Shown here piece after piece: positions 1 to 35,598 of a stretch of DNA of 35,598 nt. A program made the translations under genes and the position numbers. The notes below the pieces were generated by a model, which was not told the DNA's origin, searched no databases, and worked only from the letters and a program-made list of their open reading frames with translations. Every line of letters starts with the position of its first letter. Positions within the stretch are counted from its first letter, which is position 1. Source of the stretch: Chloroflexota bacterium (GTDB lineage: Bacteria; Chloroflexota; Dehalococcoidia; Lucifugimonadales; UBA1127); the NCBI GenBank assembly GCA_026713825.1, contig JAPONS010000012.1:1-35598 (forward strand), read 5' to 3'.

Positions 1-22
1 GTAGTTCCCGCTGTGGCGGGAC

Positions 23-46
23 GGGCGGTTTGCGAATCGCCCCTAC
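23..46. repeat. Short stem-loop repeat (GGGCGR...YCGCCCCTAC family)
   Basis: Imperfect inverted repeat in which GGGCGGTTTG and CGAATCGCCC arms are followed by CCTACG. Related copies are at 2083-2111, 33092-33116 and 34109-34137. Dispersed non-coding repeat; no function seen. Confidence 0.6.
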
Positions 47-54
47 GACGGGGG

Positions 55-121
55 CGGGGGGCTCCCCCATCCCCGTATCAAGTACGGGGCAGGCTCTAAC
101 CCTCCCCCACAGGGGGAAGGG
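55..121. repeat. Dispersed repeat of CTCCCCCATCCC/AACCTTCCCCC type, filled with 24-bp module
   Basis: Matches 34002-34070 along its length. It also matches 27318-27357, except that the latter lacks 24 bp (74-97 here) between CATCCC and AACC. The outer unit ends in a pyrimidine/purine inverted repeat (CCCTCCCCC / GGGGGAAGG). Confidence 0.75.
74..97. repeat. 24-bp nested module, copy 1
   Basis: CGTATCAAGTACGGGGCAGG core. It is absent from the related repeat at 27318-27357. Other copies are at 1073-1096, 34022-34045, 34165-34188 and 35548-35571. Contains the inverted repeat CCCGTA/TACGGG when two flanking C are included. Confidence 0.7.
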
Positions 122-149
122 ACTTGGGATGGCATTTTCGCGTTGGGGG

Positions 150-168
150 GAGGTGGAGCCACCGGTCG
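150..168. repeat. att-like copy of the tRNA-Thr 3' end
   Basis: The 19-bp sequence GAGGTGGAGCCACCGGTCG is identical to 2122-2140, which covers the CCA end, acceptor strand and part of the T arm of tRNA-Thr plus four downstream bases. An isolated tRNA 3'-end copy about 2 kb beyond a tRNA's 3' side is the classic footprint of site-specific integration. No integrase is present, so this would be a remnant or a mobilised element. Confidence 0.55.
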
Positions 169-178
169 AGTCCGTTAA

Positions 179-217
179 ACCCCAAAATTCGTATCTATCG
201 TAGCGAAATCTTGGGGT
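179..217. repeat. Inverted repeat beside the att-like site
   Basis: ACCCCAA at 179-185 pairs with TTGGGGT at 211-217, and inner ATTCG/CGAAT-like arms extend the stem around a 12-nt loop. There is no T-run, so it is a weak terminator candidate. It lies 10 bp from the 19-bp tRNA-derived repeat. The rest of 218-559 holds nothing I can support. Confidence 0.35.
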
Positions 218-559
218 GCAAACGGGATTTGAGCGCGGTTTTGTACCACCAACAGGATTGGACGCTAGGACTGTGAAGCCGATTGATTCTAACGCTCTGC
301 GCCGATTCCGTCAAAACCTGAAACACCCACGAGAGAAGTTCAAAAGTGTTCCGAACACCTGAATGAGGGGGTCGTGGTACTATCTAGCGCACAGCTGGGC
401 GCACGAGGGGCCACGTGCCAAAACCCACTTCACCAAATGGCAATGCTTTGGGGCTTCTGATCATCGGAAGCCTCATTATCGTGGTGGTGCTCATGGCACT
501 CACCAGGGTGTGCTCAGGTGGGGCCACACCCTGACCCTCCCGGCATCACTTGAGGGGAC

Positions 560-844
560 TCACGGGCTGGTGATGCGGTTGCGCATTTCTTCCCACGCGT
601 GGTCGTACACCGCCATCAGGGTCAAGCTTGGAGAAAACTCAGTGGGCCACCAAGCAGGGCGCTCAGGTATATCAGCTATCTGCTTGCCTTGCAGAAGTTG
701 CGCAATAATCGCTGTCCCCGCTACAAGCCGAGCGTGGGTTTGAATGATCACCGCAGGCAGGACGGCTTCGTCATTGAGGTCTGCGGAGAGTTCTGTCGGC
801 AGGAAAGACCGGAAAATCTCCAGCATTGTCTGTTCGTTCTGCAT
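560..844 (-). CDS. Hypothetical protein, 94 aa
   Basis: Function not recognised. The start is supported by an AAGGGAG ribosome-binding site 6-7 nt upstream of the ATG. The protein is mostly helical with alternating hydrophobic stretches (for example AVIIQTHARLVAGTAIIAQLL near residues 31-51) and an acidic, aromatic C-terminal half (WWPTEF, DHAWEEMR). There is no signal peptide and no clear membrane segment. It lies inside the 2-kb patch bounded by tRNA-Thr and its 3'-end copy, with different base use from the operon to its right, so it may be island cargo. It could also be a chance reading frame; the ribosome-binding site is the main argument for it. Confidence 0.5.
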   Translation of the reverse strand: MQNEQTMLEIFRSFLPTELSADLNDEAVLPAVIIQTHARLVAGTAIIAQLLQGKQIADIPERPAWWPTEFSPSLTLMAVYDHAWEEMRNRITSP

Positions 845-1021
845 ATCGAGCTCCCTTCTGCACCTATTTGGTCTTGCTATCAGATCCTCGGCACGAATGT
901 TGAGTCGGCGTGTAGTGTCAATGGAAACTCAATGTCGAGAGCCATAGGCTATGCTCGCACTCCGGATAGCCGGGTTTTGGGTGGATTATTGCGACTGGCG
1001 GGGATGCCGTCAACGGGGTGG

Positions 1022-1178
1022 GCCTTCAACGGGCTTAGGGCGAGCGGGGGGCGGTTCATCGGGGTTCCTGCCTTCGTACCGGGGTACGGGGCAGGCTTCG
1101 CAGCGGCGGCGCCAACAGCAGGGGCGGGCGACGAGCCTCCCACGCCCCTCTGGGTTCCTGCCTCCGCAGGAACGACGG
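1022..1178. repeat. Cluster of dispersed repeats
   Basis: Three units in a row. First, CCTTCAACGGGCTTAGGGCG (family also at 10051, 27361 and 33681). Second, a GGTTCCTGCC...TTCGCAG unit carrying the 24-bp module at 1073-1096. Third, an empty hairpin at 1151-1177 (GGGTTCCTGCC TCCGCAGGAACGAC). Apart from these repeats and the promoter at 1205, 845-1263 holds no supportable gene. Confidence 0.65.
1073..1096. repeat. 24-bp nested module, copy 2
   Basis: Core CGTACCGGGGTACGGGGCAG, sitting exactly between GTTCCTGCC and TTCGCAG. These two flanks are adjacent in the empty unit at 35434-35460. Confidence 0.65.
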
Positions 1179-1204
1179 TAGAGGGGACCGGCCATGTGGT
1201 AACC

Positions 1205-1232
1205 TTGACACGCCACGCCAGTCTGCTAGCAT
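1205..1232 (+). promoter_or_regulatory. Sigma70-type promoter for the 1264 gene
   Basis: A perfect -35 TTGACA (1205-1210), a 16-bp spacer ending in TGC, and -10 TAGCAT (1227-1232). Transcription would begin near 1239, followed by AGGAGG about 8 nt before the ATG at 1264. Confidence 0.55.
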
Positions 1233-1263
1233 CCGCGCACTTCACTTAGAAGGAGGGTGCGGT

Positions 1264-1494
1264 ATGGCCAACTACGACGGCGGCCCGGCGTTTCCAAGAG
1301 GCGCAAGCCCGGCGGAGACCCTTCAGGGCGTGGACGATTCCCAAGACGGCATGACGTTGCGCGACTACTTTGCCGTTCAAGCCCTGTTAGGGATATTGAC
1401 CCATCAGGGCTGGACGTCCGGTATCGCCCCGGTGTTGGCCCCGCGGGCCTACGAATGTGCAGACGCCATGCTGGAAGAACGGCTCAAGCAATAG
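1264..1494 (+). CDS. Small phage-type protein with GGPAFP and GMTLRDYFA motifs
   Basis: 76 aa. The N-terminal GGPAFP, followed about 20 residues later by DGMTLRDYFAVQALLG (about residues 28-43), is the signature of a small protein family common in tailed-phage and prophage genomes. Its biochemical role is unknown. A strong AGGAGG ribosome-binding site and an upstream TTGACA promoter support expression. The C-terminal half (YECADAMLEERLKQ) also matches the family pattern of a helix with A-D-A-M-L. Its place between a tRNA-Thr gene and a copy of the tRNA 3' end fits prophage or integrative-element residue. The family assignment rests on motif recognition, not on a search. Confidence 0.7.
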   Translation: MANYDGGPAFPRGASPAETLQGVDDSQDGMTLRDYFAVQALLGILTHQGWTSGIAPVLAPRAYECADAMLEERLKQ

Positions 1495-1505
1495 ACCGGC
1501 ACGCG

Positions 1506-1973
1506 ATGCAATACCTTCCCGTAATAACCAAAGGCACGGCTCTCGTGATGGTGGCTTTCGTAGTGGTGGTGATCGCCTCCGTGTCGTGCGCAAGCCCGGA
1601 AGACAAGGCCCGCGACTACTTTGCCGATTCGCGCATAACACAATCCGAGTTGAACGTCGCGTGCCGCTACTTTTGGGCTCATGATTTGCACTACTACAAC
1701 GCTCTCGCTGTCGCGAAACAAGTTGCCGAGGACGCCTTGCCAGATCAAGGACCTTCGCGCATTGCGCTGGTCATGGGACATTTCGAAACGGTTCTCTGGG
1801 ATTTCGTCCTTCCCGATGGGTTCATCGACGAGCGCATTGCCGAAATAGAGGATACATCCGGCAAGGTGTTTCGCGCTTGGGGTCAAGATGAATGGGCGAC
1901 GTACACAGACTCCATCGCTGCCGAAGCAGGCGCATTCCTTGATGATTTTTGTTTTGGATACCTTCGCCAATAG
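1506..1973 (+). CDS. Probable secreted or lipid-anchored hypothetical protein, 155 aa
   Basis: The ATG at 1506 was chosen because it begins a signal-like segment: a hydrophobic stretch VMVAFVVVVIASVS (residues 14-27) ending in Cys28. The lipobox (SVSC) is poor, so it may be an ordinary signal or anchor. The mature part is rich in aromatic and acidic residues (CRYFWAHDLHYYNALAVAKQ; FETVLWDFVLPDGFIDERI) and contains two further cysteines (in VACRYF and DDFCFG), possibly a disulfide. No family recognised. It starts 12 nt after the stop of the phage-type gene, so the two are probably co-transcribed island cargo. Confidence 0.55.
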   Translation: MQYLPVITKGTALVMVAFVVVVIASVSCASPEDKARDYFADSRITQSELNVACRYFWAHDLHYYNALAVAKQVAEDALPDQGPSRIALVMGHFETVLWDFVLPDGFIDERIAEIEDTSGKVFRAWGQDEWATYTDSIAAEAGAFLDDFCFGYLRQ

Positions 1974-2082
1974 GCTTTGGTATTCACTTTGTGGTGCCTG
2001 TTCCACCCGGAATCGCAAGACCTAACTTAAGGCCGGAAAATGCGCGCCTTGGGCCGCGTGGGACGGGGTGAGGCGCGGCCAA

Positions 2083-2111
2083 GGGCAACCACGAGGGTTG
2101 CCCCTACGGGG
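2083..2111. repeat. Stem-loop repeat GGGCAACC-ACGAG-GGTTGCCC
   Basis: Perfect 8-bp stem followed by CTACGGGG. Same family as 34109-34137 (GGGCGACC-ACAAG-GGTCGCC) with compensatory changes in the stem. It lies just outside the 3' end of tRNA-Thr. Confidence 0.6.
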
Positions 2112-2121
2112 GGCGGGGGTT

Positions 2122-2140
2122 GAGGTGGAGCCACCGGTCG
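2122..2140. repeat. tRNA-proximal copy of 19-bp att-like repeat
   Basis: Identical to 150-168. It overlaps the 3' end of tRNA-Thr (2126-2140) and four downstream bases. Confidence 0.55.
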
Positions 2141-2200
2141 GAATCGAACCGACGGCCTGTTGTTTACGAAACAACTGCTCTGCCTCTGAGCTACGGTGGC
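2126..2200 (-). tRNA. tRNA-Thr (CGT)
   Basis: Read on the minus strand, the acceptor GCCACCG pairs with CGGTGGC, followed by discriminator T and an encoded CCA. The D arm contains AGCTCAGAGGCAGAGC. The anticodon stem GTTGT/ACAAC encloses loop TTCGTAA, giving anticodon CGT (codon ACG, threonine). The T arm carries GGTTCGATTCC. The 5' end lies 10 nt after the dapA stop codon on the same strand, so the tRNA is probably transcribed at the tail of the rpsO-pnp-dap unit. Its 3' end is duplicated at 150-168. Confidence 0.95.
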
Positions 2201-2210
2201 CCGGGGTGGT

Positions 2211-3113
2211 CTACCAGGCTTCGGTGGGCAGGTCTACGTGGTAGTTGGCCATGAGCTTATCGAGCGCTGCCGCTGTGGCGGGGTCCGGGGTGATGAGGGG
2301 CAGGCGCGGCTCACCGACGTTGAAACCAGCCTTATTAACAGCGTACTTCACCGGGATTGGGTTTGCCAGTACAAAGAGGCCCTGGAATATGGGCAGCAGG
2401 CGTCGGTGCTCGGCGGCGGCGCGCTCGAGGTCACCCTCGAGGGTGAGGCCCATCATAGCCTTGATCTGGGCGCCGATGAGGTGGGAGGCGACGCTGATGA
2501 TGCCGTAGCCGCCCATGGCCATTATAGGGTAGGTCTGGTCGTCGTTGCCGGACCAGACGAGGAAGCCGGGCGCGGCGTCGCGGATGATGGCGGCCGCCTG
2601 GCCGAGGTCGCCGCCGGCCTCCTTGATGCCGATGATGTTGGGGACATCGCTTAGGCGGATGACGGTGTCCGCCGACATGTTGACGGCGGTGCGGCCGGTC
2701 ACGTTGTAGAGGATGACGGGCAGGTCCGTGCTGTCCGCGATGGCCTTGAAGTGGCGGTACAGGCCCTCCTGCGGGGGCTTGTTGTAGTAGGGGACCACGG
2801 ACAGGACAGCGTCGGCGCCGATCCTCGTGGCGGTCTCGGTGTAGCGGATGGCCTCGGCGGTGTTGTTGCTGCCTGTGCCGGCGACGACATCGCCCCTCCC
2901 GTCAAGGGCCTCCTTGATCTCGGCGAAGAGGCGCTCCTCTTCGTCATGGGTCAGGGTGGGAGACTCGCCGGTGGTGCCGGCAACGACGACGCCGTCGCTG
3001 CCGGACGCGACAAGGGCTAGGGCGAGCTTCCGGGCCTGCGCGTAGTCCACGCGGCCTTCGGAGTCGAAGGGGGTCACCATGGCGGTCAAGAGCCTGCCGA
3101 TCTGCGCTGCCAT
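2211..3113 (-). CDS. dapA: 4-hydroxy-tetrahydrodipicolinate synthase
   Basis: 300 aa, normal length for the family. Condenses pyruvate with aspartate 4-semialdehyde in the cytoplasm, the first committed step to diaminopimelate and lysine. It is a TIM barrel with GTTGESPTL (46-54; the Thr pair of the proton relay), Tyr136 in LYNVTGRT, and Schiff-base Lys164 in GIKEAGGD; Arg141 would bind the substrate carboxylate. A strong GGGAGG ribosome-binding site overlaps the end of asd. Only three bases separate the asd stop from this start, so translation is probably coupled. It directly follows the gene that makes its substrate. Related aldolases of the NanA family share the fold, but the dapB-asd context makes DapA the best call. 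Confidence 0.96.
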   Translation of the reverse strand: MAAQIGRLLTAMVTPFDSEGRVDYAQARKLALALVASGSDGVVVAGTTGESPTLTHDEEERLFAEIKEALDGRGDVVAGTGSNNTAEAIRYTETATRIGADAVLSVVPYYNKPPQEGLYRHFKAIADSTDLPVILYNVTGRTAVNMSADTVIRLSDVPNIIGIKEAGGDLGQAAAIIRDAAPGFLVWSGNDDQTYPIMAMGGYGIISVASHLIGAQIKAMMGLTLEGDLERAAAEHRRLLPIFQGLFVLANPIPVKYAVNKAGFNVGEPRLPLITPDPATAAALDKLMANYHVDLPTEAW

Positions 3114-3116
3114 TGC

Positions 3117-4151
3117 CTACCTCCCGTTGCCGTTGCGGCCGGCGAGCCTCCGTTCCAGCAGTTCTTCCGCTATCTGCACGGCGTTGAGGGCGGCGCCCTT
3201 GCGGAGGTTGTCGCCCACAGTCCAGAGGGAGAGGCCGTTGGCCAGGGCGCGATCCTGCCGTATGCGCCCCACGAAGACCTCATCCTTGCCCGCCGCAAAG
3301 CCGGCGAGGGGGTAGCTCTTCGCCGCAACGTCGTCGATGACGCGGACGCCGGGGAACTCGGAGAGGACGTCGCGCGCCTCCTCGGGTGACATAACGTTCT
3401 CGAACTCGACGTGCACGGCCTCGGAGTGGGAGATGGGCACGGGCACGCGGACGCAGGTGGCGGAGACGGGAAGCTCCGGAAGGTGCATGATCTTCCGGGT
3501 CTCGTTCTCCATCTTGGTCTCCTCCGTGGTGTAGCCGTCGTCCGTGAAGTCCTCGACGTGCGGGAGGACGTTGAATGCGAGGGGGTAGGGGAACGTCGAG
3601 GCGGCAACGTCCTGGTCGTCGAGCATGGCGTGGGTCTGCCGATACAGCTCCGCGACGCCCTTTGCGCCCGCGCCGGAGGCCGACTGGTACGTGTCGACGA
3701 TGACGCGCGTGATGGGATTGGCCCGGTGCAGGGGCGCGAGGGCCATCAGCATGACGATGGTGGAGCAGTTTGGGCTGGAGACGATACCGTTGTGCCCTTG
3801 GAGGTCGTCGCCGTTAATCTCGGGGATGACGAGGGGCACGGTGGCGTCCATGCGCCATGCTGAGGACTTGTCGACGACGACTGCGCCGCGACGGGCGGCC
3901 TCCGGGGCGAGGGCTTTGCTGGTGCCACCGCCCGCGGCGAAGAAGACAACGTCTGCGCCCTCGAAGGCGTCTGGGGTGGCCTCCTCGACGACGAGCTCAT
4001 CGCCCATGAAGGGCAGCTTGGTGCCGGCGGAGCGGCTGCTGGCGAGCAGGCGGGCGCGCTCGACGGGGAAGCCGCGCTCCTCGAGGATGCTGAGGACCAC
4101 GCGTCCAACGGCGCCGGTGGCGCCAACGACGGCGATGTTTGCTCCAGCCAT
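3117..4151 (-). CDS. asd: Aspartate-semialdehyde dehydrogenase
   Basis: 344 aa. Reduces aspartyl-4-phosphate with NADPH to aspartate 4-semialdehyde, the branch metabolite for lysine/diaminopimelate, threonine and methionine. The N-terminal Rossmann fold has GATGAVGRVVL (10-20). The catalytic cysteine is Cys129 in SSPNCST. The substrate-binding region includes QSASGAGAKG (156-165) and the catalytic histidine His242 in PISHSEAVHVEF. The start ATG has AAGGA upstream at a slightly long spacing. It lies between dapB and dapA in a co-directional run, with 55 bp to dapB and 3 bp to dapA. Confidence 0.96.
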   Translation of the reverse strand: MAGANIAVVGATGAVGRVVLSILEERGFPVERARLLASSRSAGTKLPFMGDELVVEEATPDAFEGADVVFFAAGGGTSKALAPEAARRGAVVVDKSSAWRMDATVPLVIPEINGDDLQGHNGIVSSPNCSTIVMLMALAPLHRANPITRVIVDTYQSASGAGAKGVAELYRQTHAMLDDQDVAASTFPYPLAFNVLPHVEDFTDDGYTTEETKMENETRKIMHLPELPVSATCVRVPVPISHSEAVHVEFENVMSPEEARDVLSEFPGVRVIDDVAAKSYPLAGFAAGKDEVFVGRIRQDRALANGLSLWTVGDNLRKGAALNAVQIAEELLERRLAGRNGNGR

Positions 4152-4206
4152 GTGGACAAGTCCTTGTGTGAGATACGGGCCTGCAGCGGGACATCAATGC
4201 GGAGAG

Positions 4207-5004
4207 CTACAAATTGAGCAGCTTCTCCAGCCCCACCACAAGTCCTTTGTATTGTACCACCTGCCGAATTGCAGTGAGAACGCCCGGCATGTAGCAGTCG
4301 CGGCCTATGGTGTCGTGGCGCAGGGACAGGGTCTGCCCCTGGGTGCCGAGGACGATCTCATGGTGGGCGAGGCGGCCGGGCATGCGCTGGGCGTGGATGG
4401 AGACACCGTCGAGTTCCGCACCGCGGCTGCCGGGAGCGGGCTCGCGGTCGGGCATCTGGCGCGCGAAGGGCTCGCCGCGACCCTCGACGAGGGCGCGAGC
4501 TATGGCGAGGGCCGTGCCGGAGGGGGCGTCGATCTTGGCGTCGTGGTGCTGCTCGACGACCTCTGCCACCTCGAAGAAACGGCCGAGCTGTTGCGCGAGC
4601 TGCACGAGCAGGACGGCACCGATGGCGAAGTTGGGGGCGATGACAACGCCGACACCGTGCTCCTTCGCGAGGGTGTCGATGGCCTCGAGCTCGGCGGCCG
4701 GGATGCCGGTGGTGCCAGCAACGCCGTGGACGCCACGCCCGGCCGCGGCCTTGAGCGCGCCGGGGGAGGCGTCAGCGATGGAGAAGTCCACCATGACGTC
4801 GGGAGCGAGGGCCTCGATGGCCGTTCCCACGCCGGTGTAGAAGGGGAAATCGGCGGCGAGGCTGGATGACGGGCGCAGGTCTACGCCGCCGACGGCCTCC
4901 ATGTCGGGGGCGGCGCGCACGGCGGCGAGGACCTCGCCGCCCATGCGACCGGATACGCCGTGTACGAGTACACGGAGCGGACTGCTACTTGACTCAGTAG
5001 TCAT
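4207..5004 (-). CDS. dapB: 4-hydroxy-tetrahydrodipicolinate reductase
   Basis: 265 aa. Uses NAD(P)H to reduce the DapA product to tetrahydrodipicolinate. Domains seen: the N-terminal nucleotide-binding loop VHGVSGRMG (14-22), GTTG (97-100), APNFAIG (123-129), the catalytic HHDAKIDAPSGTAL block (153-166) with His153/His154 and Lys157, and the C-terminal tetramerisation region. Start follows the pnp stop by 10 bp; the TAGG ribosome-binding site lies in the pnp tail. The dapB-asd-dapA order gives two consecutive diaminopimelate steps plus their precursor enzyme in one unit. Confidence 0.96.
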   Translation of the reverse strand: MTTESSSSPLRVLVHGVSGRMGGEVLAAVRAAPDMEAVGGVDLRPSSSLAADFPFYTGVGTAIEALAPDVMVDFSIADASPGALKAAAGRGVHGVAGTTGIPAAELEAIDTLAKEHGVGVVIAPNFAIGAVLLVQLAQQLGRFFEVAEVVEQHHDAKIDAPSGTALAIARALVEGRGEPFARQMPDREPAPGSRGAELDGVSIHAQRMPGRLAHHEIVLGTQGQTLSLRHDTIGRDCYMPGVLTAIRQVVQYKGLVVGLEKLLNL

Positions 5005-5014
5005 GGTTGCCTAC

Positions 5015-7243
<2,229 letters not shown>

Positions 7244-7250
7244 CAGGGAA

Positions 7251-7275
7251 CCTCCTCATTCGTTGCGAGAGGAGG
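7251..7275 (-). promoter_or_regulatory. Hairpin sequestering the pnp ribosome-binding site
   Basis: On the minus strand CCTCCTC and GAGGAGG form a perfect 7-bp stem around an 11-nt loop. The GAGGAGG arm is the pnp Shine-Dalgarno sequence. In enterobacteria the rpsO-pnp intergenic region forms an RNase III-cut hairpin used for PNPase autoregulation. Here the stem masks the ribosome-binding site directly, so translational control of pnp is a reasonable inference. Confidence 0.6.
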
Positions 7276-7299
7276 AAGGGGTCGTCCGCGCAGAAGTGG

Positions 7300-7563
7300 T
7301 TAGCGGCGGAGACCGAGGTGGGTCAAGAGAGCACGGTATCTGGGGGGAGCCGTCCTGCCCAAGTAGTTGAGCAACCGCCGGCGCTGCCCGACAAGCTTCA
7401 ACAGGCCACGACGCGTGTGGTGGTCCTTCTTATGGACCTGGAGGTGGCGGTTCAACTCGTTGATGCGTCCGGTGAGGACAGCAATCTGCACGTCGGTTGA
7501 GCCGGTATCCGTCGCGTGGGTCTTGAAGTTGCTGATGATGGCTTGCTTTTGCTCGATGTCCAC
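7300..7563 (-). CDS. rpsO: 30S ribosomal protein S15
   Basis: 87 aa from a GTG start, the right length for S15. The frame stays open 42 codons further upstream, but that extension is not part of S15. The GTG is preceded by GAGG at suitable spacing and gives the family N-terminus ([21 protein letters not shown]). Family blocks seen: [48 protein letters not shown] and the C-terminal [12 protein letters not shown]. Binds 16S rRNA in the central domain and helps assemble the platform. First gene of the minus-strand unit, 56 bp before pnp. Confidence 0.96.
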
Positions 7564-7603
7564 GTTGCCTCGGGACCTATTCCTCTCTCGTTCTTTCGAA
7601 GGC

Positions 7604-7632
7604 AGTATAGCATGGCGATTCAGGGGTGGGAA
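7604..7632 (-). promoter_or_regulatory. Promoter of the rpsO-pnp-dap unit
   Basis: Minus strand: -10 TATACT (7604-7609) with an upstream TGC extension, a 17-bp spacer, and a weak -35 TTCCCA (7627-7632). Start of transcription would be near 7597, giving a leader of about 34 nt before the GTG. Confidence 0.55.
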
Positions 7633-7666
7633 GGGGTGCGTCTCAGCTACTCTCCACCCCGCCATG

Positions 7667-7676
7667 CTGCTATCAT
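7667..7676 (+). promoter_or_regulatory. Extended -10 promoter of folD
   Basis: TGCTATCAT on the plus strand: -10 TATCAT at 7671-7676 preceded by TGC. No good -35 is visible 17 bp upstream. Oppositely oriented to the rpsO promoter in the 149-bp divergent region. Confidence 0.4.
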
Positions 7677-7712
7677 CGTAGGGGCACACGACACCATCCT
7701 GAAGGAGCGTTC

Positions 7713-8600
7713 ATGGCAGCTGAGATCATCAACGGGAACGAGATTGCGAAGCAGGTGCGCGGCGAGGTCGCAGAGGGCGTGGCGGCGCTGAAGGCGTCGA
7801 CGGGCGTGGAGCCGGGGCTGGCGGTGGTGCTGGTGGGGGACGACGCCGCGTCGGCCGTGTACGTGCGCAACAAGGGCCGCGCCGCCGAGGAGGCGGGCAT
7901 TTACTCGGAAACCTACCGGCTGCCGCAGGAAACGGAGCAGGAGGAGATTGTGGAACTGGTGCGGCAATTGAATGCCGACAACCGGTTCCACGGCATTCTT
8001 GTGCAGCTTCCCTTGCCACCACAGGTGAACGAGGAGGCGGTGCTGTACACCATCGACCCGGCCAAGGACGTGGACGGGCTGCACCCGTTCAACCTCGGCC
8101 GACTGGCGGCGGGGAACCCGACGTTCGTGCCGTGCACGCCGGCGGGGGTGCAGGAGATGCTGGTGCGCACGGGCCACGATCCAGCGGGCAAGCACGTTGT
8201 GGTGTGCGGGCGGAGCAACATCGTGGGCAAGCCGGTGTCGCTGCTGCTGCTGCAGAAGGCGGCGGGGGCGAACGCGACGGTGACGGTGTGCCACACGGGT
8301 ACGCGAGACCTGGGCGCAATCACACGGCAGGGCGACATCCTCATCGCGGCGGCGGGACGGCCGGAGTTCATCACGGCGGACATGGTGAAGGAGGGCGTGG
8401 TGGTGGTGGACGTGGGGATCAACCGCGTCGACGACGCTACGCGGGAGCGGGGCTACCGGTTGACGGGGGACGTGGCCTTTGGGCCGGTTTCCGAGGTGGC
8501 GTCGGCGATCACGCCGGTGCCTGGGGGCGTCGGGCCGATGACGATTGCGATGCTGTTGAAGAATACGCTGCAGTCGGCGCGGCAGGCGGCGGGGGTGTAG
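7713..8600 (+). CDS. folD: Methylenetetrahydrofolate dehydrogenase/cyclohydrolase
   Basis: 295 aa from the ATG preceded by GAAGGAG; the open frame extends upstream, but this start matches the family N-terminus. Bifunctional cytoplasmic enzyme interconverting 5,10-methylene-, 5,10-methenyl- and 10-formyl-tetrahydrofolate. Catalytic Tyr50 and Lys54 lie in SAVYVRNK. Substrate-binding VQLPLP (97-102) and DVDGLHPFN (119-127) follow. The Rossmann loop is GRSNIVGKPVSLLL (166-179). The family C-terminal signature TPVPGGVGPMTIAML is at 267-281. Divergent from rpsO. Confidence 0.96.
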   Translation: MAAEIINGNEIAKQVRGEVAEGVAALKASTGVEPGLAVVLVGDDAASAVYVRNKGRAAEEAGIYSETYRLPQETEQEEIVELVRQLNADNRFHGILVQLPLPPQVNEEAVLYTIDPAKDVDGLHPFNLGRLAAGNPTFVPCTPAGVQEMLVRTGHDPAGKHVVVCGRSNIVGKPVSLLLLQKAAGANATVTVCHTGTRDLGAITRQGDILIAAAGRPEFITADMVKEGVVVVDVGINRVDDATRERGYRLTGDVAFGPVSEVASAITPVPGGVGPMTIAMLLKNTLQSARQAAGV

Positions 8601-8615
8601 GGGGCTGCGGGGGCG

Positions 8616-8716
8616 CCCTTCGACAGGAATGGGGCGGACGGAGCGGCGGGAGCGGCGGCTTCCGCAAGGGCCGTTGGGCGCGAGAGGTCTGGATACCGGC
8701 ATGCGCCGGTATGGGG
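8616..8716. repeat. Two dispersed repeats after folD
   Basis: CCCTTCGACAGGAATGGGGC (a degenerate relative of 10051) is followed by the palindromic unit at 8690-8716, in which ACCGGC-ATGC-GCCGGT forms the stem. The second unit is the empty form of the repeat that carries the 24-bp module at 35548. Confidence 0.6.
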
Positions 8717-8717
8717 G

Positions 8718-9977
8718 CTAGCACGCGTACGAGATGTGTCCCGGGTACTGTGAGTCCTCGGCATTGCGGTACCAGCAGTCGTAGGAGTTGTAGGCTTCCA
8801 GATAACGCTGATACGCCTGATTCAACGTGTTGTAGGCGGCATCCGAATATACCGTACATATGCCGATATTTCGATGGCAACCGTGGGCCTGCCGCAGGTC
8901 TTGATAGGCGTCTCTGGCGGTGACGTAGGTAGACTTGGCGGCGTTCACGTTGTTTCGGAGGGTGGCGTTAGCCGGTCTGGTGTTCTTGTGGACTTCGATG
9001 ATGTAGCCGTTTACGGCGGTGTGGGGGACCCAGCAGCCGTCGGGGCCGCTGTTGGCGTCGCCCTGCGGCCAATAGAAGTGGACGCCGCCGCTCACCTTGA
9101 TGTCCATCACCCGATGCGCGGTGTTGCTGTTACTTGGCTCATCACTCCAGCAAGCGCGGCTCTGAAAGCTGATGGTTGCGCCGATGACGATGTTCTCCGG
9201 CTGAAAGTCGTGAAGCCACGTGGCTGTGTCCAGGCAGGTCAACTTCGGCTCCATGCTACCAGTGCAAAGAAGCCCGAGGACCCTCTCCGATTGCTGAGAG
9301 AGAATGAGGGGCCTCCGCCGCTCCTCCAGCTGGGCGATCTCTGTGCGGAGGTTGCCCGCCTGCGTCTCCAGCGTCTCGACGGTGCCAGCGGCTTTGGTCA
9401 AGGCGGTGTGTTCCGCATCCAAGCCGGCGTACCGGGTGTTGAGGGTCTGATGGGACACCTGCAACTCCTCATAGGACCCCTGTAATTCCTGGTGGGAGCC
9501 TTGCAGTGTCTGGTGGGACGCTTGCAGGTCCTGATGGACGACTTGCAACGCTTCATGCCGGGCCCCAAGTTGCCGGTTGGCGTCCGCTAGTTGCTCGTGG
9601 GCACTCTTCAAATGGTCGTACTCTTGCGTCAGTACGGTCTTCTCGTGCGCCAAGGTGCGGTTCTCCTCCGAGAGTTCATGCACTTCGATACGCAACCCGT
9701 CCCGTTCCGTTCCGACTTGAGCCAAACCCCTGGCGAGGGCGTCGCGCTCCGCAACCAGTGCGTTCCGCTGCTTGGCGAGAGTATCGAAGTCGGCAGCCAA
9801 GGCGTTGTGCGTCTCGATGCTGGCCACGAGGTCAGTATTGGACTGCACGAGGGCGCTCCGGGTTTCGCGCAGATCGACGTTGGCCTGGTCGAGTTCCCGG
9901 AACAGGTAGCCGGCGGTGAAGCCGAGGAACAGCAGCACGGCGAGGGCGGCGGCAGCAGGGATGGGGATGCGTCTCAT
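8718..9977 (-). CDS. Membrane-anchored coiled-coil protein with ER/archaeal-type signal peptidase domain
   Basis: 419 aa. CAGGAG lies 8 nt before the ATG. Architecture: a transmembrane anchor (8-27); a long Gln/His/Glu/Leu coiled coil (about 28-225) with seven exact heptads starting at Leu144, 151, 158, 165, 172, 179 and 186 (LQASHQT, LQGSHQE, LQGSYEE, LQVSHQT); a catalytic-looking domain (about 230-330); and a Tyr/Cys-rich helical tail. The catalytic domain follows S26B signal peptidase order: GSMEP with nucleophile Ser241, VIGATISFQ (the VGDIV strand), AHRV with His288, QGDAN at 305-309, Asp313, then VPHTAVNGYIIEV. A Ser-His-Asp set rather than Ser-Lys makes it ER/archaeal-like. Eight cysteines suggest extracytoplasmic disulfides. 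Substrate unknown; it may process or only bind proteins. Confidence 0.75.
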   Translation of the reverse strand: MRRIPIPAAAALAVLLFLGFTAGYLFRELDQANVDLRETRSALVQSNTDLVASIETHNALAADFDTLAKQRNALVAERDALARGLAQVGTERDGLRIEVHELSEENRTLAHEKTVLTQEYDHLKSAHEQLADANRQLGARHEALQVVHQDLQASHQTLQGSHQELQGSYEELQVSHQTLNTRYAGLDAEHTALTKAAGTVETLETQAGNLRTEIAQLEERRRPLILSQQSERVLGLLCTGSMEPKLTCLDTATWLHDFQPENIVIGATISFQSRACWSDEPSNSNTAHRVMDIKVSGGVHFYWPQGDANSGPDGCWVPHTAVNGYIIEVHKNTRPANATLRNNVNAAKSTYVTARDAYQDLRQAHGCHRNIGICTVYSDAAYNTLNQAYQRYLEAYNSYDCWYRNAEDSQYPGHISYAC

Positions 9978-10050
9978 GGTGATTGCTCCTGTAATTCATG
10001 CGGAGGATGATGGTGCGGCGCCACGGGCGGTGGGGGTGCAGGAGGCATGG

Positions 10051-10132
10051 CCCTTCGACAGGCTTAGGGCGAACAGGGCGGCGGGCGCTATCGCGCGCCC
10101 GTTCATGCTTCGATTTCCCTCAGCACGAACGG
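10051..10132. repeat. Paired dispersed repeats
   Basis: CCCTTCGACAGGCTTAGGGC at 10051-10070 (unit to about 10078), then a palindromic unit at 10099-10132 whose outer arms CCGTTC...GAACGG and inner ATGCTTCGA/CTCAGCAC belong to the widespread bacterial TTCGTG..GAGCTTGTCGAA..CATGAAC repeat type. They fill the gap between two minus-strand genes. Confidence 0.6.
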
Positions 10133-10147
10133 CCCCGGCGCGGGTGG

Positions 10148-10459
10148 CTAGCCGGACGCCACCCAGATGCCGCCGTCCTCCACTTTGACGGGGAAGCGGG
10201 GGATGCCGGGGTCGTAGGGGGAGACCTTGACGTAATTGCGGATGTTAAAGGCGATGCTGTGGCCGGCGCAGACGATTTCCTCGCCGTCCAGGAAGCCGGC
10301 GTGCAGGGGCCAGCTGGCGTGGGGGCACTCGTTGCTGACGGCGACGACCTCGCCGTCCACGTTGGCGAGGCAGATCTCGTAGCCGTGGGCCTCGGCGCGC
10401 ATGAGCTCGCCGGGGGGCAAGTCGGACAGGTCGGCGACGCGGACGTAGTCTTCGGCCAA
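10148..10459 (-). CDS. Small Rieske [2Fe-2S] ferredoxin
   Basis: 103 aa from a TTG start, chosen because AAAGGAG lies 8 nt upstream; the open frame continues 22 codons further upstream without a good ribosome-binding site. Single Rieske domain: CPHASWPLH carries the first Cys-x-His pair and CAGH the second, about 17 residues later. It therefore binds a two-Cys/two-His cluster and would act as a soluble electron carrier, as in multicomponent oxygenases of the NirD/BphF/CarAc type. It resembles the protein at 11459-11770 in length and layout, and the two flank the cobalamin gene. Partner oxygenase not identified; the Rieske oxygenase at 24631 is one candidate. Confidence 0.85.
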   Translation of the reverse strand: MAEDYVRVADLSDLPPGELMRAEAHGYEICLANVDGEVVAVSNECPHASWPLHAGFLDGEEIVCAGHSIAFNIRNYVKVSPYDPGIPRFPVKVEDGGIWVASG

Positions 10460-10550
10460 GGCGGCGCTCCTTTGGTGTTGTTTGCCCAAGGATAGCAAAT
10501 CCTGGAGCTTCCACGCGAGCATCATGGTTGGCGGCGGGGCGGCTGGATTC

Positions 10551-10600
10551 CGTCCGCCGCCTCCGCAGCAGGGCTTTCGCGGGAATGACGTCGGCGGCGG
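10551..10600. repeat. Degenerate GATTCC...GGGAATGACG hairpin repeat
   Basis: CTGGATTCCGTCCGCC and CTTCGCG...GGGAATGACG-like arms are split by extra sequence. It is a decayed member of the family seen intact at 1151 and 35434. Located in the divergent gap between the TTG-start Rieske gene and cobO. Confidence 0.4.
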
Positions 10601-10661
10601 GGACGGGCATGACAGTTGACGGGGGCTGAGTGGCGCCGCACCATTGGCGCATGGGAAACGG

Positions 10662-10691
10662 GTGGGCGTGACACATTCTGTGACGTCCCAC
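10662..10691 (+). promoter_or_regulatory. Near-perfect hairpin upstream of cobO
   Basis: GTGGG-CGTGACA and TGTGACGTCCCAC pair with one bulged base and one mismatch around a CATTC loop, 50 bp before the cobO start. It could be an operator palindrome or an RNA stem. No canonical B12-riboswitch elements were found around it. Confidence 0.35.
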
Positions 10692-10740
10692 GCAGGTCAT
10701 TTTGTAGCTGAAACCGGCACGTAAAGCGAGGAGACGCGGC

Positions 10741-11325
10741 ATGACTCAGGATGCGCATGGAGATGCACATGAGGCGGGCGCCGAGGCTCGCACGGGCAGG
10801 CGCGGGGCTACGGGGCTGGTCATCGTGAACACGGGGAACGGCAAGGGCAAGACGACTGCTGCTCTCGGCGTGCTGCTGCGCGCTTGGGGGCGCGGGATGA
10901 ACGTGCGAATGTTTCAGTTCATCAAGAACACGGGGTCGCGCTACGGCGAGCAGCGGGCGGCGGAGAAGATCGGGCTCGACATCAGCGCGCTGGGCGACGG
11001 GTTCACGTGGCTCTCCAAGGACCTGGACCACTCGGGCGAGCTGGCAGCGGAGCAGTGGGCGAACTGCAAGGAGGCTATCCTGCACGGCGGCCACGATGTC
11101 GTAGTGATGGACGAGCTCACGTACGCGCTGCAGTTCGGGTGGGTTTCAACGGACGAGCTTATAGATACGCTGAAGCAGCGCCCACCTACGATGCACGTCA
11201 TCATCACGGGCCGGGACGCTCCGGAGACGCTGGTCGACTATGCCGACCTGGTGACAGAGATGCGGGAGATCAAGCACCCCTTCGCGGAGAAGGGCATCAA
11301 GGCGCAGCCGGGGATCGAGTTCTAG
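10741..11325 (+). CDS. cobO: Corrinoid (cob(I)yrinic acid a,c-diamide) adenosyltransferase
   Basis: 194 aa. Transfers the 5'-deoxyadenosyl group from ATP to reduced corrinoid, making the coenzyme B12 form. CobO/BtuR type, shown by the N-terminal P-loop GNGKGKTT (32-39), the motif MFQFIKNTGSRYGE, the DVVVMDELTYAL Walker-B-like block and the VIITGRDAPETLVDYADLVTEM segment. The C-terminus ends in the family pattern KHPFAEKGIKAQPGIEF. The ATG is preceded by GAGGAG. No other cobalamin genes are in the window, so its role may be salvage. It sits between two Rieske ferredoxins, which could supply the electrons that Co(II) reduction needs (inference). Confidence 0.93.
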   Translation: MTQDAHGDAHEAGAEARTGRRGATGLVIVNTGNGKGKTTAALGVLLRAWGRGMNVRMFQFIKNTGSRYGEQRAAEKIGLDISALGDGFTWLSKDLDHSGELAAEQWANCKEAILHGGHDVVVMDELTYALQFGWVSTDELIDTLKQRPPTMHVIITGRDAPETLVDYADLVTEMREIKHPFAEKGIKAQPGIEF

Positions 11326-11360
11326 CTACGGCGCGCAGCTACCGGCCCTCCCCTTCCCCC

Positions 11361-11388
11361 TGGATACCGGCTTTCGCCGGTATGGAGA
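11361..11388. repeat. Palindromic repeat, empty form
   Basis: TGGATACCGGC-TTTC-GCCGGTATGG: a perfect ACCGGC/GCCGGT stem with a 4-nt loop. It is the empty counterpart of the module-bearing copy at 35538-35586. Confidence 0.65.
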
Positions 11389-11458
11389 GTGGGGCGGGGC
11401 TCGGCAGTAAGGCGGGCGGCTACCAGGTCCGCCCTTACAGGATGTGGAGGAACTGTAG

Positions 11459-11770
11459 CTAGCCGAGGTCCACGAGGACGTCGTCACCCTCCACCTTGCA
11501 GGGGAAGGTTGCGGCCCGTTCTTCCGGCACGCCTGTGCGCTGGCCGTTCTTGACGCTGTAGAAGTGGCTGTGGCCCGGGCACTCGACGCAATCGTCCTCG
11601 AGAATGCCCTCGTGGAGGGCCCAGCCCTCGTGCGGGCAGAAATTGTCGAGGGCGTAGAACTCGCCGTCCAGGTTCGCGATCATGACTTCAACGTCGCCCA
11701 CCTTGGTCATAGCCAGCATTCCCGGCTTGATGGCGGATGCCTGGGCGACTTTCACGTAGTTCTCCGGCAT
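11459..11770 (-). CDS. Small Rieske [2Fe-2S] ferredoxin
   Basis: 103 aa from the ATG preceded by GGAGG; a longer frame exists upstream but lacks support. Cluster ligands are in CPHEGWALH (Cys, His) and CPGH (Cys, His). The N-terminus ENYVKVAQ and the middle IANLDGEFYALDN match the paralogue at 10148 (EDYVRVAD; LANVDGEVVAVSN), though overall identity is only moderate. Expected to be a cytoplasmic electron carrier of the nitrite-reductase-small-subunit/biphenyl-ferredoxin type. It converges on cobO. Confidence 0.87.
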   Translation of the reverse strand: MPENYVKVAQASAIKPGMLAMTKVGDVEVMIANLDGEFYALDNFCPHEGWALHEGILEDDCVECPGHSHFYSVKNGQRTGVPEERAATFPCKVEGDDVLVDLG

Positions 11771-11880
11771 GGAAGACCTCCGATTTTCACATACTGCGGC
11801 CCTTACGATAGCAATTGGGGCCACTCCAGTGCAACGGGAATCGGGCTAACTTGGCGATGACGAATACGTTTTCAATAGCA

Positions 11881-11913
11881 AATGACAGGACGGGAGCCGC
11901 CAATGACAGGACG
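11881..11913 (+). repeat. Two direct repeats AATGACAGGACG
   Basis: The 12-bp sequence occurs at 11881-11892 and 11902-11913, exactly 21 bp apart (two helical turns), about 110 bp before the protease lipoprotein gene. Spacing on one DNA face is typical of activator or response-regulator sites. The regulator is unknown. Confidence 0.4.
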
Positions 11914-12024
11914 AAAGGGCGGATTCCAGCTTTGAGAGGGGAAAAGGACATGTGTCCAAGTCAAATGAAAATCAAAAGCAATACAAACGCTCTACATCAA
12001 AATCAGCTACGGGAGCGTAAAACC

Positions 12025-13323
12025 ATGAGCGCAGGGATAGTTTTCTACATAGGAGCCGCCCTCGTCTTCCTCATAGCGGCCTGCAGCCCTTCCGATGAGG
12101 GAAGGCAACCGGAGGGCGCCTCGGCTGCAGCGCCGCCAGAGCCCACGCCGATCACTATCGCGGCGCCGGCTGTCACAGATACGACAGTCGACATCGTAGC
12201 ACTCGATGCGCCAGTGGTCGAAAACGTCACAGAGGCTGTCACAGTTGAGCCGCAGCTTGACGCCATGGACATTGTCGCAGCCAGGGAAGAGGTGCTGTCG
12301 CGTATCTACGAGGAGTCTTTGCCGTCCGTCGTATACGTACGCGTCGTCCACCGCCTCGACCCCGAAGACACACAGTTTGGCCGCGACTCCTTCGGCGGGA
12401 TTCCCCGCGGACCCCTTGACGAGTACCAGCACGGGGCAGGTTCGGGCTTCGTATGGGACGAGGAGGGGCACATCCTCACGAACTGGCACGTGGTCGAGGG
12501 CTCCGACAGTGTGAGCGTCGCCTTCCACGACGGCCAAGAGTACGACGCGGAGTTCCTGGGCGGAGACCCGGACTCAGACCTCGCCATCCTGAGGATAGAC
12601 CCGACGCTCCGGGACTTGGAGCCGCTGCCGCGCGGCGACCTGGACGGTCTCCGCGTGGGGCAGCTAGCGCTGGCCATCGGCAGCCCGTTTGGGCAGGACT
12701 TCACGCTGACCAGCGGCATCGTGAGCGCTCTTGGGCGGACGATACGCAGCGGGAGCGGCCCGTACTCCATTCCGCTGGTGGTCCAGACCGACGCGCCCAT
12801 CAACCCCGGCAACTCCGGCGGGCCGCTGCTGGACCGGCTTGGACAGGTGATCGGCATCAACACGCAGATCATCAGCAACTCCGGGTCCAATTCCGGCGTG
12901 GGCTTCGCGGTGCCAGTTGATATCGCGGAGCAGGTCGTACCCGACCTGATCGAGCACGGCAAGTACGAGTACGCCTGGCTGGGCATCAGCGGGGCGACGC
13001 TGACTTCCGACGCGGTCGAATACATCGGGCTGCCCGAGGGCACACGGGGGGTGCTCGTCATCAGGGCGATCGAGGACGGGCCTGCGAGTGAGGCCGGCAT
13101 TGAGGGCGGCGACGAAGAGGTCACGCTCGAAGGCGAGGACCTGACGATTGGGGGCGACGTCATCACAGGCATAAACGGCGAGGAAATCCGGGAGATGCAC
13201 GACCTGATCTCCTATCTGGTGGAGAACTCCCGGCCGGGCGACGAGATCACGCTGGACATCGTGCGTGACGACGGGGAGACGGTGACCCTTACGGTCACCC
13301 TCGGCACTCGCCCGGAGAACTAG
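12025..13323 (+). CDS. HtrA/DegP-type serine protease, lipoprotein
   Basis: 432 aa from the ATG that begins a lipoprotein signal: hydrophobic core then IAAC, with Cys20 the lipidation site. GGGAG lies about 10 nt upstream. A low-complexity Ala/Pro/Thr linker (21-75) precedes a trypsin-like domain with the triad His155 (TNWHVVEG), Asp185 (DSDLAIL) and Ser264 (PGNSGGPLLD). One PDZ domain follows (about 315-428; GVLVIRAI, GGDVITGINGEEI). It would act outside the membrane in quality control of misfolded envelope proteins. The PDZ carries an unusual acidic insertion (EGGDEEVTLEGEDL). Followed by its own terminator. Possible stress control through the 21-bp-spaced repeats upstream. Confidence 0.92.
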   Translation: MSAGIVFYIGAALVFLIAACSPSDEGRQPEGASAAAPPEPTPITIAAPAVTDTTVDIVALDAPVVENVTEAVTVEPQLDAMDIVAAREEVLSRIYEESLPSVVYVRVVHRLDPEDTQFGRDSFGGIPRGPLDEYQHGAGSGFVWDEEGHILTNWHVVEGSDSVSVAFHDGQEYDAEFLGGDPDSDLAILRIDPTLRDLEPLPRGDLDGLRVGQLALAIGSPFGQDFTLTSGIVSALGRTIRSGSGPYSIPLVVQTDAPINPGNSGGPLLDRLGQVIGINTQIISNSGSNSGVGFAVPVDIAEQVVPDLIEHGKYEYAWLGISGATLTSDAVEYIGLPEGTRGVLVIRAIEDGPASEAGIEGGDEEVTLEGEDLTIGGDVITGINGEEIREMHDLISYLVENSRPGDEITLDIVRDDGETVTLTVTLGTRPEN

Positions 13324-13343
13324 CAAATCCGGCACCCCACCTC

Positions 13344-13378
13344 AAGGGAGGGCTGTTCCAGGGGGGCAGCCCTCCTTT
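13344..13378 (+). terminator. Rho-independent terminator of the protease gene
   Basis: AAGGGAGGGCTG pairs with CAGCCCTCCTTT (12 bp with one G-T pair) around an 11-nt loop, then TCCTTAT. Its stem sequence nearly equals that of the next terminator at 14722. Confidence 0.75.
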
Positions 13379-13516
13379 CCTTATAACGACAAGGCAATGG
13401 CGGGCCAACCATACTACGCAATGGAACCAACATGTCCCAAACTGTGTCTTTTTCTATGAGGGGGCCACGGGACAAGCACAGCCCCAAGGCTGAAAATCAC
13501 CCGACGAGGTGACGTG

Positions 13517-14695
13517 ATGAACCGCAATGTCAGAACATTCTTGCTCGCTACCGCAGTGGCGCTTCTGCTGTTGGCGGCGGCGTGCGGCGGCGGGCCGGCA
13601 ACCAACCCGACGGCCACCGTGACCGCCGAGGTGACCTCCGGCAAGGAGCCGAATGCGTCCGTCCGCGGCACCGTGACGTACAGGGAGCGCATCCCGCTGA
13701 CGCCGGGCGCGTGGCTGGAGGTCGATCTGCGGGACACGTCGCTGCAGGACGTTGCATCCGTGCTTATCGCCAGGCAGACCATCGAGGACCCGGGGCAGGT
13801 GCCGATCGCCTTCGAGGTCGAGTACAACCGGGACGACATCGACGACCGCAACACGTATTCCGTGGAGGTGCGGATCATCGAGGCCGACGGGCGGCTGGCG
13901 TTCACCAACGACACGGCCTACGACGTCATCACGCGCGGCAACCCGGACCGCGTTGACATTCCGCTGGTGCTGGTGCAGCCGCCGCCGGACCTTGCCGCGC
14001 AGGTCGATGGCGACCACCGCACGTGGGTGGAGCGGCCGCCGCAGGTCATCCGCGCCTACCACTTCCAGGAGTTTGGTGACAGCTACGTCCGCATCGAGTT
14101 CTACCAGTCCACGGTGGAGAACTGCTCCCGCCCCGGCAGCCAGGGCCTGGAGGTCAGGGGAAGGGAGATCGCGGCGACGCTGACGCTGCAGCAACCGCCC
14201 GACGTGCCGTGGGACACGGGCTGCGCGGCGGAGTTCGTGGAGCTGGACACCATCGAGTACATCTCCGGCGGGCTCGCGCCCGGCGAGCCGTACACAATCA
14301 CGGTGAACGGCGAGGCTGTCAGCACATTCACCCTTCCGGACGAGCGGTTGGGGAATACGGTCATCGCGGAGTCGCCCGTGCAGCGCGTCGAGGTGATGGA
14401 GATGGAGAGCAATCCCGTCCAGTTCGCGCTGCAGGTGGTCTCCGGCAGGCCGTCAGGAAGCTGCACGCAGCACAACGGATACGAGATCGTACGGAGGAAC
14501 GACAACACCATCAACGTGCGCATCACACATCACCAGGTCGCCGACCGGGACGCGATGTGCACCGCGGACTTCCCCATCGAGGAGACGGTCGTGCTGCTGG
14601 GGACGTTCGAGGCGGGCGTGGAATACACGGTCACGGTGAACGGCGAGCCGCTGTCTGAGTACGGCGGGCCGGCCAAGGTGGTTGTGGGCAAGTAG
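13517..14695 (+). CDS. YbaY-domain lipoprotein with two repeated C-terminal domains
   Basis: 392 aa from the ATG with GAGGTG upstream; an adjacent GTG one codon earlier is possible. The lipoprotein signal ends at Cys23. Residues about 38-140 match the YbaY/YscW lipoprotein domain (VRGTVTYRERIPLTPGAWLEV; LQDVASVLIARQTI; PIAFEVEYNRDDI). The remainder is two related beta-rich units, each holding two cysteines and ending in a shared pattern: PYTITVNGEAVSTF (about 254-267) and EYTVTVNGEPLSEY. The cysteines suggest one disulfide per unit. Likely located at the outer face of the membrane; role unknown. Its terminator resembles that of the neighbouring protease, suggesting parallel origin. Confidence 0.8.
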   Translation: MNRNVRTFLLATAVALLLLAAACGGGPATNPTATVTAEVTSGKEPNASVRGTVTYRERIPLTPGAWLEVDLRDTSLQDVASVLIARQTIEDPGQVPIAFEVEYNRDDIDDRNTYSVEVRIIEADGRLAFTNDTAYDVITRGNPDRVDIPLVLVQPPPDLAAQVDGDHRTWVERPPQVIRAYHFQEFGDSYVRIEFYQSTVENCSRPGSQGLEVRGREIAATLTLQQPPDVPWDTGCAAEFVELDTIEYISGGLAPGEPYTITVNGEAVSTFTLPDERLGNTVIAESPVQRVEVMEMESNPVQFALQVVSGRPSGSCTQHNGYEIVRRNDNTINVRITHHQVADRDAMCTADFPIEETVVLLGTFEAGVEYTVTVNGEPLSEYGGPAKVVVGK

Positions 14696-14721
14696 CGCAA
14701 GCGGAGTCGCTAAACTGAGTC

Positions 14722-14762
14722 GACAAGGGAGGGCTGCCTACAGGGGCAGCCCTTTGTCTTTC
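14722..14762 (+). terminator. Rho-independent terminator of the YbaY lipoprotein gene
   Basis: GGGCTGCC pairs with GGCAGCCC, flanked by GACAA/TTGTC arms, then TTTCTCC. It shares the AAGGGAGGGCTG arm with 13344-13378. It may also serve the convergent antiporter gene. Confidence 0.7.
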
Positions 14763-14810
14763 TCCTTCCCGCGGCTCGGCGCCTGACATGGGCAGGCTTC
14801 AAGCACAGGG

Positions 14811-16547
14811 TCACGCGGAGCGGCCGGTGGAATCGGCGTCCGCGGGTGGGAGGAAGCGGAGCTCTGCGCGCAGGCGGTCCACCAACGCTTCCACCTCAGC
14901 GCCGTCGGTCCTGTAGCGGTACAGTGAGTGGCGCAGGGCTTCAAGCGCCCCCTCCAGCTCCGGCCAGACCACCTCCGCAACGCCCAGCCGCTTGAGCCGC
15001 TCGCCCTCCTCGCGCTGACGGACCAGGGTCACCGTGTCAAGGCCGGGGTTCATGGCGAGGGCGTTGTGCGTCGTGAGCCACGTCGCAACCGGGTCGGTGA
15101 CGCAGACCACGAGGAGCCGGGCGTAGCGCACGCTGGCAGCCTCCAGCACGCGCTCGTTGTGGCTGTCGCCGTGGAGGACAGTCATGCCGCGCTCCCGCCA
15201 CTGGCGGAGGATGTTGGGGTCGAGGTCTATGGCGATGAATGGAACGTGATGCTCATTGAGAACCTCCGCCACCAGCGTGCCGACGCGTCCGAGGCCGCAT
15301 ACGACGGCGTGGCCCCGCATGTGGTGGATGCGGGTCTCGAACTCGGGGCGGCCGAGGCGGTAGGGACGGAAGGACCTGTAACGGGAGCTCACCGCCGCCA
15401 GCGCAGCGGCGCCGCCCGACATAACGCCCGGGGTCAGCGCCATTGTGATCACGGCGGATACGATGACCAGCGAGAAGAGCTCATCCCCAACGATGTCGAA
15501 CTGCAGCGCGGTGGCAGCCAGAAGGAAGCTGAACTCTCCGATCTGCATCATTCCAAAGCCTACCAGAAACGCGGTATGCGGCAGGTAGCCGAACGCTCGG
15601 CCAATGACCGTCGTGACGCCGAACTTTCCCACCAACACCACAGCGACGATGGCCAGCACGGGCACGGGGTCCTGCATGATGTACGCCGGGTCTGTGAGCA
15701 TGCCCAGAGACACGAAGAACAAGGCGGCGAAGGTGTCGCGGAGCGGGGTGATCTCGGCCAGGGCGCGGTGGCCGAAATCGGACTCGCTGAGCAGGACACC
15801 GGCCACGAAGGCGCCGAGGGCGGCCGAGAGGCCGGCGATGCTGGTGAGGCCAGCGGTTGTGAAGGAGATGGCCACCAGGGAGAGGATGAAAATCTCGCGG
15901 GAGCCAAGCTGCGTGACGCGGTGGAGGAGCCACGTCAGCACGCGGCCGCCGAGGAGGGCCATGCCGCCAAGAACGGCGGCCGCCTTCAGCAGGCCGATCG
16001 CGAGCTCGGTGAGGAGGCCGCCGCCCTCGCCGCCGAGGGCGGGCAGGATGGCGATCATCGGGATGAAGGCGAGGTCCTGCACGAGGAGCATTCCCGTGAG
16101 GATGCGGCCGTGAAGGCTGAGGAGCTCGCCGCGGTCGTTCAGGGTCTTCAGGACGACCATCGTGCTGCTGAGGGAGATGGCAAAGGCCAGCGTGAGGGCG
16201 CTGGCGACGTCGAGGTCGAGGAGGAGGCCGACGCCGTAGCCGATGGCACCCATGCACGCGACCTGCGCAAGGGTGCCGAAGACGGCGATGTTGCGGAGCT
16301 TCACCACGTCGCGGAAGGAGACCTCGACGCCGACGGCGAAGAGCAGGAGGATGACGCCGAACTCGGCCAGGGACTCCACCGTCTCCTGGTTGCCGATCAC
16401 CTCGAGAACGTGCGGCCCGATGATCATGCCGGCGGCCAGGTAGCCGACGATGACGGGCAGGCGGAGCAGCCGCGCGGCCAGGGAGCCGGCGAAGGCGGCT
16501 GCGAAGATGATGACGATATCCCAAAAGAGGGAAAGCTCGTGGGGCAT
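14811..16547 (-). CDS. CPA2-family cation/proton antiporter with RCK domain (KefB/KefC-like)
   Basis: 578 aa, with GGAGG before the ATG. Residues 1-385 hold about 12 membrane segments of the Na+/H+ exchanger fold, including LPVIVGYLAAGMIIGP (30-45), LAEFGVILLLFAVGVE and the conserved VQDL at 156-159. Residues 412-535 form a TrkA-N/RCK domain with GLGRVG (418-423) and an acidic residue after the second strand (IDLD), so NAD(H) or a similar nucleotide would bind. Expected role: K+ or Na+ efflux against protons, gated by nucleotide. The last 40 residues are charged and may extend the cytoplasmic domain. Ion specificity cannot be read from the sequence. Confidence 0.92.
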   Translation of the reverse strand: MPHELSLFWDIVIIFAAAFAGSLAARLLRLPVIVGYLAAGMIIGPHVLEVIGNQETVESLAEFGVILLLFAVGVEVSFRDVVKLRNIAVFGTLAQVACMGAIGYGVGLLLDLDVASALTLAFAISLSSTMVVLKTLNDRGELLSLHGRILTGMLLVQDLAFIPMIAILPALGGEGGGLLTELAIGLLKAAAVLGGMALLGGRVLTWLLHRVTQLGSREIFILSLVAISFTTAGLTSIAGLSAALGAFVAGVLLSESDFGHRALAEITPLRDTFAALFFVSLGMLTDPAYIMQDPVPVLAIVAVVLVGKFGVTTVIGRAFGYLPHTAFLVGFGMMQIGEFSFLLAATALQFDIVGDELFSLVIVSAVITMALTPGVMSGGAAALAAVSSRYRSFRPYRLGRPEFETRIHHMRGHAVVCGLGRVGTLVAEVLNEHHVPFIAIDLDPNILRQWRERGMTVLHGDSHNERVLEAASVRYARLLVVCVTDPVATWLTTHNALAMNPGLDTVTLVRQREEGERLKRLGVAEVVWPELEGALEALRHSLYRYRTDGAEVEALVDRLRAELRFLPPADADSTGRSA

Positions 16548-16657
16548 GCGCTATTCCTCCGCTACGGGAACAGAAGGGCCATCAGAGGGACGCCGGAAAG
16601 CTGCCATGGTAGAGGACGGGACATGGCGCGGCAAGGAAGGGGCCGTCAGGGGCGGCG

Positions 16658-17914
16658 CTACGCCGTCCGCGCCGCCCGCATGCGGTCGAGGCGGCCCCTG
16701 ATGCCCGTCTCCGGCAAGAGCATGCCGTTGATGAAGAGGATGATGTTCAAGGGCGCAACGATGGCCAGGCCGATGAAGAGCGACCCCGTGCCCTCCTGCA
16801 TCAGCCCTACGAACAACGGTCCCCACATCGCGCTGAAAGGGAAGATCGTGCGGATGAGCCCCTGTCCCACAGCGACTTCCCGGTGCGCCAGCCTGAGGTC
16901 CATGGGGATTGTGAAGAGGATTGGGGCGACCCCCATCGCGAAGGCCCCGATGATGAAGAGGATGAGCGCCGCGACGGGCACGCTCGGAGCCTGCAGCAAG
17001 AGGGTGTATGCGATGGGCAGCACGATGCCGGGGACCAGGACAAATGGCTTTCGCCGGCCCACCCACTGGGACAGGGGGCCCGTCGACAGCGTGCCGACAA
17101 TGCCGCCGACGGGGAAGGCGCTCATCAGCAGCCCCGCCGTTTCCAGCGAGATGTCCAGCCTGTCTATGGCGTAGGTGGGGTAGAAGGTGAGGAAGGAGCC
17201 AAAGCACACCGCGACACCAATCTGGGCGCTTGCCACGACCCACAGCACCTTGTTACGGCGAAGGACGCCCGCCGGGTTGGCCTCGTGACGGGGTGCGCCG
17301 CCGGTCTCGGTGCGGGTCCCGCGTTCTCGCCCCATGAACACCCACGACCCGACAATGAGGACCATCAGGGCGCCGACGAGGAGGTAGTAGCTGCGCCAGC
17401 TGTCGAGCAACAGGACGATGGCGGGCGTCGCGGCCAACGCCACCACCTGGCTGGTGGAACGGCTGCCGTAGTCCAGGCTGTTCACCGTGGCGTACAGGCG
17501 CGGCCGGAACCACTGCTGGATGAGCATGACCTGAATCTGGATACGCACCGCGGACGACATGACGAAGCCAAGCCTGCCGAGCACCAGCACAAGGGCGCCC
17601 GGAGAGAACGCCTGCAGCATGGTGAAGCCCGCCATGCCCAGGCCGCTGAGCAGGGTAACCAGCTTGGGGCTGTAGCGCGTCAGCCAGATGCTGGCCGGCA
17701 GCGCCATGAGGCCGAAGCCCATGAAGCCGGCCGTGCCGAGCAGCCCCGCCTGCGTCGGCGACAGGCCCAGCTCTTCCCTCCAGACGGGGATGAGGACGCC
17801 CAGGGAGAAGAAGACCAAGTTGTTAACGTGGTCCATGGACCACAGGTGGAGCATGACCACCCAGGCGTACCGGGGTTGACCGGCGTTGTATGCGAAGTTC
17901 GGCGACGCGCTCAA
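16658..17914 (-). CDS. MFS transporter
   Basis: 418 aa from a TTG start with GAGGA upstream; later ATG codons would cut into the first membrane segment. Twelve membrane segments in two halves separated by a cytoplasmic loop (about residues 200-220, ERGTRTETGG). The family loop 2-3 motif is degenerate. The loop 8-9 equivalent is SQWVGRRKP. Substrate unknown; it could be an organic acid or drug carrier. Same strand as the antiporter and the radical-SAM gene but separated from them by 110 and 81 bp, so not clearly an operon. Confidence 0.85.
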   Translation of the reverse strand: MSASPNFAYNAGQPRYAWVVMLHLWSMDHVNNLVFFSLGVLIPVWREELGLSPTQAGLLGTAGFMGFGLMALPASIWLTRYSPKLVTLLSGLGMAGFTMLQAFSPGALVLVLGRLGFVMSSAVRIQIQVMLIQQWFRPRLYATVNSLDYGSRSTSQVVALAATPAIVLLLDSWRSYYLLVGALMVLIVGSWVFMGRERGTRTETGGAPRHEANPAGVLRRNKVLWVVASAQIGVAVCFGSFLTFYPTYAIDRLDISLETAGLLMSAFPVGGIVGTLSTGPLSQWVGRRKPFVLVPGIVLPIAYTLLLQAPSVPVAALILFIIGAFAMGVAPILFTIPMDLRLAHREVAVGQGLIRTIFPFSAMWGPLFVGLMQEGTGSLFIGLAIVAPLNIILFINGMLLPETGIRGRLDRMRAARTA

Positions 17915-17995
17915 TGGAGGGTCCTCGGCGGCAAGAATCGAGTACTGCCTTCCATTGTACGACAGGGGCGGCCGAGGGCTCCCGCCTGCACCCTG

Positions 17996-19348
17996 CTAAG
18001 CCGCTGCTGCCAGCGCGCTGGGTTCCGGGGCGCCGGGGTGACCGGGCGCGCCGTAGAGCGAACACCCGGCGCACGTCGAGCCGACGCCGCACGGCGTGGA
18101 GCCGGTGGCTGCGGCAGCTTGCGGGGCCGCTTTGGACGGCTGCCGCTCGCCAAAGAGGTCGAGCCGGATCTGCCGTGCCGTAGGGGGCCGCTGGCCGGGA
18201 AAGGCCAGGAAGGCCCATGCGCGCTTCCGCACAACGCCCATCGCCTGCAGGTCCCGCCACGTGTCGATGGTGTGCTCCCGGCGCGTCTTCAGGATCCGGT
18301 CCGTCGAGGTGGGACCGACGCCCGGGACGCGGAGCAGCTGCTCGCGGGTGGCGGTGTTGACGTCGACGGGAAAGGAGTCGGCGTTCTCCACGGCGATGGC
18401 GGTCTTGGGGTCGCGGTGCAGGTCCAGATACCCGGCGCCGTCGAATGCCTGGGAGATCTCCTGATTGGAGAAGTTGTAGATGCGCTTCAGCCAGTCCATC
18501 TGGTAGAGGCGGTGCTCCCTGGCCATGGGGACGCCGGGGTGCTCCTCCAGCGGGGTGTAGCGCACGGGCCGGAAGGCCGAGTAGTAGACACGCTTCAGGT
18601 CCAGCTCGCCGTAGAGCTGGTCGATGCGCTGGAAGATGTCTCGGTCGGACTCGTTGGCGGCGCCGACCACCAGCTGCGTCGCCTGGCCGACGGTCCCGCC
18701 AGTGGACTCGCGGTTCATCTGGTGGACCCACCGCATCGGGTCCAGGATGTCGCGCTCCAGGTCTTTCATGGTGCTGAGGCGGCGCATCATCTCCGCCGTA
18801 GGGGTCTCCAAGTTCACCGAGAGCCGTGTGCCCAGCCGGTGCGCCGCCTCCACCAGCTCCCGGTCCGCTCCGGGCATCACCTTCATGTGGATGTAGCCCG
18901 TGAAGCCGTGCTTCTTGCGGATGACCTCCACCACGTTGATCAGCCGCTGCGTGGTCTTGGAGGCCGTGCCGGCGATGCCGGAGCTGAGGAAGAGGCCATC
19001 GACGGCGTGGCGCTGCCGCAGTTCCATGAAGGCGTTGGCCAGCTCGTCCACCGTGAAGGCGTAGCGCTTACGGGGCACCCAATGGCTGTTGGGGCAGTAG
19101 AAGCAGTCCATCTTGCAGAAATCGGTGAACATAACGCGCATGAGGTTGATGAACTTGCCGTTGGGCATGGCGGCGCGGTAGACGCCTGGCACAGGGTTGC
19201 GCGCGGGGGTACGGCGAGGCGTCCGCGGCCCGGCGTGCATCGGGTTGGGCGACGGGACGTCGTTGCGGGACGACAGGATATCGTCGCTGGCCATGCCGCC
19301 CAAAATGCTCAGCTTCTCAAAAGTGTCGGGCCTGTGCTTCACGAGCAT
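17996..19348 (-). CDS. Radical SAM DNA modification/repair-type protein with HhH domain
   Basis: 450 aa, GGAGG ribosome-binding site. The radical SAM cluster motif is Cys78-x3-Cys82-x2-Cys85 (CKMDCFYC), followed by a TIM-barrel-type core with GLFLSSGI (119-126) and SVNLETP (177-183). A helix-hairpin-helix DNA-binding motif lies at about 327-352 (VNTATREQLLRVPGVGP). This matches the family annotated as putative DNA modification/repair radical SAM protein; the reaction is unknown. A perfect SOS-type palindrome 24 nt upstream supports a DNA-damage role. Its usual uracil-glycosylase-like partner is not adjacent. The extra C-terminal tail holds Cys420, Cys426 and Cys429, which could bind metal or a second cluster. 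Confidence 0.85.
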   Translation of the reverse strand: MLVKHRPDTFEKLSILGGMASDDILSSRNDVPSPNPMHAGPRTPRRTPARNPVPGVYRAAMPNGKFINLMRVMFTDFCKMDCFYCPNSHWVPRKRYAFTVDELANAFMELRQRHAVDGLFLSSGIAGTASKTTQRLINVVEVIRKKHGFTGYIHMKVMPGADRELVEAAHRLGTRLSVNLETPTAEMMRRLSTMKDLERDILDPMRWVHQMNRESTGGTVGQATQLVVGAANESDRDIFQRIDQLYGELDLKRVYYSAFRPVRYTPLEEHPGVPMAREHRLYQMDWLKRIYNFSNQEISQAFDGAGYLDLHRDPKTAIAVENADSFPVDVNTATREQLLRVPGVGPTSTDRILKTRREHTIDTWRDLQAMGVVRKRAWAFLAFPGQRPPTARQIRLDLFGERQPSKAAPQAAAATGSTPCGVGSTCAGCSLYGAPGHPGAPEPSALAAAA

Positions 19349-19371
19349 AGCGTTCCTCCGGTGTTAGTAAT

Positions 19372-19387
19372 TGGAACATATGTTCCA
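19372..19387 (-). promoter_or_regulatory. LexA/DinR-type SOS box
   Basis: TGGAACATATGTTCCA is a perfect 16-bp palindrome containing GAAC-N4-GTTC, the Gram-positive LexA consensus core. It lies 24 nt upstream of the radical-SAM repair gene, where a repressor would block transcription. Confidence 0.75.
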
Positions 19388-19498
19388 TAATAAGACGGGT
19401 TTGTCAAGAGGCATGCAGCCGGCCCTCGGATGCGGCTGCGTGATTCGAGGCCGGACCCTTCACGCCGGGCGGCACTGTTACGGTGAGCGTTGGATACA

Positions 19499-19521
19499 AG
19501 ACGGATAAATTTTATTCGTCT
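19499..19521. promoter_or_regulatory. 23-bp operator-like palindrome
   Basis: Half-sites AGACGGATAAA and TTTATTCGTCT pair at 10 of 11 positions about a central T. AT-rich centre and symmetric arms are typical of a dimeric repressor site. It sits between the two imperfect GCAC..ACGGT direct repeats. Confidence 0.5.
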
Positions 19522-19699
19522 CAGGGATAATACTGGGCTGCACAGTAACGGTTTTGCGAATATTGGAATGTGCGTGAATCGTCGTAGGTTGGGGAAAATT
19601 AGACGCTAAGCAAAAAGAATACCAAGAGTATCGGCGATATTACACACAGTTTTTGGCTTCTACTGTTGGGAATATGACGAAATCGGTTGCACAGACGGT

Positions 19700-19728
19700 T
19701 TGACAGGCCCCGCACCCGACAATAGCAT
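19700..19728 (+). promoter_or_regulatory. Sigma70-type promoter candidate for the panD cassette
   Basis: TTGACA (19700-19705), 17-bp spacer, TAGCAT (19723-19728). The same -10 hexamer occurs in the 1205-1232 promoter. It would give a leader of about 215 nt before panD. Confidence 0.4.
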
Positions 19729-19948
19729 CGCCTTATCACCGGCAAAACTTTGAGGGCCGCTTCATAGCGTCCCTTACGCCTGTATAACGGTTAGCAGCTA
19801 TGTCCAGAAAAATCGCACTCTACCAGAACGAATGGATCGCACCGGGGCTGGCGCTCGCCGACCTGGGTCTACTCAATCGCGTTCCCTGAACCGCTTGCCA
19901 CTCGTCTGATTCTCTTTTCCCCTCAACTTGAAACCTTGGGAGTGTAGT

Positions 19949-20314
19949 ATGCGTATTGTCTTGAAATCCAAGATCCACCGCGGCTACGTCACCAGCACCG
20001 GGCTGGACTACGTCGGCAGCGTTGAGATCGACCGGGCGCTGATGCAGAAGTGCGACCTGTGGGAGTACGAGCAGGTCGTCATCTGCAACGTCAACAACGG
20101 CAACCGATGGGAGACCTACGTCCTGCCCGCCGAATACGGCTCCGGCACCATCGCCGTGCAGGGACCGGGAGCGCGGCTCTGCGAACCCGGCGACATCGTC
20201 GTCATCCTGGCGTACGAGGTCACGGACCAGCCCATTGAGCCCAAGCAAATCCTGGTCGACGAGAACAACCGCTTCACCGACTACCTCAGGACGAAGTATG
20301 AGCAGCCGGTATAA
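19949..20314 (+). CDS. panD: Aspartate 1-decarboxylase (pyruvoyl enzyme)
   Basis: 121 aa from the ATG giving the family N-terminus MRIVLKSKIHRG. Converts L-aspartate to beta-alanine in the cytoplasm. Self-cleavage at Gly23-Ser24 in YVGSVEID would create the pyruvoyl group. Arg54, Thr57 and Tyr58 equivalents lie in NNGNRWETY; DIVVILAYE (about 86-94) is the family core strand. The gene's end overlaps the next methyltransferase start by 17 bp, implying coupling. No panB or panC follows as in usual pantothenate clusters; methyltransferases take their place, so beta-alanine may serve another purpose here (inference). Confidence 0.93.
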   Translation: MRIVLKSKIHRGYVTSTGLDYVGSVEIDRALMQKCDLWEYEQVVICNVNNGNRWETYVLPAEYGSGTIAVQGPGARLCEPGDIVVILAYEVTDQPIEPKQILVDENNRFTDYLRTKYEQPV

Positions 20315-21122
20315 CGAAGCCGAAACCGAGCGGTTCTACGACGAGGAAGACGCCATCTACCGCTCGTTCTGGGACTCAGAGGGCAGCCTGCACTGGGGCT
20401 ACTTTGACGAGACCACCGGCGGGGACTTCATGCGGGCCTCTGCCCGGCTGGACGAGGTCATGGCGGCAAAGGGCCGCATTGACGCGAGATCCCGCGTGCT
20501 GGACCTGGGCAGCGGCAATGGTGTCACGTCGCAGTGGCTGGCCACAACGTACGGCTGTCACGTCACCGGCATCGACCTGAGCGGCGTCCGCGTCAACAAC
20601 GCACGGGAGATGGCCGCGCAGCAGCCGGAAGAGCTGCGGCGCCTCCTGCGCTTCGAGCACGGCTCCGCGACGGAGCTTCCCTTCGCGGACGGCGAGTTCA
20701 CGCACGTCTGGAGCCAGGCCACCATCTACCACGTGCCAGACAAGGAGAAGGCCCTGCAGGAGTCCCGCCGGGTGTTGCAGGACGGCGGCCTGCTGGTGCT
20801 GGACGACCTGCTGAAGCCCAAGCCTGTGGTGAGCGAGCAGTCGCGCCAGTACGTCTATGACCGCTTGCTTTTCGACACGCCCTTCAGCTTCACGGGCTAC
20901 CAGGACTACCTGAAGGAGATCGGCTTCACCATAGTTGAGGCGGAGGACCTTTCAGGGTACCTGAGGCAGAGCTACCAGCACCTGGGCGCCAAGGCCCGTT
21001 ACCACGCACGGGGGGAGCTTGAGGAGAAGCTGACGGCGTTGAACTTCGCGTACGGGAAAATGGTGGAGGCAGTAGAGCGCGACGAGCTCGGCTGGGGGCT
21101 GTATATCGCGCAGGCGAGCTAG
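20298..21122 (+). CDS. SAM-dependent methyltransferase, sarcosine/dimethylglycine-methyltransferase-like
   Basis: 274 aa from the ATG inside the end of panD. Class I fold with the SAM loop VLDLGSGNGVTSQWLA (about 63-78), acidic residue in VTGIDLS, and the motif FTHVWSQATIYHVPDKEKALQE, which closely follows the VWSQDAILH block of glycine/sarcosine/dimethylglycine N-methyltransferases. The N-terminal aromatic segment (FYDEEDAIYRSFW; LHWGYFD) also resembles that group and UbiE/phosphoethanolamine enzymes. The overlap with panD suggests that it methylates beta-alanine or a product of it. Substrate not proven; quinone or lipid methylation is the main alternative. Confidence 0.8.
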   Translation: MSSRYNEAETERFYDEEDAIYRSFWDSEGSLHWGYFDETTGGDFMRASARLDEVMAAKGRIDARSRVLDLGSGNGVTSQWLATTYGCHVTGIDLSGVRVNNAREMAAQQPEELRRLLRFEHGSATELPFADGEFTHVWSQATIYHVPDKEKALQESRRVLQDGGLLVLDDLLKPKPVVSEQSRQYVYDRLLFDTPFSFTGYQDYLKEIGFTIVEAEDLSGYLRQSYQHLGAKARYHARGELEEKLTALNFAYGKMVEAVERDELGWGLYIAQAS

Positions 21123-21171
21123 TCCGTGCGGTTAGGGTGACATAACGAGACAGCCCATGGAGGACCAAGCA

Positions 21172-21798
21172 ATGACCAGTCAAAACAGGGTGCAATGGAT
21201 CTACTCGTCCAAGGACATCAATGAGCTTCAGGAGCGATACGACTACTGGGCGGCAGAGTACGACTCGGACCTGGGCCGCGATTTCGGGTGGTTTGCCCCG
21301 CAGTTGGCCGCAGAAGTCCTCCAGAGGTACGTGCCGACCACAGCGCGCATCCTCGACGCCGGGGCGGGCACGGGCCTGGTCGGCAAGGCGCTCAAGGAGC
21401 TGGGGTACGGCTCCATCGTCGCCATGGACCTCTCCACAGGCATGCTGGAGATTGCAAAGAAGACCGAGGCATACGAAAGCTTCGACCAGATGGTGCTCGG
21501 TGAAACGCTGGGCTATGAGACCGACAGCTTCGACGCGGTAATCAGCGTTGGCGTGTTCACGGTCGGACACGTACCCGCCGGCGGCCTCGACGAGTTGGTA
21601 CGGGTCACCAAGCCCGGCGGCTATATTGTCTACTCGCTGCGGCCAGACGTGTACGAGGAGAACGGCTTCAGGGAGAAGCACGCAGAGCTTGAAGCCGCCG
21701 GCAAACTTTCAATTGTGGAAGCTACAGAGCCTGTACACGTGCTGCCCATCGGGGAGCCAGAGGTGGAGCACCAGGTCTGGGTGCTCAGGATCAGCTAG
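21172..21798 (+). CDS. Class I SAM methyltransferase, first tandem copy
   Basis: 208 aa from the ATG that follows GGAGGACC at 8 nt; an ATG 15 nt earlier overlaps that site and is less likely. SAM loop ARILDAGAGTGLVGKAL, then IVAMDLSTGML and the late motif LVRVTKPGGYIVYSL. The N-terminus WIYSSKDINELQERYDYWAAEYD is typical of the WBSCR27/METTL27-like group of small methyltransferases, whose substrates are unknown. Near-duplicate of the next gene (same length, collinear motifs). Confidence 0.82.
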   Translation: MTSQNRVQWIYSSKDINELQERYDYWAAEYDSDLGRDFGWFAPQLAAEVLQRYVPTTARILDAGAGTGLVGKALKELGYGSIVAMDLSTGMLEIAKKTEAYESFDQMVLGETLGYETDSFDAVISVGVFTVGHVPAGGLDELVRVTKPGGYIVYSLRPDVYEENGFREKHAELEAAGKLSIVEATEPVHVLPIGEPEVEHQVWVLRIS

Positions 21799-21823
21799 TC
21801 GAACGAGGAAAGGGAGGCCGGTC

Positions 21824-22450
21824 ATGGCACAGCAGAACAAGGTGCAGTGGGTCTACGAGGCAAAGGACAACGATGAGCTTGAGGCACGCTACGACGAATG
21901 GGCGTCGGAGTATGACGCTGACGTCATCGACGACTTCGGCTACTTTGGGCCGCAGCGGGGCGCGGATATCTTCGAACGCTTTGTGCCAACGAGCGCACGG
22001 GTCCTCGACGCCGGGGCGGGCACGGGGCTGGTGGGCGCGGTGTTGAAGGAGAAGGGCTACGGCACCATCGTGGCCATGGACCTCTCCACCGGAATGCTGG
22101 AAGAGGCCAGGAAGACCGGCGCCTACCAAGGCTTCGATCGCATGGTGCGGGGCGAGACGCTGGGCTACGAGACGGCGAGCTTCGACTCGACAATCAGCAT
22201 CGGGACGTTCTCGCTGGGACACGCCCCGGCGAGCGGCCTGGACGAGCTGGTGCGCGTCACCAAGCCGGGCGGCCACATCGTCTACTCCGTCCGCGCCGAC
22301 GTGTACGTTGAAAACGGCTTCCAGGCGAAGCACGAGGAGCTGGTGGCTGCCGGCAAAATCACCATCGTGGACGGGACGGAGCCGGAGCACCTGCTGCCCA
22401 AGGGCGAGCCGGAGCTGGAGCACCGATTCTGGGTGCTGAGGGTCAACTAG
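21824..22450 (+). CDS. Class I SAM methyltransferase, second tandem copy
   Basis: 208 aa, AGGGAGG ribosome-binding site 7 nt before the ATG; the long open frame upstream is not used. Collinear with the preceding protein: WVYEAKDNDELEARYDEWASEYD, ARVLDAGAGTGLVGAVL, IVAMDLSTGMLEEARKTGAY and ELVRVTKPGGHIVYS. The copies differ most around residues 121-131 (SIGTFSLGHAP against SVGVFTVGHVP) and in the N-terminal lid, so they may act on different substrates or as partners. 25 bp after copy 1 and followed by a terminator, so it ends the panD cassette. Confidence 0.82.
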   Translation: MAQQNKVQWVYEAKDNDELEARYDEWASEYDADVIDDFGYFGPQRGADIFERFVPTSARVLDAGAGTGLVGAVLKEKGYGTIVAMDLSTGMLEEARKTGAYQGFDRMVRGETLGYETASFDSTISIGTFSLGHAPASGLDELVRVTKPGGHIVYSVRADVYVENGFQAKHEELVAAGKITIVDGTEPEHLLPKGEPELEHRFWVLRVN

Positions 22451-22479
22451 ACCGACAGCGCAACAGCAAGAGCCACTGG

Positions 22480-22508
22480 AAGGGCCCGGCGCATCGCCGG
22501 GCTCCTTT
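22480..22508 (+). terminator. Terminator of the panD-methyltransferase cassette
   Basis: GCCCGGCG-CAT-CGCCGGGC perfect stem, extended by AAGG/CCTT arms, then TTTG. 29 nt after the last stop codon. Confidence 0.7.
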
Positions 22509-22618
22509 GCGAGCATTGGGTTTCAGCTTGCCACGCGCGCCTCGATGCTGCTACCGTTCCGCTGCGACCCGTGCTCACTTCACGTGGCATGGCGTACGGA
22601 CATCGCTTGGAGGCAGCA

Positions 22619-23008
22619 ATGGGCAGAAGGCAGACCATCCACATTCCCGGCGTGGCGCACAACGCGCCAATTCCCTTCGGCGCCCGGGTGGGCAACATCG
22701 TGTACAGCTCTGGGATCCAGGGCATCAACGCCGACGACGGCCAGCTGAGCGAGGACGTCAACGAGCAGGCGCGGCAGTGCTTCCGCAACCTGCGGACGTT
22801 CCTGGAGCACGCGGGCGCGACGACGGACGACGTCGTGCGGCTGACGTGCTACCTACAGGACTTGGCCGACCGGCCGTCGATCAACGGGCCGTGGCTGGAG
22901 ATGTTCCCGGACGAGGACGACCGGCCTGCGCGGCACACGAGCCAGTACAACCCGCCGCCGGGGGGCATGAAGGTGCAGATTGAGGTTGTTGCGGTGGTGG
23001 AGGGGTAG
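22619..23008 (+). CDS. RidA/YjgF-family protein
   Basis: 129 aa from the ATG preceded by TTGGAGG. Family features: the N-terminal NAPIPFGARVGNIVYSSGIQG, the central EQARQCFRNLRTFLEHAGAT followed by DVVRLTCYLQD, and the C-terminal VQIEVVAVVEG. RidA proteins form trimers and hydrolyse reactive enamine/imine intermediates released by PLP enzymes; many paralogues have catabolic roles. An arginine in the RPARHTSQ segment lies near, but not clearly at, the catalytic arginine position, so activity on imines is uncertain. A stand-alone gene after the cassette terminator. Confidence 0.85.
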   Translation: MGRRQTIHIPGVAHNAPIPFGARVGNIVYSSGIQGINADDGQLSEDVNEQARQCFRNLRTFLEHAGATTDDVVRLTCYLQDLADRPSINGPWLEMFPDEDDRPARHTSQYNPPPGGMKVQIEVVAVVEG

Positions 23009-23111
23009 GGGCGCGCGCCGTTCAATCTGAGCCTGTAGAAGCGCGCTTGCCTGTCCTCCGGCAAAGCCAGAACGCACGGCGGGGTTGTGGGCGACAGAGG
23101 CAGAAGCGAGT

Positions 23112-23489
23112 ATGGAGCTTCACAGAGGCCAATTCCTTAGGGCGTTTGGTGCATCACTCGTCACCGGTATGGGGGTCGTGCTGGATTTCACTGTTCTCAA
23201 CAACTACGCAGTTTGGATTCCTATCCTTGTGGCTGTGCTCACAATTGGCGTGCCGCCCTTTTGTGCCGGTTGGCTGTCGTCCAATAGGAGGTATGCTGCG
23301 CTCTTCCCTGTGACCGTCTTCGGTAGCCTTGTCGTGGCGACGGCAATCGGCGGTCCCATCAGCACGGACTCGGATACCGTAGGATTCATCGCGATGCTTA
23401 GCGCAATCTACGGCGGTCTGGCAGCCGCAATGTACTTTGTTGGATGGTTGCTGGCCGACACCTTCTTGAGACGGCGGTACGGAGGCTGA
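23112..23489 (+). CDS. Small integral membrane protein, 125 aa
   Basis: Start at the ATG after a weak AGAAGCGAG site; upstream TTG/GTG codons in frame are alternatives. Four predicted membrane segments: about 10-30, 33-55 (VWIPILVAVLTIGVPPFCAG), 68-88 (FPVTVFGSLVVATAIGG) and 95-117 (IAMLSAIYGGLAAAMYFVGWLL), with a basic C-terminus LRRRYGG consistent with a cytoplasmic end. No family recognised. It lies between the RidA gene and a quinone oxidoreductase gene, with GC content lower than its neighbours. Confidence 0.6.
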   Translation: MELHRGQFLRAFGASLVTGMGVVLDFTVLNNYAVWIPILVAVLTIGVPPFCAGWLSSNRRYAALFPVTVFGSLVVATAIGGPISTDSDTVGFIAMLSAIYGGLAAAMYFVGWLLADTFLRRRYGG

Positions 23490-23540
23490 TGAGTAAATCC
23501 GGCTCTTGAGGACCCTGAGGCCAAACACAAAGGAGGAGAC

Positions 23541-24506
23541 ATGAAGGCGGTACAGGTATCGGTTGCGGGTGGGCCGGAGGTGCTGAAGTACGTGGATGTA
23601 CCGGACCCGGAGCCGGGCGAGGGCGAGGCGCTTGTCGAGCTGAACGCCGTCGGCGTGAACTACATGGATGTTTATGTGCGCTCCGGCGCGAACAACCCGA
23701 CGTTGCCGATCATCCCCGGCGGCGAGGGCGCGGGCGTGGTTGTGCGCGTGGGGCCGGGGGTGACGGAGGTGTCGGTAGGCGACCGCGTCGCCTACACCGG
23801 CGCTGGGCGATCGTATGCCGAGAGGGTTGTTGTGCCGGCGTGGCGGCTGATCAGGGTGCCGGACGACATGGACATCGAGATGGGCGCGGCGGGGATGCTG
23901 CAAGGGATGACGGCGCACTACCTCTCGAACTCCACGTACCCGCTCAAGGAGGGCGACACGGCGCTGGTGCACTCGGGCGCGGGAGGCGTCGGCCTGCTGC
24001 TCATCCAGATGGCGAAGATGCGCGGCGCAACGGTCATCACCACGGTCTCCACCGGCGAGAAGGCGGAGCTGGCAAAGGGCGCGGGCGCGGACCACGTCAT
24101 CCTGTACACCCAGCAGGACTTTGCGGAAGAGGTGGAGAGCATCACGGAGGGCAAGGGCGTACAGGTGGTGTACGACGCGGTGGGCGCAGACACCTTCGAG
24201 AAGGGCCTGGCGTGCCTAGCGCAGCGGGGCCTGATGGCGCTGTACGGACAGGCCAGCGGCCCGGTGCCGACGGTGACGCTGTCCACGCTGAACCCCAAGT
24301 CGCTCTTTCTCACTCGGCCGGGGCTGTTTTCCTACACAGCGACCCGTGAGGAACTCGAAATGCGCGCGGGCGAGGTGCTGGGCTGGGTGCAGTCGGGCAA
24401 GCTCGACGTCAGGGTGCATGGGCGCTTTGCGCTGTCGGACGCGGCTGAGGCGCACCGGCAGTTGCAGGGGCGGCTGACGACGGGGAAGCTGCTGTTGATT
24501 CCGTAA
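23541..24506 (+). CDS. NADPH:quinone oxidoreductase (MDR family, zinc-free)
   Basis: 321 aa, strong AAAGGAGGAG site. GroES-like N-terminal domain (PEPGEGEALVELNAVGVNYMDVYVRSG; IPGGEGAGVVVRVG) and a Rossmann domain with GAGGVGLLLIQMAK followed by the TVSTGEKAELAKGAGADHVI stretch that binds NADPH. No catalytic or structural zinc cysteines, hence the QOR/zeta-crystallin type. Reduces quinones or alpha,beta-unsaturated carbonyls in the cytoplasm. Its position next to a Rieske oxygenase fits handling of quinone-like products of aromatic hydroxylation (inference). Confidence 0.9.
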   Translation: MKAVQVSVAGGPEVLKYVDVPDPEPGEGEALVELNAVGVNYMDVYVRSGANNPTLPIIPGGEGAGVVVRVGPGVTEVSVGDRVAYTGAGRSYAERVVVPAWRLIRVPDDMDIEMGAAGMLQGMTAHYLSNSTYPLKEGDTALVHSGAGGVGLLLIQMAKMRGATVITTVSTGEKAELAKGAGADHVILYTQQDFAEEVESITEGKGVQVVYDAVGADTFEKGLACLAQRGLMALYGQASGPVPTVTLSTLNPKSLFLTRPGLFSYTATREELEMRAGEVLGWVQSGKLDVRVHGRFALSDAAEAHRQLQGRLTTGKLLLIP

Positions 24507-24630
24507 AGGAATGTCAAGTATTGCGATTCTGTCCTAGCGTGCGCGCGTGGAGTGGAGTACACTCGCGGGCAAGTTTGGGATACACGTCAGGGTCGTTGGA
24601 AAGCGGATAGACTCACGAGGAGGCTCAGGA

Positions 24631-25890
24631 ATGCTGACCACGCAAGAGACGGAATACCTCTGCAGAGTGGGGCCCGGCACGCCAATGGGCAACCTGATGC
24701 GGCGCTACTGGCACCCGGTGCTGCTTTCAAAGGAGCTGCCGGAGGCGGACGGCGCGCCGCTACGGTCGCGGATCCTGGGGGAGGACCTTGTCGCGTACCG
24801 TGACTCGAACGGCGACGTGGGGCTGCTGGACAACTTCTGCCCGCACCGCAGGGCGAGCCTGTTCTTCGGACGGAACGAGGAGGCCGGGCTGCGCTGCGTC
24901 TACCACGGCTGGAAGTTCGACACGACGGGCGCTTGCGTCGACATGCCGTCGGAGCCGGCGGAGAGCAACTTCAAGGACAAGGTGAAGATCAAGGCCTACC
25001 CGGTGAAGGAAGCGGGCGGGCTGATCTGGGCGTACATGGGGCCACCGGAGCTTGAGCCGCCTCTGCCCTTGCTGGAGTACAACACCCTTCCGCTGGACCA
25101 CGTCTCCGTGTCAAAGCTGCGCTACGAGTCCAACTACGTGCAGGTCATCGAGGGGGACATCGACACGGTGCACGCTTCGCTGCTGCACAGCCGGTTGTCC
25201 TCGCTGGCGGACGCCCCGACGGCGACGACGCTGGCGGGCAAGTACCAGTTCCCGGACCGGGCTCCCAAGTTCTTCGTCGAGGACACGGACGGCGGCATCC
25301 TCATCGGCGCGCGGCGGCGCGCGGAAGAGGACAGCTACTACTGGCGGATCTCGCGCTGGCTCTTCCCGTATTTCACAATGATCCCACGGGAGCCGCACGG
25401 CCACGTTCAGGGCGGCGCCATGGTGCCGATCGACGACGAGAACTGCTGGTTTGTGCACATCCGCTGGAACCCGTACGCGCCACTGACCGAGGACCAGCGA
25501 TTTGAGACCTTCTTCGACAAGTACATCATGGACGACGGCTCCTGGCTCGCAATCGGCAACCGCCGGAATGACTACCTCATCGACCGGGAGAAGCAGCGGA
25601 CGGAGTCGTACACGGGCATCGAGTTCGTGCGGGCGCAGGACTCGGCGATGACCGACTGCATGGGCACCATCGCCGACCGTTCCAAGGAGCACCTGGCGAC
25701 GACGGACATGGCGATCATCCGCATGCGCCGCAGTCTGATTCGGGCGGCGCGGGCGCTGGAAGACGGCATCGAGCCGCACCAGCCGCACCACCCCGAGTCG
25801 TACAAAGTGCGCTCCGGCGGCTGCGTGCTGCCGAGGGATGTATACTTCACCAAGGACTCCGAGGTGTGGAACGACATAACCGTGAAGTAG
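24631..25890 (+). CDS. Rieske non-heme iron oxygenase, phthalate 4,5-dioxygenase-like
   Basis: 419 aa from the ATG after a GAGGAGG site; the open frame reaches further upstream. Rieske centre: Cys70-Pro-His72 and Cys89-Val-Tyr-His92. Mononuclear iron site: Asp178-x2-His181-x4-His186 (DTVHASLLH), with the later acidic ligand expected near RAQDSAMTDCMG. The C-terminal IADRSKEHLATTDMAI block is typical of phthalate/vanillate-type alpha subunits. Would hydroxylate or demethylate an aromatic substrate using electrons from a reductase, which is not in the window; the small Rieske proteins at 10-12 kb could only be distant helpers. The following MFS carriers may import its substrate. Confidence 0.92.
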   Translation: MLTTQETEYLCRVGPGTPMGNLMRRYWHPVLLSKELPEADGAPLRSRILGEDLVAYRDSNGDVGLLDNFCPHRRASLFFGRNEEAGLRCVYHGWKFDTTGACVDMPSEPAESNFKDKVKIKAYPVKEAGGLIWAYMGPPELEPPLPLLEYNTLPLDHVSVSKLRYESNYVQVIEGDIDTVHASLLHSRLSSLADAPTATTLAGKYQFPDRAPKFFVEDTDGGILIGARRRAEEDSYYWRISRWLFPYFTMIPREPHGHVQGGAMVPIDDENCWFVHIRWNPYAPLTEDQRFETFFDKYIMDDGSWLAIGNRRNDYLIDREKQRTESYTGIEFVRAQDSAMTDCMGTIADRSKEHLATTDMAIIRMRRSLIRAARALEDGIEPHQPHHPESYKVRSGGCVLPRDVYFTKDSEVWNDITVK

Positions 25891-25912
25891 GCAACTACTG
25901 ATTGGCTGTTGA

Positions 25913-25950
25913 GAGCCCCACGGCTCACCTCACGGAGGGTCGTGGGGCTC
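25913..25950 (+). terminator. Hairpin after the oxygenase gene
   Basis: GAGCCCCACG pairs perfectly with CGTGGGGCTC around an 18-nt loop. The following ATTGTGTG is not a true T-run, so it may be a weak terminator or an mRNA-stabilising stem between oxygenase and MFS genes. Confidence 0.5.
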
Positions 25951-25997
25951 ATTGTGTGCACGGATAACCGGCGCACCCAGCCTCCAACAGAGGACCG

Positions 25998-27317
25998 ATG
26001 GCAGAGGAGAATACAGGGACGGAAGCGGGTCGCGCAATGCAGTCGTGGCAGGGCAGGCTGCCCTTCTTCTACGGCTGGATCATCGTCGCCATCGCCTTCA
26101 TGATGAGCTTCATGACGGCGGGCGTCGGCTGGTCGACAAGCGTCATCGCGGTGCCGATGCGCGAGGACCTGGGCTGGAGCCTCTCTTCCATCTACATCGG
26201 CCTTACGCTGCGGGGCCTCGTCGGCGCAGGCGGCATGTTCCTGCTGGGGCGGTTCGCCGACCTCAAGCACGGGGCGCGATCCCTGGCCATCGTCAGCGGC
26301 GGGCTGTCGGCGGTGACGTTGATCTCTATCTCGCAGGTGGAGTCGCACTGGGAATTCCTGCTGCTCTATGGCGTCCTCGGCGGGATAACGCAGGCGGGGA
26401 CGGGCTTCCTCATCCTGTCGGCCGTGGTGCCGCGCTGGTTCTTCCGCAGGCGGGGCCGAGCCGTGGCGTTCGCGACGATGGGTTCGGGCGCGGCCGCTTT
26501 CATTCTGCCGCCGGTGATGGCGTTCATCTTTGAATACGTAGGCTGGCGGGGCACATGGGTGGCGTTGGGGTCCATGACGGCGGTGTTCACCATGCTGCCC
26601 GCTTTCCTTGTCTGGAGGCAGCCCGAGGACATCGGGCTGGTGCCGGACGGGAAAATCGAGCCCATCCCGGCGAACCGGGCCGCGGCGGTGCAGCACGTGC
26701 GAAACTACACCATGTCGGAGGCGGTGCGGTCGTCGGTCATGTGGGTGCTGGTACTGGCGGTGGCCGCAGCGAGCCTCTCGCCGAACGGGGTGCCGGCCTC
26801 GCTGGTGCCCATGTACATCGACAAGGGGCACACCACGCAGGTGGCGGCGTGGGGATTCAGCATCTACGGGCTGTTCAGCATGCTGGCCCGATTCTTCTGG
26901 GGCTTTCTTGCGGAACGCCACCACATCCGGACGGTTACAATCGGCATTGGCGTGTTCACGGGGCTTGTCATGCCGCTGTTGATCTTCCTGGCCGGGTACC
27001 CTGCGCTGCTGTATTCCGCGCTGGCGGGCTTCGGCATTGGCGGGTTCATAGGAACGCAAATGCTGGTGTGGCCGGCGTACTTCGGGCGGACGCACCTGGG
27101 CGCGATCGTGGGCGTCAGCAGGCCTTTTGCGACGGTGGTGAACGCGTCGGGGCCGCTGCTCATGGCGCAGAGCTTCGACCGCACGGGCAGCTACAGTTTC
27201 GGCCTGTGGTGCATGGGGGTCTCGTGGCTGCTGTGCGCCGCCGCGATGGTCCTGGCGCGGCCGATGCGGCAGGTGGACCCGTCGCAGCAGGCGGCAAGGG
27301 CGCAGGAGGCTGGGTAG
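25998..27317 (+). CDS. MFS transporter, first tandem copy
   Basis: 439 aa, AGAGG 5 nt before the ATG. Twelve membrane segments. Family features include GRFADLKHGAR after segment 2 (the loop 2-3 motif), RGRAVAFATMGSG in the fourth-to-fifth region and the large central loop WRQPEDIGLVPDG. Resembles the oxalate/formate and monocarboxylate-type MFS carriers of organic acids. It shares long identical stretches with the next gene (for example GFSIYGLFSMLARFFWGFLAE). Placed after the aromatic oxygenase, it may carry an aromatic acid or its product; the substrate is not shown by sequence. Confidence 0.88.
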   Translation: MAEENTGTEAGRAMQSWQGRLPFFYGWIIVAIAFMMSFMTAGVGWSTSVIAVPMREDLGWSLSSIYIGLTLRGLVGAGGMFLLGRFADLKHGARSLAIVSGGLSAVTLISISQVESHWEFLLLYGVLGGITQAGTGFLILSAVVPRWFFRRRGRAVAFATMGSGAAAFILPPVMAFIFEYVGWRGTWVALGSMTAVFTMLPAFLVWRQPEDIGLVPDGKIEPIPANRAAAVQHVRNYTMSEAVRSSVMWVLVLAVAAASLSPNGVPASLVPMYIDKGHTTQVAAWGFSIYGLFSMLARFFWGFLAERHHIRTVTIGIGVFTGLVMPLLIFLAGYPALLYSALAGFGIGGFIGTQMLVWPAYFGRTHLGAIVGVSRPFATVVNASGPLLMAQSFDRTGSYSFGLWCMGVSWLLCAAAMVLARPMRQVDPSQQAARAQEAG

Positions 27318-27357
27318 GGACACCCCCATCCCAACCTTCCCCCTCAAGGGGGAAGGA
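27318..27357. repeat. Dispersed repeat, empty form (no 24-bp module)
   Basis: ACCCCCATCCC is followed directly by AACCTTCCCCCTCAAGGGGG. The copies at 55-121 and 34002-34070 carry 24 extra bases at exactly this junction. A CTCAGGGCGAAC fragment of another family follows at 27361. Confidence 0.7.
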
Positions 27358-27420
27358 GTTCTCAGGGCGAACAGCACGACGGGCTTGGCGTCAGAGCGGT
27401 GCAACCGGGGGAGAGCGCAT

Positions 27421-28767
27421 ATGGCGGAGCAGCATACAAGCGAGCGACCACAGTCGTGGCCGGCCAGGCTGCCGTTCTTCTATGGCTGGGTGATTGTGGT
27501 CATCTCCTTCGTGATGGGATTCATCACGGCCGGGGCTTTCTGGGCGACCAGCGTCATCGCGGTCCCCATGCGCGACGACCTGGGCTGGAGCCTCTCGTCC
27601 ATCTACGTTGGCCTGACGATTCGCATGCTGGTGGGGGCGGGAAGCATGTTCGTGCTGGGGAGGTTCGCCGACCTCAAGCACGGCGCGAGGACGCTCGCCG
27701 TCGTCAGCGGGGTGCTGGCGTCGGTTTCTCTGGTGGCGGTGGCCTACGTCAATTCGCACTGGCAGTTCCTTGCCCTTTACGGTGTGTTGGGTGGCTTCTC
27801 TGTGGCCGGAGCGGGATTCCTCATCCTGTCCGCTGTGGTGCCGCGCTGGTTCTTCAGGAAGCGCGGCCGGGCCATGGCATTCGCGACGATGGGGTCAGGC
27901 GCGGCGGCGTTCGTGTTGCCGCCGCTGTTTGCCCTTGTCCTCGAAGCGGTGGGCTGGCGCGGAACGTGGGCGTTCCTGGGCGTGCTGACCGGGGTTTTCA
28001 CCATCCTTCCCTCGTTTCTGATATGGCGGCAGCCGGAGGACGTCGGACTGGAGCCGGACGGGGGCATCGAGCCCATCCCGGCGAACCGGGCCTCTGCGGT
28101 GCAGCACGTCCGCAACTACACCCTGCGGGAGGCTGTGCGGACGCCTGTCATGTGGATACTGGTCTTTGCGCTGGCGTCTGCGAGCCTGTCCCCCAACGGA
28201 GTGCCCTCCACGCTGGTACCCATGTTCATCGAGAAGGGGCACTCGACGCAGGCGGCGGCGCTGGGCTTCAGCATCTACGGCCTCTTCAGCATGCTGGCGC
28301 GCTTCTTCTGGGGTTTTCTGGCGGAGCGCTACCACATCCGCACGGTGATAATCTTCATCGGCCTGTTCTCCGCGGTGGCGATGCCGATGCTCATCTTCAT
28401 GGAGGGCAACGTCGCGCTGCTCTACGCAGCGCTGGCGGGCTTCGGCATCGGCGGACTCATCGGCACGAATTCGCTTGTGTGGCCGGCGTACTTTGGGCGG
28501 AGCCACCTTGGCGCGATCGTGGGCGTCAGCCGGCCCTTTGAGACAGCGGTCATGGCTTCCGGGCCGCTGCTGATGGCGCAGAGCTTCGACCGGACCGGCG
28601 GATACACGCTCGGCCTGTGGCTCATGGGAGTCTCGTGGTTGATGTGCGTGGGCGCGATGCTGCTGGCGCGGACTCCGCGGCAGGAAGCGCCGTCGACGGA
28701 TGCGGTGAGGCCGCAGGAGGCGGGGGAGGGGGCGCCGCGCGACTCCAAGGGCTACGCAAAGTCATAG
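27421..28767 (+). CDS. MFS transporter, second tandem copy
   Basis: 448 aa from the ATG preceded by GGGGGAGAG. Collinear with the preceding carrier through all twelve segments: SVIAVPMRDDLGWSLSSIYVG, GRFADLKHGAR, WRQPEDVGLEPDG and ANRASAVQHVRNYTL. The copies differ mainly at the termini and in segments 4-5 and 9, so they may have split substrates. The gene end overlaps the end of the convergent antitoxin gene by 16 bp. Confidence 0.88.
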   Translation: MAEQHTSERPQSWPARLPFFYGWVIVVISFVMGFITAGAFWATSVIAVPMRDDLGWSLSSIYVGLTIRMLVGAGSMFVLGRFADLKHGARTLAVVSGVLASVSLVAVAYVNSHWQFLALYGVLGGFSVAGAGFLILSAVVPRWFFRKRGRAMAFATMGSGAAAFVLPPLFALVLEAVGWRGTWAFLGVLTGVFTILPSFLIWRQPEDVGLEPDGGIEPIPANRASAVQHVRNYTLREAVRTPVMWILVFALASASLSPNGVPSTLVPMFIEKGHSTQAAALGFSIYGLFSMLARFFWGFLAERYHIRTVIIFIGLFSAVAMPMLIFMEGNVALLYAALAGFGIGGLIGTNSLVWPAYFGRSHLGAIVGVSRPFETAVMASGPLLMAQSFDRTGGYTLGLWLMGVSWLMCVGAMLLARTPRQEAPSTDAVRPQEAGEGAPRDSKGYAKS

Positions 28768-28982
28768 GCGCGCATGGGGACCGACCTGGGAGCCTCTGCA
28801 TCGCTGTGGACAAGAAGGCGCACTTTCTCCGTCGTTTCCCTGCTGAACGTGCGCTCACCGCACCGGCGGCACACCACGGCGGGAACACCGTTCACAAGCG
28901 CGTACTCGCCGTCCACCTTGAAGACGGAATCGACCGTCTCATCCCGGCATTCGCCTGAGCCGCAAACGGTGCAGTGAAACAT
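28752..28982 (-). CDS. YgiT-type zinc-finger antitoxin (MqsA-like)
   Basis: 76 aa from the ATG that has GAGGAG 6 nt upstream; an ATG two codons earlier overlaps the toxin stop as ATGA and is equally allowed. Two zinc-binding pairs, CTVCGSGEC near the start and CRRCGERTF about 35 residues later, define the YgiT/MqsA N-terminal zinc finger. The usual HTH repressor half of MqsA is missing, as in many short members. Second gene of a toxin-antitoxin pair, after a DUF4258 toxin-like gene. Probably neutralises that protein by direct contact. Confidence 0.82.
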   Translation of the reverse strand: MFHCTVCGSGECRDETVDSVFKVDGEYALVNGVPAVVCRRCGERTFSRETTEKVRLLVHSDAEAPRSVPMRAYDFA

Positions 28983-28984
28983 GG

Positions 28985-29293
28985 TCATCTCCTCTGGGTG
29001 TGCCCCCACCATTCATCCGAATCTGGCTCATAGAGCGTGACGATCTTGACGAGTGGCGTATCCGCCAAGGATACCTGGAGATGAAGCGGACGCCCCATCA
29101 AGGTAAATCCAAGTATCAACATGCTCGGGCCGTACTTGTCATCCAAGTATTCCTCGACGATGACCGCCTCTGCTCCCGTTTCCTTAATCTCCTCTTCGCT
29201 GACGTTCCGTTCAACTGCGCGGATGAACGCATGCTCCGAAAACTCAAATGCCCCGGCGGCTAGTTGTGCCCGGACGTCATTCAGAGTCTTCAC
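28985..29293 (-). CDS. DUF4258 protein, probable toxin of a type II TA pair
   Basis: 102 aa from a GTG start without a clear ribosome-binding site. DUF4258 pattern: FSEHAFIRAVERNVSEEEI (residues about 18-36) with the conserved His and Arg, then a beta-rich C-terminal half (PLHLQVSLADTPLVKIVTLYEPD). The family is related to MqsR/RelE-like toxins and is often encoded just before a YgiT-type zinc-finger protein, as here with a stop/start overlap. mRNA-interferase activity is inferred from the family; no catalytic residues can be fixed with certainty. Confidence 0.78.
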   Translation of the reverse strand: MKTLNDVRAQLAAGAFEFSEHAFIRAVERNVSEEEIKETGAEAVIVEEYLDDKYGPSMLILGFTLMGRPLHLQVSLADTPLVKIVTLYEPDSDEWWGHTQRR

Positions 29294-29355
29294 GGACTTA
29301 CGATGACGCGTGACCCGATTGCTGTCAATTCGTTGATGCCATAACAGTCATTGCC

Positions 29356-30168
29356 CTACCCCTCCCCCACCCGGAACGCCTCCAGCGCCGTCTTTCCGAA
29401 GGCCCACTCGCGCTCCTCATCGGTCTTGAAGACCGGGTGGTCCAGCGTGCCAGCGAGGGAGTTGCGGTATCCCTCACGGCCGGCTACGGGCGGGAAGTCG
29501 CTGCCCCACATCATGCGCCGGGCGCCGAAGGCCTCGTAGGCCCACTCCATGGCGGGCGGGACGTTCTCAAAACGCAGCTCCGGCGTGAGGCGCCCGGGGC
29601 GCTGGCCGAACTCGCCGATGCCGCCGAATTTGATGTAGGTGTTGGGTCTCGATGCGAGCTCCAACGCCCTTTTGTAGTTGTCATAGGGCGCGACGACAGA
29701 CTCGGGGCTGCGGGGATGGTACATGCCGCAGAGGTGCTCGAGGATGATGGTGGTGTCGGGGACGCTGAGGATGAGCTCCTGGAAGCCGGGATCCGCCGAG
29801 TGGGCGGTGTTGACGAGGAAGACGCTGATGGGGAGGCCGACCTCGCCAGCCCTTCGCCAGATGGCGGCGGGATCGTCGCCGGGGGAGCGGTCCTGCGGGA
29901 GGAGTCGGATACCGCAAACGCCCGGGTTGGCGGCGAGCTCGTCGAGGGTTGCGAGGGCGTCGGGAGATGCGGCGTCGACGCCAGCGATAGCGCTGAAGCG
30001 GCCGGGGAAGCGGTCGATGCACTCGAACAGGTAGCTGTTGTCGAACATGCCGCGGTGCTGGGTCAGCAGGGCGAGCCGCACATCGTAGTTGTCCATGCAG
30101 GCGAGCAAGGTCTCGATGGGCTCAAACCAGCTTGTGCCGGCGTGGCAGTGGGTGTCAACGACGTCCAT
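29356..30168 (-). CDS. Amidohydrolase-family metal-dependent hydrolase
   Basis: 270 aa, AAGGGGG before the ATG. TIM-barrel hydrolase of the amidohydrolase-2 type: DTHCHAGTSW at the N-terminus carries the first metal-binding His pair, LEHLCGMY (about 145-152) another His, and MWGSDFPP near residue 222 the catalytic Asp. Relatives act as decarboxylases or lactonases in aromatic degradation (ACMSD/LigI type). No neighbour fixes the substrate; the oxygenase-MFS block upstream makes an aromatic-acid role plausible. Confidence 0.87.
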   Translation of the reverse strand: MDVVDTHCHAGTSWFEPIETLLACMDNYDVRLALLTQHRGMFDNSYLFECIDRFPGRFSAIAGVDAASPDALATLDELAANPGVCGIRLLPQDRSPGDDPAAIWRRAGEVGLPISVFLVNTAHSADPGFQELILSVPDTTIILEHLCGMYHPRSPESVVAPYDNYKRALELASRPNTYIKFGGIGEFGQRPGRLTPELRFENVPPAMEWAYEAFGARRMMWGSDFPPVAGREGYRNSLAGTLDHPVFKTDEEREWAFGKTALEAFRVGEG

Positions 30169-30351
30169 GGCGCCCCCTTCGCTTGAGTTGGCGGTACGCT
30201 AGCACCGGTTGCGGGGGGCGTCAAACGCAGGCGGAGCGCCAAGTCTCATTGTTGTCCCATTTGCCGCAAACGCCTTGACAGCGTTGACTCGCATGCACTA
30301 CTTTCGAGAGTCGCGCATACCTAAAACAATCTTTAACAGGTCTGGTTTCTC

Positions 30352-30367
30352 TTGATACTTTATCTCA
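30352..30367 (+). promoter_or_regulatory. Fur/Zur-like box, distal copy
   Basis: TTGATACTTTATCTCA. Contains GATA-CTT-TATC symmetry and matches 10 of 14 defined positions of the Fur-type TGATAATNATTATCA consensus. Exact copy at 30581. Confidence 0.45.
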
Positions 30368-30580
30368 TTAATATGATGTCATTTCGGCATAGGCCACGAA
30401 GTGCAGAACTCGACCTGTTAGGGAGCGCGGCAGACTGTTTTGAGATGATCCAGTAATCGACTTTACGGCAAGACGGCCACAGGTGAGAAATCACGAAGCG
30501 AGCAGCGGCCGGTCGGAAGCCGGCCAATGGGTCAGGCGCGATTTCACATACAATTTTGGGGATTTGGAGGTTAAACAATA

Positions 30581-30596
30581 TTGATACTTTATCTCA
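30581..30596 (+). promoter_or_regulatory. Fur/Zur-like box, proximal copy
   Basis: Same 16 bp as 30352-30367, 93 bp before the zinc-binding lipoprotein start and touching a possible -10 TAATAC (30599-30604). Similarity continues past the box ((G)TTAATA). Binding by a metal-sensing repressor is inferred from the downstream gene. Confidence 0.5.
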
Positions 30597-30689
30597 GTTA
30601 ATACAGCACAGAGAGCAGACTCTCGGCAGCAAAGCAGGCTGGTCAATCATTCAATTGCCAGCAACACACAGAAAGGGGTTACGCCAAGC

Positions 30690-32957
30690 ATGTTAGCCAA
30701 CAGGAACATTTGGACATCATTATGGGGAAGGGCGCTCATGGCCACCGCGGCGTTGATGCTCGCGGTAGCGCTGATGGCTTGCCAGAGCGGAGACGACGAC
30801 GCCCCCGCAACGAACGCCGGAGGGGCGGCAACCTCCGCAGCGGCCTCGCCAACGGAAGAGACCACCATGGCGCAAAAGCTGAACGTCGTGGCCACATCGA
30901 ACATCGCCGCAGACTGGGCGCGCAACGTGGGCGGTGACCGGGTCGAGGTGAAGGGCCTGCTGCCCATCGCCCAAGACCCACATTCCTATCAGCCGGGGGC
31001 GCGAGACGTCGCGGACATCGCCGCGGCCGACCTGGTGCTGACCATCGGACTTAGTCTGGAGGACGAGTGGCTCCGCGATCTGGTCGAAAATGCCAGCGCG
31101 GATGTGTCTCGTGTCGTGGCGCTGGGCGATCATGTTTCACCCATCCTCTTTGAGGAGATCGGCGCACACGCCATGGAAGCGGAAGGGAGCGAGGGGCTGT
31201 TGGGCCGCCTGCTCATCGCAGACGGCAGCGAGCCGAGGCTCTCGATCCTGGACCTGGAGACCGGGGAGCTGGACCTGCACGCGCTTGAGGTCGCGGCGGC
31301 CTCGGCGACCCTGTACTCAAGCCCCAGCGGACGGTTCGTCTTTGCACTATCCCGTGGTCCCGAAGACAACGACGACCGAGTACAGATCTTCGACAGCGGC
31401 GTCTACCTGGAGGAGCACGGGGACCACTTCGACCTCGTCGTAGACCCCGTTTCCGAGCTGAGCCTTGGGACAACGGACCAGCGCCCGGTGCACGTGAGCG
31501 TCCACGCGGGCCAAACGGCCATCTACCACGACGGATCGGGTCGTGCTGCGCTCTTCGACGAGCACGAGCTTGAGGAGGAGCGGGATTCATACGAGCCGGT
31601 GTGGATCGACGCGGGGCTACAGCACGGGGCGGTCGTGCCACTGGGCGAAGAGTACGCGGTGGTGTCCTCCAACAACCCCGACTACCCTGCGACTGCAACC
31701 AGCAGCCTGCCCATCGGAGCTGAGGTGCGCACTCTGGACAACAGGGTGGTCTACGACGCCAGCAACAGGGCGTGTCCCGGACTCCACGGAGAGGCGGCGA
31801 ATCACCACGGCGTCATGTTCGGCTGCGTGGGTGGCGTGCTGTTCATCGAGGGACACGATGGGGACTTTGAGCACGTATTCGTCCCCAACGACTCCAGCAT
31901 GAACGAGGCCGCCCGCATCGGCACGGTCTGGTCGCATGAGGACATCGAGCTGTTCTTCGGCTCCGCGAGCTACCGAGACGAGGATGGCGCGAGGATCAAC
32001 GGCGGACTCTGGACCATCGACGCCGAAGGCGGGAGCATGAGCCAAGTCCTGCCGGCTACGGACGAGAAGCGGGTCCTGCGGGCGGCGTTCGACGGGCACG
32101 GCGAGAAGGCCTTCTTCCTGACATACGACGGGACGCTCAACGCCGTCGACACGGAGTCGGGCGAGGTAATGGAGACCATCGAATTGCTGGAGCCCTTTGA
32201 CGGGGACACCTCGCCCAACTTCACCACAGTAGGCGACACCCTGTTCCTGACCGACCGGGCCCACGGCCGCCTGATCGAGTTCAACCTGGACCACGGTGAA
32301 GTGGAGCGGGAGTGGACCGTGGGCGGCGAGCCGCGGAGCGTGGCCTTCGCCGGCATCGGCGGTGGCGAGGACCATGAGGAAGAGGGTCACGGCGAAGATG
32401 ACCACGACGACCACGGACACGCACACGGCATGTATGACCCTCACTTCTGGTTTGACCCTCCCCGGGTGAAGGCAGCCGTGTACACCATTGCGGATCGGCT
32501 TTCAGCCCTCGACCCGGAGGGAGCGGCAACGTACCGCGCGAACGCGGCGGCCTACGCGGCGGAGCTGGACGCGCTGCACGCTTGGACGGCGAGCACCGTG
32601 CAGGCGATCCCCACGGAGCGCCGCGTCCTCGTCACATCCCATGACACCCTGCGCTACTTCGCCGAACTGTACGGGTTCGAGGTTGTCGGGACGGTACTGC
32701 CGGGGCTTTCCCCGGACATCGAGCCCTCCGCACAACATCTGCACGGGCTGATGGAGACACTGGAAGAGCATCCCGTGCCGGCGGTATTCGGCGAAACGAC
32801 CGTCTCGGAGCGGATGGCGCAGTCCATCGCACAAGAGACCGGCTCCCGATTCCTGCAGCTGTACTCAGGCTCCCTGGGGGCCCCAGGCAGTGGCGCGGAC
32901 ACCTACATCGGCATGGTGCGAGCCAACGTGGGAATCATCGTGGGCGCTCTACGGTAG
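30690..32957 (+). CDS. Zinc ABC-transporter substrate-binding lipoprotein with inserted AztD-like beta-propeller
   Basis: 755 aa, more than twice the usual ZnuA/AztC length. Signal peptide with lipid-anchor Cys31 (LMAC). Residues 63-147 are the N-lobe (LNVVATSNIAADWARNVGGD) with zinc ligand His98 in DPHSY. Residues about 150-557 are a beta-propeller-like insert containing HGDHFD (243-248), IYHDGSG (278-284) and CPGLHGEAANHHG (362-374) followed by FGC, patterns of the AztD zinc metallochaperone. A His/Asp/Glu loop (559-582) follows, then the rest of the binding protein with His585 (DPHFW), His651 (TSHDT) and Asp737. All four zinc ligands survive. Likely captures Zn and passes it internally. 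No permease or ATPase gene adjoins. Start at 30738 is a possible alternative but shortens the signal peptide. Confidence 0.88.
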   Translation: MLANRNIWTSLWGRALMATAALMLAVALMACQSGDDDAPATNAGGAATSAAASPTEETTMAQKLNVVATSNIAADWARNVGGDRVEVKGLLPIAQDPHSYQPGARDVADIAAADLVLTIGLSLEDEWLRDLVENASADVSRVVALGDHVSPILFEEIGAHAMEAEGSEGLLGRLLIADGSEPRLSILDLETGELDLHALEVAAASATLYSSPSGRFVFALSRGPEDNDDRVQIFDSGVYLEEHGDHFDLVVDPVSELSLGTTDQRPVHVSVHAGQTAIYHDGSGRAALFDEHELEEERDSYEPVWIDAGLQHGAVVPLGEEYAVVSSNNPDYPATATSSLPIGAEVRTLDNRVVYDASNRACPGLHGEAANHHGVMFGCVGGVLFIEGHDGDFEHVFVPNDSSMNEAARIGTVWSHEDIELFFGSASYRDEDGARINGGLWTIDAEGGSMSQVLPATDEKRVLRAAFDGHGEKAFFLTYDGTLNAVDTESGEVMETIELLEPFDGDTSPNFTTVGDTLFLTDRAHGRLIEFNLDHGEVEREWTVGGEPRSVAFAGIGGGEDHEEEGHGEDDHDDHGHAHGMYDPHFWFDPPRVKAAVYTIADRLSALDPEGAATYRANAAAYAAELDALHAWTASTVQAIPTERRVLVTSHDTLRYFAELYGFEVVGTVLPGLSPDIEPSAQHLHGLMETLEEHPVPAVFGETTVSERMAQSIAQETGSRFLQLYSGSLGAPGSGADTYIGMVRANVGIIVGALR

Positions 32958-33023
32958 CGTCCCAAGCCCGCCCTGACTCCCACCGGGAGATCTCGGCGAA
33001 ATAACTCTCGGCCCCTCCTTACT

Positions 33024-33064
33024 GTGTCCCGGCGGCAAGTGCCAGCCGCCGGGACACTCTTTTT
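33024..33064 (+). terminator. Strong Rho-independent terminator
   Basis: Perfect 13-bp stem GTGTCCCGGCGGC/GCCGCCGGGACAC, 8-nt loop, then TCTTTTTG. 66 nt after the zinc lipoprotein stop; ends a single-gene transcript. Confidence 0.9.
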
Positions 33065-33091
33065 GTCCGGATACAGAGGCAGAGACGGCAC

Positions 33092-33116
33092 GGGCGACTT
33101 GTGAATCGACCCTGCG
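33092..33116. repeat. Degenerate GGGCGAC...TCGACCC repeat
   Basis: GGGCGACTTGTGAATCGACC, same family as 23-46, with some stem changes. Lies between the terminator and the VOC gene. Confidence 0.45.
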
Positions 33117-33238
33117 ACCTTGGCCAGGACTCGCTTTGCCTTGCCCGCCGTATTCCTGTATGTTGACGGCGCACAGGCGCCAACTGAGGAATCCCTATGC
33201 GGCGATGGCCGCAACCAAATGCACACAGGAGGGACACC

Positions 33239-33676
33239 ATGGAAGCCAAGGCGTTCAGCCACATCTACCTGCCGTCACGGAACGCGGAGGAGTCGATTGC
33301 CTTTTACACGGAACGGCTGGGGTTCAAGCTGCTGCGGAAGTACACGATGGGCGGGCGCCTCTCGGCGTACTGCGAGCTGGGGGGCGTGCTGCTGGAGGTG
33401 ACAGACGGGGCGGAGAACACGCCGGACCAGGACGGCCGCACGGAGCCGCGCATCGGGCTGCAGGTGGCCGACATTGCGGAGGCCATCGCCGAGCTGCGGG
33501 CGGCGGGGGTTCACGTGGAGCGGGAGCCGTGGAGCGCGCGGACGTTCTGGGGGCTGCAGGCGATGATCAAGGACCCGTCGGGGTACATCATTTCCCTGCG
33601 GGAGTGGCAGGAGCCGGACGGGCCGCACTACCCGGACTGGCAGCCGGTGCACGACGACGTGGAGCGGCTGGCGTAG
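33239..33676 (+). CDS. VOC-family (glyoxalase/bleomycin-resistance/dioxygenase fold) protein
   Basis: 145 aa, AGGAGG ribosome-binding site. Two beta-alpha-beta-beta-beta modules: FSHIYLPSRNAEESIAFYTERLGF with metal-site His8, VLLEVTDG with an acidic ligand, then RIGLQVADIAEAIAELRAAGVHVEREPW and the end motif MIKDPSGYIISLREW with the last Glu. A metal-dependent lyase, isomerase or dioxygenase role is possible; substrate unknown. Stand-alone gene. Confidence 0.87.
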   Translation: MEAKAFSHIYLPSRNAEESIAFYTERLGFKLLRKYTMGGRLSAYCELGGVLLEVTDGAENTPDQDGRTEPRIGLQVADIAEAIAELRAAGVHVEREPWSARTFWGLQAMIKDPSGYIISLREWQEPDGPHYPDWQPVHDDVERLA

Positions 33677-34021
33677 GGGGGCCTTTCGACAGGCCCAGGA
33701 CAAACTGGGGCGCCCCTCGACGGCATTCGATTCGAGTCGAGTCGTGCCAAGTGAAGTTCTGCGGGACGAGTCCTCTTGGAAAGTGGGGTTTCCAGATACG
33801 ACTCGATTGATCACGTTGCGGGGGTTGCGAGCCGTTACCAGTGGGTTTCGGGCTTCTACGAGTAGCGTTTTCCGCATTTTTTCGTGCACTTGCAGGGTGT
33901 GTGCGGTGGCTGCGGGGTTGTGGGCTGCGGTGGTGCGTGGGTGTGTCATGGGGGGAGGGTAGCGGAGGGAGAGGGTTTTGCGCGAGGGGTTGGTGGCAGG
34001 GTTGGGGGACTCCCCCATCCC

Positions 34022-34045
34022 CGTATCGAGTACTGGGATAGCTCT
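34022..34045. repeat. 24-bp nested module, copy 3
   Basis: CGTATCGAGTACTGGGATAG core at the same junction (CATCCC|AACC) as copy 1. Slightly decayed: ACTGGGATA for ACGGGGCAG. Confidence 0.65.
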
Positions 34046-34164
34046 AACCTTCCCTCTGAGGGGGAGGGAGTGTGCCTTTGGCGATGCGGGGGTGGGCGAG
34101 CGAGAGAAGGGCGACCACAAGGGTCGCCGCTACGGGGGACGCCCCGCACCTCTGGATTCCTGCC

Positions 34165-34188
34165 CCCGTATCGGGGTACGGGGCATGC
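34165..34188. repeat. 24-bp nested module, copy 4
   Basis: CCCGTATCGGGGTACGGGGC core between GGATTCCTGCC and TTTGCAGGAATGACG. These arms would otherwise form the hairpin seen empty at 1151 and 35434. Confidence 0.7.
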
Positions 34189-34224
34189 TTTGCAGGAATG
34201 ACGAATCTGTTAGAGGAGTAGAGC

Positions 34225-35409
34225 GTGAAGCGGAGTGATGAGCGGATATTGACGACGCACGTGGGGGCGCTGCCCAGGCCGCAGGAGCTGGGGCAGATGG
34301 TGCTGGCAAAGACTACGGGCGGGGCCTATGACGAGGCGCAGCTTGCGGAGTCGATGAAGACGGCGGTTGCGGCGGTGGTGCGGCAGCAGCTTGACGCGGG
34401 CATCGACATCATCAACGACGGCGAGTACGGGAAGACGAACTGGACGGGCTACATCGGGGGGCGGCTGGGGGGCTACGAGCACCGGGAGCCGCGGCCGGGC
34501 GAGGCCGTCGGGTCAGGGACGCAGGCGGGGATCGTCGGGCGGGACCGGCGGGCGTTTGAGGAGTTCTACCAGGACTATGACGCCAACGCGGCGCGGATCC
34601 GGCAGGCGCGCGCAGGGGGCGCAACGGCGACGGTGCAGGGGCTCGTCAATGTGGGGCCGGTCTCGTACACGGGGCAGGCGATGATTGCGTCGGACGTCGA
34701 CATGCTGCGCACGGCCATCGGGTCGACGCCGGTGGTGGATGTGTTCATGCCGTCGATCGGGCCGGACAACGTGCTGCCGCAGAGCCACTACGAGCACTAC
34801 GCCGGCGAGTGGGAGTACGTGTACGCGGTGGCGGAGGCGATGCGGGAGGAGTACCGGGCGATCACGGACGCGGGGTACATCCTGCAGATAGACGCGCCGG
34901 TGGGGAAGTTCGAGACGCAGGACATGACGCTGGAGGCGTTCCGGGCCCGCTTCGAGCGCAGCGTCGACGCGCTGAACCACGCGCTGGAGGGGATACCGGA
35001 GGAGCAGGTGCGCTTCCACCTGTGCTTCGGGAGCTGGCACGGGCCGCACGCGTTCGACCTGGAGCTGAAGAACGTGGTGGACCTGGTCCTGAAGGTGAAC
35101 GCGCAGGCGTACTCGATCGAGGCGGCGAATCCCCGGCACGAGCACGAGTGGAAGGTGTGGCGGGACACCAAGCTGCCCGACGGCAAGATCCTGATGCCGG
35201 GGGTAGTGACGCACTCTACCAACCACATCGAGCACCCTGAGCTGGTGGCAGACCGGATCGAGCGGTTTGCCGAGGTGATCGGGCGAGAGAACGTGGTGGC
35301 GAGCACGGACTGCGGGCTGGGCGCTCGGGTGCATCCGCAGATTGCGTGGGCGAAGCTGCGGACGCTGTCGGAGGGGGCTCGGATGGCGAGCGAGCGGTTG
35401 TGGGGGTAG
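34225..35409 (+). CDS. MetE C-terminal-like protein (cobalamin-independent methionine synthase family)
   Basis: 394 aa from a GTG start with AGAGGAG upstream. Represents only the C-terminal catalytic barrel of MetE; the N-terminal half of full-length MetE (about 750 aa) is absent, as in the shorter archaeal and Chloroflexota members. Zinc-site residues His265 and Cys267 (FHLCFGSWHG), Glu299 (SIEAANPRHEHE) and Cys363 (STDCGLGARVH) are kept; DGEYGKTNW (65-73) lies in the substrate pocket. It probably transfers a methyl group to a thiol, but the donor may be something other than methyl-tetrahydrofolate; relatives include dealkylating enzymes for alkylthio compounds. Not certain to make methionine. 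Confidence 0.85.
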   Translation: MKRSDERILTTHVGALPRPQELGQMVLAKTTGGAYDEAQLAESMKTAVAAVVRQQLDAGIDIINDGEYGKTNWTGYIGGRLGGYEHREPRPGEAVGSGTQAGIVGRDRRAFEEFYQDYDANAARIRQARAGGATATVQGLVNVGPVSYTGQAMIASDVDMLRTAIGSTPVVDVFMPSIGPDNVLPQSHYEHYAGEWEYVYAVAEAMREEYRAITDAGYILQIDAPVGKFETQDMTLEAFRARFERSVDALNHALEGIPEEQVRFHLCFGSWHGPHAFDLELKNVVDLVLKVNAQAYSIEAANPRHEHEWKVWRDTKLPDGKILMPGVVTHSTNHIEHPELVADRIERFAEVIGRENVVASTDCGLGARVHPQIAWAKLRTLSEGARMASERLWG

Positions 35410-35433
35410 GGGGCAGGGGGAGTGGCTAGCGTC

Positions 35434-35460
35434 GGGGTTCCGGCCTTCGCAGGAACGACG
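35434..35460. repeat. GGTTCC...GGAACGACG hairpin repeat, empty form
   Basis: GGGGTTCCGGCC-TTCGCAGGAACGACG. Empty counterpart of the filled units at 1061 and 34154. Confidence 0.65.
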
Positions 35461-35547
35461 GGTTGGGGCGCGGGTGGGGGGGCGTGGGGGCGCTGGAGCC
35501 GAAATGGGAGGCTCGAGGCCATCGCGCCCCCGCCTCGGGATACGGGC

Positions 35548-35571
35548 CCCGTATCGGGGTACGGGGCATTC
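35548..35571. repeat. 24-bp nested module, copy 5
   Basis: CCCGTATCGGGGTACGGGGC core between GGATACGGGC and TTTTGCCGGTATGG, i.e. in the loop of the GGATACCGGC hairpin family whose empty copies are at 8690 and 11361. The other bases of 35410-35598 show no gene. Confidence 0.7.
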
Positions 35572-35598
35572 TTTTGCCGGTATGGGAAGTGGTTTGAC

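Follow-up and report, generated by a model that had tools for sequence, protein, structure and literature searches.

A gene on the minus strand of the window, the whole 35,598-nucleotide stretch of DNA analysed here, encodes a protein of 419 residues in which a Sec11/SipW-like catalytic core, assigned to the S26B peptidases, is separated from its N-terminal membrane anchor by a long coiled-coil stalk. The gene is complete (8718..9977, ATG at 9977, stop codon ending at 8718); the coordinates agree with those of an earlier sequence-only reading of this DNA, and the minus strand is a correction to it. With moderate confidence, we interpret the protein as an active, membrane-tethered endopeptidase held approximately 29 nm out, at the height of the S-layer, where it would cut surface proteins.

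The reading frame is preceded by AGGAG about 10 bases 5' of its ATG and stands alone, convergent with folD. Another genome of the same genus carries an ortholog (L009) in a conserved gene order, with folD, rpsO, pnp, a cobO-like gene, and genes for a Rieske protein and HtrA common to both loci, and over the core the two differ by a dN of 0.20 and a dS of 1.86, a pattern of purifying selection. The residues named in the sequence-only reading were all recovered at their positions, namely C238-TGSMEP with Ser241, VIGATISF, AHRV with His288, QGDAN with Asp307, and Asp313, as were the eight cysteines (238, 248, 276, 315, 367, 374, 401 and 419). A viral origin of the gene was considered and rejected, since a comparison with PHROG gave no match and viral contigs contained no relative. 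Matches to HALZ, SMC and other models in whole-protein Pfam and NCBIfam scans were likewise discarded as compositional products of the coiled coil.

The catalytic core spans residues 231-330 (8988..9287, minus strand) and was recognised by both profile and fold matches. The serine, Ser241 (9255..9257, minus; SEC11A Ser56), the histidine, His288 (9114..9116, minus; SEC11A His96), and both acidic residues, Asp307 and Asp313 (9039..9059, minus; SEC11A Asp116 and Asp122), are invariant in 28/28 relatives, among which the core as a whole is only about 45-50% identical; loss of Ser241 and His288 in orthologues, which would have spoken against a peptidase, was thus not seen, and this conservation argues for catalytic activity. 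The only family matches of the core are to TIGR02228 and SipW, which places it with the Sec11, archaeal and SipW enzymes rather than with LepB, as had been proposed. These matches are weak for the window protein itself, which scores 33.4 bits against the TIGR02228 cut-off of 51.85 and 14 bits against the cut-off of 190 for the SipW model NF046067, and the TIGR02228 cut-off is passed by a close relative (L018, 52.3) and by the short C25 paralogue (56.5). No Pfam family matched the stalked core, that of LepB (PF10502) included, and a histidine occupies the general-base position in place of the lysine of a Ser-Lys pair. When a profile built from 23 cores was compared with all PDB sequences it retrieved human SEC11C (E 4e-10) and SEC11A (E 6e-9), in alignments that superpose the serine, the histidine, the GD motif and the last aspartate. 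The SEC11A numbering used here follows the published SEC11A segment, which agrees with the stretch aligned in this search.

In an AlphaFold model made with 19 relatives, residues 7-220 make up a helix, residues 231-330 a beta domain and residues 335-408 a helical hairpin. The beta domain is predicted to have the S26 fold, the absence of which would have counted against the sequence-only reading, and VIA-align gave Z scores for the whole model of 10.4 to SipA, 9.0 to SpsB, 8.4 to SEC11A and 8.2 to LepB, and for the core predicted without the stalk of 9.4 to SipA, 8.1 to SEC11A, 8.1 to SpsB and 7.5 to LepB. S24 relatives score equally with the S26 structures in this comparison. Foldseek on its own returned no match below E 0.001, so the predicted fold is based on VIA-align in combination with the sequence profile, and the family assignment chiefly on sequence. 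Within the core, the loop bearing the serine is modelled with the least certainty (pLDDT 50-60). Beyond the core, residues 335-419 (8721..8975, minus) form a predicted helical hairpin (335-364 and 379-408) and a tail that ends in cysteine; the hairpin replaces the C-terminal membrane segment of Sec11 and matches generic helical hairpins only.

The membrane anchor (residues 4-22; 9912..9968, minus) was confirmed, with a mean hydropathy of 2.13, a positive N-terminus and a predicted helix beginning at residue 7. Its net charge is +3 before and -1 after the hydrophobic segment, which corresponds to an N-in/C-out topology, and the N-terminus is more positive than the 20 residues following the anchor in 17/17 stalked proteins. 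This charge topology, along with the resemblance of some relatives to lipoproteins, supports the extracytoplasmic location that had been proposed from the cysteines.

The stalk (residues 28-220; 9318..9896, minus) is a predicted helix with leucine heptads. Fifteen consecutive leucines fall at seven-residue spacing between residues 95 and 193, a run reached by 0/20,000 shuffled sequences, and leucine fills 19 of the 27 possible positions in one register (shuffle mean 6.5), so the heptad periodicity exceeds chance, as expected of a coiled coil. The coiled coil is longer than in the sequence-only reading, which gave about 200 residues with seven exact heptads. At the DNA level a repeat of 21-bp period lies within the stalk (9489-9547). 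In the single-chain model residues 7-220 form one unbroken helix, mostly with pLDDT around 90, in agreement with the suggestion of a rod that holds the domain off the membrane; as a straight helix it would place the core approximately 29 nm from the anchor, although a long helix predicted by AlphaFold for a single chain is no proof of an extended rod. The a positions are mostly His, Asn and Tyr in the window protein, and Asn, Arg, Ile, His and Val across the family. Leucine at d with asparagine at a is usual in parallel dimers, and for this reason we infer that the stalk pairs as a dimer. Between residues 99 and 209 (window 9350-9680, minus) the inward-facing a positions are rich in His and Tyr, as they are in the L009 ortholog, and could possibly make the stalk sensitive to pH or metal. 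The stalk is the least conserved part of the protein, with a pairwise identity of 0.205 versus 0.496 in the core. Between two syntenic copies (L002 and L010), synonymous divergence is higher in the stalk (0.68) than in the core (0.25), as if the stalk had been exchanged or converted separately.

Between stalk and core lies a neck, LEERRRPLIL (residues 217-226; 9300..9329, minus), which stood out by its conservation. Its mean pairwise identity of 0.553 exceeds that of the core, and it is predicted to be disordered, with pLDDT under 50. The motif, LExxR[RK]PLIL across the family, accompanies the coiled-coil stalk; it is absent from L028 and L075, which have Pro/Thr stalks, from the coiled-coil group L063-L065 and from L027, all of which retain intact catalytic residues. 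Because it tracks the coiled coil and is missing from the Pro/Thr-stalk forms and L063-L065, we read it as what may be a cap or dimer contact.

Two cysteines mark the subfamily. Cys238, three residues before the catalytic serine (9264..9266, minus), and Cys248, seven residues after it (9234..9236, minus), are each present in 28/28 members of the clade and in 0/24 ordinary relatives, the latter being SipW-like proteins of the same phylum. The pair probably forms a disulfide; VKOR was looked for as an oxidant and not found. In the core-domain tree a single branch, with support of 93/81 and present in 97% of bootstrap trees, sets the two-cysteine proteins apart, and the term clade assumes that the root lies among the ordinary relatives. 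The stalked S26 gene of L018 (7239-8618), on a contig filed as Acidimicrobiaceae (Actinomycetota), falls inside a Chloroflexota group with support of 100/100, so that either the gene was transferred horizontally or the contig was misbinned.

The Ser-His-Asp triad and the S1/S3 pockets of Sec11A have been described, with Val52 lining both pockets (PMC13385932). At the position equivalent to Val52, 24/24 ordinary relatives carry Val or Ile; in the main stalked group 2/22 have Val there, and the remaining 20/22 have Leu, Ala, Thr, Lys, Gln, Arg or Tyr. Elsewhere in the groove of the stalked proteins Met57 is kept, Phe61 appears as Leu or Ile, and the Val84 equivalent, like that of Val52, is not conserved. 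With the triad invariant and Val52 changed, catalysis appears to have been held constant as the substrate contacts changed.

The spacer between anchor and core is also free to vary, from 11 to about 290 residues across the clade, with the catalytic residues kept throughout. Coiled-coil spacers measure 107-272 aa, those of L028 and L075 are Pro/Thr-rich, and the short C25 protein (122 aa) has a spacer of 11 residues. L028 sits inside the coiled-coil group on the core tree (83/87), on a long branch. Anchoring varies as well, being by a single helix, by several helices (L016) or apparently by lipid (L024, L028 and L075). Since the length varies and two spacers are Pro/Thr-rich, the spacer itself seems to be needed and not its sequence, which suggests that it serves to set a distance and not to bind a specific partner. 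More tentatively, and as a proposal that we consider somewhat less probable than not, this two-cysteine clade of Sec11-type proteins may have given up the removal of signal peptides and turned into a group of enzymes that process surface proteins; placed at defined heights on exchangeable stalks, they would mature surface fibres or the S-layer in Chloroflexota that lack a wall.

The genome (2.64 Mb, 96% complete) holds five stalked proteins, that of the window (C12) and paralogues on C81, C7, C25 and C47. Other genomes of the genus carry three (G002), two (G001) or, in two cases, none, and two-cysteine proteins occur in about 11 of 394 genomes of the class. A search for a separate LepB, suggested by the sequence-only reading, found a single copy (G000:C21, 152 bits to PF10502), and there is one short membrane-proximal Sec11-like protein (L006, C25), encoded 0.5 kb from a stalked gene. 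In L103 (5588-12029) LRR lipoprotein genes, some of them interrupted by stops, form a tandem cluster after the genome's only LepB gene. No PF00905 transpeptidase was detected in the genome, a family matched in 10/10 control bacteria, and the single match to the Mur-ligase family could be folC. SAR202 bacteria that have been cultivated belong to the same class; they are monoderm, have no peptidoglycan genes and bear an S-layer-like coat (PMC10444878). Given a wall-less, S-layer-like envelope of this kind, a 29-nm rod would reach into or past the S-layer.

In the mechanism we propose, the N-terminus would remain in the cytoplasm with the anchor spanning the membrane, and the helix that follows would pair with that of a second copy, giving a rod about 29 nm long. 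The tip of this rod would carry the S26B domain, working by a Ser-His-Asp mechanism as in Sec11 and SipW. LepB and the short Sec11-like protein would take care of signal peptides, and the head, level with the S-layer or beyond it, would cut extended segments that surface proteins or S-layer-associated proteins leave exposed, with paralogues of unlike stalk length and pocket serving several substrates. In Sec11A the h-region of the signal peptide lies between TM1 and the C-terminal helix, and Trp36 of TM1, twenty residues before the serine, acts as a gatekeeper (PMC13385932). The window protein has no transmembrane helix directly before its core, 218 residues separating the anchor from Ser241, and no membrane segment within 200 residues of the serine, and it ends in a predicted soluble hairpin. 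With the flanking transmembrane segments absent, this architecture cannot provide the membrane-embedded substrate window of Sec11A, and as the pocket is re-worked too, signal-peptide removal is unlikely. The stalked enzyme therefore most likely no longer removes signal peptides, and extended segments of surface proteins are its likely substrates. Of the earlier suggestion of a dedicated processing enzyme on a rod, the rod is supported, as a prediction; a role in the processing of signal peptides is not supported, in view of the sub-threshold TIGR02228 score and the missing Sec11A window.

Other functions have to be weighed against this one. The protein could be a true signal peptidase whose coil bends back, lies along the membrane or recruits a partner in order to serve particular exported proteins, as SipW serves TasA. 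Its nearest family models are signal peptidases, the Met57 and Phe61 (as Leu/Ile) positions of the S1 pocket are retained, and the short membrane-proximal form lies close to a stalked gene; however, the unbroken heptads of residues 95-193 and the single predicted helix leave no hinge, the spacer is highly variable in length and sometimes Pro/Thr-rich, no transmembrane segment stands beside or after the core as it does in Sec11A (PMC13385932), and the Val52 equivalent is lost, so that we regard this as unlikely. Still less probable is a self-cleaving surface fibre, an idea of the sequence-only reading, in which the head would cut its own or a neighbour's neck (residues 217-229) and be shed, in the manner of LexA-like domains. 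LexA, UmuD and CI share the fold, small residues (Ser, Ala or Thr) often follow the neck, and the neck is conserved like the core (0.553 versus 0.496) though predicted to be disordered. Yet the proteins without the neck keep their catalytic residues, so its conservation tracks the coiled coil and not catalysis, and it may merely cap the coil. It also lies about 15-24 residues before the serine, compared with about 35 for the LexA self-cleavage site.

It is similarly improbable that the domain is a non-proteolytic chaperone or structural head for surface fibres, like the pilus protein SipA of streptococci. SipA is the best fold match, whether the stalk is included or not (Z 10.4 and 9.4), but this rank is not meaningful as the Z scores of all S26 and S24 structures differ by about 1-2, and all four catalytic positions are invariant in 28 sequences. 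We give equally little weight to a general degradative exoenzyme that would supply the cell with peptides instead of maturing proteins. Several paralogues with divergent pockets would suit such a role, and for STABLE, the protease bound to the Staphylothermus stalk, a part in feeding peptide fermentation has been proposed (PMC5744192). Against it, the precedent in family S26 is of narrow specificity, and ordinary secreted proteases could do the same work without a rod.

The search for substrates encoded near homologues, suggested by the sequence-only reading, gave none that is consistently adjacent: the window locus has none and the neighbours of the paralogues differ. An all-against-all comparison of neighbours at 22 loci recovered orthologous synteny only (window and L009, C81 and L010, L014 and L015) and no shared partner, and a dedicated operon substrate was accordingly rejected. 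A few members (G000:C81, G399 and G008) have as neighbours surface proteins with LRR, FN3 or SWM repeats, which offer a weak lead to substrates; the LRR neighbours were dismissed as substrates, since LRR lipoproteins occur at about ten places in the genome and a single adjacency is near chance. Secreted proteins adjoining stalked S26 genes in L020 (8725-12016) and L097 (8179-10053) share a stretch immediately after the signal peptide (DEFTAPIVLKEGRTPPEV and SDFNLPFLLEQGRPAPVF, respectively), a possible recognition or sorting signal. Beside the C81 paralogue are a terminase-like gene and small genes, a phage or gene-transfer-agent remnant (L035 5906-8843; L010 3559-6401), in the same order in G002. 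In L068 (G243:C4) an ordinary SipW-like peptidase appears to be fused in-frame to a surface-protein region and a LysM-like end.

Signal peptidases are textbook membrane-surface enzymes. If the favoured reading is true, catalytic residues have been kept in a domain moved 13-38 nm off the membrane, and the fold would be able to serve as a general maturase of surface proteins. It would also give a handle on how the surface is built in peptidoglycan-less, S-layer-bearing Dehalococcoidia, which make up a large share of the deep-ocean community. Furthermore, the stalked clade offers natural variants with which to separate the contributions of the membrane window and of the pocket to Sec11 specificity.

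No description of a stalked S26 protein was found in the open-access literature searched. Sec11 and the archaeal type I signal peptidases (TIGR02228, MEROPS S26B) share the core fold, the GSMEP-HRV-GD-D order and the Ser-His-Asp positions; the stalked protein has a coiled coil of about 200 residues inserted between its anchor and its core and two extra cysteines around the serine, has an altered S1/S3 pocket and lacks the C-terminal membrane helix. LepB of the same genome belongs to the same superfamily and matches PF10502 at 152 bits, whereas the stalked core has no Pfam match. SipW (NF046067), which processes TasA and TapA in Bacillus, is likewise a bacterial S26B enzyme of Ser-His type, but it is membrane-proximal with TasA adjacent, and the stalked protein has no TasA-like neighbour and a weak score to the SipW model. 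SipA of Streptococcus pyogenes (PDB 4n31) also places an S26-fold domain outside the membrane. It is a pilus-assembly factor without a working catalytic pair, unlike the stalked proteins, in which the catalytic residues are invariant. The nearest functional analogy, which implies no kinship, is STABLE on the tetrabrachion of Staphylothermus marinus, a protease that a long coiled-coil stalk carries at the level of the S-layer in an organism without peptidoglycan (PMC5744192); there a separate subtilisin rides on a 70-nm tetrameric undecad stalk, whereas the stalked S26 protein combines head and heptad coil in one polypeptide.

Follow-up and report, generated by a model that had tools for sequence, protein, structure and literature searches.

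A zinc-binding lipoprotein of Chloroflexota with a nested AztD-type propeller, a candidate for intramolecular zinc relay

In the AztABCD system of Paracoccus denitrificans, the zinc substrate-binding protein (SBP) AztC and the metallochaperone AztD are two proteins. A gene at 30690-32957 (+ strand) of the 35,598-nucleotide stretch analyzed here (the window) raises the question of whether both are joined in one chain, and whether zinc might pass between them within it. The gene is a single unbroken open reading frame (ORF) of 755 amino acids in which the two lobes of an SBP enclose a propeller with a short linker on its N-terminal side and a His/Asp/Glu linker on the other. Donor-type and acceptor-type parts thus share one chain, as the initial annotation had proposed from the sequence, and its view of the protein as lipid-anchored agrees with a lipobox at Cys31; 48 of 50 fused relatives likewise have a lipobox-like pattern ahead of the N lobe. 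Its estimate of about 410 residues of propeller counted linker as well; the propeller proper spans about 390. The parts of the gene are as follows.

30690..30782, + strand: signal peptide, residues 1-31, with lipobox LMAC and lipidated Cys31 (read from the sequence)
30873..31154, + strand: SBP N lobe, residues 62-155, with zinc ligand His98 (first stretch of the PF01297 and NF040870 matches)
31155..31190, + strand: N-side linker, residues 156-167, His/Asp/Glu-rich in relatives (composition; low pLDDT)
31191..32357, + strand: AztD-like beta-propeller, residues 168-556 (NF038015 match; model against 6ck1_B)
31416..31433, + strand: site-2 hairpin HGDHFD (243-248), with His243, His246 and Asp248 equivalent to His99, His102 and Asp104 of Paracoccus AztD (PdAztD) (alignment)
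31491..31493, + strand: site-1 ligand His268, equivalent to PdAztD His124 (alignment)
31623..31625, + strand: site-1 ligand His312, equivalent to PdAztD His167 (alignment)
31773..31826, + strand: Cys362 to Cys379, equivalent to AztD Cys214-Cys231, around site-1 ligand His366, equivalent to PdAztD His218 (alignment)
32358..32435, + strand: C-side His/Asp/Glu linker, residues 557-582, at the position of the flexible zinc-loading loop of AztC
32436..32954, + strand: SBP C lobe, residues 583-755, with zinc ligands His585, His651 and Asp737 (second stretch of PF01297; alignment to 5kzj)

The outer parts of the chain belong to the cluster A-I SBPs. A Pfam search matched PF01297 (ZnuA) in two separate stretches (E 1.4e-80; 271 bits against a gathering threshold of 29), the better being 564-751, and in phmmer searches the SBP flanks matched AztC, PsaA and relatives. 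The AztC equivalog model NF040870 scored 257.1 bits, under its cut-off of 350. The initial annotation had named His98, His585, His651 and Asp737 as zinc ligands. All four are present, and each of the three histidines is invariant in the 47 fused homologues compared. Asp occupies the fourth column in only 22 of the 47, since the C-terminal loop differs in one SBP lineage.

The inserted part is matched nearly end to end by the AztD model NF038015 (residues 176-553, model positions 1-353 of 356, E 8.1e-45), yet despite this coverage its 153.1 bits fall short of the cut-off of 400, a score that none of the 250 genomes of the window's order reached. Since the scores lie under the NCBI cut-offs for both AztC and AztD, we describe the two parts, from sequence comparison, as divergent homologues of these proteins. 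The insert alone also retrieved AztD crystal chains in phmmer searches (6cmk, 2.1e-27; 6ck1, 5.4e-23), beyond what chance would give; model and sequence searches both connect residues 168-556 to AztD. In PdAztD, site 1 consists of His124, His167 and His218, site 2 of His99, His102 and Asp104 plus the C-terminal His408, and a disulfide joins Cys214 to Cys231 (PMC6689063). By alignment, the fused protein has the three-histidine site 1, the His/His/Asp of site 2 and the disulfide; all of these ligands and both cysteines occur in 47 of 47 fused proteins. The two motifs singled out earlier, HGDHFD and CPGLHGEA (362-369), are accordingly the site-2 hairpin and the disulfide/site-1 motif. The fourth site-2 ligand, His408, has no fixed equivalent among the fused proteins, because the C terminus of the propeller continues into a His-rich linker; a His or Asp from that linker would be needed in its place. 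AztD is a separate secreted protein with its own gene; here the propeller is nested in the SBP chain.

Structure prediction supports this architecture. AlphaFold2, run on an alignment of 47 natural sequences, returned a model of the window protein with a mean pLDDT of 83, mostly above 90 in the propeller and low in the linkers. Model residues 138-528 (protein residues 168-558) superimpose on 6ck1_B, chain 31-404, with Z 42.3 and an rmsd of 2.5 over 360 of 372 residues, and are thus predicted to adopt the eight-bladed fold of AztD. With the propeller left out, model residues 32-725 align with 5kzj, an AztC loop-deletion structure, at Z 33.6 (rmsd 1.9, 269 residues). The whole SBP aligns with AztC, MntC and YfeA at Z 30-34, as expected of a two-lobe fold. 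AlphaFold, Foldseek and structure alignments therefore agree on a closed AztD-like propeller beside an intact two-lobe SBP. A model of L101, a fused protein from another SBP lineage, agreed with this (AztD, Z 42.1; MntC and AztC, Z about 32), again with both linkers at low confidence. Because the pTM is low (0.57 for the window protein, 0.55 for L101) and the linkers are disordered, the models leave the orientation of the propeller relative to the SBP free.

The window contig comes from a 114-contig draft, and two genes joined through assembly or frameshift might yield such a frame. This explanation has next to no chance of being correct. The same gene, 93% identical, lies with syntenic flanks in G002, a congeneric single-contig genome (OX638292.1, an uncultured Dehalococcoidia chromosome), and such chromosomes exclude the assembly fusion that the initial annotation had named as a way to be wrong. 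The architecture also recurs. A scan of 84,980 named species genomes, built from a narrower alignment (A2) that may miss distant fused forms in other phyla, yielded 75 loci, of which 46 have the complete order N lobe, propeller, C lobe (N-D-C) and five are cut or split, the others being stand-alone AztD-like genes or unscored. Carriers include Dehalococcoidia (among them SAR202), Caldilineaceae and Acidimicrobiia, which are described as sponge- and sea-dwelling bacteria; the window fusion belongs to SAR202-type Dehalococcoidia. Many carriers come from metagenome-assembled genome (MAG) sets that we take to be sponge-associated.

Within the window's order, 52 of 250 genomes have an AztD match, mostly within long open frames. 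For 28 of the 52, loci were scanned for domains, which confirmed the N-D-C nesting and showed that relatives share the insertion point. Stand-alone AztD-like genes occur in Dehalococcoidia too, and two congeneric genomes have no AztD match yet retain a plain SBP operon with an SBP of 312-313 codons. Among Actinomycetes, 85 of 346 genomes have an AztD match; in all the loci read among these, the propeller frame lacks SBP lobes and usually adjoins the SBP gene. Some long Actinomycetes frames resembled the fusion by length and were rejected, since domain scans placed SBP and AztD in separate frames and traced the length to spurious extension. A chance ORF or degenerate insert is ruled out by the invariance of the ligands together with dN/dS, which is about 0.2 in lobes and propeller alike (window gene against L074) and indicates purifying selection on both.

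What would such a nested chain do? In Paracoccus, only site 2 of AztD transfers zinc to AztC, and formation of the AztD-AztC complex is rate-limiting. An extension that combines a hairpin with the N- and C-terminal strands carries site 2, which in AztD crystals sits next to both termini of the propeller. In the docking model of the complex, the flexible loop of AztC passes into the pore of the propeller, leaving about 10 A between site 2 and the SBP site (PMC6689063). In the fused protein, by model alignment and sequence match, the insert enters through AztD's terminal strands into the AztC-type flexible loop, where the initial annotation had placed it. Because the propeller is inserted by its own termini into that loop, site 2 should start near the junction, and with this proximity a relay within the molecule becomes the most economical explanation. 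His/Asp/Glu linkers and propeller sites would collect zinc, site-2 zinc would pass within the chain to His98, His585, His651 and Asp737, and tethering would turn the slow, rate-limiting meeting of AztD and AztC into a local event. The loaded SBP would then feed an ABC-3 permease, encoded in the same operon in many relatives and on another contig for the window copy. We give a probability of roughly 60% to this reading, a lipid-anchored zinc SBP with a nested AztD-type metallochaperone and an intramolecular zinc relay. It builds on the homology of both parts, the intact ligands, the common insertion point, and the link by operon or shared box to an AztAB-type ABC importer.

The linkers themselves point to another possible role. 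Pooled over 47 fused sequences, the N-side linker (11-65 amino acids) is 71% and the C-side linker (14-92 amino acids) 70% His, Asp and Glu, and His577 and His579 of the window protein are each invariant (47 of 47). Propeller and linkers might thus act as an antenna or buffer that holds extra zinc and raises its local level, the SBP loading from released zinc with no ligand-to-ligand transfer. Propeller-free paralogues keep the same repeats, some propeller-less SBPs carry His/Asp/Glu or helical repeats at that place, and AdcA can import with no more than its SBP domain, the accessory regions being helpful only (PMC7858048). We nevertheless find this doubtful: the site-2 hairpin needed for direct transfer by AztD is invariant, and a plain buffer would tolerate its loss. 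The propeller is unlikely to be essential for uptake, because tandem and congeneric SBPs exist without it.

The components and the AztC/AztD pairing are already known. The fusion resembles AztC and AztD (5w56/5w57/5kzj, 6ck1) in its folds, SBP histidines, site-1 and site-2 ligands and disulfide, and an AztAB-like ATPase and permease are also encoded in the window genome; it differs in being one chain, with the propeller nested in the AztC flexible loop and scores under the NCBI cut-offs. Fusion of an SBP to a chaperone is likewise known in principle from AdcA with ZinT (PMC6689063, PMC7858048). Streptococcal AdcA (ZnuA-like plus ZinT) is also a lipoprotein with a His-rich loop in which an SBP is joined to a zinc accessory protein that is free-standing elsewhere. 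In AdcA, however, ZinT is fused end to end through an 11-residue linker (PMC7858048), whereas the window protein has a nested insertion of an unrelated propeller. It scores 94.9 bits against the AdcA model NF033605 (cut-off 700) and has no Pfam match to a ZinT domain at E up to 1. The anchored-repeat SBP TIGR03772, Zur-regulated in Corynebacterium diphtheriae (PMC6711530), also belongs to cluster A-I and to a zinc-regulated ABC system, and its two lobes are likewise separated by additional sequence (486 model positions, C lobe at 311-478). The window protein reaches only 181.9 bits with this model (cut-off 350.45), and its own insert is AztD-like. In the literature searched, which mostly left subscription journals and preprints outside, we found no description of an AztC/AztD fusion, its spread or its exchange between SBP lineages; as far as that search extends, the nested AztD-in-SBP architecture is new. 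What is known of how AztD passes zinc to AztC comes solely from mutants, docking and slow second-order kinetics. A natural donor-acceptor tether through the loop that the docking model places in the propeller pore offers a ready system to trap and view the geometry of transfer, and zinc capture and hand-over may occur within one molecule.

The genomic neighborhood bears on which permease is served. The window copy has no adjoining ABC genes and does not lie in an AztABCD-type operon. Besides the fusion, its genome encodes just one cluster A-I SBP, and it has only one ABC-3 permease; both genes lie on contig C30, in a series that runs fur, SBP, ATPase, permease. Since the window fusion lacks a permease of its own, it must use this single one on the other contig. 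The arrangement proposed recalls AdcAII, an orphan SBP that shares the AdcCB permease and, to our knowledge, has no propeller. The SBP of the C30 operon (413-codon frame) has helical, His-rich sequence in place of the propeller. With the sole ABC-3 permease adjoining another SBP, and a putative regulatory box common to both loci (below), the orphan fusion might mainly donate zinc in trans to the C30 operon SBP and use its own SBP fold for docking. We regard this as quite unlikely, given that the fusion's SBP ligands are intact and its lobes under apparent purifying selection, and that in many relatives the fusion itself is the SBP directly ahead of ATPase and permease, often behind a fur-family gene, in an AztABCD-type operon.

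Two exact copies of a 15-mer lie upstream of the window fusion.

30353..30367, + strand: distal putative Fur/Zur box, TGATACTTTATCTCA
30582..30596, + strand: proximal putative Fur/Zur box, same 15-mer, about 95 bp upstream of the ATG

None is expected from 100 dinucleotide shuffles of the window. The distal box recurs with 0-1 mismatch and nearly equal spacing in two congeneric genomes, and the proximal box is conserved in L073 and L074. From the window's upstream region alone no palindrome with arms of at least 7 was found; the box was recognized through comparison between loci. Allowing up to two mismatches, the genome has seven sites and none for a reversed control: two ahead of the fusion, two ahead of the C30 fur operon, two at a COG0523/CobW GTPase gene (L190:4504-5847, contig C74 of G000; boxes at about 4349 and 4465 of L190) and one elsewhere. 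The site at C61:52878 has two mismatches and no recognizable zinc gene adjoining. In other genomes of the genus, sites with at most one mismatch lie ahead of the fusion or the fur-SBP operon, and one lies ahead of a lipoprotein ORF. AztD genes elsewhere are also accompanied by Fur/Zur and CobW genes (PMC6689063). The box is likely a Zur operator, with Fur as the remaining alternative, and the fusion, the C30 operon and the COG0523 GTPase gene would then form a Zur regulon. Zinc starvation probably induces the fusion.

This zinc-type company of the box also bears on whether the propeller might instead bind, for example, ligands of the host or matrix on a symbiont's surface, its zinc sites being merely structural. 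The presumed sponge association of many carriers would fit such a role, as would the double function of some cluster A-I SBPs as adhesins (laminin-binding proteins are among the structure matches). It is nonetheless very improbable, as the conserved ligands are those of a zinc-transfer protein family and the box is common to zinc-type genes.

Three further observations concern these loci. The lipoprotein ORF L198:293-1405 (- strand; contig C6 of G001), downstream of a palindromic box TTGATACTTTATATCAA, looks by eye like a metal-chelate SBP of the PF01497 type. The Fur-family regulator of the C30 operon (L149:8404-8916, - strand) has a His-rich C-terminal tail, HLHGHGHAHTHDHDD. In the window, 28752-29293 (- strand) holds a DUF4258 and MqsA-like pair, toxin-antitoxin-like, between MFS genes and an amidohydrolase gene.

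How the propeller came to its place can be read from trees of its two parts. In the SBP-lobe tree, propeller-bearing and propeller-free SBPs are interspersed, with at least 10 changes of presence, and the propeller tree disagrees with it. The propellers of one SBP clade (13 rows) were rejected as a clade (AU p 0.002), and in the SBP tree a grouping of L116 with Acidimicrobiia-type SBPs, the propellers of which do group, was rejected (p 2.6e-32), p-values to be read loosely as the tested groups were picked after viewing trees from quick searches with some long branches. This disagreement between propeller and host-SBP trees indicates that the propeller moved between SBP lineages, each time at the same His/Asp/Glu loop.

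In two tandem SBP pairs the change can be seen directly. The two SBPs in L081 (Caldilineaceae; 2711-3973 and 6296-8761) are 90.6% identical outside the propeller, over 413 aligned positions, and only one has a propeller; a pair in L123, 75% identical, differs in the same way. In both pairs the propeller is embedded in His/Asp/Glu repeats that the propeller-free paralogue retains. Within a gene, the stretch of identical DNA common to both linkers is longer than in shuffled linkers (median 11.5 against 7.0 bases; up to 26), an identity that would make recombination possible. We lean toward the propeller being a portable zinc-loading module, gained and lost by several zinc-SBP lineages (Chloroflexota, Acidimicrobiia) at one His/Asp/Glu loop through linker recombination, each gain yielding a single-chain donor-acceptor zinc importer. 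The differing histories would make the SBP loop a place where a folded eight-bladed domain has landed repeatedly, and the L081 pair, with and without propeller, offers a built-in control for the propeller's contribution.

Several loci depart from the common form. The L014/L050 proteins (G035) are fused in N-D-C order with very divergent lobes and propeller, on long branches in both trees, and possibly represent an independent fusion. At L126:5137-8731 about 1 kb separates an N-lobe ORF from an ORF with propeller and C lobe; this split fusion is a copy that has decayed or been interrupted, or else reflects a sequencing problem. Contig C9:11259-13676 of G095 has two AztD matches in one 994-codon frame, possibly a two-propeller chain. 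Finally, the propeller-free SBPs of L017 (646-codon frame) and L001 (413-codon frame) have acidic helical repeats and His-rich spacers in the same loop.
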